From NCBI GenBank assembly GCA_026417995.1, contig JAOACF010000005.1:1-40600 (forward strand): a stretch of DNA of 40,600 bases. The letters run 5' to 3'. Position numbers and translations under genes: made by a program. This DNA comes from Negativicutes bacterium (lineage in GTDB: Bacteria > Bacillota > Negativicutes > Sporomusales > JAOACF01). Shown in pieces: positions 1-40,600 of this stretch. How positions within the stretch are numbered: position 1 is the first letter of the stretch; each line of letters begins with the position of its first letter. The notes beneath the pieces were generated by a model. That model made no database searches and was not told the origin of the DNA. It was given only the letters and a program-made list of their open reading frames with translations.

Positions 1-486
1 CATTGCATCAAAGGGACAATTGCTAACACATGTCCCAAGTCCCAAACAGCCGTATTTGCAGCTTTTCGGACCGCCAAACAGCAAATTTGCCGCCATGCAG
101 TCTGTTACACCGGAATATTCATAAGCTTTTACCGCCTTGCCTTCGGCCCCTGCGCACTTTACCTGCGCAATGCGGGGCTCAACTGCGGCAGCAGCCTTGC
201 CTGTAAGCTCCGCGACTGCCTTCGCCACGGGATCTTTACCGGGGATACAAAGCGTCGGCGGTACATCCGGATTGGTAACAACCGCCTCCGCATAAGCCAT
301 GCAGCCGGCAAAGCCGCAGGCACCGCACTGGCCTTTGGGCAAAACGTCTTCTACCGCATGAATGAGCGGATTAACCTCGATAGCTAATTTCTTGTTAGCA
401 TAGGCGAGGACCAAGCCAAAAATAACACCCAAGCTTGTCATAATGGCAAGTATTATCAATGAATGACTTATGAGAGAATGTTCCAT
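1..486 (-). CDS. rnfB: RnfB, ion-translocating electron transport complex subunit B (3' end outside window)
   Basis: This is the first 162 residues of RnfB, the iron-sulfur subunit that takes electrons from ferredoxin into the membrane Rnf complex (ferredoxin:NAD+ oxidoreductase). The ATG at 486 follows a clear AAGGAGCG ribosome binding site. Residues 8-30 form a membrane anchor. A four-cysteine cluster motif follows (C54, C57, C62, C80, in CGACGFAGC context), and a ferredoxin-type set begins at C143, C147, C153 and C157. The frame is open to position 1, so the remaining C-terminal ferredoxin clusters lie outside the window. It is the last visible gene of the rnfC-D-G-E-A-B order, 30 bp after rnfA. 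Confidence 0.95.
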   Translation of the reverse strand, partial: MEHSLISHSLIILAIMTSLGVIFGLVLAYANKKLAIEVNPLIHAVEDVLPKGQCGACGFAGCMAYAEAVVTNPDVPPTLCIPGKDPVAKAVAELTGKAAAAVEPRIAQVKCAGAEGKAVKAYEYSGVTDCMAANLLFGGPKSCKYGCLGLGTCVSNCPFDAM

Positions 487-516
487 TTACGTCTCACGCT
501 CCTTTCCATACCCGCC

Positions 517-1098
517 TTATAACGGTATCATGCCTGAAAAACCTAAAAAAGACAGGGCAAGCATACCCGCGATAATAAAGGCAATCCCCATCCCCTGAAG
601 GCTTTTGGGCACATCGGCATACTGCAGCTTTTCCCGCAAACTGGCCATCAGGATGATCGCCAGGGCAAAGCCTGCCCCTGAGCCAAAGGCATTAATAATG
701 CTTTTCAGGAAACCGTAGTTGGCTGTGGCGTTAATGAGCGGTACGCCCAGTACCACGCAGTTGGTAGCTATGAGCACCAGGTATATCCCCCACATTTCGT
801 AGAGAGCAGGCGCAAACTTTTTTATGGCAATCTCTAAAAACTGCACGAAACAAGCGATAAGCACGACGAAAACTACAATTTTCAGGAATACGAGATCATA
901 TGGTACCAAAACGAAGTTATACACCAGCCACGCCAGTGCGGATGATATGGTAAGGATTGAGGCTACCGCCATGCCCATCCCCACCGATGCGCTTAAACTC
1001 TTGGAAACTCCGAAGAAAATACAAAGGCCCAAAAAGCGGGTCAGTACAAAGTTATTGACAATAACGGCACCCATAAATAATGTGAAGTATTCCATCAT
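517..1098 (-). CDS. rnfA: RnfA, membrane subunit of the Rnf complex
   Basis: This 193-residue protein is almost wholly hydrophobic, with about six transmembrane helices. It matches the RnfA/NqrE family in length and in its start (MMEYFTLFMGAVIVNNFVLT). RnfA and RnfE are paralogous subunits that together hold an iron-sulfur centre in the membrane and link cytoplasmic electron transfer to ion movement. Two ATG codons stand side by side at 1098 and 1095, and the first overlaps the rnfE stop codon, so translation is probably coupled. A GAGG-type ribosome binding site lies inside the end of rnfE. Confidence 0.95.
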   Translation of the reverse strand: MMEYFTLFMGAVIVNNFVLTRFLGLCIFFGVSKSLSASVGMGMAVASILTISSALAWLVYNFVLVPYDLVFLKIVVFVVLIACFVQFLEIAIKKFAPALYEMWGIYLVLIATNCVVLGVPLINATANYGFLKSIINAFGSGAGFALAIILMASLREKLQYADVPKSLQGMGIAFIIAGMLALSFLGFSGMIPL

Positions 1099-1769
1099 CC
1101 TGCCTCACCCCTTTGTACTGCAAGCTGCTGACAGGCCGTTTTAGCCTTTAAGGCAGCCTGTTTATTCTGATATTCGGCAATTAGATTAAACATTCCGATC
1201 ATCAGGCCGATGACCAAGAAAGCTCCGGGCGCGAGGATCATGATCATAGGACCGTCATACGCCTGAGGGAAGATTTGTATGGCCAGGGAAGTGCCGCCAA
1301 GTATCATGCCGGTTCCAAGAACCTCGCGGATAACGGCGATAAACACCATTGCCAAGGCAAAACCGGCACCCATGCCTAAGCCGTCAACGGCAGACGGCAG
1401 CACATCGTTCTTCATGGCAAACACTTCCGCCCTGGCCAGGATAATCGCAAATACCACAATCAGTTCGAGGTAAAGGCCTAATTCCTTATAAACCGCCGGA
1501 AAATAAGCTTCTAAAATTAATATAATCAGGGTAACGATGGTAGCGATTATGGTAATAAACACCGGCACGCGAACTTTCGGATTTACATAGTTTTTAACGA
1601 GCGAGACAACAATGTTGTTGGCTGTAATAACCGCCAAAACCGACAGCCCCATTCCGAGCGCGTTAAAGACGGTCGAAGTTACCGCCAGCGCCGGGCAAAG
1701 GCTTAACGCAAGGCGGAATATGGGATTCATTTCAAAAATGCCCTTTTTAAATATGGACCAGTAGTTCAT
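1095..1769 (-). CDS. rnfE: RnfE, membrane subunit of the Rnf complex
   Basis: This 224-residue polytopic membrane protein belongs to the RnfE/NqrD family and is the paralogue of RnfA. It starts MNYWSIFKKGIFEMNPIF and has about six hydrophobic segments, including the conserved stretch around LGLYLELIVVFAIILAR and the glycine-rich GLGMGAGFALAM. The C-terminal 25 residues are polar and charged, as expected for a cytoplasmic tail. It lies 9 bp after rnfG and overlaps rnfA by 4 bp, consistent with one cotranscribed, translationally coupled set. Confidence 0.95.
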   Translation of the reverse strand: MNYWSIFKKGIFEMNPIFRLALSLCPALAVTSTVFNALGMGLSVLAVITANNIVVSLVKNYVNPKVRVPVFITIIATIVTLIILILEAYFPAVYKELGLYLELIVVFAIILARAEVFAMKNDVLPSAVDGLGMGAGFALAMVFIAVIREVLGTGMILGGTSLAIQIFPQAYDGPMIMILAPGAFLVIGLMIGMFNLIAEYQNKQAALKAKTACQQLAVQRGEAG

Positions 1770-1778
1770 ATTCGCACC

Positions 1779-2354
1779 TCACTTTTTCTGGCTTGCTGCA
1801 TATTCGGCAACCGCTTCTACAGCGTCTTTAATGCCTTTCGTTACCGCCCTAGAGGTAATAGTCGCTCCGGTCAGCGCTTGAATATTCTTATCAGAAGGGA
1901 CTTTGACAACCTCCAAATCATTTGCCTCCTTGCCGCTAAACTGCTTGCGGAATTTAGGCTCTGTCATTTTATCGCCAAGCCCCGGAGTTTCGGCGTGTTT
2001 GAGAACTTTGAAGTCCATTGCTTTGCCGTCGGGAGTTACTGCAGCCAGCATTTCGATCGTACCTGCGTATCCCTTGCCGCTGGCAGGCACGACATAGGCA
2101 ATCACCTTGCCGTCTTTAATGCCGGCATACCATCCTTCCTTGCCTTCGACGGCTTTGAAGGAATCAGCGTCTTTTACCAGCTCCCGCATAGCATCATTCT
2201 TGGCTTTTATCCGCTGGGCCGCTGCAGCCGGCTCGGTGATGGCATACGTTCCCGCAATAATTGCCCCGGAAATAAAACAGGTAATAGTCAGGTTCATGGC
2301 AATTTTAAAAATACTGTTATTTTTATCATCGTGTCCGTGTGCGTCATGAGCCAT
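1779..2354 (-). CDS. rnfG: RnfG, FMN-carrying subunit of the Rnf complex
   Basis: RnfG carries a covalently bound FMN on the outer face of the membrane and passes electrons between Rnf subunits. The protein has a short polar N-terminus, one membrane helix near residues 18-40, and an FMN-binding domain. The flavinylation motif reads TGATITS near residues 162-168, with Thr165 the expected attachment residue. I chose the ATG at 2354 (191 residues) because AAGGAGGT lies just before it; the longer frame to 2396 has no such site and would overlap rnfD. The N-terminal HDAHGHDD is histidine- and aspartate-rich, which I cannot explain. Confidence 0.93.
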   Translation of the reverse strand: MAHDAHGHDDKNNSIFKIAMNLTITCFISGAIIAGTYAITEPAAAAQRIKAKNDAMRELVKDADSFKAVEGKEGWYAGIKDGKVIAYVVPASGKGYAGTIEMLAAVTPDGKAMDFKVLKHAETPGLGDKMTEPKFRKQFSGKEANDLEVVKVPSDKNIQALTGATITSRAVTKGIKDAVEAVAEYAASQKK

Positions 2355-2359
2355 AGTTC

Positions 2360-3334
2360 CTACCTCCTTGCCCCGAATTTTGCGGGCTTGATCCATAGGT
2401 CAATCAACGGGGTGACGCAATTCATAAGCAGGATAGCATAGCATACCCCTTCCGGATAGCCGCCCAACAGTCGAATCAAAACGGTCAGTGCGCCGGCTCC
2501 CGCCGCAAAAACCATTTGCCCTTTCACCGTGATAGGAATCGTCACCATATCAGTAGCCATGTAAAACGCACCCAGTATCAGTCCGCCAGACATCATATGC
2601 ATAATGGGATCTTGGCCGAAAACTGCCGTCAAAGCACCCACGGTGCCAATCATAATGACCGGTACTTGCCAGTTGATGTAGCCGCGATAGATAAGAAACA
2701 AGCCGCCGGCAATTAAAAGCAGCGCTGAAGTCTCGCCCATACTGCCACTGCGTGTGCCAATGAAAAGAGACTTATACATTTCGGCCTTGTCACCGAAAAC
2801 CGCAACCAGCTTTTCGTATCCCTGCATTTTCAATATACCTAACGGTGTAGCTGAGGTAACCCCGTCTACTTTGCTGGCCATTTCCGGCCAGGTAGTCATG
2901 GCGACAGGCCAGGAAGCCAGCAAAACAGCCCGGCCAATCAGCGCCGGATTAAAGATATTATAGCCTAAGCCGCCCATTGTGTGCTTGGCCACGGCGATAG
3001 CGGCCACAGTGCCGAATACAGGCATATACCAGGGCAAAGTTGCGGGAATGTTCATTGCCAGCAGCAGACCTGTGAGAAATGCGCTGCCGTCATTGATTGT
3101 TACCGGCTTGTCCCGCCATCTCTGAATTAAATACTCGGTTGCCACGGCAACGACAATACACAGAACCATTGTCGTCAAGGCCGGCATACCAAAGCGGTAT
3201 ACCGAAAACAAAGCCGCCGGGGCCAGCGTGGCATTTACCGTCCACATAATCCGAGCGATAGATTCGTCTGAGCGAATATGCGGCGAAGCTGACACTGTCA
3301 GCATCCTTGTCTGTACATTAGCTTCCGCGCTCAC
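2360..3334 (-). CDS. rnfD: RnfD, membrane flavoprotein subunit of the Rnf complex
   Basis: This 324-residue polytopic protein is of the RnfD/NqrB family, which holds a covalent FMN and forms part of the ion path. The likely flavinylation site is in DGVTSATPLG, in the usual loop before the second half of the protein. The start codon is GTG at 3334, preceded by AGGAGGT at good spacing. About nine or ten hydrophobic segments can be seen. The gene sits 11 bp after rnfC and 5 bp before the chosen rnfG start. Confidence 0.94.
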   Translation of the reverse strand: MSAEANVQTRMLTVSASPHIRSDESIARIMWTVNATLAPAALFSVYRFGMPALTTMVLCIVVAVATEYLIQRWRDKPVTINDGSAFLTGLLLAMNIPATLPWYMPVFGTVAAIAVAKHTMGGLGYNIFNPALIGRAVLLASWPVAMTTWPEMASKVDGVTSATPLGILKMQGYEKLVAVFGDKAEMYKSLFIGTRSGSMGETSALLLIAGGLFLIYRGYINWQVPVIMIGTVGALTAVFGQDPIMHMMSGGLILGAFYMATDMVTIPITVKGQMVFAAGAGALTVLIRLLGGYPEGVCYAILLMNCVTPLIDLWIKPAKFGARR

Positions 3335-3345
3335 ACGTCCACCTC

Positions 3346-4665
3346 CTATTTTTTCGCGGCTGCCGCCGCAGTCTGTGCTTTGGAAAGTTTAACGTAATGC
3401 ACGATATTCCGTTTGGCCGGACATACATATACGCATGAACCGCATTCTACGCAATCCAGCAGGTCGTATTCCTCTTTCGCCGTCTGGTACAATCCCCGCT
3501 CGCCAAGTATGCTCAGCATGTTCGGCGTCAGACCCATAGGGCAGGCCTTCACGCAGCGGCCACAGCGAATACACGGCCGCTCCGGCCCGGCATTCACATC
3601 CGCGGCGCTTAGCGCCAATATGCCGGAGACCCCTTTAATAACAGGCACTTCCAGGCTGCGCTGCGCCATACCCATCATGGGGCCGCCCATAATAATTTTA
3701 GCCAGCTGTTCCTTAAGGCCGCCGCAAAACTCAACAGCCTGCCCAAACGTGCAGCCAACCCGGAGGCGAATATTCTTCGGCTCGGCCACGGCTCCACCGG
3801 TAACGGTAACCACACGTTCAATCAGCGGTATGCCCTTCTCTACCGCGTTGGCCACAGCGACTACCGTGCCGACATTCTGCACAACGACACCGACGTCCAT
3901 CGGCAAACCACCAGACGGAACCTCCCTGTCAACAATTGCTTTAATGAGGGTCTTTTCCGCGCCCTGCGGATATTTCGTCTCCAGCGCCACTACCTCGATG
4001 CCCGTGCCGGCGGCAGCGATACGCATAGCCTCAATGGCGTCGGGTTTATTGGCTTCGATGCCGATAAAGCCTTTCACAACGCCAAGAACTTTCATCACAA
4101 TCTGCGTTCCGGTGATCACCCGCTCCGCCTCTTCCAGCATGACGCGGTGGTCGGCTGTCAGATACGGCTCGCATTCCGCGCCATTGAGAATAAAGGTATC
4201 AATCTTTTTCTCGGCAGGAGGCGCAAGTTTCACATGCGTGGGGAAAGTCGCTCCCCCCATGCCGACAATGCCGGCATCGCGGATAATATCTTTGATCGCC
4301 GCCGCATCAAGAACTTTCCATTCTCGCTGGAGCGGCAGCCCGTCAAGCCACTCATCCAAACCGTCACTTTCAATGACGATGGCTGTGCAAGAGCCGAATA
4401 CCGGATGCGGATACTCGGCAACCTCGACCACTTTTCCGGATACCGAAGCATGGACCGGGCTGGCGACAAATGCCTGCGCCTCGGCTATCATCTGGCCTTT
4501 TTTAACCAAATCACCCGCCTTGACGATTGGTGTGCACGGCGCGCCAATATGCTGCCGCACAGGAATAATTACTCTTGCGGGAAGGGGCATGACTTCAACC
4601 GGTTTGGCGGCAGTCATCCGCTTGCGGTCGTCAGGGTGCACCCCTCCCTGAAATGTTTTGGCCAT
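3346..4665 (-). CDS. rnfC: RnfC, NADH-binding subunit of the Rnf complex
   Basis: RnfC is the peripheral subunit where electrons reach NAD+. The 439-residue protein has the expected order: an N-terminal barrel-sandwich region, a NuoF-like NADH/FMN domain (GGATFPTHVKL near residue 140), a soluble-ligand-binding region, and two C-terminal [4Fe-4S] motifs. The first is C365, C368, C371, C375 (CIRCGRCVKACP) and the second is C405, C408, C411, C415 (CVECGSCVYVCP). The tail is alanine-rich. The ATG at 4665 follows GAGGTGA. It lies 17 bp after the rseC-like gene, with which it probably shares a transcript. Confidence 0.95.
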   Translation of the reverse strand: MAKTFQGGVHPDDRKRMTAAKPVEVMPLPARVIIPVRQHIGAPCTPIVKAGDLVKKGQMIAEAQAFVASPVHASVSGKVVEVAEYPHPVFGSCTAIVIESDGLDEWLDGLPLQREWKVLDAAAIKDIIRDAGIVGMGGATFPTHVKLAPPAEKKIDTFILNGAECEPYLTADHRVMLEEAERVITGTQIVMKVLGVVKGFIGIEANKPDAIEAMRIAAAGTGIEVVALETKYPQGAEKTLIKAIVDREVPSGGLPMDVGVVVQNVGTVVAVANAVEKGIPLIERVVTVTGGAVAEPKNIRLRVGCTFGQAVEFCGGLKEQLAKIIMGGPMMGMAQRSLEVPVIKGVSGILALSAADVNAGPERPCIRCGRCVKACPMGLTPNMLSILGERGLYQTAKEEYDLLDCVECGSCVYVCPAKRNIVHYVKLSKAQTAAAAAKK

Positions 4666-4682
4666 AGTATCACCTCACAAAA

Positions 4683-5102
4683 TTACTCAGACAAGATGCG
4701 AATAATGACTGGCCGCATGTCGTTATCGCTTCTGGCGCGACGGTCAAACCGGCGTATCGCGTATAGCGAAATAGTGAAACCGAAAATGCCGCCGCCAATT
4801 TGGACAGGATTTGCCGGGACAAGCAGTGCATCGGCCAAATAGGTGCCGCCGGACGCTCCCGCGAAAACTCCCAGTAAAGGCAGTATGAAAACAATGAATG
4901 CCGCCTTCACGATGCTGTCTTGCTGCATTTCCAGCAGCACCCGCTGACCCGGTCTGGCATCTACCGGATTGCGGGCCTCCAGCACGGCGGCAGTATTTCC
5001 CGGGCAAGAACCGCAATTCTCGCAGGATGAATGCCGGGCCACCTTTACTTTGGCTATACCGTTCACTGTCGCCAATACAATCCCTTCCTGACTTTTTTCC
5101 AA
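4683..5102 (-). CDS. RseC/MucC-family membrane protein (SoxR-reducing system type), first gene of the rnf operon
   Basis: The family is named for E. coli RseC, part of the system that reduces SoxR beside Rnf-like (Rsx) genes; the family is often encoded next to rnf. The 139-residue protein has an N-terminal domain with the cysteine cluster SSCENCGSC, then two membrane helices around residues 68-90 and 97-118, and a basic tail. I place the start at TTG 5102, because GGGAGGT stands six bases before it. The open frame continues to a GTG at 5117, but that GTG overlaps the ribosome binding site. A role in assembling or reducing Rnf is an inference from position. Confidence 0.8.
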   Translation of the reverse strand: MEKSQEGIVLATVNGIAKVKVARHSSCENCGSCPGNTAAVLEARNPVDARPGQRVLLEMQQDSIVKAAFIVFILPLLGVFAGASGGTYLADALLVPANPVQIGGGIFGFTISLYAIRRFDRRARSDNDMRPVIIRILSE

Positions 5103-5128
5103 TACTGCACCTCCCACTCATGGATGGC

Positions 5129-5263
5129 GACGGAACAGGACGTTCCTAGTGTCGAGCGTGCCATGGACGGCATAACGCTCGATCCGACGAAACAGGATGG
5201 TCCCGTGCCGAGAGCTTGCTGCCTGGCATATGCGCACGATCTGACGGCACAGGCGTTCCTAGT
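5129..5263 (-). repeat. Degenerate tandem repeat with a 57-bp period, about 2.4 copies
   Basis: Units begin at 5129, 5186 and 5243, exactly 57 bp apart, each opening with a form of GACGGAACAGGA. The first and last thirds of the unit are well kept (the end reads GGCATA...CGATC in both full copies), while the middle varies. Each full unit can fold: CGAGCGT pairs with ACGCTCG in the first copy and CGTGC with GCACG in the second. GGAAC/GTTCC also forms a small hairpin at 5132-5146. The array lies in the leader just before the rseC-like gene and codes for nothing recognisable. Confidence 0.75.
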
Positions 5264-5356
5264 ATGCTCTGATGACAAAGAAAGAATAAATGCTTAAAAA
5301 GAGTTTGCAACACTCACCTAGCGCCGGGCGCGCCATGAAGAACCATAGCGCTTGGC

Positions 5357-5375
5357 CTAGTGGTCATACCAGTAC
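5357..5375 (-). promoter_or_regulatory. Candidate GntR/FadR-type operator
   Basis: The minus strand holds TGGTATGACCA (5361-5371), which fits the TnGTnnnACnA pattern known for FadR-subfamily regulators. It lies in the region between the carrier gene terminator and the rnf operon. A closely similar stretch, CTAGTGGTCATCCAG on the plus strand, lies before the dicarboxylate carrier at 10273. No regulator of this family is encoded in the window, so the assignment is tentative. The rest of 5264-5460 is AT-rich with no gene visible. Confidence 0.35.
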
Positions 5376-5460
5376 CTAAACATACTATATATTCATCTTT
5401 CGTAATCAAGTTACCTGCTTTAAATAGCATGTTAAATTTATAACTTTTAAAAGAATGCAG

Positions 5461-5496
5461 TAAAAACAGAAAAGAGCGAGATCTCTCTCGCTCTCC
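5461..5496 (-). terminator. Rho-independent terminator of the ArsB/NhaD-type gene
   Basis: On the minus strand GAGCGAGA pairs with TCTCGCTC (5474-5481 with 5486-5493) and is followed by TTTTCTGTTTTT. It lies 6 bp beyond the stop of the carrier gene. Confidence 0.85.
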
Positions 5497-5501
5497 AGGT
5501 C

Positions 5502-6779
5502 CTACATTAGATACCGGACATAAATATAAATATGCGAAATCACAATTGAAACCAGCATTAACGGGAAAGCAATTTTCATATACGCGAGGAATGTCATCGG
5601 GTAACCCCGTCCGGCAGCGATACTGGATACTACCACATTGGCCGATGCGCCGATAATTGTGCCGTTGCCGCCAAGGCAAGCGCCAAGCGCCAGCGACCAC
5701 CACAGTGTCGAGACGTCGATATTGCCAACCTGAGCCATCGACTTGATGAGCGGAATCATCGTCGCCACAAACGGAATATTGTCAATAAACGCCGAGGCTA
5801 TGGCGGAAAGCCAGAGAATGAGCGCGTTGAGCAATATAATATCGGAGTGAGTGATACTAAGACCCCATTCGGCGATCATGCGGATGACACCGGTTACTTC
5901 CAGACCGCCCACGACTATGAATAGACCGATAAAGAAAAACAGGGTGTTCCACTCCAATTCTTTAAAAATCTCCTCCGGCTCGATCCCGCTGACTAAGAGG
6001 AGCACCGCCGCGCCGCCCATCGCAATGGTTGCGGAATCAAAGTGAAGCGCTTTGTGCAGGACAAAGCCCGCGATCGTTAGCGTCAGTACCCCCAGCACTT
6101 TTTTCAGAAGTATAGGGTTTTCCAGATAGGAATTTTCATCCAAGTCCATGATGCGTTGCTGCGCTTCCGGGCTGACAATCAGCTGTTTCCGGTAAATCAT
6201 GAGAAACAGCCAGTTAGTAATGAAGCCAATGACAACAACCACGGGCGCAAGCGCAATTACAAAATCGTTAAAACCGAGCCCTACCGCACCGCCAATCATA
6301 ATATTCGGCGGGTCGCCGATCAGTGTCGCCGTGCCTCCGATGTTGGAAGCAAGTATCTCGGATACCAGGAACGGCACCGGATTAACCTTAAGCGAAGAAG
6401 TAATGGAAAAAATGATTGGCGTTACCAGCAGTACGGTAGTGACATTATCGAGAAAAGCGGAGGTAACGGCTGTAAAAACAAAAAATACTGTCATGATCCG
6501 CAGCGGGTCGCCTTTAACCCGTTTCGCCAGCAGCACGGCCATATACTCGAACATCCCTGTCCGCATGGCAATAGCAACAATGATCATCATGCCTGTCAGC
6601 AGTCCGAGAGTATTAAAATCAATCTTCACGATTGCCTCTTCCTGGGGCATGATTTTTACGAGCAAAAGAGCCACTGCCCCGACCAGAGCGATTTTCGTCC
6701 GGTGCACCTTTTCCGAAACAATTATGCCGTACACGGTTACAAAGATTGCAATGGCAATCCAGGCGCTACCGTTTAACAT
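5502..6779 (-). CDS. ArsB/NhaD-family ion transporter
   Basis: This 425-residue membrane protein belongs to the ion transporter superfamily that includes ArsB, NhaD Na+/H+ antiporters and SLC13 carriers. It shows about eleven helices in two inverted halves, each with the asparagine-rich discontinuous region typical of the group: AFLDNVTTVLLVTPI and GDPPNIMIG in the first half, AFIDNIPFVATMIP and GGNGTIIGASANVV in the second. The ATG at 6779 follows GGGAGGGG. It stands alone, with a terminator on each side. Na+/H+ antiport would suit a cell with a Na+-pumping decarboxylase, but arsenite or organic anion transport cannot be excluded from sequence alone. Confidence 0.8.
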   Translation of the reverse strand: MLNGSAWIAIAIFVTVYGIIVSEKVHRTKIALVGAVALLLVKIMPQEEAIVKIDFNTLGLLTGMMIIVAIAMRTGMFEYMAVLLAKRVKGDPLRIMTVFFVFTAVTSAFLDNVTTVLLVTPIIFSITSSLKVNPVPFLVSEILASNIGGTATLIGDPPNIMIGGAVGLGFNDFVIALAPVVVVIGFITNWLFLMIYRKQLIVSPEAQQRIMDLDENSYLENPILLKKVLGVLTLTIAGFVLHKALHFDSATIAMGGAAVLLLVSGIEPEEIFKELEWNTLFFFIGLFIVVGGLEVTGVIRMIAEWGLSITHSDIILLNALILWLSAIASAFIDNIPFVATMIPLIKSMAQVGNIDVSTLWWSLALGACLGGNGTIIGASANVVVSSIAAGRGYPMTFLAYMKIAFPLMLVSIVISHIYIYVRYLM

Positions 6780-6862
6780 AGTATCCCCTCCCAGGAAAAA
6801 TTTTCTTTTTTAATCGTAGCACTTTTCTGATAAAGGGGGAATACGTTTCCAGAAATTTGTGT

Positions 6863-6911
6863 GAAAAAAAATACAAACCCCGGAAAATCGGCTGTGATTT
6901 TCCCGGGGTTT
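6863..6911 (-). terminator. Rho-independent terminator after the 185-residue membrane protein gene
   Basis: On the minus strand CCCCGGGAAAATC pairs with GATTTTCCGGGG (one bulged base) across a short loop, followed by TTTGTATTTTTTTT. The stop codon of the gene lies 4 bp upstream. Confidence 0.92.
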
Positions 6912-6914
6912 TGT

Positions 6915-7472
6915 TTATTGTTCTGCTTTGATTTCTTCTTTTACCAGTTCTTGTATGGTTTTTTCCTCCGTGCCATGCACTTTTCCCGGCAGCTTATCCT
7001 TCAGCGCCGCCAGCATTTCCGGACTGGGCTTAAAGTAAACCCGGTGGTTTTGCTTTGCGCCTTTGTCATCATGATACTCATAGCCGAGCACCCAGACATC
7101 GCGTCCGTCAAGAGCTGAATTCAGGCGAAAGGTGCGGCGGAACTTAATGTAACTGACCAGCTTCGCTTTGTAGAGGTAGATGCCGAAAATGTCCTTGTAT
7201 AACACTTCGTGCTTCGCATCGCGGCCAAACAGGCCTCGCTTGGTAAAGATAATACTTCTTTTGCCTAATTCGTAGGTATATTTTGCGCCCATTCGCTCGG
7301 CCAGAATATAGAGCACGAATACTTCAAAAGCCAGCTCAACCGGGTGAAAGAAGCCCTTACCCAGCCATGCATACAGGTCAAAGGCAAACAGGAAGAGAAA
7401 GAATGCTACCAGCACGCCCATAATAATGGCGTTTTTGCGGGTAATGGTAGAGTGTACGGTTATGTTGGCCAT
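6915..7472 (-). CDS. Membrane protein of unknown function, PH-like C-terminal region
   Basis: I do not recognise a named family. The 185-residue protein has a short basic start, two membrane helices at about residues 14-35 and 42-58, and then a soluble region rich in beta strands. That region (YTYELGKRSIIFTKRGLFG, then VLYKDIFGIYLYKAKLVSY) resembles the layout of bacterial PH-domain membrane proteins. The C-terminus is charged and probably helical. The ATG at 7472 follows AGGGGGAT. That ribosome binding site is exactly complementary to a stretch 35-44 bases upstream, so translation may be controlled (see the hairpin entry). It lies 65 bp after the CoA-transferase gene and ends at a strong terminator. 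Confidence 0.6.
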   Translation of the reverse strand: MANITVHSTITRKNAIIMGVLVAFFLFLFAFDLYAWLGKGFFHPVELAFEVFVLYILAERMGAKYTYELGKRSIIFTKRGLFGRDAKHEVLYKDIFGIYLYKAKLVSYIKFRRTFRLNSALDGRDVWVLGYEYHDDKGAKQNHRVYFKPSPEMLAALKDKLPGKVHGTEEKTIQELVKEEIKAEQ

Positions 7473-7474
7473 GC

Positions 7475-7528
7475 TATCCCCCTATCACGGTTTGATCCGC
7501 TACTAGTATACCGTACCCTAGGGGGATA
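7475..7528 (-). promoter_or_regulatory. Leader hairpin that pairs with the ribosome binding site
   Basis: On the minus strand TATCCCCCTA (7519-7528) is the exact complement of TAGGGGGATA (7475-7484), which contains the ribosome binding site of the next gene and ends 2 bases before its ATG. A second pairing, ACGGT with ACCGT, lies inside. No U-tract follows, so it is not a typical terminator. Folded, it would hide the ribosome binding site. Confidence 0.65.
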
Positions 7529-7537
7529 CGCAAGCAA

Positions 7538-8722
7538 TTACAGCACCTTCTTCGCTTTCAGGGCAGCTACTTGCTCGGCAGTCATGCCCAAGAGCTCTTG
7601 CAGAATCTCCTCAGTATGTTGTCCTAAGAGCGGCGCCGGAGTATCTACTGAGCCCGGCGTAGCCGACATTTTCACGGGAACGCCGGCCATCTTGATTTTA
7701 CCGGCGACCGGGTGATCTGTCTCGACGATCATATTGCGGTAGTTGACCTGAGGATCGCTGATAACCTTATCAATGGTGTTAATCGGGGCGCAGGGAATGC
7801 CGGCGTCTTCGAGCTTATCAATCCATGCCTGAACAGTCTTATGACGGAAAACATCGTCCAAAATTGTTTTTAATTGTTTCACATTCTCAGTCCGCTTGGC
7901 GTTTGTCACAAACCGCTCATCGGCAATGAGATCGGGCCGTTCGATCAGCTTGCACAGCTTTTCCCACAGCCGGTCATTGCCAGCCCCGACAATTAGATAA
8001 CCGTCTTGGGCTGTATAAGATTCGAACGGTGTGATGGAGGGGTGGCGCGTGCCGGCGGGCTTAGGCACAACGCCGGAGGACAGATACCTGGCCATAGCAT
8101 TCTCCAATACGGCAACCTGGCAATCCATCATGCCTACATCAACCTTCTGTCCCTCACCGGTCATGGCGCGGTGGTAGAGTGCGGTCATAATGCCATAGGC
8201 AGTAAACATCCCGGCAATAATATCGCCGACCGATGCGCCGACGCGGCACGGTTCGCCGCCTTCAGGACCGGTGATGCTCATGATGCCGCCCATTGCCTGC
8301 ACAACGATGTCATAAGCCGGCTTATCTTTATAAGGACCGGTGTGGCCGAAGCCGGAGCAGGCCGCATAGATGATTTTGGGATTAATCTCTTTCAGAACAT
8401 CATAGCCGATACCGAATTTTTCCATTGTGCCAGGCCGATAGTTTTCCAGCACGACATCAGCTTTTTTGACCATTTCCTTAAACAAGTCAATGGCTTCCTG
8501 CTCTTTGAAGTTCATGGTAATCGAGCGCTTATTCCGGTTTAAGCTCATGTAATAAACGCTCTCTTTGCCGATAAAAGGTCCGAATGCCCGGGAATCATCA
8601 CCAACTTCGGGTGGCTCAATCTTAATGATGTTGGCGCCAAAGTCGGCCAGCATCATCGAGCAATAGGGACCTGCCAAAACCCGCGACAGGTCAAGTACAA
8701 CGACATTTTTTAACGGTTTCAT
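7538..8722 (-). CDS. Class III (CaiB/BaiF family) CoA-transferase
   Basis: The 394-residue protein has the full family layout: an N-terminal LDLSRVLAGPYCSMMLADFGA, then NRNKRSITMNF, ENYRPG, and the AYDIVVQAMGG segment whose Asp (near residue 165) is the expected catalytic residue. Members move CoA between carboxylic acids through an aspartyl-CoA anhydride. The substrate cannot be told from sequence; succinyl-, formyl-, itaconyl- and benzylsuccinyl-type enzymes all look alike here. Next to dicarboxylate carriers and the propionate cycle, a dicarboxylic acid is a reasonable guess. The ATG at 8722 follows AAGGAGG, and the gene is separated from the upstream carrier by a terminator. Confidence 0.85.
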   Translation of the reverse strand: MKPLKNVVVLDLSRVLAGPYCSMMLADFGANIIKIEPPEVGDDSRAFGPFIGKESVYYMSLNRNKRSITMNFKEQEAIDLFKEMVKKADVVLENYRPGTMEKFGIGYDVLKEINPKIIYAACSGFGHTGPYKDKPAYDIVVQAMGGIMSITGPEGGEPCRVGASVGDIIAGMFTAYGIMTALYHRAMTGEGQKVDVGMMDCQVAVLENAMARYLSSGVVPKPAGTRHPSITPFESYTAQDGYLIVGAGNDRLWEKLCKLIERPDLIADERFVTNAKRTENVKQLKTILDDVFRHKTVQAWIDKLEDAGIPCAPINTIDKVISDPQVNYRNMIVETDHPVAGKIKMAGVPVKMSATPGSVDTPAPLLGQHTEEILQELLGMTAEQVAALKAKKVL

Positions 8723-8883
8723 TCTTGCTTTGTGCCTCCTTGTAAAAATTGTGGAATTATACCTATATTAAATACTCTATCGTAGTAAATATCCCCTTCT
8801 GCTCGACGGTAATCTTTCGGCAATTCTCCCTTAGTTTGTCCGTGTATAACAGGAATAAACGGGAAAATCATCGCAAATTGCGA

Positions 8884-8918
8884 AAATCGGGCCGGCAGCC
8901 TATGCCGCCGACCCGATT
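8884..8918 (-). terminator. Terminator-like hairpin after the first MatC-type carrier
   Basis: On the minus strand AATCGGG pairs with CCCGATT, with a further GGCA/TGCC inner pairing, followed by TTTCGCAATTT. It lies about 12 bp past the stop of the carrier gene. The remaining bases up to the CoA-transferase start (8723-8883) show no gene. Confidence 0.7.
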
Positions 8919-8929
8919 GCGCGTTACTA

Positions 8930-10273
8930 TTAGAAACCAAGAATACCGAAGAAGACCCAGCACACAATAGCGCCGACAACGGACATCGAAAGACCCCAGA
9001 TGAGCAAGTTGCGGAACAACTTGGCCTTGTCTTCGTGTTCACCGGCGCAGGCAATGCAAAGCGCGCCCAGTGTTGAGAGCGGCGAGGTATCAACCAAGTG
9101 TGCGCCAATATTGATCGAAGAAATCATGGCAATAGGGTTGCCGCCACCGATCTCCTTAATAAGACCAGGCACAAGTGGTAAGAACATCGGCATTACTACA
9201 CCAGACGAACTGGAGTATGCCGAGATAATACCGGTAAAGAGACCAAGCCATGCGTTGACCGTAACCGGATTGGAGATCGCACCGATCATCTTAACCATAG
9301 CATTAAGGCCGCCGGATTGATCCATTACATCTATCAATACCGAAACACCGCAAACCATCATAATAACGCCCCACGGCATTACCTTTACAGCTTTTTTACT
9401 ATCCCCAGATCCGGTCAGCATAAGCACGCAGGAAAGGATAAACGCGATAGAGCCAACATTAGAAAGCATATTCATTACGTACTTCGGGAATACGCCCTTC
9501 ATACCAGGAAGACCCGGAACAACAACTAAAACAATCAGTAGAGCTACCATAGCAAGCGTAAGCAATTGATGCTTATCAAACGGCTCTGGTTTAGGCGCAA
9601 GTTCATCAATATTCAGAGTAGCGCCACGCTGCTTTTGAATCCAAGCCCAACCTCCCAGCAGGAAGAAACCACCAACATTGACAAGACCTTGAGCTACTTC
9701 GGAGTTGAAATGAATTTTCCAAGCCAAACCATTAAGGTCAGTCAATCCAAGCGGTTGCGCCATTTTAGCGATTAAACCGTTGGATATAATACCTGTAGGG
9801 GCGAAGGGGGAGAATGCCGCGCCATTAGCCGCACCAACAACGATGAGCGTCATCAGAAAGGCAGGCATGCCGACGCGTGCAGCAATAGCCATAGCTACCG
9901 GCGCCATTAATGCTGTGCCAGCAATATTACCAGGTCCAATGGTAGTGACAAAAGTAGTAAGCAAAAATACAATAAGAGGTATTAGCGCAGTGTTACCTTT
10001 GCATAGGCGGACTGAGTAAGCGGTAAGCTTTTCCATCGTGCCATTGGTCTGCGCCATACCAAACATAAAAGTAACACCAACCAAAATCATGAACAGACTG
10101 AGTGGAAACGAGCTCATAATTTTGGCGCCGGTCATGCCACCCCAGATACCGCCGACAACAATAGCAAAACCAATGCTCAAGAAACCGACATTCAAATCCT
10201 CGTTAACACAACTGATGATAACAACGACTGCAAGGGCAACTAACGACATAATTGCTGCCAATGAAATATCCAT
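8930..10273 (-). CDS. MatC-type dicarboxylate carrier (paralogue 1)
   Basis: This polytopic carrier of 447 residues has the N-terminal domain of MatC, a malonate/dicarboxylate carrier, within the broad ion transporter superfamily. Telling features are VGVTFMFGMAQTNGTMEKL, TIGPGNIAGTALMAPVAMAI, FSPFAPTGIISNGLI in the first half, and AYSSSSGVVMPMFLP and NIGAHLVDTSPLSTLG in the second. I chose the ATG at 10273 because GAGGAGG precedes it; the frame runs 12 codons further, across that site. It is closely related to the carrier at 10638-11936. Succinate, malate or fumarate are likely substrates by context, but the family does not settle this. Confidence 0.82.
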   Translation of the reverse strand: MDISLAAIMSLVALAVVVIISCVNEDLNVGFLSIGFAIVVGGIWGGMTGAKIMSSFPLSLFMILVGVTFMFGMAQTNGTMEKLTAYSVRLCKGNTALIPLIVFLLTTFVTTIGPGNIAGTALMAPVAMAIAARVGMPAFLMTLIVVGAANGAAFSPFAPTGIISNGLIAKMAQPLGLTDLNGLAWKIHFNSEVAQGLVNVGGFFLLGGWAWIQKQRGATLNIDELAPKPEPFDKHQLLTLAMVALLIVLVVVPGLPGMKGVFPKYVMNMLSNVGSIAFILSCVLMLTGSGDSKKAVKVMPWGVIMMVCGVSVLIDVMDQSGGLNAMVKMIGAISNPVTVNAWLGLFTGIISAYSSSSGVVMPMFLPLVPGLIKEIGGGNPIAMISSINIGAHLVDTSPLSTLGALCIACAGEHEDKAKLFRNLLIWGLSMSVVGAIVCWVFFGILGF

Positions 10274-10336
10274 TAATTCTTTTCCTCCTCGCCATAATAT
10301 TAGACTCAAAAATAATGTCTTCCTGGAGAGTTTTGT

Positions 10337-10352
10337 CTAGTGGTCATCCAGC
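10337..10352 (-). promoter_or_regulatory. Candidate operator shared with the rnf leader
   Basis: The stretch CTAGTGGTCATCCAG on the plus strand differs from the one at 5357 by a single missing A. Its core, TGGATGACCA on the minus strand, is a TGGnnnnCCA dyad. It lies about 65 bp before the carrier start at 10273, where a repressor could act. The flanking 10353-10599 is a gene-free, AT-rich stretch in which I see no convincing sigma-A promoter. Confidence 0.35.
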
Positions 10353-10599
10353 ATCTACTCTGCCATCTTACCTGGTGCGATTGGGATAAGACCGTTGCAG
10401 CTTCGTAACAACCAGCCAATGGGCGGCATCCCCCCTTTCAAAAATTTAAAATGTTGCTTACAGTAGCAAAATAGCCACTAATCAGAAAACTTGCAGTGAA
10501 AATTATATGCCGAAAATTGCTATTTCCGACATATATAATGTTTAACAGTATTCGCGAAACGAGTGAAAAAACCTTCTTTATGTTAGTTGGATATTGTCG

Positions 10600-10630
10600 T
10601 AAGCAAGGGGGAAAAATCCCCCCGCGCTTA
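10600..10630 (-). terminator. Hairpin after the second MatC-type carrier
   Basis: TAAGC pairs with GCTTA and GGGGGG with CCCCC across an A/T loop (5 to 6 bp G/C core). It lies 7 bp beyond the stop of the carrier gene. The tract after it is not U-rich, so termination may be weak. Confidence 0.6.
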
Positions 10631-10637
10631 TAAAGTT

Positions 10638-11936
10638 TTAGAGACCGAGCAGACCGAAGGCCACATAGCAGACGATAGCGCCGACAACCGACATGGACAG
10701 TCCCCAGAGCATGAGATTGCGGAACAACTTAGCTTTGTCCTCGTGTTCGGCGGCGCAGGCAATGCACAGAGCGCCCAATGTAGAAAGCGGCGAGGTATCT
10801 ACCAGGTGCGCGCCAATGTTGATCGAGGAAATGAGAGCAACAGGATTGCCGCCGCCGATCTCTTTAATCAGGCCGGGAACCATTGGCAGGAACATGGGCA
10901 TTACCACACCAGAAGAGCTGGAATATGCTGAAATGATGCCGGTAACAAAACCCAGCACACCGTTGACAGTGGTCGGATTGGAAACCGCTCCGATCATCTT
11001 AACCATGGCGTTCAGGCCACCGGCTTTATCCATTACGTCAATCAATACCGACATACCGCACACCATCAGGATAACGCCCCACGGCATCGACTTAACAGCC
11101 TTAGCGTCATCGGCAATACCGAAAAGCATGAAGATTGAGCCAATGAAAAACGCGGTCATACCTACGTCCCATTTAAGAAAGATTACTGCGGAAACAAGAG
11201 CGGCAATACCTGCTAAAGTTATCCATTGATGAGTTGTAAAGGGCTCTGGCTTCGGCGCAATTTCGTCAATATTGATGGCATTGCCTTTTTGCTTGCGCAT
11301 CCAAGCCAGACCGCCCAACAGGAAGAAGCCGCCGAAGTTTACAACGCCTTGTACAATTTCTGAGTTAAAATGAATTTTCCAGGCAAGAGCGCTAAGCGAT
11401 TCAGCGGGTATTCCCAATCCAGGGGCCATCTTGGCGATAAGACCGTTAGAAATAATGCCTGTCGGGGCAAACGGCGAGAAAGCCGCGCCGTTTGCGGCGC
11501 CAACTACCAGTAAAGTCATCGCGAAAGCAGGAAGACCAATACGACCAGCTATCGCCATTGCCACTGGCGCCATCAGTGCAGTCGAAGCAATGTTGCCAGG
11601 ACCGATGGTAGTGACGATGGTAACAAGTACAAAGAGAATTATCGGAATCAGCGCGGTGTTACCTTTCGCCAGGCGTACGGCATAAGCGCTGAACTTCTCC
11701 ATTGTGCCGTTGACCTGCGCGCAGGCAAACATGAAGGTAACTCCGACCAAGATCATGAATAAACTTACCGGCCAGCCGGCAAATACAGCTGATACTTTCA
11801 TTTTCATAAAAGTCATACCAACAAAAAGACCGGCAGCGATACCAAGGATACCAACGTTCATTTCCTTGAAACAGGAAATAAGAACGATGATGAGCAGTGC
11901 TACGATGGATACCAATGCTGCAGTGGATATTTCCAT
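10638..11936 (-). CDS. MatC-type dicarboxylate carrier (paralogue 2)
   Basis: This 432-residue carrier is of the same family as the next gene downstream. The two share near-identical runs, among them GAANGAAFSPFAPTGIISNG, the AYSSSSGVVMPMFLP segment and INIGAHLVDTSPLSTLGALC, and both end in a similar WGLSMSVVGAIVC helix. The main difference is the first 50 residues and a shorter loop before the sixth helix. The ATG at 11936 follows AGGAGGAG. It comes 175 bp after the decarboxylase genes and lies in the same direction, so it may move the dicarboxylates that feed or leave the propionate cycle; this is an inference. Confidence 0.82.
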   Translation of the reverse strand: MEISTAALVSIVALLIIVLISCFKEMNVGILGIAAGLFVGMTFMKMKVSAVFAGWPVSLFMILVGVTFMFACAQVNGTMEKFSAYAVRLAKGNTALIPIILFVLVTIVTTIGPGNIASTALMAPVAMAIAGRIGLPAFAMTLLVVGAANGAAFSPFAPTGIISNGLIAKMAPGLGIPAESLSALAWKIHFNSEIVQGVVNFGGFFLLGGLAWMRKQKGNAINIDEIAPKPEPFTTHQWITLAGIAALVSAVIFLKWDVGMTAFFIGSIFMLFGIADDAKAVKSMPWGVILMVCGMSVLIDVMDKAGGLNAMVKMIGAVSNPTTVNGVLGFVTGIISAYSSSSGVVMPMFLPMVPGLIKEIGGGNPVALISSINIGAHLVDTSPLSTLGALCIACAAEHEDKAKLFRNLMLWGLSMSVVGAIVCYVAFGLLGL

Positions 11937-12103
11937 TGTCTCTCCTCCTACATAGCTGTTAGTATAAATAAATGGTGCATTGCCTAATTCAGCAAGAGGT
12001 TCTATACGCAGCCACGAATAATCATATCTAGTGCTGCATGTAGTGTATCTGCTGTTATTATAAGACTACTCAATTTGGTTGATTCTTATTCAGTTCGCGG
12101 AAA

Positions 12104-12123
12104 GACGAGGATTATTCCTCGTC
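12104..12123 (-). terminator. Hairpin spanning the stop codon of the small decarboxylase subunit
   Basis: On the minus strand GACGAGG and CCTCGTC form a perfect 7-bp stem whose loop AATAAT holds the TAA stop codon; TTTCC follows. It may end or thin transcription of the decarboxylase operon. The following 11937-12103 holds no gene. Confidence 0.6.
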
Positions 12124-12267
12124 ATCCGCTTCCTCTTCTTCCTCTGCGGGAGCCGGGAAAGCGGCATGTAAAGCCTTAGTAGCCAGAATAAACACGGCGA
12201 TAACGGCGAACATAGTGGGCAGGGCTACTGCCAGCATGGTGATCGCTTTAGTTGTTGCTACACCCAT
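12112..12267 (-). CDS. Small OadG-like membrane subunit of methylmalonyl-CoA decarboxylase
   Basis: A 51-residue reading frame lies 18 bp after mmdB, with GGGGAGGAAAAGATA before its ATG. It has one membrane helix (about residues 11-33, MLAVALPTMFAVIAVFILAT) followed by a proline/alanine hinge and a very acidic tail (EEEEEADDEE). This is the layout of the N-terminal anchor of OadG/MmdD subunits, and of the short OadG-related subunits of sodium-pumping decarboxylases. The delta/epsilon-like subunit at 14074-14391 has no membrane helix, so this peptide probably supplies the missing anchor. Its function is inferred from position and layout; sequence identity to a known subunit could not be tested. 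Confidence 0.8.
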   Translation of the reverse strand: MGVATTKAITMLAVALPTMFAVIAVFILATKALHAAFPAPAEEEEEADDEE

Positions 12268-12285
12268 TATCTTTTCCTCCCCTTG

Positions 12286-13443
12286 TTATTTCGTCAGCGC
12301 CGGAATTAACGCGAGCACCAGACCGCCGGCAACAACCGAAGCAACCTGACCGGCAACGTTAACACCGATAGCATGCTGAATGATAAAGTTCGTCGGATCT
12401 TCTTTGAGCGCCATTTTGGCAATGACGCGGCCAGACATCGGGAAGGCCGAGATGCCGCAAGCGCCGATCATTGGATTGATCTTCTTGGAGCTAAACATGT
12501 TCAGCAGCTTGGCGAACAGCACGCCGCCGACAGTATCAAATACAAAGGCAATAGCGCCCAGCACCATGATCAGACCTACTTCAATTGTCAGGAAACGATC
12601 GGCCGACATAGTGCCGCCGATAGTGATGCCAAGCACCAAAGTAACCAGGTTAGCTAACTCATTTTCTGCCGCACCGGAAAGATTTTCGACGCAACCGGCT
12701 TCTTTCAAAATATTGCCGAACATAAGCGCGCCAATTAATGCAACCGAAATCGGCGCAACAATACCGGCAATCAGTACAATCATGATCGGGAAGAGGAACT
12801 TGGTAGTCTGGGAAACGGGCTCTTCGCCGACAAAGCTCATTTTAATCTTGCGCTCGTTTTCAGTGGTGATTGCCTTGATAACAGGCGGCTGGATCACCGG
12901 CACGAGCGACATATACGAGTATGCGGCAACAGAAAGCGGTCCTAACAATTCTTTCGCGTAACGGCTGGCAACATAGATGGTAGTCGGACCGTCGGCTGCA
13001 CCGATAATGCCGATCGAAGCGGCATGCTCAAAAGAAAAGCCCACGAGAGTTGCGGCAATAGCTGTCGCGAAAATTCCAAACTGGGCAGCTGCCGCAAACA
13101 ACATTACCGACGGGCGACGGATCAGCGGAGCGAAATCGCACATTGCGCCAATGGCAATAAAGATAAGTACGGGGAATAGTTCGTTAGCAATACCAGCTTG
13201 GTACAGAACGATAAGGAACCCTTCTTCGCCAGGGTGCGTGGAAACTGCGGAAGAATGCGGGATATTGGCCAGGATTGCGCCGAAACCGATCGGCAGCAGC
13301 AGCGCCGGCTCATAATCCTTCTTAACCGCAAGATAAATCAGAATTGCGCCAATCAACCACATAACGACGTGCTTCCAAGAAAGGCCCAGGATACCCATCA
13401 GAAGCTCATCTAACCATGGATACTGGTGGAGTAATGCTTCCAT
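12286..13443 (-). CDS. mmdB: Methylmalonyl-CoA decarboxylase beta subunit, Na+-pumping membrane protein
   Basis: The beta subunit decarboxylates the carboxybiotin and moves Na+ outward. The 385-residue protein starts with an amphipathic segment and then has about nine to eleven helices. It carries the family signatures: GFGAILANIP near residue 57, DFAPLIRRPS, GIIGAADGPTTIYV near residue 148 with the Asp that is essential in homologues, and the C-terminal GACGISAFPMSGRV. The ATG at 13443 follows GGGAGGT. It is separated from mmdC by a 155-bp gap with a hairpin and a possible internal promoter, so its level may be set apart from the soluble subunits. Confidence 0.93.
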   Translation of the reverse strand: MEALLHQYPWLDELLMGILGLSWKHVVMWLIGAILIYLAVKKDYEPALLLPIGFGAILANIPHSSAVSTHPGEEGFLIVLYQAGIANELFPVLIFIAIGAMCDFAPLIRRPSVMLFAAAAQFGIFATAIAATLVGFSFEHAASIGIIGAADGPTTIYVASRYAKELLGPLSVAAYSYMSLVPVIQPPVIKAITTENERKIKMSFVGEEPVSQTTKFLFPIMIVLIAGIVAPISVALIGALMFGNILKEAGCVENLSGAAENELANLVTLVLGITIGGTMSADRFLTIEVGLIMVLGAIAFVFDTVGGVLFAKLLNMFSSKKINPMIGACGISAFPMSGRVIAKMALKEDPTNFIIQHAIGVNVAGQVASVVAGGLVLALIPALTK

Positions 13444-13489
13444 TTCTCTTTGTTACCTCCCATTAAGTAATTAAAATCCAAACATTGAC

Positions 13490-13518
13490 AGAATACTATT
13501 TATTAACATAAGTCGCAA
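13490..13518 (-). promoter_or_regulatory. Possible internal promoter before mmdB
   Basis: On the minus strand TTGCGA (13513-13518) and TATTCT (13490-13495) stand 17 bp apart, about 47 bp before the mmdB start. Each hexamer matches four of six consensus positions, so this is only a candidate. Confidence 0.3.
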
Positions 13519-13556
13519 GGGTTATTCTAAACTTTTTTGCCGGTTAATTTTTCCAG

Positions 13557-13586
13557 TTGTGCGGCTGGATATCCCCAGCCGCACAA
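13557..13586 (-). terminator. Hairpin between mmdC and mmdB
   Basis: TTGTGCGGCTGG and CCAGCCGCACAA form a perfect 12-bp stem with a 6-base loop, 12 bp after the mmdC stop. No strong U-tract follows. It could be a partial terminator or a 3' end stabiliser that sets subunit ratios. Confidence 0.6.
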
Positions 13587-13598
13587 ACCGGATAATTC

Positions 13599-14021
13599 TT
13601 AGCCGATAACTGCCATAATTTCACCAGGTTTAACGCTTTGTCCGGCATCAACATTGATGGATTTGATGATGCCATCTCGCGGCGCGCCAATTTCGTTCTG
13701 CATTTTCATGGCTTCCAGCAGCAGAATAACGTCACCTTTCTTAACCTTAGCGCCGGCTTTGGCAACAATTTTAGTAACTTTACCGGGCATCGGAGCGGTC
13801 ACCGGGGTTTCGCCGGCGCCCACTTCAGCCGGAGCGGCTTTGGGCGCGGGAGCGGCGGCAGGTGCAGGAGCGGCAGCCGGCGCAGGAGCAGCGGCAGGTG
13901 CAGGAGCAGCGGCAGGCGCAGGAGCGGCAGCCGGTGCAGGAGCTGCGGCGACAGTCACGCCTTGCTCTTGCACTTCAACGTTATAGGCAACACCATTGAC
14001 GTTAACTACAAACTTTCTCAT
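13599..14021 (-). CDS. mmdC: Methylmalonyl-CoA decarboxylase gamma subunit, biotin carrier protein
   Basis: This subunit carries biotin between the carboxyltransferase (alpha) and the membrane pump (beta). The 140-residue protein has a short N-terminal fold (MRKFVVNVNGVAYNVEVQEQ), a flexible Ala-Pro linker at about residues 27-63, and a biotinyl domain. The biotin site is EAMKMQNE, with Lys106 the modified residue. The linker is coded by an 18-bp tandem repeat. The ATG at 14021 follows GGAGGAA. The gene lies 52 bp after the delta/epsilon-like subunit gene. Confidence 0.95.
   Translation of the reverse strand: MRKFVVNVNGVAYNVEVQEQGVTVAAAPAPAAAPAPAAAPAPAAAPAPAAAPAPAAAPAPKAAPAEVGAGETPVTAPMPGKVTKIVAKAGAKVKKGDVILLLEAMKMQNEIGAPRDGIIKSINVDAGQSVKPGEIMAVIG
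13849..13950 (-). repeat. 18-bp tandem repeat coding the MmdC Ala-Pro linker
   Basis: Units start at 13849, 13867, 13885, 13903, 13921 and 13939, each a variant of GGAGCGGCGGCAGGTGCA on the plus strand; the last is partial. Each unit codes six residues of alanine and proline. Such repeats can gain or lose units by slippage, which would change linker length without breaking the frame. Confidence 0.9.
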
Positions 14022-14073
14022 GTTAGAATTCCTCCATCCTATTTGTTATTTATTATTATTGTTGGACAGACTT

Positions 14074-14391
14074 CTAGGCGAATTGGCGGCTGTCCATGAT
14101 CTTCTGGCGGCCGGCAATCGCCCAGGCGTCGCTGGCGCGCTTGATGCGCAGGCCTAAGCCTGTTCCTGCGCCTCGGGAATGGTGAATGGCGGCGGCGATA
14201 GCCGCAATCATTTCATCATCTGACATTACCATATTGATACTGGCACTGATAGCAGCGATAATTTCCGGCTTGATGCCGGCTTCCACATTTTCTTCTAAAG
14301 TGGCTTCCACGGCAGCGGGAGCAGCTTTTTTCTTCTTTTTGGGAGCCGCCTCTTTTTTACCGCCGCCGAACAAGGAATCGAAAAAACCCAT
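14074..14391 (-). CDS. Methylmalonyl-CoA decarboxylase delta/epsilon-like subunit without a membrane helix
   Basis: The 105-residue protein begins with a short amphipathic segment (MGFFDSLFGGGKK), then a lysine- and alanine-rich stretch. A C-terminal region follows (IIAAISASINMVM, then RASDAWAIAGRQKIM) that resembles the C-terminal part of MmdD delta and the short epsilon subunit of Veillonella. Known delta subunits begin with a membrane helix; here none is visible. The anchor may instead be the 51-residue peptide at 12112-12267. The ATG at 14391 has a modest AAAGGGG site. Position between mmdA and mmdC matches the known gene order mmdA-D-E-C-B. The subunit name is uncertain, so I give no symbol. 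Confidence 0.8.
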   Translation of the reverse strand: MGFFDSLFGGGKKEAAPKKKKKAAPAAVEATLEENVEAGIKPEIIAAISASINMVMSDDEMIAAIAAAIHHSRGAGTGLGLRIKRASDAWAIAGRQKIMDSRQFA

Positions 14392-14418
14392 TATTCTATC
14401 CCCTTTCTGTCAAGCGGG

Positions 14419-15948
14419 TTACAGCGGAATATTGCCGTGTTTTTTCGCCGGACGCGCTTCACGCTTGGAAGCCAGCATATTAAGGGCGGAAATGATGCGC
14501 GGCCGGGTTTCGGCAGGCTCGATTACCTGATCGACAAAGCCGCGTTCGGCTGCTTTATACGGGGTAGCAAACTCTTCCACATATTTTTCGGTTTTGGCTT
14601 TGGCATCCGGATCGCCTTTAAAAATGATGTTGGCTGCTCCGGCAGGACCCATGACGGCAATTTCCGCCGACGGCCAAGCCAGAACCTGGTCTGCGCCGAG
14701 GTCTTGGGAACACATGGCCAGATAGGAACCGCCGTAAGCCTTACGGGTGATAACGGTAATTTTGGGAACAGTTGCTTCGGAATAAGCATAGAGCATTTTT
14801 GCGCCATGGCGGATAATGCCGCCGTATTCCTGATTGGTGCCGGGCAGGAAGCCGGGAACGTCAACCAGGTTAACCAGCGGAATATTAAAGCAGTCGCACA
14901 TGCGGATAAAGCGCGCTGCTTTGTCGGATGCGTTAACATCCAGGCAGCCGGCCATAACCGAAGGCTGGTTGGCGATGATACCCACCGATTGACCGTCGAA
15001 GCGGGCAAAGCAGGTTATAATGTTCTTGGCGTAGTGTTCCAGAACCTGGTAATACTCGCCGTTGTCGACAATCTTAGCAATTACGTCCAGCATGTTGTAC
15101 GGCATGTTGGGATTGTCAGGCAGCAGTGTATTGAGGCCCGGATCCATGCGCATCGGTGAATCGCCGGTGTCAATGACGGGAGCGGTTTCCATGTTGTTGC
15201 TCGGCAGGAAGCTTAGCAGGTAACGAATCTGGCGAATGCAGTCATCTTCATTTTCGGCTGCGAAGTGCGCAACGCCGGATACGCTGTTATGAGTCATAGC
15301 GCCGCCGAGTTCTTCGGCCGTAACTTCTTCGGCGGTAACCGATTTAATAACCTGCGGGCCAGTAATGAACATCTGGCTAGTATTTTTAACCATGTAAATA
15401 AAGTCGGTCAGCGCGGGGGAGTAAACTGCGCCGCCGGCGCACGGGCCCATAATTGCCGAAATCTGGGGAATTACGCCGGATGCAATGGTATTGCGGAAAA
15501 AGATTTTGCCATATCCGGCTAAAGCATCAACTGCTTCCTGAATGCGCGCACCGCCGGAATCGTTAATGCCAATCAAAGGGGCGCCCATCTTCAGCGCCAA
15601 ATCTTGCACTTTAACGATTTTTGCTGCATGCATTTCACCAAGCGAGCCGCCTTCGACGGTAAAGTCTTGGGCAAAAACGTAAACCAAGCGGCCATCAACC
15701 GTGCCATAGCCGGTAACTACACCTTCGCCGGGGAGTTCTTTCGTATCCATGCCGAAGTTAACGCAGCGGTGACGCACGAATTGGTCAAGCTCAACGAATG
15801 TGCCTGGGTCGAGCAGTTTCTCAATACGCTCACGGGCCGTCATTTTACCTTGGGCATGCTGCTTCTCAATCCGCTTTTCGCCGCCGCCAAGCTTGATCTT
15901 TTCCTGACTTTTCTTGAGAAACTCAATTTTTTCCTGGATGGTAGCCAT
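14419..15948 (-). CDS. mmdA: Methylmalonyl-CoA decarboxylase alpha subunit, carboxyltransferase
   Basis: The alpha subunit moves the carboxyl group of (S)-methylmalonyl-CoA to the biotin on MmdC. At 509 residues it has the usual length and both crotonase-like halves of acyl-CoA carboxyltransferases. Visible signatures are [40 protein letters not shown] with its oxyanion-hole glycines, [20 protein letters not shown], and in the C-terminal half [20 protein letters not shown] and [13 protein letters not shown]. The close sequence kin are decarboxylase and propionyl-CoA carboxylase beta chains; the neighbouring beta, gamma and small subunits decide for the decarboxylase. The ATG at 15948 follows GGAGGTG. 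Confidence 0.95.
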
Positions 15949-15983
15949 GTCACACCTCCATCAATGTTGGGACAGAGAAGAGA

Positions 15984-16391
15984 TTATTTGCGTTCGGAAA
16001 GCTCGAGCAAAATGCCGCCGGTAGCTTTCGGATGAATAAAAGCGATGCTGGCGCCGCCCGCACCGTAACGGGGCTTTTCATCGATAAGGCGAATTCCTTT
16101 TTCTTTCAAGTCGGCCAGCGCCGCTTCAATGTTGTCTACACGCAGCGCAATGTGCTGGATGCCTTCGCCGTTTTTCTCGATGAACTTGGCGATCGGGCCG
16201 TCAGGAGAAGTCGATTCGAGCAGCTCTACCTCGCTGTCGCCGGTCGGGATAAAGCAAACTCTGACTTTTTGCTCCTCAACCACTTCTTCGCCTAATGCGG
16301 TCATGCCCAAAACCTCGGTATAAAACTTTTTGGACTCTTCGAGGTTTTTCACTGCAATACCGATGTGGTCAACTTTAAGAACCTTAAACAT
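15984..16391 (-). CDS. mce: Methylmalonyl-CoA epimerase
   Basis: This 135-residue protein is a vicinal oxygen chelate (VOC) fold enzyme that interconverts the (R) and (S) forms of methylmalonyl-CoA, linking the mutase to the decarboxylase. The two beta-alpha-beta-beta-beta modules are visible, with metal ligand candidates His9 (DHIGIAVKN), the His in [10 protein letters not shown] near residue 77, and a Glu in the C-terminal LLELSE. Its place between meaB and mmdA fixes the assignment within a broad superfamily. The ATG at 16391 follows GGGAGGT. Confidence 0.93.
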
Positions 16392-16450
16392 TAAATATAC
16401 CTCCCTTTCTAATTTGAATATAGTTTAATATTAAACAACGTTCGGCTAAA

Positions 16451-17389
16451 TTAACGCAGCATGGAGCTGATGATTTCCGCAACAAGCGTATAAGGATCTT
16501 TTTCCCGTTTCTGCACGCTTGCGACCATGCTGTCAAACCGGCCGGAAACATTAAGTTTATTTAATACATACCGTCCAATGTGCTCGTCCAGAGCAGCCAG
16601 GAGTTCATTGCGGGCACGTTCGGTGCGCCTCGTTTCAAGCTCACCTGACTGGTGCAAATGCCGGATATGGTCATCAATAGCACCGACAAGTTCGGCAATC
16701 CCCTGATTCATGCTGGCTACCGTACGCTTGACGGGCGGGCGCCAGGACACCTTATCCTGGTTTAGATCCATCATCATTTCAAGTTCGATATTGAGACGGT
16801 CAACTCCATCGCGGTCTGCCTTGTTTATCGCAAAAATATCGCCTATTTCCAGTATGCCGGCTTTGATGGCCTGGATATCGTCGCCAAGCCCCGGCACCAT
16901 CACGACGATGGTAGTATCGGCATTTTTGACAATATCCACTTCCGACTGCCCGACACCCACGGTTTCAATAATAATAATATCCTTGCCAGCAGCATCCAAT
17001 ATCTTAACCGCGTCGGCAGTTTTGCGCGACAAACCGCCTAGACTGCCCCGTGTTGCCATGCTGCGGATAAATACACCTTCATCGGTCGTGATATCGAGCA
17101 TCCGGATACGATCGCCCAGTATCGCCCCGCCCGAATACGGGCTGGTTGGGTCAATGGCCACGATGCCGACGGTTTTACCCTGACGACGATACTCTTTGGC
17201 CACTTTATCGGTAAGAGTGCTTTTGCCAGCCCCAGGCGGCCCGGTTATGCCAATTAAATGGGCCTTGCCGGTATGAGGATATAATTTCTGCATAATAGCG
17301 GTTGCTTCGTCGTACTCGTTCTCCACTGCCGTAATCGCGCGTGATATCGCGATACGCGAGCCGCTAAGCACGCCTTCTACCAAATTCAC
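16451..17389 (-). CDS. meaB: MeaB, G-protein chaperone of methylmalonyl-CoA mutase
   Basis: MeaB (also ArgK family) is a G3E GTPase that loads and guards the adenosylcobalamin cofactor of the mutase. The 312-residue protein has Walker A GPPGAGKST at residues 50-58, AIDPTSPYSGGAILGDRIRM, the metal-binding IIIETVGVGQSEVD, and NKADRDGVD as the base-specificity loop. The C-terminal dimerisation arm (VSGRFDSMVASVQKREKDPY) is present. The start is GTG at 17389 with AGGTGG before it. It follows the mutase small subunit across a 98-bp gap that holds two strong hairpins. Confidence 0.94.
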   Translation of the reverse strand: MNLVEGVLSGSRIAISRAITAVENEYDEATAIMQKLYPHTGKAHLIGITGPPGAGKSTLTDKVAKEYRRQGKTVGIVAIDPTSPYSGGAILGDRIRMLDITTDEGVFIRSMATRGSLGGLSRKTADAVKILDAAGKDIIIIETVGVGQSEVDIVKNADTTIVVMVPGLGDDIQAIKAGILEIGDIFAINKADRDGVDRLNIELEMMMDLNQDKVSWRPPVKRTVASMNQGIAELVGAIDDHIRHLHQSGELETRRTERARNELLAALDEHIGRYVLNKLNVSGRFDSMVASVQKREKDPYTLVAEIISSMLR

Positions 17390-17406
17390 TGGACAACACC
17401 ACCTAA

Positions 17407-17471
17407 GGGTTAGGATACCCTAACCCGTGCTATTGCGGCAGCCGGCCCTGCACTGCAGGGTCGGCTGCCGC
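17407..17471 (-). other. Two hairpins between the mutase small subunit and meaB
   Basis: GGGTTAGG and CCTAACCC (17407-17414 with 17419-17426) form one stem just before the meaB ribosome binding site. GCGGCAGCCG and CGGCTGCCGC form a second, with an inner CCCTGCA/TGCAGGG pairing (17435-17471). Neither has a U-tract. They may stabilise the upstream message or lower read-through into meaB. Confidence 0.65.
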
Positions 17472-17487
17472 CCTCATTGCAATCGGT

Positions 17488-17880
17488 TTACTTTACATTG
17501 GCTTTGATATACTCGACAATCGCGCTGGTCGGAGTGCCCGGGGTGAACACTTCGGCAATGCCGGCAGCTTTGAGGCCGGGGATATCGGCATCAGGAATAA
17601 CGCCGCCGCCGATTATAAGAACATCATTCATGCCTTTTTGCCGGAGCAATTCGACAACCTTGGGGAACAGGGTGTTGTGCGCGCCGGATAAGAGGCTGAG
17701 CGCGACAACATTTACGTCTTCCTGCAGTGCCGCTTCGGCGATCTGCTCAGGAGTGAGGCGGATACCGGTGTAAATTACTTCGAAGCCGGCGTCGCGAAGA
17801 GCGCGGGCCACGACTTTTGCGCCGCGGTCATGACCGTCAAGACCGGGCTTTGCTACTAATACGCGAATACGTTTTGACAT
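17488..17880 (-). CDS. Methylmalonyl-CoA mutase, cobalamin-binding subunit
   Basis: This 130-residue protein is a stand-alone B12-binding domain. It has the base-off signature DGHDRG (residues 15-20), with His17 the lower cobalt ligand, then LSLLSGAH and IIGGGVIPD lining the nucleotide tail pocket. It pairs with the catalytic subunit encoded just upstream; in many bacteria the two are fused. The ATG at 17880 follows AAGGAGGG, and the gap to the large subunit is 23 bp. Confidence 0.94.
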
Positions 17881-17903
17881 CGTTGTCCCTCCTTCTCTCT
17901 CGC

Positions 17904-19550
17904 TTACAGGGTTACATGCGCTTCGTACAGACCGAACACTTTGCGCATGACGCCACAGATTTCGCCGAGAGTTGCATAAGCCTTAACGGCATCCAGGATG
18001 TACGGCATAAGGTTAACGCTCTCGTCTTTGCAAGCGTCTTCAAGCGCAGCCAGCGTTCTTTCCACCGCTTTGGCGTCGCGGCGAGCCTTGAGGTCGGCAA
18101 GCTTCTTCTTCTGGAAGTCGCCTACGGACGAGTCTACGCGCAGCAGGCCTTCAACCGGCTTCTCCTTGATCTGGAACTGGTTGACGCCGACGATAATGCG
18201 CTGCTTGGTCTCAACTTCCATCTGCCACTTGTATGCGCTGTCCTGAATTTCTTTTTGGATGTAGCCTTTTTCAATGGCCACAACAGCGCCGCCCATGTCG
18301 TCAATTTTCTTGATATAATCCCAGGCTTCCTGTTCAATCTTGTTAGTGAGCGCTTCTACATAGTAGGAGCCGCCCAGCGGGTCAACTACATCGGCTAAGC
18401 CGCTTTCGTAAGCAACGATCTGCTGGGTCCTGAGAGCGATACGGACGGAATCTTCGGTCGGCAGTGCCAACGCTTCGTCCCGGGAGTTAGTGTGCAGCGA
18501 CTGGGTGCCGCCCATTACCGCGGCAGCCGTTTGCAAGGCAACGCGGACAATGTTATTGTCAGGCTGCTGAGCTGTCAGCATCGAGCCGGCTGTTTGCGTG
18601 TGGAAGCGCAGCATCCAGGACTTGGGGTTGGTAGCGCCGAAACGCTCCTTCATTATTTTCGCCCAAATGCGGCGGGAAGCGCGGAATTTCGCCACTTCTT
18701 CGAGCACATTGTTGTGCGCGTTCCAGAAGAAGGACAGACGGCCGGCAAAGTCGTCTACATTCAGGCCGGCTTTGATAGCGGCTTCGACGTAAGCGATGCC
18801 GTCAGCGATGGTAAAGGCAATTTCCTGCGAAGCGGTCGAACCGGCTTCACGGATATGATAGCCTGAAATGGAGATGGTATTCCAGTTCGGCACATGCTTG
18901 GAGCAATATTCGAAGATGTTGGTGATCAGCCTCATTGAAGGCTTGGGCGGGAAGATATAGGTGCCGCGCGCCGCATATTCTTTGAGAATGTCGTTTTGGA
19001 TAGTGCCGTTCAGCTTATCGGGAGAAACGCCTTGTTTCTCGGCAACGGCGATATACATCGCCAGCAGTACCGATGCGGGAGCGTTGATGGTCATGGATGT
19101 CGAAACTTTGCCAAGGTCAATGCCGTCAAAGAGGATTTCCATGTCGGCCAGCGAGTCGATGGCAACGCCTACCTTGCCCACTTCGCCTTCAGCGATGGGG
19201 TCATCAGAGTCATAACCGATTTGGGTCGGCAGGTCGAAGGCGCAGGACAAGCCTGTACCGCCCGATTCTAACAGATAACGGTACCGCTTGTTGGACTCTT
19301 CGGCAGTCGAGAACCCTGCATACATACGCATGGTCCAGAAACGGCCACGGTACATGGTGGGCTGTACGCCGCGGGTAAAAGGATATTCTCCGGGGAAGCC
19401 AAGGTCGCGCTCATAATCAAACCCTTCAAGATCAAGCGGAGTGTAAAGGCGGTTGTGCGCGAGATTAACCCGCTCCGGATTTTTGGCAAGCGATTTTTCC
19501 ACTTTGGCAGTGTACGCTTCCATTTTGGCTTTAAGTGTTTCGTTAGCCAT
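17904..19550 (-). CDS. Methylmalonyl-CoA mutase, catalytic subunit
   Basis: With the B12 subunit this enzyme rearranges succinyl-CoA to (R)-methylmalonyl-CoA. The 548-residue protein has the substrate-binding barrel of the family: [57 protein letters not shown] and the later [20 protein letters not shown]. It lacks a fused cobalamin domain. I chose the second in-frame ATG (19550), because GGAGG stands eight bases before it and only two bases before the first ATG. It follows the CoA-transferase gene by 18 bp, consistent with one transcript. Confidence 0.94.
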
Positions 19551-19568
19551 TCTCATGTCCTCCTTCTG

Positions 19569-21074
19569 TTACTTTTTCATTGAACCGGTTTGCATAAACC
19601 GGGTATGCCAGGAAAGAGCCTCGTCTAAGAGGTGCGGAGTATGGGCGAAACCAGTCGCCTTTTCCGCTCTTTCCAGGTAATCCATTAGCATCGGCTGATA
19701 GGTAGGATGTGCACAATTCTTAATTATTACACGGGCACGCTCTTTCGGGCTTAAGCCCCGCACATCGGCTACGCCGCGTTCGGTAATAAACACATCAATA
19801 TCATGCTCGGTATGGTCAAAGTGGGAGCACATCGGCACAACCGAGGAAATATCGCCGTTTTTCGCCACCGAGTTGGAGAAGAAGATCGTCAGGTAGCCGT
19901 TACGCGCAAAGTCGCCGGATCCACCGATACCGTTCATCATCTTTGTTCCCATGATATGGGTCGAATTGACATGGCCATAGATGTCAAATTCAATGGCGGT
20001 ATTCATGGCGATAATGCCTAAGCGGCGGGCAGTCTCAGGGCTGTTGGCAATTTCCTGCGGACGCAGCATGATTTTTTTGCGGTATTCTTTAATATTGGCA
20101 TACAAGCGCTTAAGGCCTTCCGGCGAAGGAGTAAGCGATGTACCGGAAGCAAAGTCAAGTTTGCCGGCGTCAATCAGGTCAAACATGCCGTCCTGAATAA
20201 CTTCGGTAAATACGGTAAGGTTTTGGAAAGGCGAGTCAACCAAGCCGGACATTACCGCATTCGCTACCGATCCCACGCCTGATTGCAGCGGCAGCAGGTT
20301 TTTCGGCAAGCGGCCGGCCTTGATTTCATTCTGGAAGAATTCTACCAGATAGCCGCTCATCGCGCGAGCGTCATCATCAATCTCCGCCAGCGGGCGAACC
20401 GCGTCAGGCAGGTCACAGGCTACGATCGCGGCAATTTTCTCAGGGCCGCAAGGAATATATGTAGTACCGATGCGATCATCCACTTTTACGATGGGGATAG
20501 GCTGTCGGTTGGGCGGATCAAGCGGAACATATACGTCATGCATGCCTTCCAGTTCGAGCGGCTGCGAAGTATTTACCTCGACAATTACGATATCGGCGCT
20601 TTGCACGAAAGAAGCAGAGTTGCCGAGCGATGTGGTCGGCACAATATGGCCTTCTTCAGTAATGGCGCATGCTTCCACGATGGCGACATCTACTTTGCCG
20701 CCGAGGAACCCGTAACGGGACATTTGCGCAACATGACTAAGATGCAGGTCGGTGTATTGAATGGTGCCATTATTGATTGACTTGCGGATTGCGTCATTGG
20801 TCTGATACGGCAGTCGCTTCTGGATGCCGTTGACCTCGGCCAAAGCGCCGTCAAGCTCTTTGCCAACCGAGGCACCTGTCCAAAGATTGATCTTAAAGGG
20901 CTCCTTTTTCATGCGTTCAGCTAAAGCAAGCGGCACCGCTTTCGGATAGCCAGCGGGTGTAAAACCGCTGGTTCCGACGTTCATTCCCGGCTTAATCAGA
21001 GCCGCCGCCTCTACCGCGCTGACAATCTTGGCGTGCAGCGCGGTGTTGCGTACGCGATCCCGGATGTCGATCAT
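19569..21074 (-). CDS. Succinate/acetate/propionate CoA-transferase (acetyl-CoA hydrolase/transferase family)
   Basis: The 501-residue protein belongs to the Cat1/AarC-type class I CoA-transferases. It has GTSGFTPAGYPKAVPLALA at the N-terminus, the glycine loop SGVGSVANAVMSGL, the FTEVIQDG segment with the expected catalytic Glu, and GIGGSGDFARN. As the first gene of the mutase/decarboxylase set it most likely moves CoA from propionyl-CoA to succinate, closing the cycle; acetate could also serve. The ATG at 21074 follows AAGGAGG; the frame extends 26 codons upstream, but across leader hairpin sequence and the ribosome binding site. Confidence 0.9.
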   Translation of the reverse strand: MIDIRDRVRNTALHAKIVSAVEAAALIKPGMNVGTSGFTPAGYPKAVPLALAERMKKEPFKINLWTGASVGKELDGALAEVNGIQKRLPYQTNDAIRKSINNGTIQYTDLHLSHVAQMSRYGFLGGKVDVAIVEACAITEEGHIVPTTSLGNSASFVQSADIVIVEVNTSQPLELEGMHDVYVPLDPPNRQPIPIVKVDDRIGTTYIPCGPEKIAAIVACDLPDAVRPLAEIDDDARAMSGYLVEFFQNEIKAGRLPKNLLPLQSGVGSVANAVMSGLVDSPFQNLTVFTEVIQDGMFDLIDAGKLDFASGTSLTPSPEGLKRLYANIKEYRKKIMLRPQEIANSPETARRLGIIAMNTAIEFDIYGHVNSTHIMGTKMMNGIGGSGDFARNGYLTIFFSNSVAKNGDISSVVPMCSHFDHTEHDIDVFITERGVADVRGLSPKERARVIIKNCAHPTYQPMLMDYLERAEKATGFAHTPHLLDEALSWHTRFMQTGSMKK

Positions 21075-21112
21075 TCTACACTTCCTCCTTGTAATGTCAT
21101 ATTTATTATTGC

Positions 21113-21138
21113 TCTGCCGGCGTTGGTTCGCCGGCAGA
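21113..21138 (-). other. Hairpin in the leader of the CoA-transferase operon
   Basis: TCTGCCGGCG and CGCCGGCAGA form a perfect 10-bp stem with a 6-base loop, ending about 40 bp before the CoA-transferase start. An AT-rich run follows on the minus strand. It may be a late stem of the leader or an attenuator. Confidence 0.6.
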
Positions 21139-21173
21139 CGTACCCCAAACAAAAAAACATTATTTTATTATGT

Positions 21174-21198
21174 GGAATATAGATGCTTTCTATGTTCC
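21174..21198 (-). other. Imperfect inverted repeat in the CoA-transferase leader
   Basis: GGAATATAGA and TCTATGTTCC are inverted repeats with one mismatch around a 5-base loop. An AT-rich stretch with a run of seven T follows on the minus strand. It could be a further terminator or an operator. Confidence 0.4.
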
Positions 21199-21214
21199 GC
21201 CATAAGTTGACATG

Positions 21215-21403
21215 AAAAAAAACACCATTAGACCGTTTTGCGCATGGCAAAAAACCCCCGTTGGTGTCTTACTCGCCTCTGTTGCCTTTTTCTCAGCAAC
21301 AGCCCATAAGATACTTCGTTTTTCCTGCGTACTTTCGGCCAGGGAACGCATCCCGGGTCGTCCATACTATTTATTTTGTTTCTCTTAGAAACGCCCGGGA
21401 CAA
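21215..21403 (-). ncRNA. Candidate structured RNA (riboswitch-like leader or small RNA) with terminator
   Basis: No gene is convincing here, but the minus strand is dense in pairings. TCCCGGG/CCCGGGA encloses a GTTTC/GAAAC hairpin. TGCGT/ACGCA and TTCC/GGAA interleave as in a pseudoknot. CTGTTGC/GCAACAG forms a long stem, closed by GTaTCTTA/TAAGAcAC. It ends in a terminator: ACACCA (21262-21267) pairs with TGGTGT (21222-21227), with TTTTGC/GCAAAA inside, then eight T. The ACAC of the terminator arm also takes part in the preceding stem, so the two folds exclude one another, as in a riboswitch. I checked for the cobalamin, SAM, TPP, lysine and c-di-GMP classes by eye and matched none. Confidence 0.5.
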
Positions 21404-21414
21404 TGTATCCTTTG

Positions 21415-21441
21415 TTCACAAACATGTCACAAATTTCACAT
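21415..21441 (-). promoter_or_regulatory. Three phased TTTGTGA-like half-sites
   Basis: On the plus strand TCACA occurs at 21416, 21427 and 21436, about one helical turn apart. The stretch ATGTCACAAATTTCACAT (21424-21441) partly resembles a Rex operator. It lies just before the candidate RNA and about 70 bp after the rex stop. A possible promoter (TTGTGA, 17 bp, GATACA) overlaps it. The rest up to the rex stop is AT-rich with nothing recognised. Confidence 0.35.
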
Positions 21442-21509
21442 TATCCAAATTTAATATTCGCTAACCGGATTATAATTCCTGCAATATTATGTTGGTTTAT
21501 GAAACTTTT

Positions 21510-22160
21510 TTAGTATTTATCTCCCGGCAATTGGCGCGATAAATAATATGAAATACTGCTGAGACCGATGGACAGGTCTTCGTTCACCAGCTTTACATCG
21601 TCCGGTACATTAAGCTTGATCGGCGCAAAATTCCAGATGCCGCGAATACCGGCCTTGATCAGACGATTGGCGACCTGTTGGGCGAATTCAGCCGGAACGG
21701 TAATTACACCGATAACAATGTGCTTCTCGGGAATCACCCGCTCCATCTCATCCAAATGATAAATCGGAACATCGTTGACGCGCGCTCCGACGATTCCCGG
21801 GTCTACGTCAAAGGTAGCCGCCAGATTAAAACCGAGCGAAGAGAAGTTTTGATAATTGGCAAGTGCCCAGCCCAAATGTCCAACGCCGACGATGGCAATA
21901 TTCCAGTTGCGATGCAGCCCGAGAATTTCCCCAATATTGCGAATTAGGTCGCGGACGTAGTAGCCGACGCCTTTTTTGCCAAACTCGCCGAACAGCGACA
22001 GGTCTTTACGGATCTGCTCCGGGGTAATGCCGATGCGCCTGCCGAGTTCTTCGGAGGAGATAATCTCCAGTCCCTCTTCCTGCACATTGCGCAGTGTGCG
22101 GAAGTATAGCGGCAGACGATCAATCGTCGCTTTGGATATAACAATATGCTGATCTTTCAC
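21510..22160 (-). CDS. rex: Redox-sensing transcriptional repressor Rex
   Basis: Rex binds DNA when NAD+ is high and lets go when NADH rises, controlling fermentation and hydrogenase genes. The 216-residue protein has the N-terminal winged helix (ISKATIDRLPLYFRTL, then SSEELGRRIGITPEQIRKDL), the linking FGEFGKKGVGYYV, a Rossmann motif GVGHLG at residues 92-97 and the C-terminal swapped helix. The start is GTG at 22160 with GGGAGGT seven bases before it. It stands alone between the hydrogenase operon and the propionate operon. A likely Rex operator lies about 70 bp before the start, suggesting autoregulation. Confidence 0.95.
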   Translation of the reverse strand: MKDQHIVISKATIDRLPLYFRTLRNVQEEGLEIISSEELGRRIGITPEQIRKDLSLFGEFGKKGVGYYVRDLIRNIGEILGLHRNWNIAIVGVGHLGWALANYQNFSSLGFNLAATFDVDPGIVGARVNDVPIYHLDEMERVIPEKHIVIGVITVPAEFAQQVANRLIKAGIRGIWNFAPIKLNVPDDVKLVNEDLSIGLSSISYYLSRQLPGDKY

Positions 22161-22229
22161 CAGAACAACCTCCCAGGCTTGTATCCGACTCTAATATTCT
22201 CACCAAAAAGACATTATCCTGCCAATACA

Positions 22230-22247
22230 TTTTGATATTTTTCACAA
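22230..22247 (-). promoter_or_regulatory. Candidate Rex operator before rex
   Basis: The plus strand reads TTTTGATATTTTTCACAA, close to the known Rex site TTGTGAAATATTTCACAA (the TTTCACAA half is exact, the other half has two changes). It lies 70-87 bp before the rex start codon. Confidence 0.55.
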
Positions 22248-22270
22248 AGTTATGCGGCTAAAACCAGGAT

Positions 22271-22378
22271 TTCAGAATACAGGAGTCATGATTCAGAATA
22301 ATGATAATCTAAATCTCGGATACTCTCCGGCCCCCCTTATTCTGACTCCTGAATTCTGAATTCTGACTTCTGACTCCT
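22271..22378. repeat. Dispersed-repeat-like element with inverted arms
   Basis: The left arm (22271-22301) and right arm (22337-22360) are inverted copies: reading the right arm backwards gives TTCAGAATTCAGGAGTCA, against TTCAGAATACAGGAGTCA on the left, apart from a 6-7 base insert. The right arm is followed by a partial direct repeat of TTCTGACT and TGACTCC. No gene is present. It looks like a small mobile-type or REP-like intergenic element between the hydrogenase terminator and rex. Confidence 0.6.
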
Positions 22379-22392
22379 TAATTCCCAATAGA

Positions 22393-22459
22393 CGTCCTTA
22401 CGCAAGGACGGCCCCCGAAGAAATCACAAAACAAGCTCCGGCTAGCCGGAGCTTGTTTT
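22393..22459 (-). terminator. Terminator of the hydrogenase operon, with a second small hairpin
   Basis: AAAACAAGCTCCGGCT and its exact complement form a 16-bp stem without mismatch (22428-22459), ending in TTTTGTGATTT on the minus strand, 6 bp past the hydA stop. CGTCCTT/AAGGACG (22393-22410) adds a smaller hairpin. The perfect symmetry means it could stop transcripts from either side. Confidence 0.9.
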
Positions 22460-22465
22460 GGTTTA

Positions 22466-24187
22466 TTATCGTTTTTGCGGATGATAATGCGTATGCAGCA
22501 GCTCATGCGATTTGTGGCCCAGGGGTTTGCCCAGCCAGGTGTCGTAAAGTTCTTTGACTGCCGGATTTTCGTGGGACTTTCTCAGACCCGAGCACTGGTC
22601 GCATTCGTAAATGGCGTTAATGCGCTTTTGACGGAAGTCGGCGCAGGTCGCTATCGGCTGGCCGCCGCCACCAATGCAGCCGCCGGGGCAGGCCATGATC
22701 TCGATGAAGTGATAGTCGGCCTCGCCTTTACGGATTTTGTCCAGCAGCATCCTGGCATTCGCCAGCGTATGCGCCACTGCAACTTTCACGGTCAAATCAC
22801 CTATCTGCACTTTCGCTTCCTTAATGCCGGTCAGCCCGCGCACATCATGGAAGTCAATGCATTCCAGCTCCTTGCCGGTGACAATTTCGGCGACCGTTCT
22901 GAGCGCCGCTTCCATAACACCGCCGGTAGCACCGAAGATGACGCCGGCACCCGTGGCAATGCCCATCGGCGCGTCAAATTCTTCGGACGGCAGCTTGGAG
23001 AATTCAATGCCGGCCTCTTGGATCATTCGTCCGAGTTCGCGCGTGGTTATGACATAATCAACATCCTGATAACCGCTTGCTTTCATTTCTTCCCGGACGG
23101 CTTCCGCTTTTTTGGCGGTGCAGGGCATAGCCGAAACCGAGACAATATCTTTCGGGTCAATTCCCATCTTTTCGGCGTAGTATGTCTTCACCAGGGCACC
23201 GAACATCTGCTGCGGCGACTTGGCCGTAGACAAATGGTCAAGAAGATCAGGATACATCAGCTCGATAAAGTTGACCCAACCGGGGCTGCAGGAGGTAATC
23301 ATCGGCAGCTTGCCGCCATGATTGAGCCGCTCCAGGAACTCCGACCCCTCTTCCAAAATTGTAAGGTCAGCCGTAAAGTCCGTGTCGAACACTTTGTCAA
23401 ACCCGAGACGGCGCAGAGCAGCTACCATCTGACCGGTAACAATTGAACCCGGCTCCATCCCGAGCGCTTCGCCCAGCGCTACACGCACGGCAGGAGCGGT
23501 TTGCACGACAACGTGCTTTTTAGGATCGCTGAGGGCGTGCCATACTGCCGCCGTATCGTCCTTCTCAACGATAGCCGCCGTCGGGCATACGGTAGCGCAT
23601 TGGCCGCAATAGGTGCAAGCGACTTCATCAAGTCCTTGCTGGAATGCCGGCGAAACAATCGTATTAAAGCCGCGGTTAGCGAAACTGTAGACGTGAACGC
23701 CCTGGCGCTCGCTGCACGCGCGGATGCATCGCCCGCAGAGGATGCATTTGTTCTGATCGCGAACAAGGGACGGATTGTTGGCATCCGGCGGATAGTTCTT
23801 TTTCTCGCCGTCAAAGCGAACTTTGCGGATGCCGAGTTCTCCGGCAATTGTCTGCAGTTCGCAGTTGAGATTGCGCTGGCAGGACAGGCAGTCCTGGGGA
23901 TGGTTGGCCAGCAGCAGTTCCACTACCGTTTTGCGCGCTTCGCGCACGGCAGGCGTATTGGTCTTTACCACCATGCCGTCATTTACCGGATAGACGCAGG
24001 ATGCCACCAGGCTTCTCGCACCGGCGACCTCCACCATGCAAACGCGGCAGGCGCCTTCCGGGCGCAGTTCCGGATGATAGCAAAGCGTCGGCACTTTCAC
24101 GCCTGCCGCCGCAGCCGCTTCCAGAACTGTGGCAGTTTTCGGAACTTGTATTTGTTTTCCATCTATCGTTACAGTTACCATTTCCAT
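22466..24187 (-). CDS. hydA: [FeFe] hydrogenase catalytic subunit HydA (NAD-linked, multimeric type)
   Basis: HydA makes or oxidises H2 at the H-cluster. The 573-residue protein has, in order, a [2Fe-2S] domain (CYHPELRPEGACRVC), a His-Cys cluster (HPQDCLSCQRNLNC), two [4Fe-4S] motifs (CILCGRCIRAC and CTYCGQCATVCP) and the H-domain. The H-cluster loops read TSCSPGW, MPCTAKKAEA and EIMACPGGCIGGGGQP. It lacks the extra C-terminal [2Fe-2S] domain of the longer Thermotoga enzyme. With the NuoF- and NuoE-like partners upstream it should form the trimer that uses NADH, probably together with ferredoxin. The ATG at 24187 follows GGAGGTGG. Confidence 0.95.
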   Translation of the reverse strand: MEMVTVTIDGKQIQVPKTATVLEAAAAAGVKVPTLCYHPELRPEGACRVCMVEVAGARSLVASCVYPVNDGMVVKTNTPAVREARKTVVELLLANHPQDCLSCQRNLNCELQTIAGELGIRKVRFDGEKKNYPPDANNPSLVRDQNKCILCGRCIRACSERQGVHVYSFANRGFNTIVSPAFQQGLDEVACTYCGQCATVCPTAAIVEKDDTAAVWHALSDPKKHVVVQTAPAVRVALGEALGMEPGSIVTGQMVAALRRLGFDKVFDTDFTADLTILEEGSEFLERLNHGGKLPMITSCSPGWVNFIELMYPDLLDHLSTAKSPQQMFGALVKTYYAEKMGIDPKDIVSVSAMPCTAKKAEAVREEMKASGYQDVDYVITTRELGRMIQEAGIEFSKLPSEEFDAPMGIATGAGVIFGATGGVMEAALRTVAEIVTGKELECIDFHDVRGLTGIKEAKVQIGDLTVKVAVAHTLANARMLLDKIRKGEADYHFIEIMACPGGCIGGGGQPIATCADFRQKRINAIYECDQCSGLRKSHENPAVKELYDTWLGKPLGHKSHELLHTHYHPQKR

Positions 24188-24209
24188 CTAATCCACCTCC
24201 ACCCGGAAT

Positions 24210-26000
24210 TTAGCCTTTGATTATAGCCTTGAACGGACACTTGGCGATGCAAGCGCCGCACTTGATGCACTTAGCCTGGTCAATGACATGCAGCGCTTTG
24301 ACCTCGCCGCTGATAGCATCAACCGGACAGGATTTCTTGCAGAGGCTGCAGCCTTTGCAGAGCTCGGTGATCGTAAAGCCTGCCAGCTTGCTGCAAGCGC
24401 CCGCCGGACACCGCTTGGCGTGAATATGCGCCTCATATTCGTCGCGGAAATAACGGAGGGTGCTGAGAACGGGGTTCGGCGCCGTTTGACCCAAGCCGCA
24501 AAGAGCGGTGTTCTTAATGTTATAGGCAAGACTTTCCAGAAGCTCAATATCGCCCTCCCGGCCTTCCCCATCGGTAATGCGCGTCAAAATTTCCAGCATC
24601 CGCTTGGTGCCCTCTCGGCAGGGGGTGCATTTGCCGCAGGACTCAGCCTGGGTAAAGTTCAGGAAGAACTTAGCGACGTCTACCATACACGTCGTTTCGT
24701 CCATGACAACCAGACCGCCCGAACCCATCATGGCGCCGGCCTGAATGAGCGAGTCATAATCGATGGGCAAATCCAGCAGATTCTCCGGCAAACAGCCGCC
24801 AGACGGGCCGCCGATCTGTACTGCTTTAAATTTCTTGCCGTCGGGAATGCCGCCGCCGATATCGAAAATAATTTCGCGCATGCTGATACCCATCGGCACT
24901 TCGGCCAAACCGGTATGATTGATTTTTCCGGTCAGGGCAAAGACCTTGGTGCCTTTGCTGCGCTCGGTACCAATGCTGGCATACCAATCCGCGCCTTTTG
25001 TAAAGATGATCGGTACGTTGGCAAAGGTTTCTACGTTGTTAATGTTGGTAGGTTTGCCCCAGAGGCCGGAAATAGCCGGAAACGGCGGACGGGGACGCGG
25101 CATGCCGCGCTTGCCTTCAATCGACGCAAGCAAAGCAGTTTCTTCGCCGCAGACAAAAGCGCCGGCGCCTTCCTTGATTTTTAAGCGGAAATTAAAGCCA
25201 GAGCCGAAAATGTTGTCGCCTAAGAGGCCCATGTCTTCCGCTTGTTTAATGGCAATCTTCAGCCGCTTAATGGCCAGCGGATATTCCGCGCGGACATAAA
25301 TATAACCCTCGTCGGCGCCGATAGCGTAACCGCAAATGGCCATGCCTTCAATAATCCTGTGCGGATCTCCTTCGAGCACGCTGCGGTCCATAAACGCGCC
25401 GGGATCGCCCTCGTCGGCGTTGCAAACGACATATTTTTTGTCGCCCGGGGCATTCATGGTGAATTCCCATTTCAGACCTGTCAGAAAACCGCCGCCGCCA
25501 CGGCCGCGCAGTCCCGATTTTTTGCACTCGGCAACAACCTGCTGCGGCGTCATGGTGGTAAGAACTTTGGCAAGCGCCTCATAACCGCCTTCGGCGATGT
25601 ATTCTTCGATCACTTCGGGGTTGATGTGTCCGCAGTTGGCGAGCACCAGACGCTGTTGCTTCTTATAAAAGCCAATGTCTTTATAACTGGGTATTTTTTC
25701 ATGCGTAAGCGGTTCTTTGTATAGCAGCCGCTCGACAATACGCCCTTTTAACAGATGCGTTTCGACGATATCGGCGACATCGTCCTCTTGAACCCGGACG
25801 TAAAAAACGCCTTCGGGATATACAATAACCAGCGGGCCCATCTCACAGAAACCGTGGCAACCGGTTTCCACTATTTTCACTTCTTTGGCCAAGCCTTTTT
25901 GCGCCAGTTGCTCCTGAAACGCACTTTCAACTTTTTTAGCGCCTGACGACGTACAGCCGGTACCGGCGCAGATGAGTACATGCGATCTAACGCGATCCAT
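24210..26000 (-). CDS. hydB: Hydrogenase flavoprotein subunit HydB (NuoF-like)
   Basis: HydB binds FMN and NAD(H) and is the branching point in electron-bifurcating hydrogenases. The 596-residue protein has a thioredoxin-like [2Fe-2S] domain (CAGTGC and CHGFC), the NuoF core with GRGGGGFLTGLKWEF and CNADEGDPGAFMDRSVLEG, the cluster site ESCGKCTPCREGTKR, and two C-terminal [4Fe-4S] motifs (CKGCSLCKKSCP and CIKCGACIAKCP). I chose the ATG at 26000, as AGGAGGGG precedes it; a GTG six codons upstream would overlap that site. It lies 22 bp before hydA. Confidence 0.95.
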   Translation of the reverse strand: MDRVRSHVLICAGTGCTSSGAKKVESAFQEQLAQKGLAKEVKIVETGCHGFCEMGPLVIVYPEGVFYVRVQEDDVADIVETHLLKGRIVERLLYKEPLTHEKIPSYKDIGFYKKQQRLVLANCGHINPEVIEEYIAEGGYEALAKVLTTMTPQQVVAECKKSGLRGRGGGGFLTGLKWEFTMNAPGDKKYVVCNADEGDPGAFMDRSVLEGDPHRIIEGMAICGYAIGADEGYIYVRAEYPLAIKRLKIAIKQAEDMGLLGDNIFGSGFNFRLKIKEGAGAFVCGEETALLASIEGKRGMPRPRPPFPAISGLWGKPTNINNVETFANVPIIFTKGADWYASIGTERSKGTKVFALTGKINHTGLAEVPMGISMREIIFDIGGGIPDGKKFKAVQIGGPSGGCLPENLLDLPIDYDSLIQAGAMMGSGGLVVMDETTCMVDVAKFFLNFTQAESCGKCTPCREGTKRMLEILTRITDGEGREGDIELLESLAYNIKNTALCGLGQTAPNPVLSTLRYFRDEYEAHIHAKRCPAGACSKLAGFTITELCKGCSLCKKSCPVDAISGEVKALHVIDQAKCIKCGACIAKCPFKAIIKG

Positions 26001-26022
26001 GGTCTCCCCTCCTATCACAGCT

Positions 26023-26388
26023 TTATTCGATAATCTTGCCTACGACCAAATCTTCCACAATGCGCCCGTTGACCACATGCTCGGCGATGATTAGCGGCAC
26101 ATGCTCGGGTTTTACCTTGCCGTACGTGATGCGCGGCTCACCCGGACGGACAACGTCAAGCAGCACTTCCTTCTCGCACATGCCGATACAGCCGGTCTGA
26201 CGCACAACAACGTCTTCCAGCTTGCGCTTGGCTATTTCGTCGAGTACTGCCGTCATGACTTCGCGCGCTCCCGCGGCTATGCCGCAAGTTCCCATACCTA
26301 CGATGATCCGGGTCCCGCCCTCATGGCGCACCCGCATTTGGGACTTAAGTTCTTCCCGTAAACGTCTCAAATCTTCGACGGTTTTCAT
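26023..26388 (-). CDS. Thioredoxin-like [2Fe-2S] ferredoxin-domain protein
   Basis: This 121-residue protein has a basic helical N-terminus and a thioredoxin-like ferredoxin fold (RIIVGMGTCGIAAGAREVM, then VRQTGCIGMCEKEVLLDV). Three cysteines are visible (near residues 35, 66 and 70), one fewer than the four usual for NuoE-type clusters. Small proteins like this are commonly encoded between the NuoE- and NuoF-like hydrogenase genes in Thermotoga and Clostridia, but their role is not settled; electron transfer or assembly are options. It overlaps the ATPase gene by 4 bp and lies 22 bp before hydB. Confidence 0.85.
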   Translation of the reverse strand: MKTVEDLRRLREELKSQMRVRHEGGTRIIVGMGTCGIAAGAREVMTAVLDEIAKRKLEDVVVRQTGCIGMCEKEVLLDVVRPGEPRITYGKVKPEHVPLIIAEHVVNGRIVEDLVVGKIIE

Positions 26389-26939
26389 GGTTGTACACCT
26401 CCGTACAAATTAGCCGTATTCTCTTTAAGATAATTGTCAAGCCACGCCAGTACCTCCGGATGACTGAACGGTATGTCGCCCAGGATTTCTTTCAGTTCTT
26501 GCGTACTGACAAAGAAGGCTTTATGCCCGACGCGGTGCAGATAATAAAATGTGATGCCGGGATTGGCGACAATAATTGTTTTTATCGTGTCGGCAACATT
26601 GCCGAGCGGCGGGCGATCCCAATGGCTTAATTGGTATACCGCCTCAACTGTCGTGCCTTGACCCGGTTTGGATGCAATGGAAAGATGACCGCCGCACTGT
26701 GTCGCCGTCATTTGAATTAGCGGCAGTCCCAGTCCGACTTTCCTGGTCGTCCGCCCTGTTACAAACGGGTCGGTTGCGCGGGAAACGGTAGCTTCGTCCA
26801 TACCTTTGCCGTCATCGGTGATGCGGATTGTGAGTTTGTCAGCTTCTGCGTCTTCCACAATGCCCAGCCATATCGTTTGGGCGCCGGCTTCAAGCGAATT
26901 TTGGACAAGATCCAGGATGTGCAGCGACAATTCATGCAT
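26385..26939 (-). CDS. GHKL ATPase domain protein (histidine kinase-like) of the hydrogenase operon
   Basis: The first 115 residues form a GHKL ATP-binding domain: an N box (LHILDLVQNSLEAGA), G1 (ITDDGKGMDEATV), F-box-like TDPFVTGR and G2 (KVGLGLPLIQM). The remaining 70 residues are of unknown fold. There is no dimerisation/phosphotransfer domain and no phospho-acceptor histidine region, so it is unlikely to be an ordinary sensor kinase; an anti-sigma or serine kinase-like role is possible. It follows the NuoE-like gene by 2 bp and overlaps the ferredoxin-like gene, so coupling is probable. Confidence 0.85.
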   Translation of the reverse strand: MHELSLHILDLVQNSLEAGAQTIWLGIVEDAEADKLTIRITDDGKGMDEATVSRATDPFVTGRTTRKVGLGLPLIQMTATQCGGHLSIASKPGQGTTVEAVYQLSHWDRPPLGNVADTIKTIIVANPGITFYYLHRVGHKAFFVSTQELKEILGDIPFSHPEVLAWLDNYLKENTANLYGGVQP

Positions 26940-26941
26940 AA

Positions 26942-27433
26942 TTAAGCGTATTTCGCCAAAATTTCCGGTATTGCCTCCGGCGTCAGACGGCCATGTGTGT
27001 CATCATTGACCATGAGTACGGGCGCAAGACCGCACGCGCCAATGCACGCCACTGTCTCCAGCGTAAACTTAAGGTCAGGCGTAGTGCCGCCTGCAGCAAT
27101 CTTCAGGTTGTCCTCAATCGCCTTAAGAACGGCTTTGGCACCGCGGACGTGGCACGCAGTTCCCTGGCAGACGCGAATAATGTTGCGGCCGCGCGGATTG
27201 AGATGAAACTGGGAATAAAAGGTTGCCACACCATAAATTTGGCTAACCGGAATATCCAGTTTTTCAGCAATACGTTCGATAACCTCTTTCGGCAAATAAC
27301 CGTGCATGTTTTGCGCCTCCTGCAAGACAGGTATTAAGGCGCCTTTTACTCCCTGATACTTAGCCAGCATCTCGTCAAGCTGGGCGAACTGGTTGCCGCC
27401 TCCACAGCAGCAGCACTTGTTATCAGCACTCAT
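26942..27433 (-). CDS. hydC: Hydrogenase subunit HydC (NuoE-like, [2Fe-2S])
   Basis: The 163-residue protein matches the 24-kDa NuoE family: a helical N-terminal half (VLQEAQNMHGYLPKEVIERI, IYGVATFYSQF) and a thioredoxin-like half with CQGTAC and CIGACGLAP supplying four cluster ligands. It passes electrons between HydB and HydA. An unusual CCCCGGG cluster sits at residues 7-13; its four adjacent cysteines may bind metal. The ATG at 27433 follows AAGGAGGAG. There is a 54-bp gap to the PHP gene upstream. Confidence 0.92.
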   Translation of the reverse strand: MSADNKCCCCGGGNQFAQLDEMLAKYQGVKGALIPVLQEAQNMHGYLPKEVIERIAEKLDIPVSQIYGVATFYSQFHLNPRGRNIIRVCQGTACHVRGAKAVLKAIEDNLKIAAGGTTPDLKFTLETVACIGACGLAPVLMVNDDTHGRLTPEAIPEILAKYA

Positions 27434-27487
27434 ACTATTCTCTCCTCCTTCATTTATCGATAGCCGTCAAATTTTGCGGTATAGTGG

Positions 27488-28231
27488 CTAGACCACCGCC
27501 TTTCGTCCATGTAAGCCCTGCAAAGCCATCTGAATTTCCTTCAAGGTTGGCTCCTCCATATAGAAGGCTGTTTTGGGACCTGTAACCAGATCCTCTATAG
27601 TGTGCGCATCCGAAGCAGTAATCACCGGTCTGCCGGCAATCGCCGGAAACAAGCGCTCAGCGTCTGACGGCCGCACCCGGCGCGTAACTTCGACTGCAGC
27701 AAGACTAATATCATGGGGAATAAATCCTAACTGAGAAAGGATGCTGTACGCGGGGCGGTCAATGTGGCTGGCAATGGCAATTCCCCCCAGCTCAGCGGCC
27801 TTATCCGTCACTTCTTTAAGACCGGCGGCAAGCGGCGCGAGCAAAAGCTCCGGCCTGACCCCCACCAGGTTATCTTCGGCATCGATGATAAACTGAGCGC
27901 CAAAGCGCCTTTCATCGTTGATTAAGTCCAAACGATGTTCGTCAACAAAACGCTGCCACGCGCGCAGTTGGCGGATTTTTTCAAATAGGACGAGGATATG
28001 AATTTCCTCTTTGGTTTCCACTTCCATGCCTGGAAGAACAATCACGCCCGTATCTTTAGCCGCTTCCATTGCGGCGGCAACATTGTCAGCCGCATTGTGA
28101 TCGGTAATGGCGATAATGTCAATGCCCTGTGCCGCAGCATTCCAAACAATGTTGCGCGGCGTCATTTCTACTGCGGCACAGGGCGACAGCGCGGAATGAA
28201 CATGCAGGTCAGTAATGAAACTTCTCAGCAT
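27488..28231 (-). CDS. PHP-domain phosphoesterase of the hydrogenase island
   Basis: The 247-residue protein is a PHP (polymerase and histidinol phosphatase) metal-dependent phosphoesterase. Metal ligand motifs are visible: DLHVHSALSPC at residues 8-18, ITDHNAADN near residue 43, PGMEVET near residue 66, ASHIDRP and ASDAHT near the end. The substrate is unknown; known members act on phosphosugars, nucleic acid ends or phosphoproteins. It overlaps the DRTGG-like gene by 7 bp. In the company of an ATPase and HPr kinase-like domains it might remove phosphate from a signalling partner, which is an inference only. Confidence 0.88.
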   Translation of the reverse strand: MLRSFITDLHVHSALSPCAAVEMTPRNIVWNAAAQGIDIIAITDHNAADNVAAAMEAAKDTGVIVLPGMEVETKEEIHILVLFEKIRQLRAWQRFVDEHRLDLINDERRFGAQFIIDAEDNLVGVRPELLLAPLAAGLKEVTDKAAELGGIAIASHIDRPAYSILSQLGFIPHDISLAAVEVTRRVRPSDAERLFPAIAGRPVITASDAHTIEDLVTGPKTAFYMEEPTLKEIQMALQGLHGRKAVV

Positions 28232-28569
28232 TGCCCGGATATGCCAAGCTGATAAAGCCGGCCCGAAATTTCAAAAGTGGACAGCTCTGTCGTCAGCAGC
28301 GCGATTTTTTCGCGCCCGGCCTTGCGGATGGTTTCCTCATCCGGTTTGGCGCCGCCGGCCAGGATAATGCCGGCAAGTCCCAGAAGGGAAGCAACGGCCA
28401 CGATATTTTGGTGCCCTTGCATCGTAACCCAGAGAAATCCTGCACCCGCTTGTCCCATAACATTGCTGAGGAGGTCAGAGGCATATCCCCCTTTTACTTC
28501 CTGCTCCGGGTTTTCGGGCGCGGTGATAACTGTAAGCGGCAGCGCCGCAATAATTTCGCTTACTGTCAT
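28225..28569 (-). CDS. DRTGG-like domain protein 2
   Basis: This 114-residue protein has the alternating hydrophobic and glycine pattern of DRTGG domains (KGGYASDLLSNVMGQAGAGF, then VAVASLLGLAGIILAGG), related to the N-terminal part of HPr kinase-like and phosphotransacetylase-associated proteins. It is paralogous in layout to the protein at 30387-30755; both end in a segment rich in cysteine and glycine. It probably binds a ligand or a partner rather than catalysing. The ATG at 28569 overlaps the stop of the HydS-like gene and has GGGAGG before it. Confidence 0.75.
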   Translation of the reverse strand: MTVSEIIAALPLTVITAPENPEQEVKGGYASDLLSNVMGQAGAGFLWVTMQGHQNIVAVASLLGLAGIILAGGAKPDEETIRKAGREKIALLTTELSTFEISGRLYQLGISGQC

Positions 28570-29921
28570 TTGTCATCCTCCCGTCCCGTCTTGCTGTTGT
28601 CTTTCCCCAGCGACGGCGGTAATTTCTGTGCTATGTCCACCATTTCCTGCGCCAAATCGCGCACTTTTTCTCTTAGCCGGAAAATACAGTCTGTTTCGCT
28701 GGCTGTCCCCTGGGCAATATCTTCGGCCAGCGCTTTGCAACTAGGCGAACCGCAAGAACCGCAATCCAGACCGGGCAGCTTGCCTAAGGTTTTATCCATG
28801 ACTTCAACCTTGTACATAGCCTTAAAAATGTCATCATCAAGCCGCATTATTGGACGCGGCTCAATTGCCCGTCGTTCATTGACGCCAAGTTCGGCTACCT
28901 CATCATATCCCTGTCGGGCCACAATGCCTTTGGCGGTATCTTCCGAGCGCATATCTTTCAGTCGCTTTTTCATCCACTGCTCAGCAACAAACCTGCTCTC
29001 AACAGTCAGCGGGCCGCCGATGCAGCCGCTGGCGCAGGCCAATGCTTCGATATAGTCAATATGTTTTAGTTTACCCAGCGCTACTTGCTCTAAAACTTCC
29101 GCAACACTGTGGATTTCATGCACAATAAGGGAATGATCAATTTGCGCAGCGGTCGTCTCGCCACCAGCTACCGCCCAGCCAACCCCCACCCAGGAAGCCC
29201 GCCGGCCGGAGCACTGTTCGGCTGAACTGGGCAGTGCTTTCAAGAGTTCGCCGTATATCTTGGAAATAGCGATAGCGCCGGTTATGTTCGACTTTTCAGA
29301 GCCAAGCGGCTGACGCACCGCCGTCATTTTCGCCGGACAAGGCGTGATAAACCACAGCCCGATCTCATCCGGATCGATGCCCAGCTCCCGGCTGCGCTCA
29401 GTGCGAACAATCCTTGCCGCAACCTCTACCGGCGCATCAATCGGTAGCAAGTGTTCAATGAGTTCAGGAAATTTGACCTGAACCAGCCGCACAACTGCCG
29501 GACAGGCGGAAGAAATGACCGGCCGCTTGATATCGCTGCGTTTCAGATAGTCGCGGATGGCCAGCGTGACAATCTCCGCTCCCTGGGCTACTTCGAACAC
29601 CTCGTCAAACCCCAGCTTGTTGAGAGCGCTGGTAATGCAGTTTACCGGCGTATGGGGCGGAAACTGCGCATATAACGACGGCGCAGGCAAAGCCACATTG
29701 TATTTATACCTCGCAAGATCGTCCAGGCAATCAGTATACGCAGTCTTAGCGTGGTTGGGACAGCGGCGGATACATTCGCCGCAGTCGATACAGCGCGCCT
29801 CAGTGATCTGCGCCTTGCCCCCCCGGATGCGAATAGCCTCGGTAGGACAGCGTTTGATACAATTGACGCATCCCTTGCAGTGATGAGCCGTTAACCTTAC
29901 CGAGTGGAAATAACCTGGCAT
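28566..29921 (-). CDS. HydS-like [FeFe] hydrogenase homologue, putative H2 or redox sensor
   Basis: The protein (451 residues from ATG 29921) has two N-terminal [4Fe-4S] motifs (C15-C25 and C44-C54), a hydrogenase H-domain, and a C-terminal four-cysteine motif (CGSCGSPSC plus a later C). The H-cluster loops are altered: SSACPAVVR, ITPCPAKMTA and EALACASGCIGG replace TSCCPGW, MPCxxK and the ExMACxGGCxxGGGQP of catalytic enzymes. This is the pattern of presumed sensory hydrogenases found with bifurcating enzymes. I chose ATG 29921 for its GGGGGTG site and the typical MPGYFHSVRL start; in-frame ATG 29942 and TTG 29954 lack good sites. It overlaps the next gene by 4 bp. Confidence 0.87.
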   Translation of the reverse strand: MPGYFHSVRLTAHHCKGCVNCIKRCPTEAIRIRGGKAQITEARCIDCGECIRRCPNHAKTAYTDCLDDLARYKYNVALPAPSLYAQFPPHTPVNCITSALNKLGFDEVFEVAQGAEIVTLAIRDYLKRSDIKRPVISSACPAVVRLVQVKFPELIEHLLPIDAPVEVAARIVRTERSRELGIDPDEIGLWFITPCPAKMTAVRQPLGSEKSNITGAIAISKIYGELLKALPSSAEQCSGRRASWVGVGWAVAGGETTAAQIDHSLIVHEIHSVAEVLEQVALGKLKHIDYIEALACASGCIGGPLTVESRFVAEQWMKKRLKDMRSEDTAKGIVARQGYDEVAELGVNERRAIEPRPIMRLDDDIFKAMYKVEVMDKTLGKLPGLDCGSCGSPSCKALAEDIAQGTASETDCIFRLREKVRDLAQEMVDIAQKLPPSLGKDNSKTGREDDK

Positions 29922-29956
29922 GTATGGTGACACCCCCGTCATGCGTCCCGACAAGC

Positions 29957-30397
29957 CTAAGGGCGCTTTTCATGATATATCGTCATACGGATTTTCGTTC
30001 CTTCGCCAATGACTGTTTCAATATCAAATTCATCAGAACATCGCGCCATATTCGGCAATCCCATACCGGCGCCAAACCCCATTTCCCTAACCGAGTCCGG
30101 CGCAGTTGAATACCCCTCCTGCATAGCAAGACTGATATCGGCAATTCCCGGTCCTTCATCGGCCACAGTCAGTTCGGTCCGGTCAGGGTAAATCAAGGCG
30201 GTCATTATCCCGCGCCTGGCGTGAATAATAACGTTCATTTCGGCTTCGTAAGCGGCAATCGCCACCCGGCGGGTCACATCCCCCGGCACCCCGATCTGCT
30301 GCAGCACCTTTTTTACCCGGCTGGATGCCTCGCCGGCAGTTTCAAAGCTGGCGCCGTCGAGCTGCATCTCCAGCGTAATCACCGGTTCAGACCTCAC
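29957..30397 (-). CDS. Anti-sigma-type GHKL ATPase
   Basis: This 146-residue protein is a compact GHKL ATPase like SpoIIAB/RsbW anti-sigma factors: an N box (AIAAYEAEMNVIIHA), G1 (VADEGPGIADISLAM) and G2 (GFGAGMGLPNMARCSDEF). Such proteins bind ATP and hold or phosphorylate a partner. No sigma factor or anti-anti-sigma protein is encoded nearby. The start is GTG at 30397 with AAGGTGA before it, overlapping the preceding DRTGG-like gene by 11 bp. In this island it may relay the state of the HydS-like protein; this is inferred from the gene order. Confidence 0.86.
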   Translation of the reverse strand: MRSEPVITLEMQLDGASFETAGEASSRVKKVLQQIGVPGDVTRRVAIAAYEAEMNVIIHARRGIMTALIYPDRTELTVADEGPGIADISLAMQEGYSTAPDSVREMGFGAGMGLPNMARCSDEFDIETVIGEGTKIRMTIYHEKRP

Positions 30398-30755
30398 AAG
30401 CGGTCACCTTTTCTGAGCACCCTTTCAGGCCGACCCGATAAAGAATACCGCAAGATTCATACATCGGGTAATCGCTTAAGAGCAACGGAATGCCTTTCGC
30501 CGCGGCGAGCTGCAGCACCTCCGGCCCGGGGCGCTTGCCGCGCACAAAGACAATACCGACCAAATCGCTCATTTCTGCCGTACGAATCACCTGAATATTC
30601 GTCAGACCAGTCAGGAGCAGCGCCTTTTCCTTGGTAAAAGCCAGCACGTCGCTCATCAGGTCTGCGCCGCAAGCGACTTCAACATCCCTGGTTAAATATT
30701 CGCCGCCGCACAGCACCTCTGCCCGGAGTATTTTTTGCACATCAATAAGTTTCAC
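30387..30755 (-). CDS. DRTGG-like domain protein 1, first gene of the hydrogenase island
   Basis: The 122-residue protein has the DRTGG pattern (VACGADLMSDVLAFTKEKAL, LVGIVFVRGKRPGPEV, then AAAKGIPLLLSDYPMYESCG). It resembles the second copy at 28225-28569 in length and overall fold. The start is GTG at 30755, preceded by GAGGAGG. It is the first gene behind the promoter at 30786-30815 and overlaps the anti-sigma-type gene by 11 bp. The ligand is unknown. Confidence 0.78.
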   Translation of the reverse strand: MKLIDVQKILRAEVLCGGEYLTRDVEVACGADLMSDVLAFTKEKALLLTGLTNIQVIRTAEMSDLVGIVFVRGKRPGPEVLQLAAAKGIPLLLSDYPMYESCGILYRVGLKGCSEKVTACEV

Positions 30756-30785
30756 GGGGAGTTCCTCCTCGCTATACGCTGTATA

Positions 30786-30815
30786 TTGTTACAATTTTCA
30801 CAAAGTTAAGGTCAA
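30786..30815 (-). promoter_or_regulatory. Promoter of the hydrogenase island overlapped by a candidate Rex operator
   Basis: On the minus strand TTGACC (30810-30815) and TAACAA (30786-30791) are 18 bp apart, ending about 30 bp before the first start codon. The spacer and -10 box hold TTGTTACAATTTTCACAA (30786-30803, plus strand), which matches 12 of the 14 fixed bases of the clostridial Rex site TTGTTAAnnnnTTAACAA. A repressor there would block the polymerase directly. Confidence 0.65.
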
Positions 30816-30856
30816 AAAATTAAGGGCCCAAATCCCCGGCGGAACCAAGGTGCCCT
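30816..30856 (-). terminator. Terminator-like hairpin after the O-antigen ligase-like gene
   Basis: AGGGC and GCCCT (30852-30856 with 30823-30827) close a stem with further weak inner pairs, followed by TTAATTTTTT. It lies about 107 bp past the gene stop and directly before the hydrogenase promoter. The stretch 30857-30963 is AT-rich with no gene. Confidence 0.5.
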
Positions 30857-30963
30857 GTTTGTGGTCACGATATACACACAAATAAATATATTCGCGCCAG
30901 ACTTAGTTTATCCTTCTATTGCGATATAAAATTCAAAAGAAAAGTGGCAAAACGCGTCGCACT

Positions 30964-32205
30964 TCACGTCCGGCTGCGTGTCGCGACACGCCAGCCAACA
31001 ACTACCAGTGCATTCAGCAACCAAAACAGCATCGCCATTTGGATATTAAACATAATGTAGTCGGTAATTCCGCTTACAGCCAAGCCGTAAATCGCCGCTG
31101 CAATCCCCAGCATCAGTCCGCGCAGCCAGCGTTCGGCAGCCAGCCGGCGCGCAGAAAGAGCCATCCGGACATGCCCGAACATCAGCAGTAAGAAGACCAT
31201 AAGCCCCGGAACTCCGATTTCGGCCGCGAGATGCAGATACATGTTATGGGCGTGATAAATGACGGTACCCGCATCCTGCACAAAAAAATCATAAGCAGGA
31301 TAGACGCGCAGATAAGCGCCCCACCCGATTCCCTGCAACGGCTTATCCATAATCATTGCCAACGTACTCTCCCACAATGCGAGCCGCAGCGTTGAAGACG
31401 TATCTGTCGGATTGAGTATAGAAGCAACCCGTTCGATAACCGCGCTATGAGCGCAAAACAGCGCCAGCGGCACTATGGCCATCAGCCAAAAAATCCGGCG
31501 GTTATAATAAACGCCGTATACTGCGATTACGGCAAGTACGCTGATCCATGCACCGCGCGAGTATGTCAAGACCAAGCAGGCGCCCAGCGCCAGCACTAAG
31601 CCGAACAGCAGCGCTTTTTCGCGCCATCCGGCAGTACCAAGCCCCATTCCGGCGGCAACTGCAATCATCATCACCAAAAATCCGGCAAGCAAGTTAGGAT
31701 TTTCCAGTGTGGAAAAAACCCTCATTTTAAGATCGGGGAATTGCTCGCCGTCCACCCACTCAAAAGCCGAAATGTCCATACCGTGAATATATTGGTAAAA
31801 CCCGTAGCCGGTCACAAGGAGCGCGGATAGCAGCACCGCTTTGATCATCCGCCTGAGCGTCTCCCGGTCGGCGATATTATTAATGACGAGATAGTATAAC
31901 AATATGTAACGCCCCATGAGATGGTAGTAATTATAGAAGCTCAGCCACCTTTCGGGGGCGGCGAAAACCGAAGCGCCCGAAATTGCTACCAGCAGGGCAA
32001 CGGCAATATCAAACGGGGTTCTGACAAAACCAAGCCGGCCGGCGGCAGCCATTTTTCCTGCCCACAATATCGCGCCAATCCCCAAAAAGAGGCTGGTGAT
32101 ATTGAGGGAAAGCGGCAAAAAAAAGGCCACTGCAAGCAAGCAATGCTGCAGCCAGTAGTCCAGCGCATAGAAGATATTTCGCCTTGTGAGATATGAAAGG
32201 GTCAC
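30964..32205 (-). CDS. O-antigen ligase/polymerase-family membrane protein (Wzy_C type)
   Basis: The 413-residue protein has about eleven membrane helices and a large periplasmic loop, with the conserved TYSRGAWISVLAVIAVYGVYYN helix pair and the loop motif GIGWGAYLRVYP followed by AHNMYLHLAAEIGVPGL. Both are typical of O-antigen ligases and related polymerases that join glycans in the cell envelope. An envelope with lipopolysaccharide would suit a Negativicute. The start is GTG at 32205 with AGGTGAAA before it. It follows folC by 67 bp in the valS transcript direction. Confidence 0.82.
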   Translation of the reverse strand: MTLSYLTRRNIFYALDYWLQHCLLAVAFFLPLSLNITSLFLGIGAILWAGKMAAAGRLGFVRTPFDIAVALLVAISGASVFAAPERWLSFYNYYHLMGRYILLYYLVINNIADRETLRRMIKAVLLSALLVTGYGFYQYIHGMDISAFEWVDGEQFPDLKMRVFSTLENPNLLAGFLVMMIAVAAGMGLGTAGWREKALLFGLVLALGACLVLTYSRGAWISVLAVIAVYGVYYNRRIFWLMAIVPLALFCAHSAVIERVASILNPTDTSSTLRLALWESTLAMIMDKPLQGIGWGAYLRVYPAYDFFVQDAGTVIYHAHNMYLHLAAEIGVPGLMVFLLLMFGHVRMALSARRLAAERWLRGLMLGIAAAIYGLAVSGITDYIMFNIQMAMLFWLLNALVVVGWRVATRSRT

Positions 32206-32272
32206 ACTTTCACCTGATTTATTCCTTATGTAGGGATGCCATTACCATTATAGCCAAGCATCCGGATTTTGT

Positions 32273-33556
32273 CTACATATTGCGGACAACAGCCCGGGCC
32301 GTCCCAACAAGATATAAGGATCCGGCTATACAGACCACGCCGGCTTTCCCCGCAGCGTCCGCAGCCAGCCGAATAGCTTCTTCCAGCGAAACCGCCGCTC
32401 TGGCGCCAGGGATAAGCGCGGCAAGCTTGTCTGCCCCGGCGGCGCGTTCTGAGGCGGGAGCGACAGTAAATACGCGGTCTCCCTGGCGGATCAATGCCCG
32501 GATAATGCCCTCCATATCCTTGTCTTGCAGGATGCCCAACACAAAGGTTATGTTTTGGCCGGGAAAGTATTCATCAAGCGCGACACGCAGCGTTAAAGCG
32601 CCGGCAGGGTTATGTGCGCCGTCAACCACAAAGACGGGATGCTCTCCTAGCAGTTCAAAGCGTCCCGGCCAAAAGGCAGCTTCGAGGCCCCAACGGATAG
32701 CCTCCGCGGATAAGCGCGGTTCGTTCGCTGCGAGCAATACGGCCGTCTTAACCGTCAAGGCAGCGTTGTCTAACTGGTGCCGGCCCAGCAACCGCAGGCG
32801 CAGCGGACGCAATAAAAGTTTATCGTCCCGCCAGGCAAAACTCTGTCCGGTTAGGCCGGCTGACAGCGGCTCAACCTGGAAATCATGCCCTAGCCGGTAG
32901 ACGGGCGCTTTTTGTCGCGCTGCCTCAGCCATAATCACCGCCAGCGCCGCTCCGGCGGCACCCGTCACCACCGGGACTCCCGGCTTGATAATCCCGGCTT
33001 TATGCGCCGCAATTTCCTCTATCGTATTGCCGCAGCGATCGGTGTGTTCCAATGCTACATTGGTGATAACGGCTACTTCCGGTCGGACAACATTGGTAGA
33101 ATCCAGGAGGCCTCCCAGCCCTACCTCAATAACGGCGTATTCAACGTGCGCTGCGGCAAAGTAATGGAGAGCAGCCGCTGTAATCACTTCAAATTCGGTC
33201 GGTTGCTCAGCACCGGCCGCGGTCATTTGCTCCACATGCGTTTTTACATGGGCAACGGCAGCCGCGAATTCCTTCCGGGAAACAGGCTGTCCGTCAACCG
33301 TGATACGTTCGGTGTAATCCGTCAGATGCGGCGAAATGTACATACCGGTGCGGATACCGGCAGCCTGCAAAACGGCTGCCGTCATCGCGGTTGTGGACCC
33401 CTTGCCGTTGGTGCCCGTAATATGGACGGTTTTATAGCGGCGTTCAGGATGTCCCAAAAGTTGGGTTAGTTTTTTAATGCGGGATAATCCCAAATTAATA
33501 CCGAAGCGGCTAAGCGAAGCCAGATAATCTAAAGTTTCTTCGTAAGTCATATGCAT
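32273..33556 (-). CDS. folC: Bifunctional folylpolyglutamate synthase / dihydrofolate synthase
   Basis: FolC adds glutamate to folates. The 427-residue protein has the ATP loop HITGTNGKGST (residues 45-55), the YISPHLTDYTERI segment that follows, EVGLGGLLDSTNVV, TNVALEHTDRCGNTIEEIA, and the C-terminal Mur ligase-like domain with VDGAHNPAGA. The first ATG is at 33556; a second in-frame ATG at 33550 is equally possible, since GGTGTGAG serves both. It lies 12 bp after valS, an order common in Firmicutes. Confidence 0.93.
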   Translation of the reverse strand: MHMTYEETLDYLASLSRFGINLGLSRIKKLTQLLGHPERRYKTVHITGTNGKGSTTAMTAAVLQAAGIRTGMYISPHLTDYTERITVDGQPVSRKEFAAAVAHVKTHVEQMTAAGAEQPTEFEVITAAALHYFAAAHVEYAVIEVGLGGLLDSTNVVRPEVAVITNVALEHTDRCGNTIEEIAAHKAGIIKPGVPVVTGAAGAALAVIMAEAARQKAPVYRLGHDFQVEPLSAGLTGQSFAWRDDKLLLRPLRLRLLGRHQLDNAALTVKTAVLLAANEPRLSAEAIRWGLEAAFWPGRFELLGEHPVFVVDGAHNPAGALTLRVALDEYFPGQNITFVLGILQDKDMEGIIRALIRQGDRVFTVAPASERAAGADKLAALIPGARAAVSLEEAIRLAADAAGKAGVVCIAGSLYLVGTARAVVRNM

Positions 33557-33568
33557 CTCACACCACTG

Positions 33569-36211
33569 CTATATGCGCGACAAGTATTCAAGCCGTTCCA
33601 CAATGGCCGCCCGCTTTTCCTGATATTCCCGCTCTTTGGCCCGCTCTTTTTCGATTACTTCCGGCGGCGCTTTGGCGACAAAACCGGCGTTAGCCAGCTT
33701 GCCGGCAATACGCGCTATTTCCTTCTCCAGTCCGTCAAGTTCCTTGCCGAGGCGGGCGGTTTCCTTTTCCACATCAATCAGCCCTCTGAGCGGCAGATAG
33801 ATTTCCACGCCGCTGCTTACGGCGGTCATAGCGTTTTCCGGCTTGGCGGCGCTGAGCGGCCTAATAGTTATCGGATCGGCGGCGGCAAGTGTCTTAATAT
33901 ACTGGAGGTTGCCGGCAACAAGCGCCTGCATATCGTCGGCCACTAGCAGAATAACCTCACTCTTGCGGCCGGGCGGAACATTGACCTCCGCCCGCATATT
34001 GCGAACAGCCTTAATGATATCCATAATCGCGGTCATGCCGCTTTCAGCCGCTTCGTCGTAAAGCTCGGGCTGCTCGGCCGGCCAGGGTGCAACAATAATG
34101 CTTTCGCCCTCATGCGGCAGGTGCTGCCAAATAGCTTCGGTGATGAACGGCATAAACGGATGAAACAGCTTAAGCGTATTGCCCAGGACATACTGCAGAA
34201 CATACTGCGCGGTCGCGCGGCTTGCGGCATCATCTTTGTTATAGAGCCGGCCTTTGGCCAGTTCAATATACCAATCGCAAAATTCGTTCCAAATGAACTC
34301 GTAGAGCTGGCGGGCGGCTTCGCCCAATTCGAACCGCTCCAGATTAGCCGTAACGTCTCTGACCGTGCGGGCATAACGGCTCAGTATCCAACGGTCAGCC
34401 AGAGTAAAGGCGCCCGGTTTGGCGGCAGGGTCAAACCCTTCCAAATTCATCAGCACAAAGCGGGAAGCATTCCAGATCTTATTGGCAAAATTGCGGCTTG
34501 ACTCAACGCGCTCCCAGTAAAACCGCATGTCATTGCCCGGCGTATTGCCGGTAACCAGAGTAAACCGCAGCGTATCCGCCCCGTACTTATCGATTACTTC
34601 CAACGGATCAATGCCATTGCCCAGCGACTTGGACATCTTGCGGCCTTGCGCATCGCGCACCAGGCCGTGGATAAAGACGTGCCGGAAAGGCACTTCCTGC
34701 TTGAACTCCAGCCCCATGAAAATCATGCGCGCAACCCAGAAAAAGATAATGTCGTAGCCGGTTACCAGCACACTGGTCGGATAGAATTGGCGCAGTTCAG
34801 CCGTATCTTTAGGCCACCCCATGGTGGAAAACGGCCAAAGCGCCGAACTGAACCAGGTATCCAGCACATCAGGGTCCTGCTCTACCTTGCCGCCGCATTT
34901 AGGGCAGGCGGCAATATCCTGGCGGGAGACGGTGATTTCGCCACACTCGCAATACCAAGCCGGGATACGGTGTCCCCACCAGATCTGGCGGGAAATACAC
35001 CAGTCACGGATATTTTCCAGCCAGTTAATATAGATTTTGGTAAAGCGTTCCGGCACAAACCGGATGCGTCCTGAGGTCACCGCCTCAATCGCCGGTTTGG
35101 CCAGTGGCTGCATCTTTACAAACCACTGCTTGGAAATGAGCGGTTCAACAACAGTTGCACATCGCTGACAGTGGCCGACTGAATGGCTATGCTCATCGAT
35201 TTTTACCAGATAGCCTAACTCTTTCAAATCATTCACCAATGCCTTGCGGCATTCGTAACGATCCATGCCCTGGTATTTCCCCGTACCGGCGGACATTCTG
35301 CCGTCAGGATCGATAACAATTACTTCGGGCAATTGGTGGCGCAATCCCATTTCAAAATCATTAGGGTCATGCGCCGGTGTAACTTTTACCGCGCCTGTAC
35401 CGAAGGAAGGATCAACATATTCATCGCCGACAACCGGCAGTATTCGTCCCACAACGGGAAGCACCAAATTTTTGCCGATTAAATGCTTATAGCGGACGTC
35501 TGCGGGATGCACCGCTACCGCAGTATCGCCGAGGATGGTTTCCGGGCGGGTGGTAGCTACTGTTACAAATTCGCCTTCACTTCCTGCCACAGGATAGCGC
35601 ACATGGTAAAGATTGCCCGGCTTTTCCTCGTGTTCAACTTCAATATCACTCAGTGCGGTATTGCAACGCGGACACCAGTTGGTAATCCGGTTACCCTGAT
35701 AAATAAGCCCCTTTTCATACAGCGAGACAAATACTTCCCGTACAGCCGCGGAGCAGCCTTCATCCATGGTAAAGCGCTCACGTTCCCAATCGCAGGAAGC
35801 ACCCAGCCGTTTCAACTGGGTGGTTATGCGGCTGCCATACTTTTCTTTCCATTGCCAGACCCGGTCAATGAACGCTTCCCGTCCGAGATCGTGGCGACTT
35901 GCGCCTTCTTTGGCAAGTTCCTCTTCCACCTTGATTTGAGTAGCGATCCCGGCATGATCCGTCCCGGGCATCCACAGGGTATTATACCCCTGCATCCGCC
36001 GGAAGCGGATTAAGATATCCTGCAGAGTATTGTCAAGGGCATGTCCCATATGCAGTTGACCGGTTACGTTGGGAGGCGGAATCACAATACTGAAGGGAGC
36101 TTTGTCCGGCTCGACCTCAGCGTGAAACAGCCGCCTTTCTTCCCAGTAACGGTACCATTTTTCCTCTACCGCTTCCGGGTTATAGACAGTAGGGAGATTG
36201 TTATCACTCAT
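33569..36211 (-). CDS. valS: Valyl-tRNA synthetase
   Basis: ValRS charges tRNA-Val. The 880-residue protein is of full bacterial length. It shows the class I signatures [16 protein letters not shown] (HMGH at residues 54-57) and [12 protein letters not shown] near residue 525, the editing domain with [17 protein letters not shown], zinc-type cysteines ([10 protein letters not shown] and CPKCGG), and a C-terminal coiled coil rich in Glu and Lys. The ATG at 36211 follows GGAGGG. It is preceded by a T-box leader whose specifier fits valine, and is cotranscribed with folC. Confidence 0.97.
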
Positions 36212-36239
36212 AGCAAACCCTCCGGCAAATTATTAAGTA

Positions 36240-36482
36240 TAGAAATAGCCTTTCATCCCAGGTTATAGGACGAAAGGCTTCACTTCCGCGGTACCACCTA
36301 TTTTCCCGCATGTCAGCGGGCGGCTTTAAAACGGCGTAACGCGCCGCTGCGGGTCGGCCTACCTGTCTCAGCCAACCGGCTCGGGGACGACTTCACTGCA
36401 CACGTTCCCGGATGCCTTCCAGCCACGGGCATCCTCTCTGGCGGGGGTATTACAGCTACTACTTCCCGTCATCGCATGTATC
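36240..36482 (-). promoter_or_regulatory. T-box riboswitch before valS (specifier GUC)
   Basis: The T-box core GGTGGTACCGCGG is on the minus strand within 36281-36300. Upstream are the stem I parts: an AGUA-like bulge, CAGAGAG (36434-36440), and the apical stem GGATGCC/GGCATCC (36410-36434). The specifier appears as GAAGTC followed by G, with GUC (Val) at 36389-36391. Downstream AGCCTTTC pairs with GAAAGGCT (36244-36280) and is followed by ATTTCTATA, forming the terminator. Uncharged tRNA-Val would bind the leader and allow read-through into valS. Confidence 0.95.
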
Positions 36483-36502
36483 CTCTGGCAAGTTGCAAAA
36501 AT

Positions 36503-36531
36503 ATGATATCAGGTTTAGCAAACTATGTCAA
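36503..36531 (-). promoter_or_regulatory. Sigma-A promoter of the valS T-box transcript
   Basis: On the minus strand a perfect TTGACA (36526-36531) stands 17 bp from TATCAT (36503-36508). It lies between the ubiD stop and the T-box. Confidence 0.9.
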
Positions 36532-36540
36532 ATCTGGCGG

Positions 36541-38001
36541 CTAATCCAATCCCAGAACCTTCCATTTGGCATCGACCAGTTTTTTAATATCCTCAGACAT
36601 AACGATTTCGTCTGGCCATTCGCGGGTATTGCCTTCTTCCGGCCATGTTTTGGTCGCGTCAATGCCCACCTTTGTCCCCCAGCCGGGCATAGGTGAAGAA
36701 TGATCCAGCGCGTCGAGCGGCCCGTCAACCAGCACGATATCGCGCCTGGCATCAATATTGTTAAACACCCGCCACCACACTTCGCTCATATCTTGAACAT
36801 TTACATGCGCATCAACCACAATGATCATTTTGGTGAACATCATCTGCCCCATTCCCCAGATAGCATGCATCACCTTCTTGGCGTGCTGCGGATAGCTTTT
36901 CTTGATAGAAATGACGGCACAGTTATGAAAGACGCCCTCCAGCGGCAAGTTAATGTCGACAATCTCCGGCTGCACCATCTTTAAGAGCGGCAAAAAAATC
37001 CGCTCGGTCGCCTTGGCCATATAACAATCTTCCATCGGCGGCTTGCCGACTATTGTCGCCGGGTATATAGGCCTACAGCGGTGAGTAATGCACGTCAGAT
37101 GAAAAACCGGGTATTGATCGGCAAGAGAGTAATATCCGGTATGATCGCCAAACGGGCCCTCGATACGGAACTCGTCAACCGGCACGTACCCCTCCAGTAC
37201 GATTTCCGAATGAGCAGGCACCTCAATATCCACCGTCTCGCATTTCACCATTTCGACCGGCTTTTTGCGCAAAAAGCCGGCGAAAACCATCTCATCCATA
37301 TCCTTCGGTAGCGGTGCGGTAGCAGCGTATGTAACCGCCGGATCACCGCCAATAGCGACGGCCACCTCAATGCGGTCCCGTCCAAGTTCTTTGTGAGCGC
37401 GCCAGTTTTCCGCTCCATTTTTGTGAACATGCCAGTGCATGCCGGTGGTCTGCCCGTCAAATACTTGCATGCGGTACATTCCCACATTGCGTTTGCCGGT
37501 TAGCGGATTTTTGGTAAAAACCAGCGGCAGAGTAATAAACTTGCCCGCGTCGCCCGGCCAGCACTTGAGAACGGGAAACTTGTCCAGGGATGGCTTGTCT
37601 TTGATGATAACCTCTTTGCAGGGGCCGCTTTTTACATACTTGGGAAACTGCATGGCATTTTGGGCCTGGGGAAGAAGCCGCAGCAAATCCAGCTTGCCGG
37701 CAAGGGGATTAAACGGCATTTTAATCAGTTCGCCAACTTCGTCCGCTATTTTGTCAATATGATCGACGCCTAAGGCCAACGCCATGCGCTCCATGCTGCC
37801 AAAGGCATTCATCAGCACCGGAATATCGTATCCCCGGACGTTCTCAAACAGCAGCGCAACATTCTTGCTGCCTGTCATTTTCGAAACCCGGTCGGTAATT
37901 TCGGTTATTTCCAGGTTGCAATCCACCGGTTCGGCGATCCGTTTTAACCAGCCCCGCCTCTCCAGCGCGGCAATAAATTCCCGTAGATCAGTAAATGCCA
38001 C
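36541..38001 (-). CDS. UbiD-family prenylated-FMN decarboxylase
   Basis: UbiD enzymes remove carboxyl groups from aromatic or unsaturated acids with prenylated FMN. The 486-residue protein has TTGMHWHVHKNGAENW (cofactor region), RIEGPFGDHTGYYS with a conserved active-site Glu, and KPPMEDCYMAKATERI. The close kin act in ubiquinone or menaquinone synthesis; in an anaerobe, menaquinone precursor decarboxylation is more likely, but an aromatic acid decarboxylase is possible. The start is GTG at 38001 with GAGGGT before it. It lies 10 bp after tatC and probably shares its transcript. No terminator is seen after it. Confidence 0.88.
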   Translation of the reverse strand: MAFTDLREFIAALERRGWLKRIAEPVDCNLEITEITDRVSKMTGSKNVALLFENVRGYDIPVLMNAFGSMERMALALGVDHIDKIADEVGELIKMPFNPLAGKLDLLRLLPQAQNAMQFPKYVKSGPCKEVIIKDKPSLDKFPVLKCWPGDAGKFITLPLVFTKNPLTGKRNVGMYRMQVFDGQTTGMHWHVHKNGAENWRAHKELGRDRIEVAVAIGGDPAVTYAATAPLPKDMDEMVFAGFLRKKPVEMVKCETVDIEVPAHSEIVLEGYVPVDEFRIEGPFGDHTGYYSLADQYPVFHLTCITHRCRPIYPATIVGKPPMEDCYMAKATERIFLPLLKMVQPEIVDINLPLEGVFHNCAVISIKKSYPQHAKKVMHAIWGMGQMMFTKMIIVVDAHVNVQDMSEVWWRVFNNIDARRDIVLVDGPLDALDHSSPMPGWGTKVGIDATKTWPEEGNTREWPDEIVMSEDIKKLVDAKWKVLGLD

Positions 38002-38011
38002 AATGCGACCC

Positions 38012-38806
38012 TCACTTACCCATAAAATGTTTCAGTACTAAAATGCTGGCTTCATATAAAAGAAGTAGCGGTATTGCAATCATCGTCTGTGAGAAAACGT
38101 CCGGAGTCGGCGATATTACCGCTCCCACAACAAAGGATAATACGACAACCATTTTACGCTTGCCGGCCAGGAAAGCGGACGAAATAAGACCGACTTTGGC
38201 AAGCACAACTAAAAACAGCGGCAGCTCAAATATAATGCCGAAGGGGAGCAAAAACGAAATAATAAAGGACAGATACTGGCCCAGCGACAGCAGCGGCTGC
38301 AAGTTATCGCTTGCAAAACCGATAAAGAACTTCAGCGCGGCCGGCAGTACAAGAAAGTAGGAAAACAAAAGGCCGGCAAAAAACAAAATAACGGATGAAG
38401 GAACAAGTATCACCAGCGCCGTACGTTCATTGGCGGTAAGCGCAGGCACCAAAAAAGCCCATATCTGATATAAGATCACGGGCAGCGCCCCCAGTATCCC
38501 GGTAACAAACGCTATCTTCAGATAGCTGAAAAAGCCCTCGGCAGGGCTCATATAATAGAGCTTGCCGGCAGGTGCCGTGATAAACTGTATGAGCTGTTCC
38601 GCATAAAAATAGCTAATAATAAAACCGATGCCAACGGCAATCGCCGCTTTTATAATCCGCGCCCGAAGCTCCTGCAGGTGATCAACCAAGGACATTTCGC
38701 CGCCTGCTTCAGTGAATGACTCGGGCTTAAATTCTCCGGGGCCATGACTATGTTCGGCTGCATCAGGTTTGTAAACTTCTACGGCTGCTTGTCTTTCTTC
38801 TGGCAT
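38012..38806 (-). CDS. tatC: TatC, twin-arginine translocase receptor
   Basis: TatC binds the twin-arginine signal of folded export substrates. The 264-residue protein has six membrane helices and the family segments MSLVDHLQELRARIIK, GFFSYLKIAFVTGI and GIIFELPLFLVVLAKVGL. It carries a 37-residue acidic extension before the usual MSLVDHL start. I keep the upstream ATG at 38806, because GAGGA lies at good spacing and the gap to tatA is then only 12 bp. An internal ATG at 38695 remains possible. Confidence 0.93.
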   Translation of the reverse strand: MPEERQAAVEVYKPDAAEHSHGPGEFKPESFTEAGGEMSLVDHLQELRARIIKAAIAVGIGFIISYFYAEQLIQFITAPAGKLYYMSPAEGFFSYLKIAFVTGILGALPVILYQIWAFLVPALTANERTALVILVPSSVILFFAGLLFSYFLVLPAALKFFIGFASDNLQPLLSLGQYLSFIISFLLPFGIIFELPLFLVVLAKVGLISSAFLAGKRKMVVVLSFVVGAVISPTPDVFSQTMIAIPLLLLYEASILVLKHFMGK

Positions 38807-38818
38807 GAACCTATGTCC

Positions 38819-39007
38819 TCACTTTTTCTCCTCTGGCTTTTTTTCCTCGGGTTGGGCTTCATCCTTTTTTTCATCACTCACCGCTTTACGGAATTCCTGC
38901 ATGCTGCGGCCAATGGCCTTGCCTACTTCCGGCAGTTTGCCCGGCCCGAAAACGATGAGCGCGATCACCAAAATGAGGATCAGTTCCGGCATACTAAAGC
39001 TAAACAT
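38819..39007 (-). CDS. tatA: TatA/TatE-family twin-arginine translocase pore subunit
   Basis: The 62-residue protein has the short N-terminal membrane helix, the [14 protein letters not shown] hinge, an amphipathic helix and a charged tail rich in Lys and Glu. It polymerises to form the Tat passage. The ATG at 39007 follows GGGGAGGA; the open frame upstream to 39070 runs through the promoter and is not translated. It is the first gene of the tatA-tatC-ubiD set. Confidence 0.95.
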
Positions 39008-39041
39008 TATATCGTCCTCCCCTAATAGTCCCAACATAATC

Positions 39042-39070
39042 ATTATACCGTGCATACTGCCTAAATACAA
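39042..39070 (-). promoter_or_regulatory. Sigma-A promoter of the tatA-tatC-ubiD operon
   Basis: On the minus strand TTGTAT (39065-39070) and a perfect TATAAT (39042-39047) are 17 bp apart, about 35 bp before the tatA start. Confidence 0.85.
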
Positions 39071-39114
39071 TGAGGCAGCTTTGCGCCTGGCATTAAAGGC
39101 ATATCGCTACCTCA
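39071..39114 (-). terminator. Terminator of the glcD-type gene
   Basis: TGAGGTAGC pairs with GCTGCCTCA (one G-U pair), with GCCT/AGGC inside, and TTGTATTTA follows on the minus strand. The tail doubles as the -35 box of the next promoter. Confidence 0.7.
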
Positions 39115-39136
39115 TCCGCTTGCTATGTATTTACTT

Positions 39137-40525
39137 TCAGTGGTGACTCTGGACTTGGCCGATCAACTTGCCAGGGTTTAGGATGTTATTGGGGTCAAGC
39201 GCCTGCTTGACACTGCGCATAACGTCCATGCCAACCTCGCCAAACTGATTGGGCATATATTTCAGTTTGCCCAATCCGATGCCATGTTCCCCTGACAGTG
39301 TCCCGCCCAGTTCGAGAGCAGTGAGGAAGATCTCGTCCATTGCTTTATAAACCCGTTCCATTTCTTCGGGTATCCGGAGATCAGTAACAATTGTCGGATG
39401 CAGATTCCCATCGCCGGCATGGCCGAATGTGCCGATCTGCAGATTATATTTTCGCGCAATCTCCGTTACAATCCGCACCATATCAGGCACTTTGCTGCGC
39501 GGTACCGTGGCGTCTTCACAGAAGGTTGACGGGCGCAGCTTGGCAAGCGAAGGCAGCGCCGCTCGCCGCGCAGCCCATACCTGGTCACGCTCCTGCATGC
39601 TCTGCGCCACTCTGACCACACCGCCGTTCTCCCGCAGAATATTCTCCATTTTGACGGCGTCCTGTTCGACAGTATCGTAGTCGCCGTCAACTTCGGCCAA
39701 TATAATGGCTTCGGCCTCAACCGGCAATCCCAGTTTAGCAAAGCTTTCGACAGTCCGGATTGTATAATTATCCATAATTTCCAGCGTTGCCGGAATGATT
39801 TTGTTGGCAATGATTTCGGCAATAGATTTGCCGGCCCCGCCCAAGTCACTGAAGTTGGCGATCATGCTCTTGCGGTGAGCAGGCGCGGGAACCAGCCTGA
39901 CAGTAATTTTAGTAATTACGCCGAGGGTACCCTCCGAACCGGTGAACAGCATCGCCATATCATAACCTGGAGCCCGCGGGCTGCGGCCGCCGAACTCCGC
40001 GATCGAGCCATCGGCCAGCACGACCTCCAATCCGGTGACGTAATGTTTAGTCACTCCGTATTTCAGGCCCCGCAAACCTCCCGAGTTTTCGGCCACCGTA
40101 CCGCCCATAGTGGCAGTCGTAACCGTTCCCGGGTCAGGCGGATAAATAAGGCCGTATTTTTCCACAGCGGCGTTCAAATCGGCAACGACAACTGCCGGCT
40201 CAACAACAGCGATAAAATTCTCGAGATCAATCTCTAAAATCCGGTTCATCCGCGCAGTGAACAGCACAATCCCGCCGTTCATCGGGACCGTGCCGGCACT
40301 CAAATTAGTGCCCGAGCCGCGAGTATACACCGGTATTTTCTCACGGTTGGCGATAGCTAGTACTTTAGCAACTTCTTCTTTGTTCGCAGGCTGCACAATT
40401 GCGCCCGGAAGATTGAAAAATCCGGGGGTTGCATCATACCCGTAGCAAATCAGGTCTTCTTTTTCGGTAAGAACCCATTCGGCCCCGACAGCCGCCTTCA
40501 GTTCGCGAATAATTTTGTCGTCCAT
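39137..40525 (-). CDS. FAD-linked oxidase, GlcD type (glycolate/lactate dehydrogenase subunit)
   Basis: The 462-residue protein has the two-part FAD domain (PVYTRGSGTNLSAGTVPMNG and PDPGTVTTATMGGTVAENSG) and the C-terminal FAD-linked oxidase domain ending in FGHAGDGNLHPT and LGGTLSGEHGIGLGK. Such enzymes oxidise 2-hydroxy acids, such as glycolate or D-lactate, and pass electrons to a GlcF-type iron-sulfur protein or to an electron-transfer flavoprotein. Neither partner is in the window; one may lie beyond the right edge or elsewhere. The ATG at 40525 follows GGGGGGAGA. Confidence 0.9.
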   Translation of the reverse strand: MDDKIIRELKAAVGAEWVLTEKEDLICYGYDATPGFFNLPGAIVQPANKEEVAKVLAIANREKIPVYTRGSGTNLSAGTVPMNGGIVLFTARMNRILEIDLENFIAVVEPAVVVADLNAAVEKYGLIYPPDPGTVTTATMGGTVAENSGGLRGLKYGVTKHYVTGLEVVLADGSIAEFGGRSPRAPGYDMAMLFTGSEGTLGVITKITVRLVPAPAHRKSMIANFSDLGGAGKSIAEIIANKIIPATLEIMDNYTIRTVESFAKLGLPVEAEAIILAEVDGDYDTVEQDAVKMENILRENGGVVRVAQSMQERDQVWAARRAALPSLAKLRPSTFCEDATVPRSKVPDMVRIVTEIARKYNLQIGTFGHAGDGNLHPTIVTDLRIPEEMERVYKAMDEIFLTALELGGTLSGEHGIGLGKLKYMPNQFGEVGMDVMRSVKQALDPNNILNPGKLIGQVQSHH

Positions 40526-40578
40526 GTTTCTCCCCCCATTGAGTCATTCCTCACGTTCATGCTTACGGGGAGATAAAG

Positions 40579-40600
40579 TGGCGGGAATACCTCCCGCCAC
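40579..40600 (-). terminator. Terminator-like hairpin of the gene beyond the right edge
   Basis: GTGGCGGGA and TCCCGCCAC form a perfect 9-bp stem with a 4-base loop, followed on the minus strand by TTTATCT. It probably ends the upstream transcript, so the GlcD-type gene may have its own promoter in 40526-40578. Confidence 0.65.

Follow-up and report, generated by a model that had tools for sequence, protein, structure and literature searches.

A candidate transcription-attenuating leader RNA, probably a riboswitch, upstream of energy-conservation operons in Negativicutes

What lies in the gap between rex and a CoA-transferase gene in this Negativicutes bacterium, and what might it control? 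Both genes are on the minus strand of the window, by which we mean the whole stretch of DNA that was analysed (40,600 nt); rex ends at 21510, the CoA-transferase gene starts at 21074, and the gap between them is gene-free. The ~190 bases singled out by the original prediction are thus indeed intergenic on that strand and lie before a CoA-transferase/mutase operon. The genes concerned are:

21510 to 22160, minus strand: rex, redox-sensing repressor, the upstream gene
19569 to 21074, minus strand: ScpC, a succinyl-CoA:acetate/propionate-type CoA-transferase, the first downstream gene
13599 to 19556, minus strand: the remaining operon, encoding methylmalonyl-CoA mutase (two chains), MeaB, epimerase, mmdA, a 105-aa protein and mmdC

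ScpC scored 772 bits against NF053853 (cut-off 500). The window mmdA and mmdC score under the NCBIfam cut-offs, and the 105-aa protein, which has no family match, is read as mmdD-like. The identity of Rex rests on the domain pair PF06971 and PF02629; a Rex operator was absent from the rex/CoA-transferase gap with up to three mismatches allowed.

Folding of the window sequence by itself is weak evidence for a structured RNA, moderately above chance: the minimum free energy (MFE) was -60.6 kcal/mol against a mean of -52.6 for shuffled sequences, and 8 of 200 shuffles folded equally well. As z was only -1.91, prediction alone is insufficient to settle the structure. The minus-strand leader is closed by ACACCA..UGGUGU and eight T (21222-21215), the long terminator noticed at the outset. 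In the MFE structure the terminator stem recruits the AAG of GUAAGACACC from the 3' strand of the conserved helix before it, which bears out the suspected overlap of a terminator arm with a preceding stem. Between the terminator and the CoA-transferase Shine-Dalgarno sequence lies a perfect GC-rich hairpin without a U-run (CUGCCGGCG..CGCCGGCAG, 21108-21140, minus strand), possibly an mRNA-stabilising or translation element.

The evidence that we regard as decisive for the window element comes from sequence comparison with relatives, in which homologues and covariation put it far beyond chance. CoA-transferase searches yielded 80 named loci, with matches in 55 of 61 related genomes, and the order rex, gap (roughly 300-690 bases), CoA-transferase is kept at many of these loci; in several Pelosinus the gap is only 30 bases. 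A plain DNA search for the leader across the 61 genomes found the genome itself and no similarity in the 60 relatives, so that conservation of the RNA lies in its structure and in short motifs, not in plain DNA similarity. Conserved in this way, an element of two stem-loop domains and a terminator is common to the rex/CoA-transferase gaps of many Negativicutes genera; it was absent from that position at the Selenomonadaceae and Veillonella loci. Its consensus reads P1 - GGACAG - P2 - CUGAAAGU - linker - CUUAYGGUC - P4 - GAUA - AGUAAG, followed by the terminator CACC..GGUUUGUUUUG..CAAAAUAAACC..GGUGc and a U-run. In the window its parts are:

21215 to 21372, minus strand: conserved structured RNA, two stem-loop domains and a terminator (model R1, covariation)
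21329 to 21367, minus strand: P1/P2 domain with the conserved internal loop GGAC / GAAA (alignment, pair counts)
21315 to 21328, minus strand: linker between the domains, proposed antiterminator strand to the terminator 5' arm (suggestive)
21268 to 21314, minus strand: P3/P4 domain, CUUAU..GUAAG around the GCUGUUGC/GCAACAG hairpin (covariation)
21215 to 21270, minus strand: intrinsic terminator with eight U at its end (sequence and fold; conserved across copies)

Alignment of the rex to CoA-transferase gap in relatives, proposed from the start as a check, gave conserved pairing with compensatory changes. From 20 sequences aligned simply with MAFFT, without fitting to structure, RNAalifold derived 40 pairs, 27 of them changed on both sides; once three P2 pairs had been added, 90.4% of cells in the same alignment were paired, compared with 35-43% in slid controls, and none of 500 shuffles scored as high by any measure. 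When 44 copies were aligned by the covariance model, a procedure that leans towards structure, 35 of the 40 pairs showed double changes, a level reached by none of 500 shuffles, and 92.2% of cells were paired, against 38-46% when slid. Both sides had changed in all ten P4 pairs and in five of seven P3 pairs among these copies, and the conserved residues lie mostly in internal loops. At L016, L029 and L111 the P1/P2 domain is lost or replaced, and a P3-like part and the conserved terminator are kept.

Model R1 gave the window copy 86.5 bits (E about 1e-19), the window sequence being among its 20 training rows. The structured RNA had originally been drawn over 21215-21403; comparison upholds it for 21215-21372 and places 21373-21403 outside the conserved model, with which the pairing of this upstream stretch (GUCCCGGG / CCCGGGAU) competes in silico. 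The window copy is a diverged member of the family: its predicted MFE disfavours P1 and the conserved terminator register, and its terminator stem is able to invade the P3 3' strand.

How widely does the element occur? With a first model, 40 of 301 genomes of the class had copies at E up to 0.1, weak ones among them. The retrained covariance model, built on 44 copies, detected copies with E below 1e-11 in 24 of 28 genomes of the same order (own genome included), and several genomes have two to four; three more of the 28 (G005, G010 and G014) have weak copies, placed between rex and mmdA. Anaerospora hongkongensis, Sporomusa malonica and Lucifera butyrica are culturable carriers of the element. 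A second, diverged copy (L264, G018:C8:164996-165132, E 6e-8) lies ~1.7 kb upstream of the usual one, the two sharing one rex/CoA-transferase interval. In the rest of the phylum, covered by about 380 genomes, neither the full nor the terminator-less model gave anything convincing; of two weakly matching genomes, one matched on both strands, as a plain inverted repeat would, and the other had an E of 0.006. The terminator-less model, restricted to the two upstream domains, recovered the same sites, all with terminators, and added none, showing that the upstream domains are homologous independently in both own-genome copies.

The genes downstream of the copies bear on function. The second own-genome copy (L143, contig C167, 20762-20918, E 3e-18) is followed by genes for ATP synthase subunit I and subunit a (PF03899, PF00119), and F-type ATP synthase operons lie downstream of copies in three other genomes (L148, L153 and L160; the first genes after L148 and L160 have no Pfam match and were assigned via the ATP synthase genes that follow). 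Further copies precede the beta subunit of a Na+-transporting malonate decarboxylase (L150), OAD-type beta subunits (L152 by Pfam, L151 by close likeness), methylmalonyl-CoA decarboxylase (mmdA) with rnf (L154, L162, L165), methylmalonyl-CoA mutase (L155-L158) and a Gpr1/Fun34/YaaH acetate-type transporter (L144). Na+-pumping decarboxylases are therefore among the targets (TIGR03136, PF03977, mmd), and no Na+/H+ antiporter was found among the target genes of copies. The copies stand upstream of same-strand genes of related function with the terminator between RNA and gene. As read from these gene assignments, the theme common to the target operons is energy conservation through ion gradients. 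Left out of this argument were L163 and L265, weak matches in different genera that both precede genes reading as HD-GYP-type phosphodiesterases (a possible further target class), L145, before a chemotaxis-receptor-like gene, and L149, which an opposed XRE-type gene separates from atpI. At L147 (G006:C3:21552-21703) the copy is followed by an opposed transposase-like gene; a remnant of the malonate decarboxylase beta gene, which the sister species has at this place (L150), was not found there.

This gene set speaks to the ligands first suggested, adenosylcobalamin (AdoCbl) and succinyl-, methylmalonyl- or propionyl-CoA. A riboswitch for AdoCbl or a CoA ester, specific to the mutase operon, would be in keeping with the window operon, which depends on AdoCbl and on these esters. 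However, ATP synthase, malonate decarboxylase and transporter targets use neither B12 nor the esters, and no Rfam cobalamin match was obtained at E up to 10, leaving such a riboswitch very unlikely indeed. Copies before ATP synthase, decarboxylase beta (malonate and OAD-type) and transporter genes likewise argue against any of these compounds as the shared ligand.

Transcription of the leader was approached through promoter motifs. The sigma-H consensus of B. subtilis is RnAGGAwWW-N11/12-RnnGAAT, and the window holds one match to it, an exact one, ~85 bases upstream of the conserved RNA:

21456 to 21482, minus strand: sigma-H-type promoter, GCAGGAATT-N11-AGCGAAT
21215 to 21449, minus strand: predicted terminated leader transcript, its start taken from the promoter and its end from the U-run

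With at most one mismatch, the motif occurs 45-125 bases upstream of 36 of the 44 copies (2.2 expected), and exact matches precede 22 of the 44 (0.05 expected). It is found 13 times in the own genome, compared with 0 for a reversed control; other matches precede genes reading by eye as spoVS, sigA and ylbF-like. Matched to the B. subtilis consensus only, the motif is most likely the promoter of the leader, which would most likely run for ~235 bases to the terminator. Since this promoter separates rex from the element, the leader most likely begins a transcript of its own and is not the tail of the rex message.

Two further readings can be weighed at this point. An ordinary rex terminator with chance folding and no regulatory role would explain both the position just downstream of rex and a single-sequence z of only -1.9, but the covariation over 40 pairs, the occurrence of some copies at loci without rex and the intervening promoter make it hardly credible. 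The copies before ATP synthase operons in effect refute it. The original prediction had also allowed for a free small RNA. One made downstream of rex and acting in trans, with the terminator as its own 3' end, would agree with a terminated transcript that forms a discrete ~235-base RNA with its own promoter; yet copies recur one gap ahead of various same-strand operons that share a physiological theme, with the terminator between, and the promoter stands upstream of the copies with no other shown between terminator and gene. We thus consider a free small RNA quite unlikely.

What we observe shows two features of a riboswitch: a conserved, covarying 5' leader directly upstream of related operons and, as expression platform, a terminator that adjoins the conserved domains in all aligned copies. 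Because every aligned copy couples the two domains to a terminator, transcription attenuation is the natural reading, in line with the switch that had been thought possible. Given this family, with its paired structure, terminator, promoter motif and gene set, we think there is a reasonable case, well short of certainty, for a cis-regulatory Negativicutes leader family that attenuates transcription of energy-conservation operons and is probably a riboswitch. In the proposed mechanism the transcript would start at the sigma-H-type promoter and the leader would fold into the P1/P2 and P3/P4 domains; the folded leader would then decide between a halt of polymerase at the intrinsic terminator next to it and readthrough into the operon. 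The operons so controlled would be those for propionate formation with a Na+-pumping decarboxylase, ATP synthase, other ion-pumping decarboxylases and Rnf.

The candidate ligand-binding riboswitch may act through an antiterminator in which the linker between the domains pairs with the terminator 5' arm. When the terminator 3' arm is withheld, several copies fold the linker onto the 5' arm around P3/P4. Linker/arm duplex energies favoured own over foreign partners (p 0.02) and real over shuffled linkers (p 0.0005), with a control stretch of the same RNA nearly as good as the linker, and an ungapped linker/arm test did not reach significance (53 of 500 permutations). As the control stretch is nearly equal and the ungapped test is not significant, the predicted pairing is suggestive, and we offer it as a proposal.

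The main rival mechanism is a protein partner: an RNA-binding regulator, with no small ligand involved, would bind the two-domain leader and prevent or favour the terminator. Its appeal lies in the narrow distribution (one bacterial class), in targets united by physiology and not by one metabolite, and in two hairpin domains whose conserved internal loops would suit a protein. Against this, no regulator gene was seen beside the copies except the XRE-type gene near L149, and the concentration of conserved residues in internal loops resembles that of aptamers; neither point is decisive. Overall, we judge a protein-binding attenuator to be somewhat unlikely.

For the preferred riboswitch, the likeliest ligand would be an ion or energy signal common to the target operons. 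Na+ is the leading guess, a putative ligand that we put forward tentatively; adenylates, CoA or other signals may take its place. Two sequence-based observations would count against Na+, namely the lack of antiporter targets and the lack of a canonical Na+ signature in the c-subunits. The RNA-linked ATP-synthase c-subunits are without Q/E32..Y70 and do not differ from unlinked ones, and the two-carboxylate precedent for such subunits (PMC3692424) makes their D32/E65/S66 pattern ambiguous. Diverged c-subunit first helices that have lost the usual glycine motif were seen at L149, L200, L209, L236, L237 and L238, some of them RNA-linked. It is conceivable, though doubtful, that the candidate class senses Na+, or else some other direct indicator of energy charge or of how far the membrane is energized, and adjusts ATP synthase jointly with the decarboxylase ion pumps that drive it.

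If the class did read such a signal, a single RNA-level control would govern a large share of the machinery with which an anaerobe conserves energy. The leader would add a candidate class of riboswitch acting on ATP synthase and decarboxylation-driven ion pumps, targets central to how propionate-forming and acetogenic anaerobes conserve energy. To our knowledge, the matching of ATP synthase and ion-pump synthesis to the energy state has been little studied in these bacteria. The leader gives a short list of ligands for in vitro testing, and the sigma-H-type promoters before most copies suggest that central energy genes are driven here by a sigma factor known chiefly for its role in sporulation.

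Finally, we compared the leader with known systems. The view that it matches no known riboswitch class was borne out by covariance search: with Rfam 15, a scan of the window at gathering score gave no match at the element, and scans of the gap and of 13 relatives at E up to 10 gave chance matches only. No description of the leader was found in the literature searched, a search that left subscription papers largely outside. A T-box leader over the Rfam gathering score does occur in the window at 36263-36481 (minus strand, 113.5 bits) and is unrelated to the energy-operon leader. T-box leaders share with the element a multi-domain build and a choice between terminator and antiterminator, but the same search that found this one had no match at the element. 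A cobalamin riboswitch would suit the mutase gene of the window operon, but differs in the missing Rfam match and in the other contexts, which are without B12.

The Na+-I riboswitch (DUF1646 motif, RF03071 'Sodium') is likewise a leader RNA with a similar energy and ion theme in its gene list; its targets include oxaloacetate-type decarboxylase and ATP synthase genes, and it works with transcription termination in in vitro assays (PMC9337991). It differs in structure and size (RF03071 has 55 positions) and in its common Na+/H+ antiporter targets, which are absent here; its model had no match to the window element or the 13 relatives and none above cut-off in the 61 related genomes. The nqrA-II motif, an untested riboswitch candidate suggested to sense Na+ or a related signal, is also linked to Na+-dependent energy conservation, but unlike the leader it is confined to Pasteurellaceae, has four stem-loops and sits directly at the nqrA start codon of one gene (PMC11109978). 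The ldh2 and gltD motifs resemble the leader as Negativicutes riboswitch candidates upstream of metabolic genes; both are described with ribosome-binding-site occlusion whereas the leader has a terminator, and ldh2, as described, forms a three-stem junction and precedes Ldh_2 genes (PMC8632094). With the nearest candidates set apart by their descriptions, we assign the leader to a new riboswitch-like family outside Rfam 15.
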